A stretch of 39,206 nt of DNA from an uncultured Thomasclavelia sp. (GTDB lineage Bacteria; Bacillota_I; Bacilli_A; Erysipelotrichales; Coprobacillaceae): positions 1 through 39,206 of the forward strand of contig NZ_CALUXO010000076.1 in NCBI RefSeq assembly GCF_944324745.1, given 5' to 3'. Both the position numbers and the translations under genes were made by a program. Below are positions 1 to 39,206 of the stretch, in pieces. The notes beneath the pieces were generated by a model. That model was not told the DNA's origin and made no database searches. It worked only from the letters and a program-made list of their open reading frames with translations. Position 1 is the first letter of the stretch. Every line of letters begins with the position of its first letter.

Positions 1-17
1 TCAGATGGGTGTCTATT

Positions 18-179
18 ATGATTATTAAATTAAAGGAACACGCAGAAACAATAGATGCTAAGAAACTATCAGTAGACCAGAAATATTGGTTGATATTGGA
101 CGGCAAGTTTATTAGTGTTATTGAAGATAAAAACCACAAACAATATTACATTAATAATAAATATATTGAAAAATCCTAG
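18..179 (+). CDS. small hypothetical protein, possibly 5'-truncated
   Basis: This reading frame encodes 53 aa from the first ATG. The frame is open upstream to the window edge, so the gene may begin outside. The product is charged and lysine/isoleucine-rich, with a hydrophobic WLILDG stretch near the middle, and I recognise no domain. Its stop codon lies inside the left arm of a strong terminator, which is the best evidence that something is really transcribed here. It sits next to an 11-bp tandem repeat and several hairpins that look like the edge of an accessory element, so it could be the last gene of a mobile element. That link is an inference. No ribosome binding site is convincing before the ATG at 18, which favours a longer protein. 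Confidence 0.4.
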   Translation: MIIKLKEHAETIDAKKLSVDQKYWLILDGKFISVIEDKNHKQYYINNKYIEKS

Positions 180-206
180 GGTTTGACGCTCTAGGATTTT
201 TTATTT
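169..206 (+). terminator. rho-independent terminator of the 5'-edge gene
   Basis: An 11-bp perfect stem (AAAAATCCTAG at 169-179 with CTAGGATTTTT at 191-201) has an 11-nt loop and runs into T-rich sequence. The stop codon of the preceding small ORF is in the left arm. Confidence 0.8.
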
Positions 207-236
207 TCAAACCAGTAAACTACAATAAAATGTACT

Positions 237-258
237 AAATAAGTAACAAATAAGTAAC
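237..258. repeat. perfect tandem 11-bp repeat
   Basis: AAATAAGTAAC occurs twice with no gap (237-247 and 248-258). One helical turn of spacing suits a protein that binds direct repeats, such as an OmpR-type regulator or the arm-binding domain of a tyrosine integrase. No gene in the window explains it. Confidence 0.6.
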
Positions 259-267
259 AAACACGCT

Positions 268-298
268 AAAGTCCGCAATCTAGTGCGGACTTTTGTTT
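268..298 (+). terminator. hairpin, probable terminator
   Basis: A 10-bp stem (AAAGTCCGCA at 268-277, TGCGGACTTT at 284-293) has a 6-nt loop and continues into TTGTTT. The 10-mer TCTAGTGCGG that crosses its loop and right arm (279-288) recurs at 351-360 beside the next hairpin. Confidence 0.55.
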
Positions 299-324
299 CA
301 AAAAATGAAACAAATAGATATTGA

Positions 325-353
325 AATAAAAAAAGAAAGTCTGTTGACTTTCT
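325..353 (-). terminator. nadE terminator
   Basis: Read on the minus strand, AGAAAGTC (353-346), a 4-nt loop and GACTTTCT (341-334) form a perfect 8-bp stem followed by a run of T residues. It lies about 75 nt past the nadE stop. A second small stem (GCGG 357-360 with CCGC 366-369) stands just before it. Confidence 0.75.
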
Positions 354-428
354 AGTGCGGGTTCTCCGCTAAATTAGTTTGTAATAATATTATACTGCTC
401 CAGTTAGCAACTGTCAACTAGTGAAAAT

Positions 429-2333
429 TTAAATCTTTTCAATTTCACGAATCCAGTCACGAACATCACTATCGCTAGGCATCCGCCAGTCACCACGAGG
501 TGAAAGAGAAACAGTACCTACTTTAGGACCGTCAGGAATACAGCTACGTTTAAATTGTTGAGTAAAGAAACGCCAATAAAATTTAGTTAACCATTTCTTG
601 ATAGTTTCATCATCATATTTATCTTTAAAAGCAATTTTAGTTTTTCTAAATAATTTTCGTGGTTCATCACCAAAACGAACCATATGATAAATGAAGAAAT
701 CATGTAGTTCATAAGGACCAACGATATCTTCGGTTTTTTGAACGATTTGATCATTTTCTTGTGGTAAAAGTTCTGGTGAAACTGGTGTATCTAAAACATC
801 CTTTAAAATAGTTTCGATTTTTTGCCCTTTGTATAGACTAGCAACATAATCAACCAGATAGCGAACCAATGTTTTTGGTACCGAAACATTAACAGCATAC
901 ATTGACATATGATCACCATTATAAGTGGACCAGCCTAATGCAACTTCGGATAAATCACCAGTTCCAATAACTAAGCCACCAACTTGATTAGCTTTGTTCA
1001 TTAGAATTTCAGTTCTAGTTCTGGCTTGAACATTTTCATAAGTGACATCATGATTGTTTTCATCTTGATCGATATCGGCAAATTGGACTCTTACAGATTT
1101 AGTAATATCAATTTCTAAACTAGTTACATTCAATTCATCCATTAAACCTAAAGCATTATTTTTAGTTCTAGATGTTGTTCCAAAACAAGGCATAGTTATG
1201 GCAATAATATCTTTTGAATCGTAATTAAGTTTTTGAAAAGCCATAGTACATACTAATAAGGCTAATGTCGAATCTAGACCACCAGAAATACCGATGACTA
1301 CTTTTTTAATACCGGTAGCTTTTAATCGCTGCATTAAAGCTCGAGTTTGAATATCAAAGACCTCTTTACAACGTTTAGCTCGTAAACTATGATTGCTTGG
1401 AACAAATGGATGGGGGTCATAATAATATGTAGTATCTAAATCGATATCAGTTGACTCGAAATAAATCATCTCATAATCATGACGAGTTTTGTATGTAGTC
1501 ATTTTTCTTCGTTCACTAGCTAATTTCTTTAAGTCTAAATCACCATAAATTAATTCACTTTCAAAACCATGACTTTCATTGATAATAGTTCCATTTTCAC
1601 AAATCAAATGATGGCCACTAAATACGACATCAGTAGTACTTTCGCCATCGCCAGCATTGCAATAGACATAACCACAAACTAGTTTAGCTGATTGAATCGT
1701 AACTAAGGAACGTCGATAATCGCTTTTAGTTGTTATTTCGTTACTAGCGGAAGGGTTTAAAATAATATTAGCACCATTTAAAGCTAGATTTATGCTTGGT
1801 GAATCTGGTAACCATAAATCTTCACAAATTTCGATTCCAAATCTGAAATTTTCATTTGTAGTTGATGCAAAAATATATTTAGTTCCAAAAGGGACTTGAT
1901 TGCCAAAAAAATCAATTATAAGATTCTTTTTTGGCGCTGGTTCAAAGCGTCTAGCTTCATAAAATTCCTGGTAATTAGGAATATGAGTTTTTGGTACCAT
2001 CGCTAGTAGTTTTCCCTGATGGATTACAGCAGCAACATTATAAAGACAATTAAGATGTTGATATGGTAGACCAACAATTACTACGATATCTTTATTTTCA
2101 GTATATTTGACAATTTGTTGCAATTGATTTTTTGCTTCGTTTAGTAATCTTTCTTGATTAAATAAGTCTTCACAAGTATAGCCGGTTAAGCATAACTCAG
2201 GTAAGACTAAGATTTTGGCTTGATTTTGATAAGCTTGACCAATTAATTGCTTAATGTTATTACTATTGTTAGTTACATTAGCAATCGTGGTATCAAATGA
2301 ACCCGCCGCCACACGGATATATCCATCTTTCAT
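429..2333 (-). CDS. nadE: glutamine-dependent NAD+ synthetase
   Basis: This enzyme amidates nicotinic acid adenine dinucleotide to NAD+, using ATP and ammonia released from glutamine, the last step of NAD synthesis. The 634-aa length fits the two-domain glutamine-using type. The N-terminal nitrilase-type amidase domain (about 1-290) shows the catalytic Glu in LPELCLTGY (Glu46), a Lys in VPKTHIPNY and the nucleophilic Cys in IEICEDLW. The C-terminal synthetase domain carries the ATP-pyrophosphatase P-loop SGGLDSTLALLV and GTGDLSEVALGW. The start is supported by GGAGGCGA a few bases upstream. The gene has its own promoter (TTGTCT-17-TAAAAT) and terminator, so it is probably monocistronic. No other NAD gene is nearby. 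Confidence 0.96.
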   Translation of the reverse strand: MKDGYIRVAAGSFDTTIANVTNNSNNIKQLIGQAYQNQAKILVLPELCLTGYTCEDLFNQERLLNEAKNQLQQIVKYTENKDIVVIVGLPYQHLNCLYNVAAVIHQGKLLAMVPKTHIPNYQEFYEARRFEPAPKKNLIIDFFGNQVPFGTKYIFASTTNENFRFGIEICEDLWLPDSPSINLALNGANIILNPSASNEITTKSDYRRSLVTIQSAKLVCGYVYCNAGDGESTTDVVFSGHHLICENGTIINESHGFESELIYGDLDLKKLASERRKMTTYKTRHDYEMIYFESTDIDLDTTYYYDPHPFVPSNHSLRAKRCKEVFDIQTRALMQRLKATGIKKVVIGISGGLDSTLALLVCTMAFQKLNYDSKDIIAITMPCFGTTSRTKNNALGLMDELNVTSLEIDITKSVRVQFADIDQDENNHDVTYENVQARTRTEILMNKANQVGGLVIGTGDLSEVALGWSTYNGDHMSMYAVNVSVPKTLVRYLVDYVASLYKGQKIETILKDVLDTPVSPELLPQENDQIVQKTEDIVGPYELHDFFIYHMVRFGDEPRKLFRKTKIAFKDKYDDETIKKWLTKFYWRFFTQQFKRSCIPDGPKVGTVSLSPRGDWRMPSDSDVRDWIREIEKI

Positions 2334-2354
2334 TATATCGCCTCCATTGCCTAT

Positions 2355-2383
2355 ATTTTACACTGATAAATAGGGATAGACAA
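2355..2383 (-). promoter_or_regulatory. sigma-A type promoter of nadE
   Basis: On the minus strand, TTGTCT (2383-2378) and TAAAAT (2360-2355) are 17 bp apart. The -10 lies about 20 bp upstream of the nadE start codon. Confidence 0.65.
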
Positions 2384-2386
2384 GCA

Positions 2387-2421
2387 AAGAAAAAAATAAT
2401 CAGATGAGAATTCTGATTATT
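2387..2421 (-). terminator. terminator of the MFS transporter gene
   Basis: A 10-bp stem (AATAATCAGA at 2395-2404 with TCTGATTATT at 2412-2421) has a 7-nt loop and is followed on the minus strand by a T run. It overlaps the last codons of the MFS gene. Confidence 0.8.
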
Positions 2422-3589
2422 TATAACGTAAGTCTCTTTTTTTGAATTTGAATTTAAAACATAGGATCAAAGCTAATACGATTGAAGTCGTAAAAACTAG
2501 ATACATGATAGTATAACCATTATTTCCCGGGAAAAGGTCTAAAATGCGCCCACCGACAAATTGGAATATCAAAGCGGAAAATCCTTTGGCCAACATTGAA
2601 GAAATTCCATAGGCACTGTTGACATATTGTTCTTCTACTAAATCAAGGACAATTCTAACCGCCACTAAAGTAAAGACAATTGTTGTTAAGCCTTGAAAGA
2701 AAAAGACCGACATAATCAAATAAGGGTTAGGACATGAAGAATACCAGACAAAGCGAATGATTGATAATACACAGGCAAAAATCATTAATTTTTTATATGA
2801 AATTACTTTCATATAGCGATCAGAAAATAAAACAGCTGGTATTTCAGATAAAGTACTCAATAATAAGGTCGTTCCGACAATAGTAGTAGTACCGCCTAAT
2901 CCACGAATAACTAGAGGCAGATAAACTTGCTGAGCAGAACTAGGTCCTTGAAATAAGATGAAAATTAATAAAAAAATCTTAAAAGATTTATTCTTCCATA
3001 AATGAGTAATGACTTCCTTAGTAGTAACTTTTTGAACTTTATTAACAACAATAGGTTTAGCATCATTCATCATATATAATGAAAAAATCATGATAACTAA
3101 TCCAGCAGCAAAAATATAGAAATTAGCAACCGGCGCTACATAATCATAGACAATTCCACTAACTTGAGCTGCAATTGCATAAAGAATTGATCCCCAGACT
3201 CTGATTGTTCCAAATGGATAAGGTGCTGCGGTGGCTAAACGATCAGTTAACGCGGTAATTCCATTTAAACATCCTTGAGTAAAGCCGTTGAACAAAAATA
3301 AGAAAATAAAAGAACGGGTATAGGCAAACATTAAGCCAAAAATAATTGTTAAAACCCCGGTAATCATCGCTACTTTTTTAGGGCTGCGAAATTTATCCGC
3401 TAGAAAGCCAGTAATTGGCTGAGTAGCCATGGCAAATAAGGCGGCAGCTGAAGTAATCAATGAAATTTCAGTAGCCGAACAATCAATACCTGCTAAATAA
3501 ACTGAGATAATACATGAAAACATAGCCCATGAAAAATAGAACATCCCATTTCCTAAGGCATAATATAAATAACTTCCCCTTTTAAACAT
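2417..3589 (-). CDS. MFS transporter
   Basis: This is a 390-aa integral membrane protein with about 12 hydrophobic helices and a central cytoplasmic loop near residues 180-200, the usual build of the major facilitator superfamily. The loop after helix 2 reads GFLADKFRSPKK, a form of the family's G-x-x-x-D-R-x-G-R/K-R signature. The N-terminal half (LYYALGNGMFYFSWAMF) resembles the LacY/nucleoside-symporter branch (MFS_1_like), so a sugar or nucleoside is possible, but the substrate cannot be read from sequence. The start has a GGGGGTT ribosome binding site. It is divergent from the formate/nitrite channel, and its leader holds a perfect 12-bp inverted repeat that may mediate control. Confidence 0.85.
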   Translation of the reverse strand: MFKRGSYLYYALGNGMFYFSWAMFSCIISVYLAGIDCSATEISLITSAAALFAMATQPITGFLADKFRSPKKVAMITGVLTIIFGLMFAYTRSFIFLFLFNGFTQGCLNGITALTDRLATAAPYPFGTIRVWGSILYAIAAQVSGIVYDYVAPVANFYIFAAGLVIMIFSLYMMNDAKPIVVNKVQKVTTKEVITHLWKNKSFKIFLLIFILFQGPSSAQQVYLPLVIRGLGGTTTIVGTTLLLSTLSEIPAVLFSDRYMKVISYKKLMIFACVLSIIRFVWYSSCPNPYLIMSVFFFQGLTTIVFTLVAVRIVLDLVEEQYVNSAYGISSMLAKGFSALIFQFVGGRILDLFPGNNGYTIMYLVFTTSIVLALILCFKFKFKKRDLRYK

Positions 3590-3633
3590 CTTAAACCCCC
3601 ATAATTTATTATAGATTCTAGCACTCTTATATA

Positions 3634-3670
3634 AATTTCATTTACTTTTTCATTTTTTGTAAATGAAATT
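3634..3670. promoter_or_regulatory. 12-bp inverted repeat in the MFS gene leader
   Basis: AATTTCATTTAC (3634-3645) and GTAAATGAAATT (3659-3670) are perfect inverted repeats with a 13-nt spacer. They lie 45-81 bp upstream of the MFS start, just downstream of a possible minus-strand -35 TTGACA (rc of about 3689-3694). An operator or an RNA stem-loop would both fit. There is no T run, so it is not a simple terminator. Confidence 0.6.
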
Positions 3671-3714
3671 AATTAAAGAATTATTACAACGATGTCAAAA
3701 CGTTTTAGATTTTG

Positions 3715-3743
3715 TTGAACTTATAAAATTTATAGTTTATAAT
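3715..3743 (+). promoter_or_regulatory. sigma-A type promoter of the FNT channel gene
   Basis: TTGAAC (3715-3720) and TATAAT (3738-3743) have a 17-bp spacer. The TTGGAGGG ribosome binding site follows at 3753-3760. Confidence 0.8.
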
Positions 3744-3766
3744 AAAACCAATTTGGAGGGTTCTTT

Positions 3767-4528
3767 ATGAGTTTTGAAATGTTATCGGATTTGGGAATCA
3801 AAAAATTTGAGATGTGCCGCGATGAACCAGGACGTTTTTTCGCAAGATCGGTAGTTGCTGGATTATATTTAGGTTTAGCTACAATTTTATCATCAACGTT
3901 AGGGACGTTGTTATTTAAAAATCATGCTATTGCTTCAAAAATTGCCGTTGCCGCATCATTTGGAATCGGTCTAGTAATTATTGTTATTTTAGGTTCAGAG
4001 CTTTTTACAGGTAACTGTTTTACGACCATGATTCCAGTTTATGGCAAAAAATTAAAATTTCGCCAGATTATTCCTATGTGGATTATTTGTTATATTGGTA
4101 ATTTTATTGGAATTGCTTTAATTTGTTTCTTGTTTGTTAAAAGTGGCAGCAATCAAGAATTATTTAAAGAATATATTAGAATGACAATGGATAATAAATT
4201 AACATTTACGATTATTCAGTTATTTATTAAAGGGGTTCTATGTAATTTTATTGTCTGTGTTGGTGCTTATGTTGGAATGAAGATGCAAGATGATACTGCT
4301 AAGACATTAATTATGATGTTAGTTGTTATGGCTTTCGTTTTACCAGGATTCGAACATAGTATCGCTAATATGGGATATTTTACTTTAGGAATTACTGCTT
4401 TAGGAAGCAGTTATAGCTGGACTATGTTACCATTACATATGTTAATTGCTACAGCTGGAAATATTATTGGTGGTGGTGTGTTACTAGGAGTACCACTATT
4501 CATGATGATCAAACCGAAAAAAAGATAA
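3767..4528 (+). CDS. formate/nitrite transporter family protein
   Basis: This is a pentameric inner-membrane channel of the FNT family, which moves formate, nitrite, hydrosulfide or lactate. The 253-aa length and six hydrophobic segments fit. Family hallmarks are visible: GSELFTGNCF near residue 78, KGVLCNFIVCVG in the middle and the pore histidine region GFEHSIANMGYF near residue 195. The C-terminus ends in a short basic tail. It has its own promoter and terminator, so it is likely transcribed alone. No pyruvate formate-lyase or nitrite reductase lies beside it, so the substrate is open. Formate export during fermentation is the simplest guess for an anaerobe. Confidence 0.9.
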   Translation: MSFEMLSDLGIKKFEMCRDEPGRFFARSVVAGLYLGLATILSSTLGTLLFKNHAIASKIAVAASFGIGLVIIVILGSELFTGNCFTTMIPVYGKKLKFRQIIPMWIICYIGNFIGIALICFLFVKSGSNQELFKEYIRMTMDNKLTFTIIQLFIKGVLCNFIVCVGAYVGMKMQDDTAKTLIMMLVVMAFVLPGFEHSIANMGYFTLGITALGSSYSWTMLPLHMLIATAGNIIGGGVLLGVPLFMMIKPKKR

Positions 4529-4534
4529 AGATCG

Positions 4535-4566
4535 AAACGATATGTCAATGATGTATCGTTTTTTAA
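4535..4566 (+). terminator. terminator after the FNT gene
   Basis: AAACGATA (4535-4542) pairs with TATCGTTT (4554-4561) across an 11-nt loop, followed by TTT. Confidence 0.7.
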
Positions 4567-4589
4567 TCAATTAATAAAGGAGAAGTAAG

Positions 4590-5066
4590 ATGTCAATTGA
4601 GAAAGTTAAACAATATTTTGAAGAAATCAATATGGAAGATCGCATAATTGTATTAGAGGAATCTAGTGCAACCGTAAGTTTAGCGGCTCAAGCACTAGGC
4701 TGTAAGGAAGAACATATTGCTAAAACCATGTCTTTTTTATTAAAAGAAAATCCTATTTTGATTGTTATGGCTGGAGATGCTAAAATCGATAATAAAAAAT
4801 ACAAACAACAATTTCATCAAAAAGCTAAAATGGTTCCTTTTGATCAGGTAGAAAGTATTATTGGTCATCAACCAGGTGGTGTTTGTCCATTTGCAATCAA
4901 TGATAATATTCCTGTTTATCTTGATATTTCCTTAAAACGTTTTGAAATCGTATATCCTGCAGCTGGCAGCTCTAATAGTGCCATCAAATTAACACCAGAT
5001 GAATTATACCAAACTGCCAAAGCGCTTGAATGGATCGATGTTTGTAAAGATTGGTTGAAAGAATAA
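4590..5066 (+). CDS. YbaK/EbsC family protein, probable aminoacyl-tRNA deacylase
   Basis: The 158-aa protein matches the YbaK/ProX editing-domain fold throughout. Proteins of this family hydrolyse mischarged tRNAs such as Cys-tRNA(Pro) or Ala-tRNA(Pro), acting in trans in the cytoplasm. Visible hallmarks are the conserved lysine region HIAKTMSFLL (near residue 45), the IVMAGDAKID strand and the glycine-rich loop GGVCPFAI (near 97). The start follows AAAGGAGAA. The gene stands alone between two terminators, and no prolyl-tRNA synthetase is nearby. The exact tRNA substrate cannot be assigned. Confidence 0.85.
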   Translation: MSIEKVKQYFEEINMEDRIIVLEESSATVSLAAQALGCKEEHIAKTMSFLLKENPILIVMAGDAKIDNKKYKQQFHQKAKMVPFDQVESIIGHQPGGVCPFAINDNIPVYLDISLKRFEIVYPAAGSSNSAIKLTPDELYQTAKALEWIDVCKDWLKE

Positions 5067-5080
5067 ATTGTTATAAACTA

Positions 5081-5116
5081 TATGGTAACTTAGGTGAAAG
5101 TTACCATATTTTTTTG
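5081..5116 (+). terminator. terminator after the YbaK-like gene
   Basis: A 10-bp stem (TATGGTAACT at 5081-5090, AGTTACCATA at 5099-5108) is followed by a long T run. The T run directly abuts the next promoter. Confidence 0.85.
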
Positions 5117-5123
5117 CTATAAT
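5115..5123 (+). promoter_or_regulatory. extended -10 promoter of the two-component operon
   Basis: TGC immediately precedes TATAAT (5118-5123). No good -35 is visible, which is typical of extended -10 promoters. It abuts the T tract of the upstream terminator. Confidence 0.6.
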
Positions 5124-5150
5124 TAAAGAAGTTATTAGTGGGGTGAGATC

Positions 5151-5813
5151 ATGAAGAAGATTTTAGTTTTAGAAGATGACCAAAAATTAAATCAGGGGAT
5201 CCGTTATGCTTTAAAAAACGAAGGTTATCAAACAATAGGGGCATTTACTTGCCAGGAGGGTTATCAAATTGTTACCCAACAGAATTTAGATCTGATTATT
5301 TTAGATGTAAATTTGCCAGATGAAAGTGGCTATCAATTTTGTAAGTGGGTAAAAGAACATCGACCAACTTTTGTCTTGTTTTTATCGGCTTGTGATTTAG
5401 AAAGTGATGTTTTAAATGGCTATGAATATGGTGGCGATGATTATGTTACTAAGCCATTTTCGATAAATATCTTATTAAAGAAAATTGCAGCCATTTTTGC
5501 ATACCAAAAACCTAATAAAAATATTTATCAAGATGATTATTTAATGATAGATTTTGATTTAGGAAAAATATTAGTCAATAATCAAGTCTGTTCGATCACT
5601 CCGACTGAATATCGAATTTTAAAAATACTGATTGAAAATCAGGGTCAGTTATTAACTTATTCATTATTTCTAGAATCATTATGGCAAGAGGGAATTCAAT
5701 TGTTTGATAAACATGCTTTAGCCGTTAATATTAATCGTTTAAGAAAGAAAATTGAGGATGAAAAACATACTTATATTATTAATGTTTATGGGATGGGATA
5801 TGTATGGAAATAG
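5151..5813 (+). CDS. OmpR-family response regulator
   Basis: The 220-aa protein has a receiver domain (1-115) and an OmpR/PhoB winged-helix domain (125-220). The phosphorylation site is Asp52 in LIILDVNLP, with the acidic pair EDD near residue 9 and the conserved Lys in YVTKPF. The C-terminal domain shows the ITPTEYRILKIL start and the RLRKKIEDE recognition helix. It overlaps the kinase gene by 10 nt, indicating translational coupling. The gene order regulator-kinase-ABC ATPase-FtsX permease is that of peptide-antibiotic sensing and export modules. The likely target is the tandem repeat upstream of the ABC genes at 6755-6776. Confidence 0.93.
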   Translation: MKKILVLEDDQKLNQGIRYALKNEGYQTIGAFTCQEGYQIVTQQNLDLIILDVNLPDESGYQFCKWVKEHRPTFVLFLSACDLESDVLNGYEYGGDDYVTKPFSINILLKKIAAIFAYQKPNKNIYQDDYLMIDFDLGKILVNNQVCSITPTEYRILKILIENQGQLLTYSLFLESLWQEGIQLFDKHALAVNINRLRKKIEDEKHTYIINVYGMGYVWK

Positions 5814-6727
5814 TGTTATTGATCATTATTATTAGTTTATTAATAAGTTTAATAATAGTATTGATTAAGTATTTTCATTTAAAGCAAGACATCAGACAGT
5901 TTTCGAATCAATTAGAGAAGTGTTTGGATGATTTGATTGCTGCTAAAACGATAAATGAAACAGCGGATAATGATGATCTATGGTCAAAGATTGCTTTTAA
6001 ATTAAAACGATTATCAAATATTTATCAGCATTCACAACAGGAAATTCAAGACGAAAGAGAACAATTAGAACAATTAATATCTAATATCTCACATCAAACT
6101 AAAACCCCAATGGCTAATATTAAATTATATTTCGAATTATTGAAAAAAGAAAATGATCCAGCTAAGCAACAAAACTGGATAAAACAAATTGAAACTCAAA
6201 TAAATAAATTAGAATTCTTAATTCAAAGTATGATTAAAATGTCTCGTTTAGAGACTGGTACGATAAAAATAATTAAACAGCCTAATTTAATTATCAAAAC
6301 TTTGACGCTAGCATTAAATCAAATTATTTATAAAGCGGATCAAAAACAGATTAAGATAGTTGTTAATTGTGATGAAAGTATTCAATGTTTACATGATTCA
6401 AAGTGGACAAGTGAGGCTATTTTTAATCTTCTTGATAATGCTGTAAAGTATACTAAAGAAGGTGGTATGATTAAAATTGATGTCAAAGTACAACCTTTTT
6501 TTACTAAAATCAGTATTGAGGATACTGGAAAAGGTATTGCTCCAAAACGCCAAGGTGCTATTTTTACACGATTTTATCGTGAACCTGAGGTCCATGATAT
6601 AGATGGTATCGGGATTGGTCTGTATTTAGCTCGAGAAATTATCACGCTACAAAATGGGTATATCGAAGTAAAGTCACAAGTTGGGCAAGGAAGTATTTTT
6701 ATGATCTATCTGCCAAATTGGAATTAG
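5804..6727 (+). CDS. sensor histidine kinase with one membrane segment
   Basis: The 307-aa kinase starts with one long hydrophobic helix (about residues 3-24) and has no extracellular sensor domain. A coiled-coil linker leads to the H-box ISHQTKTPM (His97). The catalytic domain follows with the N-box FNLLDNAVKY, EDTGKGIAP and GIGIGLYLAREI. A kinase with almost nothing outside the membrane usually needs a partner to sense its signal. The adjacent ABC transporter is the natural candidate, as in Bce-type systems, although this permease is not built like BceB. The gene ends just before a terminator, so kinase and transporter are separate transcription units. Confidence 0.92.
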   Translation: MEIVLLIIIISLLISLIIVLIKYFHLKQDIRQFSNQLEKCLDDLIAAKTINETADNDDLWSKIAFKLKRLSNIYQHSQQEIQDEREQLEQLISNISHQTKTPMANIKLYFELLKKENDPAKQQNWIKQIETQINKLEFLIQSMIKMSRLETGTIKIIKQPNLIIKTLTLALNQIIYKADQKQIKIVVNCDESIQCLHDSKWTSEAIFNLLDNAVKYTKEGGMIKIDVKVQPFFTKISIEDTGKGIAPKRQGAIFTRFYREPEVHDIDGIGIGLYLAREIITLQNGYIEVKSQVGQGSIFMIYLPNWN

Positions 6728-6753
6728 AAAAATCACAGTTTTGTGATTTTTTC
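6728..6753 (+). terminator. terminator between kinase and ABC genes
   Basis: AAAAATCACA (6728-6737) and TGTGATTTTT (6742-6751) form a perfect 10-bp stem with a 4-nt loop and T tail. Confidence 0.85.
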
Positions 6754-6754
6754 T

Positions 6755-6790
6755 GTTTGTGACTGGTCTGTGATTATTCTATTTTATTAT
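6755..6790 (+). promoter_or_regulatory. tandem 11-bp repeat and -10 before the ABC genes, candidate response-regulator site
   Basis: Two head-to-tail 11-mers (6755-6765 and 6766-6776) share GT-TGTGA-T and cover the place of the -35 for a TATTAT -10 at 6785-6790. OmpR-family regulators bind such one-turn repeats next to weak promoters. A further TGTGA lies in the terminator at 6742-6746. Assignment to the neighbouring regulator is an inference. Confidence 0.45.
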
Positions 6791-6810
6791 GTAATCATAG
6801 GAGGTAGTTG

Positions 6811-7506
6811 ATGATGAAAGATATAATTGTCAAAACGCAAGATCTAAAAAAATATTATAAAACAGGGAATCAGATCGTAAAAGCTTTAGATGGGGTGAAC
6901 TTTGAAGTAGCCCGACGAGAATTTGTTTCTATCATGGGAAAATCTGGCAGTGGAAAAAGTACCCTCTTGCATATGATTGGGGGATTAGACAATCCTAGCA
7001 GTGGAACGGTTATTGTTGATGGAATAAATCTAGCAACATTAAATTCCAAACAGCTGGCTCTTTTTAGAAGGAGAAAAGTTGGATTTATTTTTCAACAGTA
7101 TAATTTAATTCCGGATTTGAATGTCTATGATAATATCATTTTTCCGTTAGAGTTAGATGGCGTACAGGTTGATGAAGAATTTATTCAGGAACTGCTGGAA
7201 AAATTAAATATCGCCAATAAACAGGAAATGCTTCCAGCAATGTTATCAGGAGGTGAACAGCAGCGAGTTGCAATTATTCGAGCTTTAGCTACAAAACCGG
7301 CGATTATTCTTGCCGACGAGCCAACTGGAAATCTAGATACGGCTACCAGTCATGATGTGATCGGATTATTGAAAGTATTGAGTCGACAATATCAGCAAAC
7401 ATTGATTGTTATAACACATGATATTGATATTGCCCAAATGGCTGATCGAATCGTTATGATTGAAGATGGCAAAATAGCAAAAGGAAGTGATTTCCATGTT
7501 AGCTAA
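6811..7506 (+). CDS. ABC transporter ATP-binding protein (LolD/MacB/BceA type)
   Basis: The 231-aa cytoplasmic ATPase belongs to the family that drives FtsX-like permeases. It has Walker [10 protein letters not shown] (near residue 45), the Q-loop [10 protein letters not shown], the signature LSGGEQQR, Walker [13 protein letters not shown] and the switch histidine ITHD. An in-frame TTG at 6808 lies too close to the ribosome binding site, so ATG 6811 (or 6814) after GGAGG is preferred. The gene overlaps the permease by 11 nt. It has its own regulated promoter region, separate from the upstream two-component genes by a terminator. Confidence 0.93.
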
Positions 7507-9970
7507 TAATAATAAAGCCATTATCAATAAGTTGGCAAAAAACAGTGTTAGATCAAATAAGAAGCAGTATGGGATTTTATTCTTTACCATAGTTTTATCA
7601 GCGTTTATGCTTTTTTGTGTATTTACAATCGGTCTAGCTTATTTAGATTCCAGTCGCTTGCAAAATACCCGATTAAATGGCAGTGAATATGATATTACAA
7701 CTTTGAACGGTTTTACAGCTAAACAGCTGGATACTTTACGAAAAAATAAGGATATCCAAAGTGTTGGTATCGAATCCTATGCAGGATTTATTAAAAGCTC
7801 TGAATTTGATGATACTGTTGAAATCGGTCTGTTGTGGTGTGATGAAGTATTCTGGAATTCTTTGATGGCACCAGCTAGAACGAAATTAACTGGTCAGTAT
7901 CCCCAAGCTAAAAATGAACTGATGGTTACCAAAGATATACTTAAAGCCTGTGGTAATGAAAATCTATCTGTGGGAGACAGTCTGGTTTTAACTTATGAAA
8001 ATAACAATGGTATTGATACAGAAGAGTTTGTTATCAGTGGGATATGGGATGGCTATGGGGATACATCTGTTGGCTTTGTGTCTGAGGCTTTTTATGATGA
8101 AACAGGATATGATTTAGGCAGTGATGGAATCCTTTGTATAAAATTAAAGCATAATTACGTTTTACCAGCTACAATCAAATCGATAGAAAATTCTCTGAAT
8201 TTTTCAGACCGACAAATTTTTGTTCCGACAGCTTATATCGAAAATTCTTTTAAGCTGTTGCTTGGTATATGTGGGTTAGCCCTGGTTATTTGTTTAAGCG
8301 CCTATCTTTTAATTTATAATATTTTATATCTATCTGTTTCTGGAAAGATACGGTATTATGGATTATTGCAATCCTTAGGAATGACTAAACAACAGCTAGG
8401 TTATTTCATTGCAAAGCAAATGCTATTTATAGGAATATTAGGAATATTGATTGGAAACCTGACGGGAATTCTGGTGTGTATGAAATTAGTTCCATATATT
8501 CTTGAAGTACTAGGTATTGCAACTGGTAATATGACTTTGCCATTTAATCCGGTGATTTTATTCATCAGTATTGTTGTGACAGTTTTCGCCATTTTTTTTG
8601 GAGTGAAAAAGCCAATTCAAATTGCTACAAAGGTTACACCAGTAGAGGCAACAAAATACCGAGAATGCCTATCTAATCAAAAAGGCTATAAAAGGAAAAA
8701 AGGGGCCTTTTTTTGGAAAATGGCTTTTGAACAGCTTAAGAAAGATAAAAAGAAAACAGTTGTTGTACTGTTATCACTGGCAACAAGCTTATCAGTCTTT
8801 TATTGTCTTACAACGATTATAAGCACTCAAGGTGAAAGAACGGTCTTGCCTAACTATTGGAATGCTGATTTCGTTGTTCAAAATCAGACACAGACTACTG
8901 AGGATATTAATTCTCTTGAGATGGCGATAGATGATTCTTTTGTGGCAGAAATAGAAAAAATGGATGGGGTTAAAGACTTTCATATTGCCACAGGAGTACC
9001 TGTTAGTTTTCCGTATGTGTCTGATGGGTTTTCTAATATGTGGATAACTAATTATATTGAAAAATCACCATATTTATCTGTCAATGAAGTTATTTCCAAT
9101 TATCAAGCTGATCCAGCAAACTATTATGGTATGTTAATCGGTATTGACGAAGCTCAATTTGATTATGTAAATCAATCATTAAATACTCCTGTTGATAAAC
9201 AAGATTTTCTTGATGGAAAGATTGGCATTGTACAGTTTGAAGGTTTTGAAATCCCGACAGAATATTTGAATCAGAAAGTTCCGTTCACTTTTCAAGAAAA
9301 TCAGTATGAAATTATGATTGGAGCCTTGTCTTATCAAACACAGTATGCTGGAAGAGATATCGGTCCTTCGTTGATCGTAAGTCAAAACTATTTAAAAAGT
9401 TTGACGCCTAAGCCAACCATATTAGACATCTATATTAACTATGATCAAGAGTATGATAAAAAGCTAGAACAAAAGATTACATCGCTGGTAGATAATAGCC
9501 CATACAGTAATGATTTACATGTTGAATCACATTATCAGGATATGAAAACTATTCAAGAATCCCAGGGGAATATGATGGAAATAGGTACGATCATTGCTTT
9601 GTTGTTACTACTAGTTGGAATTTTAAATTATCTAAATACAATTTCAAGTGGCATCCATAATCGAAAATTAACATTTTCGGTTATGGAAAGTATTGGGATG
9701 ACTAGTAATCAAATATATCGTCTTTTGATTCGAGAAGGTGTTTTATATGCGAGTTTCTCAGTATTTATTACATTGACGATTGGCACTATTATTACTTATA
9801 TTTGTTTTCAGTCGCTGAATTATATGGCAGTTTCCTTTAAAGTCCCGATAATTCCTTTAATCAGTGCTATTATTTTAGTTATGTTGATATGTATGATCGC
9901 ACCGCCAATATCTTATAAAAAACTTACCGGAAATCGTTCGATTGTAGAACGATTAAGAGATTATGAATAG
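7496..9970 (+). CDS. FtsX-like ABC permease with two large extracellular domains
   Basis: About 824 aa. Hydrophobic segments lie near residues 20-45, 245-275, 305-330, 345-365, 415-440, 680-705, 725-755 and 770-800, giving eight helices in a 1+3+1+3 pattern. Two extracellular domains of about 200 and 240 aa follow helices 1 and 5, so the protein looks like two FtsX/MacB-type halves fused. This differs from BceB permeases, which have ten helices and one such domain. The ATG at 7496 follows AAGGAAG and is better placed than GTG 7487. With the ATPase it should extrude or sense amphipathic peptides or lipids at the membrane; this is inferred from family and context. No clear terminator follows. 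Confidence 0.88.
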   Translation: MLANNNKAIINKLAKNSVRSNKKQYGILFFTIVLSAFMLFCVFTIGLAYLDSSRLQNTRLNGSEYDITTLNGFTAKQLDTLRKNKDIQSVGIESYAGFIKSSEFDDTVEIGLLWCDEVFWNSLMAPARTKLTGQYPQAKNELMVTKDILKACGNENLSVGDSLVLTYENNNGIDTEEFVISGIWDGYGDTSVGFVSEAFYDETGYDLGSDGILCIKLKHNYVLPATIKSIENSLNFSDRQIFVPTAYIENSFKLLLGICGLALVICLSAYLLIYNILYLSVSGKIRYYGLLQSLGMTKQQLGYFIAKQMLFIGILGILIGNLTGILVCMKLVPYILEVLGIATGNMTLPFNPVILFISIVVTVFAIFFGVKKPIQIATKVTPVEATKYRECLSNQKGYKRKKGAFFWKMAFEQLKKDKKKTVVVLLSLATSLSVFYCLTTIISTQGERTVLPNYWNADFVVQNQTQTTEDINSLEMAIDDSFVAEIEKMDGVKDFHIATGVPVSFPYVSDGFSNMWITNYIEKSPYLSVNEVISNYQADPANYYGMLIGIDEAQFDYVNQSLNTPVDKQDFLDGKIGIVQFEGFEIPTEYLNQKVPFTFQENQYEIMIGALSYQTQYAGRDIGPSLIVSQNYLKSLTPKPTILDIYINYDQEYDKKLEQKITSLVDNSPYSNDLHVESHYQDMKTIQESQGNMMEIGTIIALLLLLVGILNYLNTISSGIHNRKLTFSVMESIGMTSNQIYRLLIREGVLYASFSVFITLTIGTIITYICFQSLNYMAVSFKVPIIPLISAIILVMLICMIAPPISYKKLTGNRSIVERLRDYE

Positions 9971-10164
9971 ATAATAAAACAAGGTGATTTAAATCATGAA
10001 ACAAAATTAAAAAGACTTCGATAGGTAATGATATTTAGAAATCTGGTTAAGCTTTTTTAATAATTAAGTGGCATTAAAAGTAACAAGAATATATAAAGTA
10101 TAACTAATATTTGTGTAAATTAACTAAAAAGACCAAATAACTTAAAGATATGAGGGGAAATTAG

Positions 10165-10173
10165 TGTTATAAT
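10165..10173 (+). promoter_or_regulatory. extended -10 promoter of the GH1 gene
   Basis: TGT precedes TATAAT (10168-10173), 36 bp upstream of the start. No clear -35, and no antiterminator hairpin, is visible in the 239-bp gap before it. Confidence 0.5.
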
Positions 10174-10203
10174 TAACTAATGATAATAGAATGAAAGGAG
10201 TAA

Positions 10204-11697
<1,494 letters not shown>

Positions 11698-11700
11698 TTT

Positions 11701-11738
11701 AAAGCAAACAGATAGCTTATCTATCTGTTTGCTTTTTA
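11701..11738 (+). terminator. terminator of the GH1 gene
   Basis: A perfect 15-bp stem (11701-11715 with 11721-11735) has a 5-nt loop and a T tail. Confidence 0.92.
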
Positions 11739-11739
11739 A

Positions 11740-11910
11740 TTGAAACATAAGTGGTGGGAGTATGTCACTTGACATCTAAAATAAATATCATTAAAATTTA
11801 AGTGCATGATTTAAGCGATAATCAGTTATCATGAAGGTAACGTTATGCCATGAAGGTTAATCTGGAAATGCAGATATTTTTATGGCTTTTTTCATGTTTT
11901 ACAAGGAGGT
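11740..11910 (+). promoter_or_regulatory. structured leader with internal terminator before the ECF S-component gene
   Basis: The 170-nt leader contains GATAA/TTATC (11817-11830) with a 4-nt loop and a composite hairpin. In that hairpin GCCAT (11847-11851) pairs with ATGGC (11882-11886) around an inner ATCTG/CAGAT stem, followed at once by six T residues. CATGAA occurs twice (11830-11835 and 11849-11854), and either copy could pair with TTCATG at 11891-11896, allowing alternative folds. A further possible stem AAGTG/CACTT lies near 11749-11770. This is the build of a transcription-attenuating riboswitch. It does not match the TPP, FMN, THF or preQ1 consensus features I can recall. Confidence 0.45.
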
Positions 11911-11915
11911 AGAAG

Positions 11916-12467
11916 ATGAAAAAGATATCAGTAAAAGAAATAGTTTTAGCAGCGTTTTTTCTGGCTTTAGGATTAATCATGCCATTTTTAACGATGCAAA
12001 TTCCAAGTATTGGTAGCATGTTGCTTCCAATGCATATCCCAGTTATTTTATGTGGATTTATTTGTGGCGGTCCATTAGGATTGGTTGTTGGTTTTATTGT
12101 CCCACTTTTAAGAAGTGCCCTATTTTCAATGCCACCAATGTTTCCAACGGCAATTGCTATGGCGTTTGAATTAGCTGCTTATGGATTTATTTCTGGATTT
12201 TTATATAATCACTTAACTAAAAAACTAAGTAGTATCTATCTTAGTTTAGTTGTAGCTATGCTTGGTGGTCGTATTATATGGGGATTAGTTAGTCTAGTTT
12301 TATATGGATTATCAGGGCAAAGTTTTGCACTGGCAATGTTTATTACTGGTGCTTTTACGACAGCAATTCCCGGAATTATTTTACAATTAATTTTGATTCC
12401 AGCGATTGTTTTAGCTTTGCAAAAAGCTCGGCTGATTACTAATTATGGATATTCTAGCGCTAGTTAA
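11916..12467 (+). CDS. ECF transporter S component (substrate-binding membrane subunit)
   Basis: The 183-aa membrane protein with about five to six helices belongs to the S-component group of energy-coupling-factor vitamin transporters. It would bind one substrate and share the EcfA/EcfT module encoded elsewhere. Typical features are the N-terminal KEIVLAAFFLALGLIMPFL, the PMHIPVILCGFICGG loop and PPMFPTAIAMAFELAAYG. The substrate is not readable. The gene overlaps the downstream kinase by 23 nt, so a compound phosphorylated after uptake (a nucleoside-like or vitamin precursor) is likely. The start follows AAGGAGGT. A candidate attenuator lies in the leader. Confidence 0.85.
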   Translation: MKKISVKEIVLAAFFLALGLIMPFLTMQIPSIGSMLLPMHIPVILCGFICGGPLGLVVGFIVPLLRSALFSMPPMFPTAIAMAFELAAYGFISGFLYNHLTKKLSSIYLSLVVAMLGGRIIWGLVSLVLYGLSGQSFALAMFITGAFTTAIPGIILQLILIPAIVLALQKARLITNYGYSSAS

Positions 12468-13503
12468 TGAGCACCTAGGGCGTTATCCGGATATGGAGCC
12501 CCAAGATATTATCAAACTAATCTACCAGAATGAATTTGGTGGCGGGCACATGATTGATTCCTTTGAAAATAGTTTTCAAAGATTAAGAGATGAATGTGAT
12601 AGTTTAGATGAAAAGTCATCTTTTTTAAGTACTGAAAAGATTGGCGATAATTTAATTCGTGTTAATTTAACTAAATTAAATGAATTTCAGCTAAAGGCAT
12701 TGAATCAAATTTTTGTGGTTTCATCTAAACAAAAATCTGGGAATCTAACCGCTTTTATCGAAAAACTATCATTAGTAAAACAGGCAATGGAAATAAAGGA
12801 AATTGATTATGATAGTCAATTATTTACTCAAGAATTAACAGCTTATGAAAAGCTGAATTTTCCGCCTATTAGTCATTCAAATCAATATCGCCAATTATAT
12901 CAGCCGCATTATCGAGTAGTTGATTGGCGTTATTTTAATTATTTTGATTTGATTGTCAAAATTAATCAATTAATAACTACTAATGAACATCTAATTATTG
13001 CCATTGATGGTAAATGTGGTGCTGGTAAATCTTTTCTTGGTAATTTGCTGCAAACAATCTTTTCTGCAAATTTATTTAAGATGGACGACTTTTTCTTACG
13101 TCCTTTTCAAAGAACTGAAGAGCGGTTATCGAAACCGGGTGGTAATGTTGATTATGAACGTTTTAAAGAGGTGGTCGTTGATCCCTTACTAAAAAAAGAA
13201 ACAGTATATTATCAACGATTTGATTGCTCTAAGATGGCTTTAGATGAGCTAATTACCCCCATTGAATGTAATAAGATTAATATTATTGAAGGAACATATA
13301 GTCTTCATCCATACTTTGGAAAATATTATGATTTTTCAATTGGGTTAAATATCACGGATGATTTGCAGCAACAACGAATATTAAAACGTAATGGTATGAT
13401 GATGTTAGAAAGATTCAAAAATATTTGGATTCCATTAGAAAATAAATATTTTGATGCTTATCAAATATTTAAACAAGTTGATTATTTAATACAAGCAGAG
13501 TGA
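12445..13503 (+). CDS. two-domain kinase: N-terminal unknown domain plus uridine-kinase-like P-loop domain
   Basis: The 352-aa protein has an N-terminal domain of about 170 aa (with YQNEFGGGHMI near residue 28) that I do not recognise. The C-terminal domain resembles uridine kinase/phosphoribulokinase/pantothenate kinase enzymes. The P-loop is DGKCGAGKS (near residue 186), the substrate aspartates are in KMDDFFL, and IIEGTYSLHPYF corresponds to a strand-loop of that family. It begins inside the ECF S-component gene without a clear ribosome binding site, so translation is probably coupled. It would trap the imported compound by phosphorylation. Uridine itself is only one of several candidate substrates. 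Confidence 0.7.
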   Translation: MDILALVNEHLGRYPDMEPQDIIKLIYQNEFGGGHMIDSFENSFQRLRDECDSLDEKSSFLSTEKIGDNLIRVNLTKLNEFQLKALNQIFVVSSKQKSGNLTAFIEKLSLVKQAMEIKEIDYDSQLFTQELTAYEKLNFPPISHSNQYRQLYQPHYRVVDWRYFNYFDLIVKINQLITTNEHLIIAIDGKCGAGKSFLGNLLQTIFSANLFKMDDFFLRPFQRTEERLSKPGGNVDYERFKEVVVDPLLKKETVYYQRFDCSKMALDELITPIECNKINIIEGTYSLHPYFGKYYDFSIGLNITDDLQQQRILKRNGMMMLERFKNIWIPLENKYFDAYQIFKQVDYLIQAE

Positions 13504-13518
13504 AAACTCTGTTTTTTT
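13496..13518 (+). terminator. terminator after the kinase
   Basis: CAGAGT (13496-13501), GAAA tetraloop and ACTCTG (13506-13511) are followed by seven T residues. The stop codon TGA lies in the hairpin. Confidence 0.85.
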
Positions 13519-13600
13519 ATGCTATATATGAACGTTTGTGCCAGAAGTGATTTTTGAATTAAGTATTGTTGTATAATGATGATGAAAGGAAAAATGATAT

Positions 13601-14239
13601 ATGAGCAGAATTGGAAAAAAGACAACTAAAAAGCAGGCAATTAAATCATTGATCATAACAGTGATAATAGCGAGTTTTTTTACTTTTATTACTAATAATA
13701 TCATTTCACTTATGCCAGGTAAATATCATATAGTCATCGCACATCAAGTAGAAATATTAATTATGCTTTTGATTTTCATCTTAACAATAATTACTATATA
13801 TCCTTATTTGGTAACATTCCAGCGTATAGATTTTACAGACATAGAAATAAATTACTATTTTTATAGTAATTATATTGAAAAGATTAGAAGTGGATTTGGA
13901 ATATTATTGAATCAAACCGAGATTCCAGGAATGCAGATTTTGATTAGTGATATTAGAGTAGTCAAACTTTCTTGCCAAAGAACACTTTATGGATATGGCA
14001 TCGGTGGTTATGCTTGGGTTTTGTCATTTTATATGAAAAATGGGACATTATTAATACTATCACCACAGAATATGATAAAAAATGAAGATGGAAATATTTT
14101 AGATCTATTACAGTTATTACAAGAAAATGAAATTGAAATTATTGATAATTTTAACTTAAAACGAGGACTGGTTAAAGATAATGCTTACTTCCAAAATTAT
14201 GTTGAACAATTAACGAAAGCCGGAATAATTAAATGGTAA
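13601..14239 (+). CDS. hypothetical two-TM membrane protein linked to a LytTR/ABC cassette
   Basis: The 212-aa protein has two hydrophobic helices (about 16-38 and 46-70) and a C-terminal soluble region of about 140 aa rich in beta-type hydrophobic alternation. I do not recognise the family; the soluble part has the look of a small beta domain. It overlaps the LytTR gene by 7 nt, so the two are translated together. It may be a membrane sensor or an anti-activator for that regulator, taking the place of the missing histidine kinase. That role is inferred from position only. A TATAAT (13572-13577) and GAAAGGA precede it. Confidence 0.65.
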   Translation: MSRIGKKTTKKQAIKSLIITVIIASFFTFITNNIISLMPGKYHIVIAHQVEILIMLLIFILTIITIYPYLVTFQRIDFTDIEINYYFYSNYIEKIRSGFGILLNQTEIPGMQILISDIRVVKLSCQRTLYGYGIGGYAWVLSFYMKNGTLLILSPQNMIKNEDGNILDLLQLLQENEIEIIDNFNLKRGLVKDNAYFQNYVEQLTKAGIIKW

Positions 14240-14829
14240 AGATTTCATTTGTTTGTAAAAAGGAAGTAAGTCAATTAGTACAAAAGTATTTAAAAAATAT
14301 CTCATTAGAGATTAGTGATAATATTAATAATGAGACTATTGTTATTATTCAAATTAATAATTTGGATGATTTAAACAAAGCTAAAGAATTAAAGAATAAA
14401 TATCAATGTCAGTTGATTTGTATTATTGATAAAGTAGATTTAGTCTTTGAGGTCATGGATTTAAATCCAGTATCGATTTGGCGTTTATCAGCATTAAAGC
14501 GAGATTGTTTGATGCTGTTAAAACTGGCAGAGTATCGTTTGATAGAATTTAAATCTGGCAGTAATCGAATCGTTGTTAGTACTAAAGATATTATTTATTT
14601 AGAATCATGGCAGCATTATTTAATGGTTCATACTGTTAATGCTACTTTTAAGACTCGAAAGAGAATATCGAAAGCATCTCAGGAATTAAGTGGTGATGGT
14701 TTTATTCAAATTCATAAATCTTATTTAGTAAATAAAAGATTTATTAAGACGATTGAAAAAAATACCTGCTGTTTAAAAAATGGAATAGAACTTCCAATTG
14801 GTAAGAAATATCAGTGTTTGAAAATTTAA
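14233..14829 (+). CDS. LytTR-family DNA-binding regulator with degenerate receiver-like N-terminus
   Basis: Residues about 100-198 form a LytTR domain: the start region RIVVSTKDIIYLES, then HYLMVHT, then DGFIQIHKSYLVNKRFI and the terminal GIELPIGKKY. The first 100 residues alternate strand and helix like a receiver (ETIVIIQINNLDDL, QLICIIDKVDL) but I see no convincing phospho-accepting Asp with the acidic pair and Lys. It may be regulated by protein contact rather than phosphorylation. It is overlapped by the upstream membrane-protein gene and is followed 15 nt later by the permease start. The likely targets are this operon's own promoter and the exporter genes. Confidence 0.8.
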   Translation: MVKISFVCKKEVSQLVQKYLKNISLEISDNINNETIVIIQINNLDDLNKAKELKNKYQCQLICIIDKVDLVFEVMDLNPVSIWRLSALKRDCLMLLKLAEYRLIEFKSGSNRIVVSTKDIIYLESWQHYLMVHTVNATFKTRKRISKASQELSGDGFIQIHKSYLVNKRFIKTIEKNTCCLKNGIELPIGKKYQCLKI

Positions 14830-14844
14830 AAGGTGGTGAAAAAA

Positions 14845-16128
14845 ATGCAAGTTGCAAAATTATCGCTTAAAATGTTAGCTAGAAACAAAAAGCAAGGAAT
14901 TGAGTATGGAGGGTTATTACTAATAGCCACGGTTATAATTTTTGTTTTTGGATCATTATTAGAAAATCGATATTTGATTGGAAATGACCAGGTTATTGGA
15001 AGTGGTAGCTGGCGTTATTTTGTTTTACCATTATCATTAGGGTTGCCATTTGGAGTAATATTATTTTGTTGTTATATGGTTATGATGGCTAATGAGTGTT
15101 TTTTATATAATCATAATAGTGAATTTGCAATTCTAGAAGTTAACGGGGTGAGTGTTTTTGGAGTAACTAAATATTATGGCTATCAAGTATTAGCTATTTT
15201 AGGACTTGTTACGGTATTGGATTTTATTTTTGGGAATTTGCTGACAATTTTAGTTAATTATTGTATTTATAGTTATTTAAATATTGAAGCATTACTGTTT
15301 GATTTATCTTTTAGCGATTGTTTTAATATTGTTGCGATTAACGTGATTTTATTTTTGGTAATTGTTGTTAATACATGTGGTTTTTTGTTTCGATATAATC
15401 TTCAAGAATTATTAAAACGAAGTTTTAGTTATCAAAAAGTAAAAAGAAGGCATCGCTATTTTTTTAAAAGTGCCATTATTTTATATTTGGTAGGTCTGGT
15501 TTTAATCGGATTGGAGGATAAACAATCAGTTTATTATTTAGGACCAGTGTTAATTGGAATGCTAGGATTATTATTAATGATCAAGCAAAGTAGTATTAAG
15601 ATAATAAGGATGATCAAAGAAAAGTTTCATTATCGTTTAGCTGTTATTTATTTATCAAGACTAGCGATCATGTTACAAAAAGTAGCTAATTTGTTTGTAG
15701 TTATTGTGATTATGGTAGCAGGATTAATACCTATTTTCATTGTTCAAGGAAATTATTCTAATGAATTTGTTACTAATTTTCTGGCTTTTTTGGCGATGAT
15801 GTTTTTATTGATAATGACAGTTGTTTTTAAGCTAGTAATTTATATTAATGATATGAAGTTTGAATTAAAGATTATTTGGTTGCTTGGCATAAAAATTAAA
15901 GAAATAATTAAAATAATGCATGCTGAAGTTGGTTGGTTTTATAGCTTGTTAGTAGCTTTACCAATGAGCTATGTAGCATTTATTGGATATCGATTGATCG
16001 TATATCATGATTTAAACATATTATTATTTATTATTTTGGTTTTAGCTTATTTAATATTAATTATGATGGCTATGTTAGTAACTAATTGTATTTATCGTCG
16101 ACAAGTTATTAAAGAAATCGAGGGTTAA
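14845..16128 (+). CDS. FtsX-like ABC permease of the LytTR cassette
   Basis: The protein of about 427 aa is almost entirely membrane-embedded, with roughly ten hydrophobic helices and no large extracellular domain. The first helix, then ANECFLYNHNSEFAILEVNGVSVFGVTKYYG, is the helix-loop-helix typical of FtsX-type permeases where the ATPase docks. The C-terminal half repeats this pattern (FELKIIWLLGIKIKEIIKI). ATG 14845 lies after AGGTGGTGAA and is preferred to the GTG codons at 14833/14836, which are part of that ribosome binding site. The ATPase gene follows after 2 nt. The substrate is unknown; peptides or lipids are the usual cargo of this group. Confidence 0.8.
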   Translation: MQVAKLSLKMLARNKKQGIEYGGLLLIATVIIFVFGSLLENRYLIGNDQVIGSGSWRYFVLPLSLGLPFGVILFCCYMVMMANECFLYNHNSEFAILEVNGVSVFGVTKYYGYQVLAILGLVTVLDFIFGNLLTILVNYCIYSYLNIEALLFDLSFSDCFNIVAINVILFLVIVVNTCGFLFRYNLQELLKRSFSYQKVKRRHRYFFKSAIILYLVGLVLIGLEDKQSVYYLGPVLIGMLGLLLMIKQSSIKIIRMIKEKFHYRLAVIYLSRLAIMLQKVANLFVVIVIMVAGLIPIFIVQGNYSNEFVTNFLAFLAMMFLLIMTVVFKLVIYINDMKFELKIIWLLGIKIKEIIKIMHAEVGWFYSLLVALPMSYVAFIGYRLIVYHDLNILLFIILVLAYLILIMMAMLVTNCIYRRQVIKEIEG

Positions 16129-16130
16129 TT

Positions 16131-16895
16131 ATGGAAACTATTTTAGAAGTTAAACACATTAGTAAAATTTATGGATTAGAAACATCGCATCCCTTTAAGG
16201 CAATTAATGATATATCATTTACCGTGAATACTGGTGATTTTATTTGTATCATGGGTCCGTCAGGTTCTGGCAAATCAACTTTGCTTAATAATATTACCAC
16301 AATTGACATTCCAACTAAGGGAGAAGTATATATCAATGGTATTGAAGTTAAGCAGATGAGTCAAAGTAAGCTTAGTCAGTTTCGAAGTGAGAATATCGGC
16401 TTTATTTTTCAAGCTGATAATTTATTAGATTCATTGACTGTTTTTGAAAACATGGCCCTGCCTTTAGAGTTAAAAGGTATCGATACTAAAAGAATCAAAA
16501 CAAAAGTCGAATTTCTAGCAAAAAATCTGCAGATTGAAAAAGAATTAGATAAGTATCCCCAAGACTGTTCTGGTGGTCAAAGGCAGCGAATTGCCATTGC
16601 CCGTTCTTTAATTAGTGAACCTGATTTGATAGTAGCTGATGAGCCAACTGGTAATCTTGATAGTAAGAATTCTCATGAAATTTTAAAATTATTGAAAAGA
16701 TTAAATCAAGTAGAAAAGAAAACGATTATTATGGTCAGCCATGATTCATTAATGGCTGTTTATGCCAGTAAAGTAATGTTTCTTAAAGATGGTAAAATTG
16801 AAAAGATCATAGATAGTAAAAAATATAGTTCTAAAGAGTATTTGTATGCTATCATGTCAATGAATTTTAAAGAAGCCCAGATACTTTTTGAGTAG
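16131..16895 (+). CDS. ABC transporter ATP-binding protein of the LytTR cassette
   Basis: The 254-aa ATPase of the LolD/MacB group has Walker A GPSGSGKST (near residue 43), the Q-loop FIFQADNLLD, signature CSGGQRQR (Cys replacing the usual Leu), Walker [13 protein letters not shown] and the switch MVSHD. It starts 2 nt after the permease stop with GAGGGT upstream. A short extra C-terminal tail of about 30 residues follows the conserved core. The promoter of the next operon overlaps its last codons. Confidence 0.92.
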   Translation: METILEVKHISKIYGLETSHPFKAINDISFTVNTGDFICIMGPSGSGKSTLLNNITTIDIPTKGEVYINGIEVKQMSQSKLSQFRSENIGFIFQADNLLDSLTVFENMALPLELKGIDTKRIKTKVEFLAKNLQIEKELDKYPQDCSGGQRQRIAIARSLISEPDLIVADEPTGNLDSKNSHEILKLLKRLNQVEKKTIIMVSHDSLMAVYASKVMFLKDGKIEKIIDSKKYSSKEYLYAIMSMNFKEAQILFE

Positions 16896-16916
16896 TTAAA
16901 CTTTAATAGTTATAAT
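16888..16916 (+). promoter_or_regulatory. sigma-A type promoter of the first phosphatase-RpiR operon
   Basis: TTGAGT (16888-16893) and TATAAT (16911-16916) are 17 bp apart, leaving a leader of about 90 nt that holds an 11-bp inverted repeat. Confidence 0.7.
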
Positions 16917-16953
16917 CAACATTTTTTACAAATATTTTCCAATTACTTTTATG

Positions 16954-16994
16954 ATATTAGTTTAAAAAAAAGAGGAATAATGATAAACTAATAT
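16954..16994. promoter_or_regulatory. 11-bp inverted repeat in the leader of the phosphatase-RpiR operon
   Basis: ATATTAGTTTA (16954-16964) and TAAACTAATAT (16984-16994) are perfect inverted repeats with a 19-nt spacer. They lie downstream of the promoter and just before the ribosome binding site, so they could be an operator for the RpiR protein or an RNA stem. Confidence 0.55.
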
Positions 16995-17012
16995 AAGAAA
17001 GGGTGGTAAGAT

Positions 17013-17759
17013 ATGCCTAAAAATATATATGTGCTTTCGGATATTCATGGTCATTATAAAGTTTTTAGAAAGATGTTAGAAAAAATCCATTTTTCAGATG
17101 ATGATTTGTTATATATTTTAGGAGATTGTAACGATCGCGGACCTGATAGTCTTAAAATATATTTTTATATTCAAAAATTTGATAATATACATTTAATTCG
17201 TGGTAATCATGAAATCATGATGCGTGATGCTTTTATTGCTGATGATCCTACTTCATCTCAAGGAAGAATGTGGGCTCAAAATGGTGGTAATAAAACGGCA
17301 GAGAGTTATCACAAATATTTACACAAGAAAGCATTGAATGAATTTGACTATAAAATTGTTCGAGCGGCATTTTATAAGATGATGATTGATTATGTCAATA
17401 AGTGTCCTTCATTTATTGAAATAAATTGTAATGGGCAGGATTATGTATTGATCCACGCAGGAATTAATCCAGAAAAAGGATTATATGAACAAACTGAAGA
17501 AGAATGTGCCTGGATGCGGGAATACTTTTTCATGTCTAAAGGTTTAGATAATAAAATAATTATTTTTGGTCACACACCAACTTGTTATATCCATCAAGAA
17601 AAAGATTGTTTTGATGTCTGGTATGACCCGATTTTTAAAGATAAGATCGGTATTGATGGTGGCCTAGGTCCTTTTGATAAAGGTCAACTTAATTGTATTT
17701 GTTTAAATACAAAAGAAGTCTTTGTCGTTAAAAAGAGCGAAGTTGACGAAACCGAATAA
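17013..17759 (+). CDS. metallophosphoesterase of the PP1/PrpE type (copy 1)
   Basis: The 248-aa cytoplasmic protein has all calcineurin-type motifs in order: SDIHGHY (residues 9-15), GDCNDRGPDS (near 37), RGNHE (near 64), VLIHAGINP and FGHTPT. These bind two metals, and the family removes phosphate from proteins or dinucleoside polyphosphates. The insert at about 75-120 is of the bacterial Ser/Thr phosphatase type. It forms an operon with an RpiR regulator 33 nt downstream. A close paralogue (29126-29875), again followed by an RpiR gene, lies 12 kb away. The substrate is unknown; the RpiR partner hints at a sugar-phosphate signal. Confidence 0.88.
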   Translation: MPKNIYVLSDIHGHYKVFRKMLEKIHFSDDDLLYILGDCNDRGPDSLKIYFYIQKFDNIHLIRGNHEIMMRDAFIADDPTSSQGRMWAQNGGNKTAESYHKYLHKKALNEFDYKIVRAAFYKMMIDYVNKCPSFIEINCNGQDYVLIHAGINPEKGLYEQTEEECAWMREYFFMSKGLDNKIIIFGHTPTCYIHQEKDCFDVWYDPIFKDKIGIDGGLGPFDKGQLNCICLNTKEVFVVKKSEVDETE

Positions 17760-17792
17760 AAATAATTAGAGATTAATGGAGGTAAGTGTTTT

Positions 17793-18545
17793 ATGAATAT
17801 ATTGTTAAGTCGAATATTGACATATTTAAATGGGGCATTTGTTTATGATGATTATTACCGTTTTTGTAAGTTTGTTGTATATAATTATTTAGGGTTTGAG
17901 GATCTTTCACTTAAAGAAGTCGTTGAAAAAAGTGGGGTCCCTGAAGATAAAATCATCACTTTTTGCCAATTGTTAGGTTATGATGGTTTTGAAACATTTC
18001 AAAATGAATTATTAAGAACTCATATGGTTCGTCTTGATCAAATTAGAGCTAGAATGTTAGGCGTAAATAGTGATCAATTGATCAATGATATGGAAAAATC
18101 TTGCAGTAATGAAGAAATGAAAGAATATATTTCAACGATTTGTGAGGCCATTTTTAAAGCTAAACGGGTGGTTATTTTTGGGGCAATGTATCCATTATCA
18201 ATTGCCGTGGAATTACAGACGGATTTGATTACTTTTGGTAAACCAGTGATCCAGTATCAAAGCTTTGATAAAGACATAGTACTAGATGAAAATGATGTTA
18301 CTATTTTTATTACGGCTACGGGTCGGTCAATGAATACTTTTGTGGAAATTAAAAAGGAATTAGGAGTAGCATTAACGACATCAATTTTAATAACTCAAAA
18401 TCGTACTTATGAATTGGATGAATATAAGATTTCTGATTATGTGCTCAGAGTTCCTGGTAAATTTGATGGAATTAATTTCAATTATCAGATCATGACAATT
18501 TGTGATCTATTAAGAGTTCATTACTATACTCAATATTACTTATAA
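17793..18545 (+). CDS. RpiR-family transcriptional regulator (phosphatase-linked, copy 1)
   Basis: The 250-aa protein has an N-terminal helix-turn-helix of the HTH_6 type (about 1-75, with LSLKEVVEKSGVPEDKIITFCQLLGYDGFETF) and a C-terminal SIS domain (about 110-245, with KRVVIFGAMYPLSIAVELQ and VTIFITATGRS). SIS domains of this family bind phosphosugars. The start follows GGAGGTAAG. It sits behind the metallophosphatase in one transcription unit and ahead of a bidirectional terminator. It may control its own operon through the inverted repeat in the leader. Confidence 0.88.
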   Translation: MNILLSRILTYLNGAFVYDDYYRFCKFVVYNYLGFEDLSLKEVVEKSGVPEDKIITFCQLLGYDGFETFQNELLRTHMVRLDQIRARMLGVNSDQLINDMEKSCSNEEMKEYISTICEAIFKAKRVVIFGAMYPLSIAVELQTDLITFGKPVIQYQSFDKDIVLDENDVTIFITATGRSMNTFVEIKKELGVALTTSILITQNRTYELDEYKISDYVLRVPGKFDGINFNYQIMTICDLLRVHYYTQYYL

Positions 18546-18547
18546 AC

Positions 18548-18580
18548 AAAATCAGCAGCTGATTTAGCTACTGATTTTTT
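18548..18580. terminator. convergent terminator between RpiR gene and ChbG gene
   Basis: AAAATCAG (18548-18555) pairs with CTGATTTT (18571-18578), with inner AGCT/AGCT (18557-18560 and 18566-18569). T residues follow on the plus strand. The reverse orientation also ends in TTTT, so it may serve both genes. Confidence 0.75.
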
Positions 18581-19310
18581 TAATCTTGGAAAAATTAATT
18601 AATTCAATTTGATGTTCATCAATAAAATGTTTAATCCGTTGATCACATAAAAGATCTAATTCTTTCATTCTTAAAATATTATAACTGCTAATCTTATATA
18701 AACGCCAATCTAAAAAAGCCGGATGACACATAATTTCTAAATATTCATCATCACTGTTTAAAACACTGATAAAATAATCATAAGTAGCTTTTTGATTATA
18801 AAATTGGTCGTTACAGCGCACAAAGTGATAATTAGATGTAATAGGCTGTCGTTGCCGAATTGGTAAATCATATTCATTAGCTAATTTTATTACTGTCTGT
18901 TGCAATTGAGGCAGCAGATGAACATGGTGATGGGAATCAATATGGGTTGGTTTTTTACCCATCAGCTTAATAAATTTTTCAATTTGAGCTTTCCATTCTT
19001 GATATAATTCTTCACTATCTACTACTACTTCTTCGTTTTCATAAACTTCGGGACGTAAAAAGTTTCCATTTTCATCAATAAAGCTTTTACAATTAGAAGT
19101 TAGGGGTTTTCCCAAAGTTAAAACAAGATGGATCCCTAGACCTAATTGGGGATGTTGTTTAGCTAATGATATTGCCATGTCGGTATAGGGCATATTCATC
19201 ATACAAGTTGTTGATGTTAAAATTCCCTGTTGATAAGCAGCGATAATGCCTAATACGGCTCCTTCACTTATACCAAAGTCATCAGCATTGACAATTAATT
19301 TTTTGACCAT
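18564..19310 (-). CDS. ChbG/HpnK-family (YdjC-like) carbohydrate deacetylase
   Basis: The 248-aa protein is a metal-dependent deacetylase of the family that removes an N-acetyl group from chitooligosaccharides or related sugars. Motifs are NADDFG at the N-terminus, GIHLVLTLGKP, the metal-binding DSHHHVHLLP and EIMCHPAFLD. An upstream in-frame ATG would overlap the ribosome binding site, so the ATG at 19310 after GGAGGTAA is chosen. No PTS or glycosidase is adjacent. It is convergent with the RpiR gene and divergent from rdgB. Confidence 0.88.
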   Translation of the reverse strand: MVKKLIVNADDFGISEGAVLGIIAAYQQGILTSTTCMMNMPYTDMAISLAKQHPQLGLGIHLVLTLGKPLTSNCKSFIDENGNFLRPEVYENEEVVVDSEELYQEWKAQIEKFIKLMGKKPTHIDSHHHVHLLPQLQQTVIKLANEYDLPIRQRQPITSNYHFVRCNDQFYNQKATYDYFISVLNSDDEYLEIMCHPAFLDWRLYKISSYNILRMKELDLLCDQRIKHFIDEHQIELINFSKIKKISS

Positions 19311-19395
19311 TGTAGTTACCTCCATATTCACTATTATAGCTAAGATAAAAAAATAAGATTAATTTTTTCAAAAACTGCAAACTAGTAAATAAACG

Positions 19396-19404
19396 TGATA
19401 TAAT
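19396..19404 (+). promoter_or_regulatory. extended -10 promoter of the rdgB operon
   Basis: TGA precedes TATAAT (19399-19404), 28 bp upstream of the rdgB start. No clear -35. Confidence 0.6.
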
Positions 19405-19431
19405 AGCTAAGAAACTGAAAGGGTGAAATAA

Positions 19432-20019
19432 ATGAAAGAATTAATTGTTGCATCGACTAATCAAGGTAAATTAAAAGAAATTAAAGCGATGCTTGCCGAT
19501 ATTAACATTGAAGTTTTATCAATGAAAGATGTTTTAAATAAAGAGATTGAAATTGAAGAAAATGGTAAAACCTTTAAAGAAAATGCTTTAATTAAAGCTA
19601 GTACGATTGCTAATATTGTCAACAAACCAGTATTAGCTGATGATAGTGGTTTAGAAGTAGATGCTTTAGATAAAAAACCAGGTATTTATTCAGCTCGGTT
19701 TTTAGGTCATGATACTAGTTATGATATTAAAAATCAATATATCATTGATGCTATCAAAGATAAAGATCGCACGGCACGATTTGTTTGTGCAATGGCATTG
19801 GTTATTCCAGGACAAGAACCAATTTTAATTGAAGAAACAATGGAAGGGATGATCAATGATAAAATAGAAGGGGAAAATGGTTTTGGTTATGATCCAATTT
19901 TTTATTTTCCACCATGTAAAATGACTTCAGCCATGATGTCAATGGAAGAAAAAAATAAATATTCACATCGGGCTAAAGCATTAAAGAAATTATATAATAT
20001 TTTAAAGGAGATGGATTAG
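19432..20019 (+). CDS. rdgB: XTP/dITP diphosphatase (HAM1/RdgB family)
   Basis: The 195-aa enzyme hydrolyses non-canonical purine nucleotides (dITP, XTP) to monophosphates and keeps them out of DNA and RNA. Family marks are the N-terminal IVASTNQGKLKEI, the acidic patch FKENALIKA, LADDSGLEVDAL and the C-terminal GFGYDPIFYFP and SHRAKAL. Its length matches the family. The trmL gene begins at the nucleotide after its stop, so the two are cotranslated. Confidence 0.95.
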   Translation: MKELIVASTNQGKLKEIKAMLADINIEVLSMKDVLNKEIEIEENGKTFKENALIKASTIANIVNKPVLADDSGLEVDALDKKPGIYSARFLGHDTSYDIKNQYIIDAIKDKDRTARFVCAMALVIPGQEPILIEETMEGMINDKIEGENGFGYDPIFYFPPCKMTSAMMSMEEKNKYSHRAKALKKLYNILKEMD

Positions 20020-20529
20020 ATGAATCATATTGTTTTAGTTCATCCAGCAATTCCCCAAAATACTGGAAATATTATGCGAACATGTGTCGCTACTAATACA
20101 AGTCTTCACATTATTAAACCAATGAGTTTTGATTTGGATGATAAAAAAATGAAACGGGCCGGATTAGATTATGTTAAGGATCTAGATTTACATGTCTATG
20201 ATAGCTATGAAGAATTCAAAGCTAAAAATCCTGGACAGTATTACTTTTTTACCCGTTATTCTCATCAATGTTTTACTGATGAAGATTATAGTGATTTAAG
20301 CCAGGAACATTACCTGTTCTTTGGACATGAACATGATGGAATTCCTAAAGAAATCTTGACAGAAAATTTAGATCGTTGTTTACGAATTCCTATGAGCAAA
20401 AAAGTCAGAAGTTTAAACTTGTCTAATTGCGCAGCTATTTGCATTTATGAAGTATTAAGACAACAGAATTATCCAAATCTTTCTAAAGTGGAAGTTCAAA
20501 AGGGTGAAGATTTTTTATATGAGTTATAA
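20020..20529 (+). CDS. trmL: tRNA (cytidine(34)-2'-O)-methyltransferase
   Basis: The 169-aa SpoU/SPOUT protein methylates the wobble-base ribose of tRNA-Leu species using S-adenosylmethionine. Conserved motifs are LVHPAIPQNTGNIMRTC at the N-terminus, FFGHEHDGIP (near 107) and IPMSKKVRSLNLSNCAAI, which together form the trefoil-knot cofactor site. The minimal length without an RNA-binding extension fits TrmL/YibK. It directly follows rdgB with AAAGGAG upstream and overlaps the next membrane-protein gene. Confidence 0.93.
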   Translation: MNHIVLVHPAIPQNTGNIMRTCVATNTSLHIIKPMSFDLDDKKMKRAGLDYVKDLDLHVYDSYEEFKAKNPGQYYFFTRYSHQCFTDEDYSDLSQEHYLFFGHEHDGIPKEILTENLDRCLRIPMSKKVRSLNLSNCAAICIYEVLRQQNYPNLSKVEVQKGEDFLYEL

Positions 20530-21160
20530 AAAAAGTGATATTATTTTAGCAATCCTATTGATGATATTCATCATCAGTTTTGCGGTTGTTTTTACAGTTT
20601 TTTTTAAGCCATTATATTATTTTGATATTAGTTATTTAAACATTGATAGTATAAGTGGTTTAGATGTAGCTACGATTAAAGAAAATTATCGCATTTTGAT
20701 CAATTATCAATCAATCTTCTACCAGGGAGCATTGAATTTACCAGATTTTATCATGTCAAATGCTGGACGAATTCATTTTGAAGAAGTTAAACGTATTTTT
20801 GAAGTTCTGCAAGTAATGATGGTTGTTTCTGGAGTGGCTGGAATTACGTGGGCGATTAAAAGGATTAAAGCTAAAGAGTATCGCTTTTTACGTTTGGCGG
20901 GATTAATTACCATTATCATCCCATGTGTTATCGGTTTTTTAGCGGCATTAGATTTTAATCGAGCATTTGTGATTTTTCATCAGCTGGTTTTTAGAAATGA
21001 TTATTGGATTTTCGATTATCGAACTGATCCAGTAATTACGATCTTACCAGAAAGCTTTTTTATGCATTGCTTTATTTTAATAGTTTTGATCGTAATAATT
21101 TTAGCTGGATTATGTTTATGGTATTATCATTGCAAACAAAAAGAAATATTAGCTAATTAA
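20519..21160 (+). CDS. TIGR01906-family integral membrane protein
   Basis: The protein of about 213 aa has four hydrophobic helices. The first is N-terminal, followed by an extracytoplasmic region containing INYQSIFYQG and LPDFIMSNAGRIHFEEVKRIF, which is typical of the TIGR01906 (DUF1461) family of unknown function. The ATG at 20519 is preferred to an upstream GTG at 20504 because AAGGGTGA precedes it. It overlaps the end of trmL and closes the rdgB operon. Confidence 0.82.
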   Translation: MSYKKSDIILAILLMIFIISFAVVFTVFFKPLYYFDISYLNIDSISGLDVATIKENYRILINYQSIFYQGALNLPDFIMSNAGRIHFEEVKRIFEVLQVMMVVSGVAGITWAIKRIKAKEYRFLRLAGLITIIIPCVIGFLAALDFNRAFVIFHQLVFRNDYWIFDYRTDPVITILPESFFMHCFILIVLIVIILAGLCLWYYHCKQKEILAN

Positions 21161-21243
21161 ACTCTGTTTTGATTTGATTTACAAGTTGATTATTTTAATA
21201 AAAAAATATGTCAACTAAAAATCATCTCATTATAGAGTTTTTT
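21159..21243 (+). terminator. possible multi-stem terminator of the rdgB operon
   Basis: AAACTCT (21159-21165) can pair with AGAGTTT (21234-21240), followed by T residues. Inside it AGTTGA (21184-21189) pairs with TCAACT (21211-21216). The loop is long, so this is tentative. Confidence 0.4.
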
Positions 21244-21364
21244 AATATCATAAAATTGTAAGAATATTTTCATTAAAATCACGGATACTAGAACTAAAAG
21301 AAGGTTATGATTAAATCAGAAAGTAATTTTAAATAATAACTTTCAGTTGATTAAAATATTGAAA

Positions 21365-21389
21365 GGAGGAGCTGTTAGAAATAACAGCT
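21365..21389 (+). other. ribosome binding site followed by a GAAA-tetraloop hairpin
   Basis: GGAGG (21365-21369) is directly followed by a perfect 8-bp stem, AGCTGTTA (21370-21377), GAAA, TAACAGCT (21382-21389). An ATG stands 10 nt after the hairpin (21400). A folded hairpin would bring the ribosome binding site to a normal distance from that ATG. Confidence 0.6.
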
Positions 21390-21399
21390 GGTGGCAAAT

Positions 21400-21465
21400 A
21401 TGAAAAGAATAAAAGAGTTATTTGCTATCATAAAATTTAGTTTTAGTCTGTATTTTAGCAAATAA
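21400..21465 (+). CDS. possible 21-aa hydrophobic peptide or gene remnant
   Basis: In the 340-bp gap 21161-21500 the only open frame with a translation signal is this one: MKRIKELFAIIKFSFSLYFS followed by K and stop. It is basic at the start and otherwise hydrophobic and aromatic. It could be a small membrane-active or leader peptide, or the left-over N-terminus of an ABC exporter gene, since such genes often start in this way. The structured ribosome binding site in front of it argues that it was, or is, translated. The rest of the gap shows a possible terminator at its start and no other gene. Confidence 0.35.
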   Translation: MKRIKELFAIIKFSFSLYFSK

Positions 21466-21500
21466 TTTTATGTTACAATAGTAACAGGTGGTGATGATAA

Positions 21501-21914
21501 ATGAATGATTTACAACGGTTTATCGAAGCTGGTGATCATAGTTATTTACAAGCATTACAGGAAATAAAAAACGGTCGAAAAATAGGGCATTGGATGTGGT
21601 ATATTTTTCCACAAATCAAGGGATTAGGCCATAGTCCAACTGCTAATTATTATGCTATTCAATCATTTGATGAAGCTAAAAGATTTTATCAGCATCCATT
21701 GTTAAACCAACGTTTGACGACTATAACGAAAGCTTTATTATCATTAAATACTAGTGATCCAGTTATAATATTTAGTTATCCTGATAATTTAAAATTAAGA
21801 TCATCAATGACCTTGTTTTATCTTGTTAGCCATGATGAAGTTTTTAAACAAGTTCTGGATAAATATTTTAATGGTGAACTTGATCAAAGAACTTGTCAAA
21901 TTTTAGGTATCTAA
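21501..21914 (+). CDS. DUF1810-family protein
   Basis: The 137-aa cytoplasmic protein matches the DUF1810 (calpastatin-like) family over its full length. Marks are GHWMWYIFPQIKGLGHS near residue 28, the central QHPLLNQRL and the LRSSMTLFYLVS segment. The molecular function of the family is not established. GGTGGTGA precedes the start. A palindrome TGTTAC-4-GTAACA (21471-21486) overlaps the likely -10 (TACAAT) and may be an operator. The gene is monocistronic with a strong terminator. Confidence 0.85.
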   Translation: MNDLQRFIEAGDHSYLQALQEIKNGRKIGHWMWYIFPQIKGLGHSPTANYYAIQSFDEAKRFYQHPLLNQRLTTITKALLSLNTSDPVIIFSYPDNLKLRSSMTLFYLVSHDEVFKQVLDKYFNGELDQRTCQILGI

Positions 21915-21943
21915 AAAGATTTGCATTGAGCAAATCTTTTTTC
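21914..21943. terminator. bidirectional terminator between DUF1810 and zinc-ribbon genes
   Basis: AAAAGATTTGC (21914-21924) and GCAAATCTTTT (21930-21940) form an 11-bp stem with a 5-nt loop. T runs exist on both strands. Confidence 0.9.
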
Positions 21944-22472
21944 AATATGAACTAATTTTAATTACCGGAATATTTTCTTTCATTTGCATAAACTGATTGT
22001 TGTAGTTTTCAATAAAATAGTTAATAATATTGTTTATATTACTTTCCAATGATAAATTGGCAGATTCTAAATATTGCTTCCACGTCTTTTCATAATTTTT
22101 TACAACATAATAAATATTAGCTAAATCAAGCGTGGCATAGCGATCGAGTAAGCTAGCTGTTTCGTGATTATAATAAGATTTTAATATTTCTATTTGAGTC
22201 GGTACTAATAACATTGAAGCAGGAACCATGTTGTGAACTAAAACCGCATGTGTTTTACCACAATGTTTGCACATGACTCGTTGTATTTGCAGACATATTT
22301 TGCGTTCCGGTATTTTATAGCATTTTTGATAAGAACCGATTTTAACAAGATGCCCATTTTTACCACAAGTACAGCGAATATCTTTGAAATTGATTAATTT
22401 AATAATTGAATTATATTTTTCCTGTGATAACTCTAGATTATCAGAGTCGTTATCTACAATAATTACTATCAT
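21942..22472 (-). CDS. zinc-ribbon protein resembling DUF6431/transposase-associated proteins
   Basis: The 176-aa protein has four cysteines in two pairs, CTCGKNG (with another Cys two residues before) and MCKHCGKTHAVL, around an RVMCKHCG strand. This pattern is typical of zinc ribbons at the front of transposases and of the DUF6431 group. The C-terminal 90 residues are helical, with no DDE catalytic domain visible. The start ATG 22472 follows GGAGGAATC. It may be a stand-alone relic or helper of an insertion element, but no inverted repeats or transposase were found around it. Confidence 0.55.
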   Translation of the reverse strand: MIVIIVDNDSDNLELSQEKYNSIIKLINFKDIRCTCGKNGHLVKIGSYQKCYKIPERKICLQIQRVMCKHCGKTHAVLVHNMVPASMLLVPTQIEILKSYYNHETASLLDRYATLDLANIYYVVKNYEKTWKQYLESANLSLESNINNIINYFIENYNNQFMQMKENIPVIKISSY

Positions 22473-22635
22473 AATGATTCCTCCATCGCAACATCTCAAT
22501 TTTTAATTAATATTGATTAGAATATTGAATGGTTTAGAAAAGTAGATATTGGGTTAATTATCATATAGATGAATAAATCTCTATCTAATATAATATTATA
22601 TCAGTTTAGGTCAATGAATAAAATACGTTAAAATT

Positions 22636-22670
22636 AGTAAAAAAGATGCAAAACGAATCGCTTTGCATCT
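22636..22670 (-). terminator. terminator of the perR-rubrerythrin operon
   Basis: AGATGCAAA (22644-22652) and TTTGCATCT (22662-22670) form a 9-bp stem. Read on the minus strand it is followed by a T run. Confidence 0.85.
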
Positions 22671-22687
22671 AATAGCCATTATATTTA

Positions 22688-23272
22688 TTATCCTAAAAAG
22701 AAAGTACTAACTTCAAAATGTGCTTGAGGATGGTCACATGCTGGGCAACGTTCAGGTGCTTCTAATCCTTCATAAATGAAACCACAGTTATTGCATTTCC
22801 ATACTACTGGAGCTTCACGTTTGAAAGTATTTCCAGCTTCTAATGTTTCTAATAATTTTAAGTATCTAGCTTCATGATGTTTTTCTGCAACAGCAATATT
22901 TTCTAAAACATCGGCGATTTCATCAAATCCTTCTTCACGAGCAGTTTTAGCAAAGCTAGGGTACATTTGAGTATATTCTTCATTTTCTCCGGCAGCGGCA
23001 GCTTTTAAATTTTCAGCTGTTGTTCCAAGTAAAACTGGGAAATTACCTTCGGTATAAACAGTTTCACCAGCTAAATCTTTATTTAGGAATTTCATTAATC
23101 TTTTTGCATGTTCTTTTTCTTGATTAGCTGTTTCTAAGAAAATATTTTGAATTTGCACATATCCTTCTTTTTTAGCAATTGAAGCATAAAATGTGTAACG
23201 ATTACGAGCTTGGCTTTCGCCAGCAAAAGCATGCATTAAATTGTTAGCTGTTTTTGTTCCTTTAAGTGTCAT
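22688..23272 (-). CDS. rbr: rubrerythrin
   Basis: This 194-aa peroxidase reduces hydrogen peroxide in anaerobes. The N-terminal four-helix domain carries the diiron ligands in FAGESQARNRY, ETANQEKEHAKR, NEEYTQMYPSFAKTAREEG and AEKHHEARY. The C-terminal rubredoxin-like domain has CNNCG and CPACDHP as iron ligands. The ATG at 23272 after GGAGGACA is used instead of the longer open frame, which would overlap the perR stop. It lies 17 nt behind perR in one operon, so it should be induced when PerR is oxidised. Confidence 0.96.
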   Translation of the reverse strand: MTLKGTKTANNLMHAFAGESQARNRYTFYASIAKKEGYVQIQNIFLETANQEKEHAKRLMKFLNKDLAGETVYTEGNFPVLLGTTAENLKAAAAGENEEYTQMYPSFAKTAREEGFDEIADVLENIAVAEKHHEARYLKLLETLEAGNTFKREAPVVWKCNNCGFIYEGLEAPERCPACDHPQAHFEVSTFFLG

Positions 23273-23289
23273 AATTTGTCCTCCATATC

Positions 23290-23682
23290 CTAATTTTTTT
23301 CCTTCATTAAACAACTCTCACAAACACCACTGAAAACAATTTCGATTTTGTCGATTTGATGATTGGTTTGCTGTCTAACAACCATACGTATTTGTTCATC
23401 CTGGAAATTAATATCAAAAACTTTTTTACATTTAGAACAGATAAAATGATGATGATTACTTAGATCCCCGTCGAAATGGACCATGTTTTGTCCGACATCA
23501 AGTTTTCTGATTCTTTTATTATCCGCTAAAAAATTGAGATTGCGATAGACCGTGCCTAAGCTTAATTCAGGATGATCTTTTTTTAAATCACGATAAATTG
23601 CTTCTGCAGTAGGGTGATCGTGTCTAGCCATTAAATTGCTGTAAATCAATTCACGTTGTTTGGAATAACGAGTTTTTGGCAT
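23290..23682 (-). CDS. perR: Fur-family peroxide regulator, PerR-like
   Basis: The 130-aa protein has the Fur-family winged helix (1-75, with TAEAIYRDL and LSLGTVYRNLNFLAD) and a metal-binding dimerisation domain. NHHHFICSKC and CESC provide the histidine cluster and the four structural-zinc cysteines. HFDGDLSNHHHF and the following FD fit the regulatory metal site of PerR. The gene is followed directly by rubrerythrin, the classic PerR target, which is the main reason to call PerR and not Fur or Zur. A palindrome in its promoter suggests autorepression. Confidence 0.88.
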   Translation of the reverse strand: MPKTRYSKQRELIYSNLMARHDHPTAEAIYRDLKKDHPELSLGTVYRNLNFLADNKRIRKLDVGQNMVHFDGDLSNHHHFICSKCKKVFDINFQDEQIRMVVRQQTNHQIDKIEIVFSGVCESCLMKEKN

Positions 23683-23701
23683 AAAAAACCTCCTTCGAAT
23701 A

Positions 23702-23749
23702 AATAGTAATGGTTACTATTATAGTATAATGTTTTAGTTTCAAAGTCAA
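23702..23749 (-). promoter_or_regulatory. perR-rbr promoter with palindromic operator
   Basis: On the minus strand TTGACT (23749-23744) and TACTAT (23726-23721) are 17 bp apart. Immediately downstream is a perfect palindrome, AATAGTAA-3-TTACTATT (23702-23720), at the transcription start. Its place and length fit a Fur/PerR box, although the bases differ from the Bacillus PerR consensus. Confidence 0.7.
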
Positions 23750-23769
23750 CCAGTTTGCTAGAAATAACA

Positions 23770-23798
23770 AAAAAACTAGTAAAGATTACTAGTTTTTT
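23770..23798 (-). terminator. terminator of the Cof-type phosphatase gene
   Basis: A 12-bp stem (23770-23781 with 23787-23798) has a 5-nt loop and continues into T residues on the minus strand. The stop codon lies in the hairpin. Confidence 0.85.
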
Positions 23799-24646
23799 AA
23801 TTCAGGAATATATTTATATAATGCCTTAGCAATACCATCTTCTTCATTTGAAGCCGTAATGTCTTGACTAATTGCTTTTAATTCATCAACCGCATTAGCC
23901 ATTGAAATACCTAAGCCAGCATATTTAACCATTGAAGCATCATTTTGTCCATCACCAAAAGCAATCATTTCACTTTCAGTATAACCCATTGGTTTTAAAA
24001 CAGCATCTAATGCTTTAGCTTTATCGATTCCTTTAGCGGTAAATTCAAAATAGAAAGCGCCAGTAAACATACAACTTAAAGTATCTTTAAATGGTTCCAT
24101 CATTTCTTGATAATGAGCTTGAAGATATTCTGGATCACTAGTTGTTAAGATTTTATTTAATTCAAAATCAACAAATTCAGCTAAATCATCAACTTCACAT
24201 AATTTATATTTACCACCACGTGATTCATATTCAAAAACATTGAAAGGAGCGCCATTGTAATTAATATAGTTATCATAAACATTAGTAACATACATATAAT
24301 CACCTTTATCGATCATTGGACGAACCCGATCAAATTTTTTCATGTGTTCCAATACTGCTTTACCTTCAGCCACTGTTAATGGTTGATTGAATAAAGTTTC
24401 CATAGTTTGGCAATCAACAACTTTGCTGCCGTTATAACATACAAATAAACCATGATAATGATCCATCATTAATTCTTTACCTAAATCAACTAATCCGGTT
24501 GTTGGTCGACCTGAAGCCAAGATTAATTTGATTCCTATTTCTTCCGCTTTAATTAAAGCCTTTTTAGTTTCTGGGGTGATTTTCTTTTCACTGTTTGTAA
24601 GTGTTCCATCAACATCCATAATAATTACTTTGTATTTATTTTCCAT
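23789..24646 (-). CDS. Cof-type HAD-IIB family phosphatase
   Basis: The 285-aa cytoplasmic phosphatase of the Cof/YidA group acts on small sugar or cofactor phosphates. HAD motifs are the nucleophile in DVDGTLTNS (Asp near residue 11), LASGRPTT, a Lys in the motif III region and GDGQNDASMVKYAG with the metal aspartates. The IIB cap domain lies between motifs II and III. An upstream in-frame GTG would lie within the ribosome binding site GAGGTGG, so the ATG at 24646 is used. No partner gene indicates the substrate. Confidence 0.9.
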   Translation of the reverse strand: MENKYKVIIMDVDGTLTNSEKKITPETKKALIKAEEIGIKLILASGRPTTGLVDLGKELMMDHYHGLFVCYNGSKVVDCQTMETLFNQPLTVAEGKAVLEHMKKFDRVRPMIDKGDYMYVTNVYDNYINYNGAPFNVFEYESRGGKYKLCEVDDLAEFVDFELNKILTTSDPEYLQAHYQEMMEPFKDTLSCMFTGAFYFEFTAKGIDKAKALDAVLKPMGYTESEMIAFGDGQNDASMVKYAGLGISMANAVDELKAISQDITASNEEDGIAKALYKYIPELKN

Positions 24647-24766
24647 CTGTTTCCACCTCACTGACTAAATTATACTAAATTAATTTTTAGGCAAAAGATA
24701 TTTTAAGATTTTGAAAAATTATCTCAATTTATTCGGTATTTTTCTAGTTTTAATGATAAAAACATT

Positions 24767-25675
24767 TCAAAAAAGATAAAAACAATAACATAAAATAAAA
24801 GAAAAAAAACCATGAAATAATCTTGCCAGGAAATATTTTTTAAAACTATAGTCAATCCCATCTAATAGATTATCAGTTTGCATCATTACACTAAAACCAC
24901 TAAATGACAGATTAAAAGCAACAAGACTGTAAACCAGCGGAGTATGTTTAAATTGTAATAATTGTAAACTGCCAGAACTAAATTCCAATATTCCTTGAAT
25001 AATCGCGTTAATAAAGGCATCATCGATAAAATAAGAAATAGCATAGCCGATAAATTGAAATACCAGCATATAACCTAAAATAAAAATAAAAGCATAACAA
25101 GAAGATAAGATGCTTTGTTTTAAAGCGTTGACGAAACTTAAATGAGGTTGTTTTAATTTACTTAAAGATTCTTTTAAAGTTTGAAAAGAATATCGATGAT
25201 TATAGAATAAAGCTAAAATGATACTTGGTAGAAAATGGGTAATATAGATGATCAAAGGGTTTTCAAGCTGTAATGAAACAAAAATAAAGGAAATTGAAGC
25301 AAATGAAGCAATTGATAATAGATGCTGCAGTTCCTGGTTGCTGATATATTTTAATTCATAAGCTTCTTTGATCATTTTAACATTAGTGGGATAACCACAA
25401 AAAAAGGAAATAAAGTATATTGATGACATGATTGGTGATAATTTAAATAATGGTTTAAAAAGCCATTGAATTAAATAGCTAAAAAGATTTAAAAGGCCTA
25501 ATGATAAGCATAATGATATTAAGATCATAAAAGGTAATAGTGATGGCAGCAGATTATTTATAACGATTTTAATAACATTATTTGATAGTGATACGATTTG
25601 AAACATATTAAAGAAAGAAAATAGCGTGATAAAGATAACTAAAAGTAAGGTGAAATAATAATTTATTTTTTTCAT
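24767..25675 (-). CDS. ylbJ: YlbJ-like integral membrane protein (nucleoside-recognition/Gate domain)
   Basis: The 302-aa protein has about eight hydrophobic helices. FFCGYPTNVKMIKEAYELKYIS (given in the protein near residue 90), the central FILGYMLVFQ and the LSFSGFSVMMQ segment are typical of the YlbJ sporulation membrane protein and its relatives. In Bacillus the gene is under sigma-E control. Whether this organism sporulates is not shown by the window, so a sporulation role is inferred from family. It is divergent from hflX across a 49-bp gap. AAGGAAAG precedes the start. Confidence 0.78.
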   Translation of the reverse strand: MKKINYYFTLLLVIFITLFSFFNMFQIVSLSNNVIKIVINNLLPSLLPFMILISLCLSLGLLNLFSYLIQWLFKPLFKLSPIMSSIYFISFFCGYPTNVKMIKEAYELKYISNQELQHLLSIASFASISFIFVSLQLENPLIIYITHFLPSIILALFYNHRYSFQTLKESLSKLKQPHLSFVNALKQSILSSCYAFIFILGYMLVFQFIGYAISYFIDDAFINAIIQGILEFSSGSLQLLQFKHTPLVYSLVAFNLSFSGFSVMMQTDNLLDGIDYSFKKYFLARLFHGFFSFILCYCFYLF

Positions 25676-25724
25676 TGTCTTTCCTTCTTAAAAAAGATAA
25701 GGTAAAATATAGTAGGGTGAAAAA

Positions 25725-26951
25725 ATGAAGGCATTAATCGTAGGTGTTAAATATCAAAATATGAATTATAATTTGGATAACTCATTAGATGAATTGGTTG
25801 AGTTATGTAAAGCATGTCAAATTCAGGTTGTAAAAAGGGTTGTTCAAAAGTTAGAAAAAATTAATCCTTCATTATTTCTAGGAACGGGAAAAGTTCAGGA
25901 AATCAAAGCAGAATTAGACGATATTGATATCGTCATTTTTGATGAAGAACTAACACCGTTACAAGTAAAAAATCTAACTGACATTTTAGAAATTGAAGTG
26001 ACTGATCGTACTGATTTGATTTTAAGAATTTTTGAAGTTCGAGCTCAAAGTAAAGAAGCTAAACTTCAGGTAGCTATTGCCAAAGGTCAATATTTATTGC
26101 CACGATTAGCTGGGATGAAAGAACATCTTTATAGCCAACAAGGTGGTTCCGGTTTTCGTGGTAGTGGTGAAAAACAAATTGAGCTGGACCGACGTCAGAT
26201 TGCCAATACAATCAATCAGGCTAAAAGACAGTTAGAAAAAATTGTCAAAACACGTCAAAATCAACGACGCAAACGCAAGGATAACCAACTTCCTATCGTT
26301 GCTTTGGTAGGTTATACTAACAGCGGTAAAAGTACGCTTTTAAATAGTTTTTGTTTAAATCGTGATAAACAGGTATTGCAGCAAGATATGCTGTTTGCAA
26401 CATTACAGACGGCAACTAGACACATTACGATTAATAATTGTCCTTGTTTAATGACGGATACGGTTGGGTTTATTAATCGTTTACCACATCAGCTAATCGA
26501 TTCATTTCGTTCTACTTTAGAAGAAGTTGTTGAAGCTGATTTATTAATTCATGTGGTTGATAGTTCCAATGAAAATTATGATCAATGTATTCAAACGACT
26601 AATGCGGTTTTAAAGGAAATAGGAGTTAAGGATACGCCGATGATCTATGCCTATAATAAGATTGATTTGAATAAATATGGATTAATAATACCTCAGGAGC
26701 CCTACGTCTTTATTTCAGCTAAAGAGAAAAAGGGATTAGATCAGCTTGAAAAGCAAATCAGCGCTATCCTCTTTAAAGATTATGCTATTTATCAGTTAAA
26801 TATTCCTTATCAAGATGGTGAAGTGTTTAAGTATTTACATCAGCATTGTTTAGTGCTAGAATCTAAGTATTTAGAAAATAGTATTTATTTAAAACTTTCA
26901 GCTCATCCAAGTTTTATTAGTCGATATAGCCAATATTTACTTAAAAATTAA
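25725..26951 (+). CDS. hflX: ribosome-associated GTPase HflX
   Basis: The 408-aa protein has the HflX N-terminal domain (to about residue 180, with LFLGTGKVQEIK and the glycine-rich GGSGFRGSGEKQIELDRRQ) and a G domain with GYTNSGKSTLL (near 198), DTVGFINRLP (near 245) and NKID. HflX splits stalled 70S ribosomes during heat or antibiotic stress. The start follows TAGGGTGA. A 62-aa protein follows 13 nt downstream, so the two are probably cotranscribed up to the terminator at 27135. Confidence 0.95.
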   Translation: MKALIVGVKYQNMNYNLDNSLDELVELCKACQIQVVKRVVQKLEKINPSLFLGTGKVQEIKAELDDIDIVIFDEELTPLQVKNLTDILEIEVTDRTDLILRIFEVRAQSKEAKLQVAIAKGQYLLPRLAGMKEHLYSQQGGSGFRGSGEKQIELDRRQIANTINQAKRQLEKIVKTRQNQRRKRKDNQLPIVALVGYTNSGKSTLLNSFCLNRDKQVLQQDMLFATLQTATRHITINNCPCLMTDTVGFINRLPHQLIDSFRSTLEEVVEADLLIHVVDSSNENYDQCIQTTNAVLKEIGVKDTPMIYAYNKIDLNKYGLIIPQEPYVFISAKEKKGLDQLEKQISAILFKDYAIYQLNIPYQDGEVFKYLHQHCLVLESKYLENSIYLKLSAHPSFISRYSQYLLKN

Positions 26952-26964
26952 AGGAGGAATTTTT

Positions 26965-27153
26965 ATGAGTGATCGTAAATTATTTCGTTTAGATTTATCA
27001 ATAGCAGTTGAAGCTACTTCACCAGAGGAGGCTTTTGATATTTTAATTACTGATGAAACATTGCATCAGATTCGTGAGTTAATCATTAAATCTAAAGATA
27101 ATATTAAGGAAATGTTTGAAAAAGAACAGGATCAGCCTACAGTAATCAATTAG
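26965..27153 (+). CDS. small hypothetical protein downstream of hflX
   Basis: The 62-aa acidic, soluble protein has a first strand RLDLSIAVEA, then a helix TSPEEAFDILI, and a second amphipathic helix ending in KEMFEKEQDQ. I do not recognise a family. A perfect AAAGGAGGAA stands upstream, and its stop codon lies in the loop of a strong terminator, so it is almost certainly a real gene. It is in one transcription unit with hflX, which hints at a role in the same stress response, but that is only position. Confidence 0.75.
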   Translation: MSDRKLFRLDLSIAVEATSPEEAFDILITDETLHQIRELIIKSKDNIKEMFEKEQDQPTVIN

Positions 27154-27176
27154 TTGATTATTGTGGCTTTTTTTGT
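27135..27176 (+). terminator. terminator of the hflX operon
   Basis: A stem of about 14 bp with one bulge (27135-27149 with 27154-27167) and the 4-nt loop TTAG is followed by eight T residues. The stop codon TAG of the 62-aa gene is the loop. Confidence 0.85.
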
Positions 27177-27182
27177 TAGAAT
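27154..27182 (+). promoter_or_regulatory. possible promoter of the OTC gene embedded in the hflX terminator
   Basis: TTGATT (27154-27159) and TAGAAT (27177-27182) are 17 bp apart. The -35 is the start of the right arm of the terminator hairpin, and the leader would be only about 19 nt. Confidence 0.5.
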
Positions 27183-27207
27183 TAAGCTATTAAAGGGAGG
27201 TTTTATT

Positions 27208-28200
27208 GTGAATTTACATGGAAGAAGTTTTTTAACTTTGAAAGATTATACCCAAGAAGAAATCAGATATTTATTGGATTTAGCGCATCAGCTAAAAAAA
27301 GATAAAAAAGAAGGTAAATTAGGTAATCGTCTTCAAGGTAAAAATATTGTTTTGTTATTTGAAAAAACATCTACTAGAACTAGATGTGCTTTTGAAGTAG
27401 CTGGTTATGATGAAGGTGCTAATGTTACTTTCTTAAGTAATTCACAAATGGGAAATAAAGAATCAATTGAAGATACCGCTAAGGTTTTAGGTAGAATGTA
27501 TGATGGTATTGAATTTAGAGGGTTTGAACAAAGTACTGTTGAAGCATTAGCTAAACATTCAGGCGTTCCAGTTTGGAACGGATTGACTGATGTTGATCAT
27601 CCAACGCAAACTTTGGCAGACTTTTTAACAATTGAAGAACATTTAAATAAACCATTAAACGAAGTTAAATTTGTTTTTACCGGTGATATTCGTAATAACG
27701 TTTGCTACGGTTTAATGTATGGTGCAGCAAAAATGGGAATGCATTTTGTCGCATTAGGACCTAAAGAATTAGAAATGGATCCAGAAGTAGTAGCTTATTG
27801 TCAAAAAGAAGCTAGTAAATCAGGTGGTAGTTTGACAGTTACTGATAATGTTGATGAAGCAGTTAAAGGTGCTGATGTTATTTATACTGATATCTGGGTT
27901 TCTATGGGTGAAGCAGAAGAATTATATCCTAAACGAGTTAAGTTATTAACACCATATAAGGTTACAACTGAAATGATGGCTAAAACTGGTAATGAAAAGA
28001 CTTTGTTTATGCATTGTTTACCATCTTTCCATGATTTTGAAACAACTTTGGCTAAAGAAAAATATGAACAAGGAATCGATATTCGTGAAGTCGAAGATGA
28101 AGTATTTAGAAGTGCTAATTCAGTTGTTTTTGATGAAGCCGAAAATCGAATGCATACAATTAAAGCCGTTATGGTAGCTACTTTAGGTAATGATCACTAG
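27208..28200 (+). CDS. argF: ornithine carbamoyltransferase
   Basis: The 330-aa enzyme joins ornithine and carbamoyl phosphate to citrulline, or runs in reverse in arginine catabolism. The carbamoyl-phosphate motif FEKTSTRTR (Ser55-Arg59), [10 protein letters not shown] and the ornithine-loop motif HCLPSFHD are present; HCLP-x-FHD separates it from putrescine carbamoyltransferase. The start is GTG at 27208 after AAGGGAGG. The longer open frame reaches back to the terminator and is not used. No arginine deiminase or carbamate kinase gene is adjacent, so biosynthetic or catabolic use cannot be decided and the symbol argF (rather than arcB) is tentative. Confidence 0.93.
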
Positions 28201-28221
28201 TTTGATACTAGTGATTTTTTT
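28193..28221 (+). terminator. terminator of the OTC gene
   Basis: ATCACTAGT (28193-28201) and ACTAGTGAT (28207-28215) form a perfect 9-bp stem with T tail. The stop codon is in the left arm. Confidence 0.88.
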
Positions 28222-28273
28222 ATAAAAAAGATTGAATATTTTAACTGGTAAACAGCTAATAATATTCAATCTT
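28218..28273 (-). terminator. terminator of the EIIB-like gene
   Basis: A perfect 13-bp inverted repeat (28228-28240 and 28261-28273) with a 20-nt loop is followed on the minus strand by TTTTT. It lies 8 nt past the stop. Confidence 0.75.
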
Positions 28274-28281
28274 AAGAGTAG

Positions 28282-28905
28282 CTATTTTGTTATTTTTTCA
28301 TTAGTAATCATATCCAATAATCCTCGATAATTATATGTAGCATAAATATTGGTTGCTATTGTTCGAACAGGCATTTTATTTTCGACAATTTTCATTGCTT
28401 TTGGTTCTAAATATGATATTTGTGGTGCTAAGTATAAAAGATCACAGTTTTGATAAGTATTACTTAGCTGATAGAAACCAATTGGTATGATTTCATAATT
28501 CAAGTGTTTTAAGGAGATCAATTCAGCAAGTTTAGTTGCAAAGAAAGTTGATGATAAACCACCAGAACAACAGATAATAACTTTAAGTGGTGGGTGTTTT
28601 TGATATTTAGTTAAAGCCTCATAAAAATCGTAAAATAGTTTTTGAGCTTGCTTTAAATCAATCAGCTCGTAATGCAGATAAAAAAGCTGGTTTCCTTTTT
28701 CATCTATGATCTGTTCTTCAATAATACCATTAGACCAGATATTAATTGATCCACTAATATTATGATAAATAAAATTAATCGTTTTCCCGTATTGATCAAT
28801 AGTCCGGGTAGAAATTTCAATCCCTTGATCATATTTATTGCAATTACCGGCTACCCATTGAAAAAACAATTCCAGATTGACATCCAGATAGAATTTATCA
28901 ACCAT
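28282..28905 (-). CDS. solitary PTS EIIB-like (lactose/cellobiose type) protein with N-terminal extension
   Basis: The 207-aa protein has a C-terminal half (about 105-205) like PTS EIIB-lac/chb: a first strand VIICCSGGLSSTFFATKL with the phospho-accepting cysteine position (Cys113), then CDLLYLAPQIS. The N-terminal half of about 100 aa is not an EIIA or EIIC domain that I can recognise, and no PTS permease genes lie nearby. It is therefore more likely regulatory than part of a transporter. The ATG 28905 after GGGAGTGG is used. It is divergent from a metallophosphatase-RpiR operon, suggesting a shared phospho-signal. That link is an inference. Confidence 0.65.
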   Translation of the reverse strand: MVDKFYLDVNLELFFQWVAGNCNKYDQGIEISTRTIDQYGKTINFIYHNISGSINIWSNGIIEEQIIDEKGNQLFYLHYELIDLKQAQKLFYDFYEALTKYQKHPPLKVIICCSGGLSSTFFATKLAELISLKHLNYEIIPIGFYQLSNTYQNCDLLYLAPQISYLEPKAMKIVENKMPVRTIATNIYATYNYRGLLDMITNEKITK

Positions 28906-29065
28906 AATAACCACTCCCTTACCTATAAGTATAATCAAAAATGATGGTTTGATGCGAATTTTTCCAAAATAGAAACCTCTGAATTTGAAATGTAGTTTTT
29001 ATTTAAACAAAAATTGTTAAATAATTCATTGTCAAAAAGTTCTTTTTAAATTGTTGCTAAAAGCC

Positions 29066-29094
29066 ATGACAGGTTGTTTAAATCGTTGTATAAT
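29066..29094 (+). promoter_or_regulatory. promoter of the second phosphatase-RpiR operon
   Basis: ATGACA (29066-29071) and TATAAT (29089-29094) are separated by 17 bp. An imperfect inverted repeat TTATTT(A)AACA-5-TGTTAAATAA lies further upstream (about 28998-29024). Confidence 0.7.
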
Positions 29095-29125
29095 TTGGAT
29101 AATACATATAATATTAGGAGAAAAG

Positions 29126-29875
29126 ATGACAAAGAAAATATATGTGATTAGTGATTTACATGGTCACTATGATTTATTTATTAAATTATTAACTAAAATT
29201 AAATTTGATCAAGATGATTTATTATATATAATTGGTGATATTTGTGATCGAGGACCAGACAGTCTTAAAATACTATTTTATATTATGGAACATGATAATA
29301 TTATTTTGTTGAAGGGTAATCATGAATATATGATGCAAGAAGCTCTTTATTATGGAATATACTACAATGATTTTGATTATCCTAGTAAGGCTTTAAAAAA
29401 CTGGCTAGCTAATGGTGGTGATACTACTATGGCTAATATTCGTGATTATTTAAAGAAAGATAAACTAAAACATAGTGACTATCAGGTAGTTCGTGATGCT
29501 TTTTTAAAACAACTATATGAATATCTTTTAAATTTACCAAGCTACTTAGAATTAGAAGTTAATGGACAAAAGTATGTTTTAGTTCATGCTGGAATTAATC
29601 CTCGTTATCCCCTGGAAAAACAACGTTTGCATGATTTATTATGGATTCGAAATGATTTTTATTTAGCTCGTGGTGATTTAACGAAAATATATATTTTTGG
29701 TCATACACCAACCGCACTATTAAATGATGATTGTAGTTTTAATGTTTGGTTTGATCCAATCAATGAAAATAAAATTGGCATTGATGGAGGATTGGCCTGT
29801 GGCAGTATCTATAGTCAATTAAATTGTCTTTGTTTAACTGATGAACGCATCATCGTTATCAAACAGGAGGGATAG
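29126..29875 (+). CDS. metallophosphoesterase of the PP1/PrpE type (copy 2)
   Basis: The 249-aa protein is a close paralogue of the one at 17013-17759. Both begin with M-x-K-x-IYV-x-SD and share GDxxDRGPDSLKI, GNHE, VLVHAGINP, FGHTPT and KIGIDGGL, so all metal ligands are present. The ATG at 29126 follows AGGAG and aligns with the start of copy 1; the frame is open further upstream but overlaps the promoter. An RpiR gene follows 5 nt after the stop. The two copies differ mostly in the middle insert (about residues 72-125), where substrate choice may differ. Confidence 0.88.
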   Translation: MTKKIYVISDLHGHYDLFIKLLTKIKFDQDDLLYIIGDICDRGPDSLKILFYIMEHDNIILLKGNHEYMMQEALYYGIYYNDFDYPSKALKNWLANGGDTTMANIRDYLKKDKLKHSDYQVVRDAFLKQLYEYLLNLPSYLELEVNGQKYVLVHAGINPRYPLEKQRLHDLLWIRNDFYLARGDLTKIYIFGHTPTALLNDDCSFNVWFDPINENKIGIDGGLACGSIYSQLNCLCLTDERIIVIKQEG

Positions 29876-29880
29876 AAACG

Positions 29881-30705
29881 ATGCGAGGAGCTTTTTATAA
29901 TCTGATTAATTTTATTAATACGACCAATATAAATGATGTCTATGCTAATGCTGCACGCATTATTTTAAAAAATATTTTCTTGATTCCTGAATGTACAATT
30001 ACAGATGTGGCCGATCTTTGTTTTGTTTCTACGGCAACGATATCACGTTTATGTCGTAAGTTAAACTATGAATCATTTGCCGATTTTAAAACTGATGTTA
30101 CTATGAATTTAAATTATTTTAATCGTGATACTTTACGCTTGCAATTTGATCATCAGTTACCAGAACGTAAATATCTACATCGTGGTAAAGAAGTTTTTAA
30201 AGCTCATTTCGATAATATTTTAAATAATTTACAAACGACATATGATACAGTAGCTTATGAAGATTTAGAATTTATCGTGGATAAAATTCATGATGCAAAT
30301 CGTGTTTGTTTTGCCGGTAATTTTTTTACTCAATCAGTATCGATGCAATTACAGATTGAACTTTCATATCTTGGTAAAGAGTGCAGTGGGATGTATCCTT
30401 TGCAACAACAGGTGTTGGCAATTGAATCATTAAATGAAAATGATGTTATTATTGTATCAAGTATTGCTGGTGGTTTTATGGTCGATCATCCTAATGTTAT
30501 GCGAATTATTTCTAAAAGTACAGCTTATAAAATTGTAATTACTCAATTAGATAAATTTGCTTATAGTGACAAGATGGATATGATCTTAAAAGTGGGAACG
30601 GATCATCATTCTTTGATTGGCAAGTTTTCAATCACTTATATTTTTGAAGTTTTGGAAGCTTTATATCATTTAAAATATGGAAATAAGACAAACCAACAAA
30701 AATAG
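29881..30705 (+). CDS. RpiR-family transcriptional regulator (phosphatase-linked, copy 2)
   Basis: The 274-aa protein has the HTH_6 domain (1-80, with CTITDVADLCFVSTATISRLCRKL) and a SIS domain (about 125-265, with NRVCFAGNFFTQSVSMQLQ and DVIIVSSIAGG). It lies directly behind phosphatase 2, as RpiR copy 1 does behind phosphatase 1, but the two regulators are more diverged than the phosphatases. The start follows CAGGAGGG. A phosphosugar ligand is expected from the SIS domain. Possible targets are its own operon and the divergent EIIB-like gene. Confidence 0.88.
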   Translation: MRGAFYNLINFINTTNINDVYANAARIILKNIFLIPECTITDVADLCFVSTATISRLCRKLNYESFADFKTDVTMNLNYFNRDTLRLQFDHQLPERKYLHRGKEVFKAHFDNILNNLQTTYDTVAYEDLEFIVDKIHDANRVCFAGNFFTQSVSMQLQIELSYLGKECSGMYPLQQQVLAIESLNENDVIIVSSIAGGFMVDHPNVMRIISKSTAYKIVITQLDKFAYSDKMDMILKVGTDHHSLIGKFSITYIFEVLEALYHLKYGNKTNQQK

Positions 30706-30725
30706 CACAGTTTAACTGTGCTTTT
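30704..30725. terminator. convergent terminator between RpiR and C39 peptidase genes
   Basis: AGCACAGT (30704-30711) and ACTGTGCT (30715-30722) form an 8-bp stem with a 3-nt loop. TTTT follows on the plus strand and ATTTTTG on the minus strand. Confidence 0.75.
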
Positions 30726-31470
30726 AAATTAATGAATAAGCCCACATAGCTTTGATTTGCCATGAGAGTCGTTCATAGCTCCAGGATCTTTGACTATTTT
30801 CACGACTGTTGGGATCATTGATAATAAATTTATCATTTTTACATTTTGTTATGACGATGAAATGACCTGTATCAGTAAAATCACCAGGACGAACACTACA
30901 GATAATCGGATGTCCTTGTTCTAACTGGGATTTCATTGCTGTTTCATCTAAAGCAACTGGTGTTGCTTTGATTCCAAAGGCTTGACAACCACTTTGCATA
31001 AAATTCCAGGTAGTCTTACTGCCATCTAGATAGCCATGATCTTGGGCATAGTTAGCAACATATCGTGGATTATAGGTAGTATCTCCAGTTAAACCAACAC
31101 TGACCATTGATAAACAGGTTGGACCACAACCAGCGGTACCAATGATTTCTTCACCATATTGATTAAAGGCCCATCTAGAATCCCATTGTAGATAAAGCGG
31201 AATTCCTTTAGGAACACTTAAATTAATAGGGTCGTTAGTAACGGTAGCGGTGTAATTGGTTTCTAATTCAATTGCTTGAGGATTTTTTTCAACAAAATCT
31301 TTTATATATTGGGGACAGTTATTACTTGAACTATTATTTATTAGTTTATTGCTGGAATTATTATCTTGATAAAGCAGGGGTGGAATAATTTGAATACAGA
31401 TATACCCCAAACATAAAATGATAATAAAGCAAATTAAAACCGGAATTTTTTTGAATAATTTTGATATCAT
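30724..31470 (-). CDS. membrane-anchored C39-like cysteine peptidase
   Basis: The 248-aa protein has a short basic N-terminus, one hydrophobic helix (about 9-33) and an extracellular papain-like domain of the Peptidase_C39_2 type. The catalytic Cys115 stands in GTAGCGPTCLSM after the QWDSRWAF strand, His203 in DTGHFIVI and the third residue in IINDPNS. The Ser/Asn-rich stretch 38-52 is a linker. It starts 3 nt after the stop of a 32-aa membrane peptide and has no good ribosome binding site, so it is translationally coupled. It is the last gene of the VanRS/VanZ-like operon. The substrate could be the 32-aa peptide, a bacteriocin or peptidoglycan peptides; none is shown. Confidence 0.82.
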   Translation of the reverse strand: MISKLFKKIPVLICFIIILCLGYICIQIIPPLLYQDNNSSNKLINNSSSNNCPQYIKDFVEKNPQAIELETNYTATVTNDPINLSVPKGIPLYLQWDSRWAFNQYGEEIIGTAGCGPTCLSMVSVGLTGDTTYNPRYVANYAQDHGYLDGSKTTWNFMQSGCQAFGIKATPVALDETAMKSQLEQGHPIICSVRPGDFTDTGHFIVITKCKNDKFIINDPNSRENSQRSWSYERLSWQIKAMWAYSLI

Positions 31471-31473
31471 AAA

Positions 31474-31572
31474 TTACATCGAATAATATTTAGTTATAAT
31501 TGAATAAATAATAATAGCCCCAATGCCCAAAACGATCAGTAAAAAATTCTTATAATTTGTTTTATTTTCCAT
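31474..31572 (-). CDS. 32-aa single-helix membrane peptide in the VanZ-like operon
   Basis: This short gene encodes 32 aa: a polar start (MENKTNYKN), one hydrophobic helix (about residues 10-26) and a short Lys/Tyr tail. AAAGGAGC lies 9 nt upstream of the ATG. The gene fits exactly between vanZ (13 nt gap) and the C39 peptidase (3 nt gap), so the three genes form one tight array. I recognise no family. It could be a small regulatory subunit of the peptidase or VanZ, or the peptidase's substrate. The spacing makes it very likely real, although it is below common gene-calling limits. Confidence 0.72.
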   Translation of the reverse strand: MENKTNYKNFLLIVLGIGAIIIYSIITKYYSM

Positions 31573-31585
31573 AGTTCTAGCTCCT

Positions 31586-32095
31586 TTAAATCATGATTAA
31601 TCGTGGATAGTAAGTACAAACTGAAATAAAACTCAGTGTTGTAAAACTGGTAAAGAAAAGATTGGTTGCCAGTGAAGAATTATGAATATTCTTAAATAAA
31701 TAATAAGTTGCTATTCCTAGTATCGTTCCAATTGTATTTAATAAAAGATCATCAACATCAAAGATGCCCCAGTTGGTAGCTAATTGGATAAGTTCAAACG
31801 ATAGGCTGGTAAATATTCCAATAAAAATAATATGCCCATTTCTTAGAAAACTAAAATAGTATTTTAAAATAATACCTAATGGGATAAAAAGAATAATATT
31901 TCCTAAAACATTAATCAGCCAGGTAATACTGCTTTGATATTGATAACTGTTGATAAAAGTAAATAAATCAAGATTGATATTGTTGTAATAAATATTGCCA
32001 TTTTTAAATACAATAAGTTTAATTAAGATACCTAGATAGATAAGGGACCAAAGCAACATCACTTTATTTTGGATTAGCTTTTTTTGTGTTTTCAT
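31586..32095 (-). CDS. VanZ-like membrane protein
   Basis: The 169-aa protein has about five hydrophobic helices. The family core is visible: NVLGNIILFIPLGIIL, then SFELIQLATNWGIFDVDDLLLNTIGTILG with the conserved Glu, Gln and acidic DVDD loop. VanZ of glycopeptide-resistance clusters gives low teicoplanin resistance; most members of the family are of unknown function. ATG 32095 after GGAGGTAA is used. It follows a VanR/VanS-like pair, as vanZ accompanies vanRS in Tn1546, but no vanHAX is present. VanR-like boxes and an inverted repeat lie in front of it, so it probably has its own regulated promoter. Confidence 0.78.
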   Translation of the reverse strand: MKTQKKLIQNKVMLLWSLIYLGILIKLIVFKNGNIYYNNINLDLFTFINSYQYQSSITWLINVLGNIILFIPLGIILKYYFSFLRNGHIIFIGIFTSLSFELIQLATNWGIFDVDDLLLNTIGTILGIATYYLFKNIHNSSLATNLFFTSFTTLSFISVCTYYPRLIMI

Positions 32096-32113
32096 GCAAT
32101 TACCTCCAAACTC

Positions 32114-32157
32114 AAAAAACCTATTCGTTGTCATAATCATAACAAAAACGAATAGGT
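32114..32157 (-). promoter_or_regulatory. 11-bp inverted repeat before vanZ-like gene: terminator or operator
   Basis: ACCTATTCGTT and AACGAATAGGT (32119-32129 and 32147-32157) are perfect inverted repeats with a 17-nt loop. On the minus strand a T run follows, as in a terminator. The loop contains TGT-TATGAT (-10 at 32141-32136), so the same element could be an operator around an extended -10 promoter. Confidence 0.6.
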
Positions 32158-32179
32158 AAAGTTTTTTTATTGTCTAAAG

Positions 32180-32202
32180 AATTTCTTACAAATCTCTTAC
32201 AG
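32180..32202 (-). promoter_or_regulatory. tandem VanR-like boxes upstream of the vanZ-like gene
   Basis: On the minus strand CTGTAAGAGATT (32202-32191) and TTGTAAGAAATT (32191-32180) repeat at 11-bp spacing. The second matches 11 of 12 positions of TCGTANGAAANT, the VanR site as I recall it. They overlap the 3' end of the kinase gene, and TAGACA follows after 3 nt as a possible -35. Confidence 0.55.
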
Positions 32203-33283
32203 CTGGTAATTGGATAGTAAAAGTAATCTGACTATCAGCAATCTTGGCTTCAATTGTTCCATTATGCAGTTCGACAATTCGTTTAGTAATTGCCAGTCCT
32301 AAACCTGATCCCCCAGTTTTACTATTTCGAGATTCATCAAGACGAACAAAGGGCTCAAAGATTCGCTCTAAATGATATTCTTTGCTATCATCAATAGCAT
32401 TAGTAATTTGGATAATTATTTGCTGCTGATCTAATTTGGCACTAATAGTAATCTTAGAATCATTTACACTGTAATTAATAGCATTACGAATTAAATTATC
32501 GAAAACACGCTCAAATTGATTTGTATCTATTTGGGCTTTTAAATTATTTTCAATATTAGTAACACATGATAAATTTTTTTCTTGATACAGTGGTAAAAAT
32601 TCATAGGATATCTGGGCTAACATCATGGAAATATTAACAGTTTGCTTTTCTAAAACCGTATCACTTAAATTATATTTAGCGATAGAGAAAAATTCTTCAA
32701 TCAGCTCTTCTAATCGAAGTGATTTTTCAAAAGCAATTTTAGTATAATCGTTTCGTTCTTTAATTGATAATTTAGGACTATTAACTAACAGATTTAAATA
32801 TCCCACGATTGAAGTTAGCGGTGTTTTTAAATCATGAGCCAAGTATAATAATAAATCATTTTTTTGACGTTCAGCTTCTTTGATTGCTTGTTTATTTTGT
32901 AATGATTCTTTTTTGATCTGGTTCATCTGATCTTCTATTTCTTTTAACTCATATGGCAATTGAATCATGGTATCGTTATCAGCTACTAATACTTTTCCGG
33001 CTTCCAGCATTTTTTCAATATATTGCATTGATTCACGATATCGAAATGAGAAGATAATAATGGTATCTAAGGCAATTAAAGTAATAAAGATCGCCATTAA
33101 ATTATCTTTGATGATTTGGGCCAGCTGATAAACTAAATCATACTCTTGCCAGATATATAAATGATAGACTTCATAAGAGTATAGCAATAATATAATAAAA
33201 GCAGTAGCCGTGATACTAACAGTAATTGCAATTTTTTTAATTAAGTTAGCAGTTAAACTTTGTTTAAAATGTGAATTATTCAA
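32186..33283 (-). CDS. VanS-like sensor histidine kinase
   Basis: The 365-aa kinase has two hydrophobic helices (about 15-36 and 60-80) with a very short extracellular loop of some 24 aa, a HAMP-like linker and coiled coil (100-145) and the H-box LLLYLAHDLKTPLTSIVGYL (His150). The catalytic domain has NLIRNAINYS, a G-box in SGLGLAITKRIVELH. The H-box region is strikingly VanS-like. The start is TTG, overlapping the regulator's end by 8 nt, because no ATG is available near the first helix; AGG stands 8 nt before it. A small loop between helices suggests sensing at the membrane itself. Confidence 0.9.
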   Translation of the reverse strand: MNNSHFKQSLTANLIKKIAITVSITATAFIILLLYSYEVYHLYIWQEYDLVYQLAQIIKDNLMAIFITLIALDTIIIFSFRYRESMQYIEKMLEAGKVLVADNDTMIQLPYELKEIEDQMNQIKKESLQNKQAIKEAERQKNDLLLYLAHDLKTPLTSIVGYLNLLVNSPKLSIKERNDYTKIAFEKSLRLEELIEEFFSIAKYNLSDTVLEKQTVNISMMLAQISYEFLPLYQEKNLSCVTNIENNLKAQIDTNQFERVFDNLIRNAINYSVNDSKITISAKLDQQQIIIQITNAIDDSKEYHLERIFEPFVRLDESRNSKTGGSGLGLAITKRIVELHNGTIEAKIADSQITFTIQLPAVRDL

Positions 33284-33968
33284 TGGTATAACCTACGCCC
33301 CAGATCGTTTTGACAAATTTTGGTTTTCGGGCATTTTCATGCATTTTTTCCCTTAATCTAGCTACATGGGCCATTACGGTATTATTATTATCTAGATATT
33401 TCTCCTGCCAGACTGCTTCAAACAGCTCTTCTGAAGTTACAACACTGCCACGTTTAGAACATAAATACCAAAGAATCGAAAATTCAATTGGAGTTAAATT
33501 TAATGGCTGATCGTAAAGAGTACATTTATGGGTATCGTTATTGATCATTAGACCATTAAAATCATAAACTTGGGGATTATTAGTATTATCATTAACATTG
33601 TAACGAGTATAACGTCGAATTTGGGTTTTGATTCTAGCAACTAATTCTAATGGATTAAAAGGTTTAGTCAGATAATCATCAGCCCCTAGAGTTAAACCAT
33701 TAATTTTATCCATGTCATTATTTTTAGCTGTCAACATAATAACGGGAAAATAATAAGACTCTCTAATTTTTTTTAATAATGAAAAACCATCTAAATCTGG
33801 CATCATTACATCTAAAATAGCCAAATCGTAGTGATTTTTTTGCAAGCTTTCTAAAGCCTTAGTACCATGATAATATTTATATACATGATAACCTTCATTT
33901 TGAAGATACAATTCTATTAAATCTGCGATTGATTGTTCATCATCAACAACAAGAATATTATAAGCCAT
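33276..33968 (-). CDS. VanR-like response regulator (OmpR family)
   Basis: The 230-aa regulator has a receiver domain with acidic pair DDE (9-11), phospho-acceptor Asp53 in AILDVMMPDLDG, and DDYLTKPFNPLELVARIKTQ, which is close to VanR of enterococci. The OmpR-type DNA-binding domain follows (about 130-230, with LTPIEFSILWYLC and NTVMAHVARLREK). The ribosome binding site is GAGGTGATT. A perfect VanR-type box and a tandem copy lie 60-82 bp upstream, between this gene and the divergent MFS gene. Family assignment rests on overall resemblance and the adjacent VanS-like kinase and VanZ-like protein. Confidence 0.92.
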   Translation of the reverse strand: MAYNILVVDDEQSIADLIELYLQNEGYHVYKYYHGTKALESLQKNHYDLAILDVMMPDLDGFSLLKKIRESYYFPVIMLTAKNNDMDKINGLTLGADDYLTKPFNPLELVARIKTQIRRYTRYNVNDNTNNPQVYDFNGLMINNDTHKCTLYDQPLNLTPIEFSILWYLCSKRGSVVTSEELFEAVWQEKYLDNNNTVMAHVARLREKMHENARKPKFVKTIWGVGYTIE

Positions 33969-34027
33969 ATAATCACCTCAAATTCATCTTAGCTTAAATC
34001 ATAATAAATTACAAATAAATCAAAAAG

Positions 34028-34050
34028 ATTTAAGAAAATCGTAAGAAAAT
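34028..34050 (+). promoter_or_regulatory. tandem VanR-like boxes between vanR-like and MFS genes
   Basis: TAAGAAAAT occurs twice 11 bp apart (34031-34039 and 34042-34050). The second is part of TCGTAAGAAAAT (34039-34050), which fits TCGTANGAAANT at every fixed position. A plus-strand -35 starts 5 nt downstream. A weak minus-strand promoter (-10 TATGAT at 34003-33998) lies on the other side. Confidence 0.65.
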
Positions 34051-34055
34051 AAAGT

Positions 34056-34084
34056 TTGAATAAATTATTTTCTAAATAAACAAT
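34056..34084 (+). promoter_or_regulatory. promoter of the MFS-RpiR operon
   Basis: TTGAAT (34056-34061) and AACAAT (34079-34084) have a 17-bp spacer. The poor -10 fits a promoter that needs an activator, and the VanR-like boxes abut it. Confidence 0.5.
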
Positions 34085-34153
34085 TAAAAATTACTATTTT
34101 ATTTTTAACTTAAAAAGTATAAAATAAAATAGATATAGGAGAAAGGATGAAAA

Positions 34154-35323
34154 ATGAAACAAATATTTACTCTATTAGCTATCTTTTCTGTGACTTTCCT
34201 GTGTCAAACAAGGGGAACTATTAATCCAGGTATGAGTTTACTCTACCAACATTTCAATAATTATTCGATGGCTACTGTTTCCTTGATGACTAACATTTGT
34301 TCATTAGCGATAATTCCAACTTCTTATATTGTTGGGAAAAATGCTGGGAATAAATGGAAATATAAGTCTATTATCATCTGGATGAATATTATAATGCTCA
34401 TCGGTGGAATAGGGCCTTATTTTGTCGATAATTTATATGTAATGTTATTTTTTAGAACCTTGTTTGGAATTGGGGTAGGAATTGCAATTACATTGCATCG
34501 TCCTTTAATAATAACTTGTTATTCGGGAGAAAAGCAGTTACGTTATTTAGGTTACGATACAATTATTGCCAGTCTAGGAATGATATTTTTTCAAACGCTA
34601 GTGGGGATATTGTCTGGGATTGAGTGGAAATTAATGTTTCTGGGATATTTACCAATTATTTTAATATTAGGATTGTCTTATTTTTTACCAGATATTGAAT
34701 TAAAAAATGAAACAGTTACTAAAGAAAGTGGTAAAATTTCCAGGGAAGTAAAATTGATTATTCTCGTATTTTTACTTTTAAGTATTTTTACTAATTGTAT
34801 CGGTGTTAATCAGGCAACGCTATTTTCATTAAAAAAATTTTCAAATCCGGTATTTTTAACAGCATCTGTATCAAATATAAATGCTATATTCTCAGTTATT
34901 TCCGGTTTATTCTTCAATCAGATTTATCAGCGATTTAAAAATCAATTTTTAATCATTTCATTGATTATCAGCACTTTTTCAATTAGTTTATTCATTTTTG
35001 GAACCACAGAATTAATCATGTATATAGCTAGTGCTTTATTTGGTTTTGCTTATAATCTGGTTGTTTTATATTTATTTTTAATCCCAAGTAAATTAGTAAG
35101 TTCCAATAAAGTTGCTATGATTGGTGGTTATTTGGCAGTGGCAGCTGGAATTGGTGGCTTTTTAGCTTCTTTAGTTATGAAAATTTGTGAGTATTTATTT
35201 AAAGAAGTTGTTTATTCTAGTTTTATTTTGTGTGGATTAGTTTTTATTATTTGTACCATTATAATTATCGGTTTATTAAATAAAAAGGATTTAACTCTCA
35301 ATAGGAGGAAAAATGGAGCATAA
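34154..35323 (+). CDS. MFS transporter divergent from the VanR-like regulator
   Basis: The 389-aa protein has about 12 hydrophobic helices. The N-terminal RGTINPGMSLLYQHF and the helix 4 region FRTLFGIGVGIAITLHRPLII are consistent with a major facilitator that exports or imports small molecules; the substrate is not readable. AGGAGAAAGG precedes the ATG. The gene overlaps the RpiR gene by 11 nt. Its promoter abuts tandem VanR-like boxes, so it may be induced with the vanZ-like operon, which would favour a drug or envelope-precursor role. The linked RpiR protein instead points to sugar-phosphate control. Both are inferences. Confidence 0.82.
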   Translation: MKQIFTLLAIFSVTFLCQTRGTINPGMSLLYQHFNNYSMATVSLMTNICSLAIIPTSYIVGKNAGNKWKYKSIIIWMNIIMLIGGIGPYFVDNLYVMLFFRTLFGIGVGIAITLHRPLIITCYSGEKQLRYLGYDTIIASLGMIFFQTLVGILSGIEWKLMFLGYLPIILILGLSYFLPDIELKNETVTKESGKISREVKLIILVFLLLSIFTNCIGVNQATLFSLKKFSNPVFLTASVSNINAIFSVISGLFFNQIYQRFKNQFLIISLIISTFSISLFIFGTTELIMYIASALFGFAYNLVVLYLFLIPSKLVSSNKVAMIGGYLAVAAGIGGFLASLVMKICEYLFKEVVYSSFILCGLVFIICTIIIIGLLNKKDLTLNRRKNGA

Positions 35324-36101
35324 TAACATATTTGGTTTTATTAAATTTTGTAACGAACGGCTCACAAATTCTAATGAATATAATATTGCCAGAGTCATTA
35401 TTAGCCATTTTAATAATATTAAATCAGTATCACAGGAAACAATTGCCAATGAAGCTAATATTTCAGTTGCTTCAGTTAGCCGATTTATTAATAAAGCTGG
35501 TTTTGATTCTTTTCAAGATTTTAAATATAAAGTTGAAATCTATAATAAAGATACCAAAATGCGAAGAATATTGGAACATACGATGCGCTTTATGCGTACT
35601 TCTTTAGAAGATATGGCAGATAATCTTTATGATGATGCAATCAATAACTTACATCAAACAAAACTGAATCTTGATCTTGATAAATTAAAGCAAATATCTA
35701 AAAGATTAAAAAATAGTCATAGTGTGATGATCATTGGTGATAGTCATGAATTAAATGATTTCTATACTTATCAATTAGATTTATTGATCAATGGAATCCC
35801 ATCATATTTAATTAACGTTGCGGAATTAGAAAAAGCTCAGATTAATAATTTAAATCAAGATGATAGTATTCTTTATTTGGATATGTACGAAGGCTGGTTT
35901 AGTGATGGAAAAAGAATGTTTTTGCAAAAGATGAAAGAACGTAATGTTTATATTATCGCTTTTTGTCAAGAAACTAGTCATTTACAAGATTATGCTGATT
36001 TAATCTATGTTTATGGAATTAATCAAAGTAATAATAACGGCTATTATTCTTTACCGTATTTAAGTCGGATACTTTCAGAAATAATTTATCACAATTTTTA
36101 A
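35313..36101 (+). CDS. RpiR-family regulator with a divergent SIS domain
   Basis: The 262-aa protein has a clear HTH_6 domain (about 1-80, VSQETIANEANISVASVSRFINKAGFDSFQDF). The C-terminal half keeps the SIS strand order (SHSVMIIGDSHELNDFY, then DSILYLDMYEGWF) but the sugar-binding Ser/Thr motifs (usually SxSG) are replaced, so ligand binding may differ. The start follows ATAGGAGGAA and overlaps the MFS gene by 11 nt. It presumably controls its own operon. It is the third RpiR gene of the window and is not closely similar to the other two. Confidence 0.85.
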   Translation: MEHNNIFGFIKFCNERLTNSNEYNIARVIISHFNNIKSVSQETIANEANISVASVSRFINKAGFDSFQDFKYKVEIYNKDTKMRRILEHTMRFMRTSLEDMADNLYDDAINNLHQTKLNLDLDKLKQISKRLKNSHSVMIIGDSHELNDFYTYQLDLLINGIPSYLINVAELEKAQINNLNQDDSILYLDMYEGWFSDGKRMFLQKMKERNVYIIAFCQETSHLQDYADLIYVYGINQSNNNGYYSLPYLSRILSEIIYHNF

Positions 36102-36137
36102 AAGTTGCTTACATTTTTTGTAAGCAACTTTTATTTT
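36100..36137 (+). terminator. terminator of the MFS-RpiR operon
   Basis: AAAAGTTGCTTAC (36100-36112) and GTAAGCAACTTTT (36120-36132) form a 13-bp stem with a 7-nt loop and T-rich tail. Confidence 0.9.
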
Positions 36138-36194
36138 CAATTGTAGTTTCTTATAGCTGAATAATTTAAAATAGTAATCAAGAGGAGGAAGTTT

Positions 36195-38882
36195 ATGAAG
36201 AAAAAGAATTTATTTTTGTCTTTAGTATTATCTTCTACTATGGTTTGCTCTATGCAAAGTGTAGTAAATATTTCGGCGCAAGAAACATATATGCCTGGTG
36301 TTACTGTAGAAGAAAATACTAATCCTGACTGGAATGCCGATTATATGGCAACATTTGTTTATGAAGATACTGATGCAAGAGATGCTGTTTCAGTAAATAT
36401 TCAAGGTGGTTTTCAGTTTTATAAAGATGAGGAAGTAAAAGATTATAATGCTTCCGGCGATAATTCTCAAATCCCTTGTTATGATGCTTATCAGTATGAA
36501 GATGGAATGTTTGCTGCAAGTTCTAGTTTACAAACTGGAGCAATGATTCCTTATGAGATGGAAGAAATATCTGATGAAGTATTTAAATTAACAATGCCCC
36601 TTCCAGCAAATCAGTATTTTTATGCTTATTACATTACTTACAGTGATGGAACAACTTTAGATAAAGTTTATGATCCTGCTAATTTACCAGTTAAAAACGG
36701 TGACTCTGATGCCGGATGGAGTTTATTTTATGTAGGTAATGGTGAAACAGCTGGTCAAGAATATATTTATCCTCGCTCTAATCAGCAAGGAACAGTTGAG
36801 TATATTACTTATACAGCTGTAGATGGTTCAAGCCAGCCATTAGGAGTTTATTTACCATATAATTATGATAGTAATAAAACATATAAGACTATCTATGTAT
36901 CACACGGTGGTGGTGGTAACGAAGTAGAATGGATGACAATTGGTTCAGTTCCAAATATCATGGATAACTTGATTGCTAATAAAGAAGCAGCTGAAGCAAT
37001 CGTAGTAACAATGGATAATACATATTTTAATTGGGATTACAATCAGATTGTTCCTAATGTAATTAATAATATTATTCCAACAATTGAAAGTCGTTATAGC
37101 GTTTCTAGTGAAGCTAAAGACCGTGCATTCTGTGGACTTTCAATGGGATCAATGACAACTAATGAAATGTTAAAACAAGTTACTGATTCATTTGGTTATT
37201 ATGGTGCTTTTTCTGGTGGTAATTCTGATTTGAATCCTGATAACTGGAACAGTGAAGCGATGAATAATGCCGTTATTTATTTAACAGCTGGTTGTATTGA
37301 TATGGCCTATAATAACAATCTTGGAATTAGTTCAGTTGATTTTATGAATATGCTTGATCAAATGGGTGTAAATTATTCATTTGAATTGAAACCAGGTTCT
37401 CATGATTGGTATGTATGGCGTGATTCATTCACTAGTTTTGTAAAAGATTACTTATGGGATTATGAACAATTACCAGAAGCATCTGATTATCAACCAGGTG
37501 TAACAGTTGAAGATAATACCAATGATGCATATGCTGCAGATTATCAGGCAACATTTGTATATGAAGATACTGATGCAAGAGATGCAGTAAGTGTTAGTGT
37601 TTCTGGAAACTTACAATTCTATGCAAAAGATGATATTACTAATGGATTCATTGATACAGGAAGTGCTGCAGGCGCTACAGTATATAGTGTTTATGATTAT
37701 CAAGATGGAATGTTTAATACTGGATATGGATTAAACAATGATACAATGGTTTATAACTTGAGCGAAACAAGTGATGAACGTTTTGAAATTACTTTACCAT
37801 TACCAGGTAACTTGTATTATTATGATTATACAGTTACATATGATGATGGAACTTCAGTAACTATGCAAGATCCAGCTAATCCATCAATTGCTAATGAAAG
37901 TAATGGACATGATGCTGGTCATAGCTTGTTCTATGTTGGAAACAGTAGTAATACTACTGAAGGACAAGAGTATATTTATGAAAGAACAGATGGATTAAAA
38001 GGAACATATTCATTTGTATCATATGAAGCAGTAGATGGAACAACACAGCCATTAGGTGTATATTTACCACATAACTATGATAGCAGTAAAACATATAAGA
38101 CTATCTATGTATCACATGGTGGTGGCGGTAATGAAAATGAATGGATGACAATTGGTGCTTTACCAAACATCATGGATAATTTAATTGCCGAACAACAAGC
38201 AGCAGAAGCAGTAGTAGTAACAATGGATAATACATATTTTAGCTGGGATTATGATCAAATTGCAGCAAACCTAGAAAATAATATTATTCCATTTGTTGAA
38301 GCAAATTATAGTGTATCTACAAATGCTAGTGATCGTGCATTCTGTGGACTTTCAATGGGAAGTATGACAACAACAACGTTAATGCAAAGCTATACAGATT
38401 TATTTGGATATTATGGTGGTTTTTCAGGAGCTAATGTAAATGCCGAAGTCACTGATTTAGAAGCATTAAAAAATGTAACTATCTATTTAACAGCTGGAAA
38501 TGTTGATATGGCTTTAAAAGACGCTAATGGTGATGAAAGTATCAAAACTGTTGGAATGGCAGCAAAATTAGATGAATTAGGTGTATCATATGGTATGGAT
38601 GTTAAATATGGTGCTCATGACTGGGGCGTATGGCGTGATGCATTTACAACATTTGCCAAAGATTACTTATGGGATGTTGAAACTGATGAACCTGAAGTAA
38701 CACCAACTCCAGATACTCCTGAAGATAAAGTGGATCCAACAACTTCAACATCAAACCCAAGTCAAACTACAGCTTCTAGTGTAAAAACTGGCGATGATCA
38801 AAATATGATGATTTATGGATTAGGATTACTTGCTGGTATTACTGGTTTAGGATATGTTTATAAAAAAAGAAAAGTAAACTAA
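36195..38882 (+). CDS. secreted, wall-anchored tandem esterase (Fes/feruloyl-esterase-like)
   Basis: The 895-aa protein begins with a signal peptide (cleavage likely after NISA, about residue 29). Two copies of a 400-aa unit follow (34-433 and 434-838), each an immunoglobulin-like N-terminal module (PGVTVE-N... FVYEDTDARDAVSV) and an esterase-D alpha/beta hydrolase. Both hydrolases have GLSMGSMT (Ser316, Ser720) and the His loop HDW-VWRD (His403, about His808), so both look active. The C-terminus has a Thr/Ser/Pro-rich linker, VKTGD, a hydrophobic helix and KKRK, a sortase-type anchor with a non-LPXTG motif. Likely substrates are esters on plant polysaccharides or siderophore-like esters. AGAGGAGGAA precedes the start. 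It is monocistronic. Confidence 0.85.
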   Translation: MKKKNLFLSLVLSSTMVCSMQSVVNISAQETYMPGVTVEENTNPDWNADYMATFVYEDTDARDAVSVNIQGGFQFYKDEEVKDYNASGDNSQIPCYDAYQYEDGMFAASSSLQTGAMIPYEMEEISDEVFKLTMPLPANQYFYAYYITYSDGTTLDKVYDPANLPVKNGDSDAGWSLFYVGNGETAGQEYIYPRSNQQGTVEYITYTAVDGSSQPLGVYLPYNYDSNKTYKTIYVSHGGGGNEVEWMTIGSVPNIMDNLIANKEAAEAIVVTMDNTYFNWDYNQIVPNVINNIIPTIESRYSVSSEAKDRAFCGLSMGSMTTNEMLKQVTDSFGYYGAFSGGNSDLNPDNWNSEAMNNAVIYLTAGCIDMAYNNNLGISSVDFMNMLDQMGVNYSFELKPGSHDWYVWRDSFTSFVKDYLWDYEQLPEASDYQPGVTVEDNTNDAYAADYQATFVYEDTDARDAVSVSVSGNLQFYAKDDITNGFIDTGSAAGATVYSVYDYQDGMFNTGYGLNNDTMVYNLSETSDERFEITLPLPGNLYYYDYTVTYDDGTSVTMQDPANPSIANESNGHDAGHSLFYVGNSSNTTEGQEYIYERTDGLKGTYSFVSYEAVDGTTQPLGVYLPHNYDSSKTYKTIYVSHGGGGNENEWMTIGALPNIMDNLIAEQQAAEAVVVTMDNTYFSWDYDQIAANLENNIIPFVEANYSVSTNASDRAFCGLSMGSMTTTTLMQSYTDLFGYYGGFSGANVNAEVTDLEALKNVTIYLTAGNVDMALKDANGDESIKTVGMAAKLDELGVSYGMDVKYGAHDWGVWRDAFTTFAKDYLWDVETDEPEVTPTPDTPEDKVDPTTSTSNPSQTTASSVKTGDDQNMMIYGLGLLAGITGLGYVYKKRKVN
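36294..38705 (+). repeat. internal tandem duplication of the esterase unit
   Basis: Unit 1 (36294-37493) and unit 2 (37494-about 38705) encode the same two-domain block. Some stretches remain almost identical in DNA, for example around 36881 and 38093 (offset 1212 bp), while the N-terminal modules have diverged. This points to a duplication with partial homogenisation. Confidence 0.85.
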
Positions 38883-38888
38883 AATATT

Positions 38889-38925
38889 AGGTAATGTAGA
38901 TTATAAAACTACATTACCTTTTTTT
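38889..38925 (+). terminator. terminator of the esterase gene
   Basis: AGGTAATGTAG (38889-38899) and CTACATTACCT (38909-38919) form an 11-bp stem with a 9-nt loop and long T tail. Confidence 0.92.
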
Positions 38926-39206
38926 GTATGATTATAATATGTTAGATAAAAGATAGACAATTATAAATGCTCTATAAAATGTTTGAAATAATAACGGATT
39001 AACAGTTAAAAAAGTTTAAAATAAAACTTTTTTTCAAAAATACTTGACTATATAGTTACTATATGGTGTTCAATGAAACGGTAGTGTAAAGAGTTTATGA
39101 AAAATTAATATCGAACCAAAAATTTTCTGCACTTTTTTACACGAATCCGCAAAAAAAAGAAAGATGAAATCCAGTTTTGAAAAATCATAAATCTTTGAAA
39201 CCTGAA
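38926..39206. other. gene-free right edge
   Basis: No convincing gene is seen. Apart from the palindrome listed separately, it contains GTGTAAA (39084-39090) and its inverse TTTACAC (39136-39142). A 33-codon minus-strand frame open to the window end (stop at 39105-39107) consists of A-run translations and shows no domain. Confidence 0.5.
39044..39064. promoter_or_regulatory. -35 like element overlapping a palindromic operator
   Basis: TTGACT (39044-39049) abuts the perfect palindrome ATATAGT-T-ACTATAT (39050-39064). This looks like a repressed promoter, perhaps for a gene beyond the window; no good -10 at the right distance is visible. Confidence 0.4.

Follow-up and report, generated by a model that had tools for sequence, protein, structure and literature searches.

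The window, a stretch of 39,206 nucleotides of DNA from an uncultured Thomasclavelia sp., carries on its reverse strand the genes of a VanR-family response regulator, a VanS-like histidine kinase, a VanZ-family membrane protein and a membrane-anchored C39-like cysteine peptidase. A small ORF of 32 codons, which starts with ATG, ends with TAA and encodes the sequence MENKTNYKNFLLIVLGIGAIIIYSIITKYYSM, lies between vanZ and the peptidase gene. The features of the locus are the following (window coordinates, strand in brackets).

34029..34047 (+): second VanR-like site, containing TCGTAAGAA, in the interval that separates vanR from a divergent MFS gene
33276..33968 (-): VanR-family response regulator (NF033117, 395.7 bits, above the cut-off of 350)
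32186..33283 (-): VanS-like histidine kinase (NF033091, 341.2 bits, below the cut-off of 400)
32183..32201 (-): VanR-type operator TGTAAGAGATTTGTAAGAA, made of two repeats spaced at 11 bp; it overlaps the 3' end of vanS
32119..32157 (-): hairpin with T run, terminator-like end of vanRS (z -4.4; a similar stem is seen by eye in relatives)
31586..32095 (-): vanZ-family membrane protein, 169 aa (PF04892, 78.7 bits, above the cut-off of 30.1)
31581..31587 (-): Shine-Dalgarno (SD) sequence AAAGGAG for the small ORF, sharing bases with the vanZ stop codon; strong in 9/9 genomes
31474..31572 (-): small ORF of 32 aa with a single predicted transmembrane helix; present in all nine genus genomes, with conservation of the coding type
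31471..31473 (-): 3 nt separating the small-ORF stop from the peptidase start; the other eight genomes have an overlap of 4 nt (ATGA) instead
30724..31470 (-): membrane-anchored C39-like cysteine peptidase (Peptidase_C39_2), 248 aa (PF13529, 56.9 bits, above the cut-off of 24)
30704..30722 (no strand assigned): terminator-like hairpin, bidirectional, which follows the peptidase gene and closes the unit

When the ORF is re-read in the window (31572-31474, reverse strand), its coordinates, strand and 32-aa length are those that a sequence-only reading of the window had given. The gaps of 13 nt to vanZ, which ends at 31586, and 3 nt to the peptidase gene, which starts at 31470, also agree on re-measurement. 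The good ribosome binding site claimed for the ORF is AAAGGAG, with a duplex energy of about -8 kcal/mol versus -0.7 kcal/mol at the peptidase start of the window. The encoded protein has a single hydrophobic stretch (best 19-residue Kyte-Doolittle mean 2.35), and the claim of a genuine small membrane protein with one transmembrane segment is well supported. A weak positive-charge bias weakly suggests an N-in topology. The size of the ORF alone is not significant, as 57 ORFs of at least 20 aa overlap the 5 kb from 29500 to 34500. ORFs of such length are common locally, and it is conservation across the genus that lifts this one above chance.

The comparison set consisted of nine Thomasclavelia genomes including that of the window. 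The peptidase is found in all nine, and the small ORF occurs in eight distinct sequences. By tblastn and profile search, a small-ORF homologue of 32 to 34 aa is found between vanZ and the peptidase gene in 9/9 genomes. The tblastn search of the vanZ-peptidase intergenic regions that the sequence-only reading had proposed thereby returned an intact ORF throughout the genus, and the frame-breaking substitutions that it had named as counter-evidence were sought in the orthologous loci and are absent from all nine. Ten positions of the small protein are invariant across the eight distinct sequences, with G18, I20, I22, S24, I25, K28 and S31 among them, and the C-terminus is conserved as FSII.KYYSM. 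The conserved residues do not gather significantly on one helix face (p 0.45). The pooled pN/pS of the small ORF is 0.51, a value to be read in the knowledge that many synonymous distances approach or exceed 1.

Neutral evolution of the ORF was simulated in 3000 runs on the peptidase gene tree and again on a third-position tree. Because the peptidase gene is itself constrained, its tree understates neutral divergence and makes for a conservative model. On this tree, one run in 3000 leaves all eight frames open, and none attains the mean protein identity of 0.57 seen in the real sequences, the simulated maximum being 0.48; on the third-position tree the count is 0 of 3000 neutral runs. The small ORF is almost certainly a real gene. 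A chance ORF, which its shortness and the many such ORFs in AT-rich DNA might suggest, is refuted as far as sequence allows by the genus-wide intact frame, the pN/pS, the simulations and the SD energies, and retains a negligible probability.

Outside the genus, a profile search of 294 genomes of the order returned noise only for the small protein (E 5e-4 or weaker), and most of these matches are fragments of longer frames. Pfam and NCBIfam give no match at E up to 1, barring one to PhrA for one of the eight members (E 0.064). None of the published small proteins CR1-CR4 of C. ramosum (20, 31, 44 and 58 aa; PMC7903761) agrees in length with the 34-aa homologue, and CR2 is hydrophilic.

The junction with the peptidase gene is tight throughout the genus. 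In eight of the nine genomes the TGA that ends the small ORF shares bases with the peptidase ATG (ATGA). In the window the stop is TAA, followed by 3 nt, an arrangement that an alignment by eye to locus L002 suggests to be the result of a 1-nt insertion. Across the nine genomes, the SD energies range from -7.4 to -8.4 kcal/mol at the small ORF and from +2.3 to -2.5 kcal/mol at the peptidase start. The peptidase starts of sister genera, which have no small ORF, carry their own SD (-8.2 to -10.7). This comparison indicates that the peptidase's own ribosome site is absent where the small ORF occurs. The sequence-only reading had described the peptidase start as devoid of a ribosome binding site and the coupling as built into the array; the first point extends from the window to the genus, in which the peptidase has essentially no such site, and the second is well supported by the SD contrast and the overlap. 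Judged from these signals, the small ORF is very probably coupled translationally to the peptidase. A fusion of the two by read-through or frameshift was considered and rejected: they are in frame across the TAA in the window only, and since the peptidase sits in another frame in the other genomes, a fusion is not conserved.

Upstream of vanZ lies the VanR-type operator motif TGTAAGAnATTTGTAAGAA. The site in the window, TGTAAGAGATTTGTAAGAA (32183-32201), resembles the VanR consensus (T/C)CGTANGAAA(T/A)T (PMC4405338), with a spacing of 11 bp where the consensus has 12 bp, and has no other exact copy in the genome. The operator precedes vanZ in all genus loci read, the copy in G040 being more divergent. 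In L122 an oppositely oriented ORF parts vanS from vanZ, and the operator remains with vanZ, which makes a separate promoter for the unit probable. This ORF (L122:5438-6451, opposite strand) reads like a GH25 lysozyme and is missing from the window. A possible -10 element of the vanZ unit (TATGAT) lies within the loop of the vanRS hairpin at 32119..32157. On these sequence features, vanZ, the small ORF and the peptidase gene look like a separate VanR-controlled unit. The operator, this apparently independent transcription unit and the sister-genus peptidase without vanZ or small ORF go beyond the sequence-only reading. The second VanR-like site at 34029-34047 may place the MFS transporter (34154-35323) or vanRS itself in the regulon. 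Further along, positions 36195-38882 of the window encode a secreted protein of 895 aa, whose two halves are esterase-like and similar to each other and whose C-terminus looks like an anchor.

The AlphaFold2 model of the peptidase (pLDDT 91) consists of a helix at residues 9-33 followed by a folded papain-like domain. The predicted catalytic residues C115, H203, D219 and Q95 are invariant in 64 homologues. By fold, the peptidase is nearest to the pseudomurein endoisopeptidase PeiR (Z 17.4, rmsd 2.2 over 142 residues), whose sequence its profile also matches (E 2.5e-7), and it shares the peptidase fold with the C39 domains of the exporters PCAT1 (Z 16.0) and ComA (Z 15.6). Identity to PeiR, ComA and PCAT1 is about 20%, and unlike them the window peptidase has an N-terminal membrane helix and no fused ABC transporter. 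The proximity of the fold to PeiR makes a cell-wall substrate plausible, as judged from model and profile. The peptidase domain is predicted to face outward, whereas exporter C39 domains are cytosolic, and the peptidase and the small protein likely share a topology. For VanZ, the model of the VanZ-A teicoplanin resistance protein (NF033125) scores 38 bits, short of its cut-off of 250. In L006 and L140 (G039), vanZ reads in two frames with several stops and the small ORF and the peptidase gene are intact; either an error in the sequence or genuine decay of the gene could account for this.

Beyond the genus, sister genera have a vanRS-peptidase arrangement without vanZ or the small ORF, and the same holds for a minority of the 76 loci retrieved outside the genus, many of them from Lachnospiraceae. 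Loci in which vanR and vanS are directly followed by a C39-like peptidase gene occur in Clostridia, mostly Lachnospiraceae (L048, L049, L052, L054, L076, L079, L088, L091), and several of the intervals contain VanR-like AAGAAA repeats. The vanS-peptidase interval of the Lachnospiraceae holds no small ORF resembling that of the window. Among the genomes examined, vanZ and the small ORF at the locus are limited to the genus. The small protein occurs exactly where the locus has vanZ and is absent from the loci with vanRS and peptidase only.

The reading preferred here, tentatively and with somewhat less than even confidence, is that the small protein is a stoichiometric partner of the peptidase, made from the VanR-controlled vanZ-small ORF-peptidase transcript. 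VanS would sense cell-envelope stress and activate VanR, which, judging by the sites, would bind the operator before vanZ. Ribosomes would then enter at the small ORF, which has the strong site, and stop at the peptidase ATG or 3 nt before it. Re-initiation at this ATG would follow because the peptidase, as its sequence indicates, has no ribosome binding site of its own. The small protein would sit beside the membrane anchor of the peptidase and stabilize or control it. Since gain or loss affected vanZ and the small ORF jointly, occurrence cannot tell a partner of VanZ from one of the peptidase, and it fits the former equally well; the translation architecture points to the peptidase. How this arrangement arose can be sketched in a scenario that we regard as rather unlikely: a VanRS-peptidase module that already existed would have received vanZ and the genus-specific small transmembrane protein, which would have taken over the translation start of the peptidase, a stress-induced, membrane-anchored cell-wall enzyme in this view, and become its obligatory regulatory subunit.

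The same distribution could mean that the small protein serves VanZ as a subunit or helper, that a vanZ-small ORF module arrived behind the VanR promoter and in front of a peptidase gene that was there before, and that the coupling is a by-product of packing. The two genes co-occur at the locus, both are missing in sister genera and Lachnospiraceae, and VanZ and the small protein show similar identity to the window. However, a single gain event is seen, and 21 VanZ loci elsewhere in the order have no comparable small membrane ORF downstream, the single flagged ORF differing in sequence from the small protein. The small ORF is also intact beside the frame-broken vanZ of G039, possibly a sequencing error. 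A role with VanZ, one of the options of the sequence-only reading, is unlikely.

Less likely still is a feedback role on VanS, in which the VanR-induced small protein would bind the kinase in the membrane as MgrB binds PhoQ, a precedent for a small membrane regulator of a sensor kinase (PMC8404706). Like MgrB-type single-pass regulators, the small protein is tiny, has one predicted helix and is a predicted member of the sensor kinase's regulon, and VanS, from its sequence, apparently has a short extracellular loop. Unlike them, it has no Pfam/NCBIfam match and is coupled to the peptidase instead of standing alone as a gene. Its translation is tied to the peptidase rather than to vanS, and it is missing in many genomes with the VanRS-peptidase arrangement.

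A substrate role was also suggested by the sequence-only reading; in the form considered here, the peptidase or another protease would cut the small protein to release a hydrophobic signal peptide that is secreted. The small protein is short and hydrophobic, has a conserved C-terminus and adjoins a C39-fold peptidase, but the adjacent genes include no export ABC transporter and the peptidase is predicted outside. Its sole Gly-Ala-like site falls halfway along the predicted membrane segment, and the second residue varies between A, T and V. Double-glycine substrates of C39 peptidases have a GG, GA or GS site behind a polar amphipathic leader; this idea was rejected on position and conservation, and the small protein is unlikely to be a C39 substrate of the classical kind. 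The single Phr-model match is at noise level. We consider a substrate role improbable. A translation leader whose sequence is irrelevant would account for the strong coupling signature but has very little probability, given invariant residues and an interspecies amino-acid identity above every neutral simulation; selection on the small protein itself argues that it is more than a ribosome feeder.

The locus resembles VanA-type clusters (VanR, VanS, VanZ) in its above-cut-off VanR, its VanZ-family protein and its VanR-like operator repeats. It differs from them in that VanS scores below the cut-off and the genome (assembly about 96% complete) has one clear copy of D-Ala-D-Ala ligase and no match to VanX-type M15 (PF01427). 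In place of the VanA-type resistance enzymes, it holds the C39-like peptidase and the small ORF, an apparently genuine gene with no counterpart in the curated protein-family models searched. As late as 2025, VanZ was said to have no known role in the vancomycin cluster (PMC12419801). Here, VanZ is linked to a peptidase whose nearest solved fold relative is a cell-wall endoisopeptidase, and a small protein in a VanR-type regulon without the canonical resistance enzymes may illuminate the roles of VanRS and VanZ outside drug resistance.
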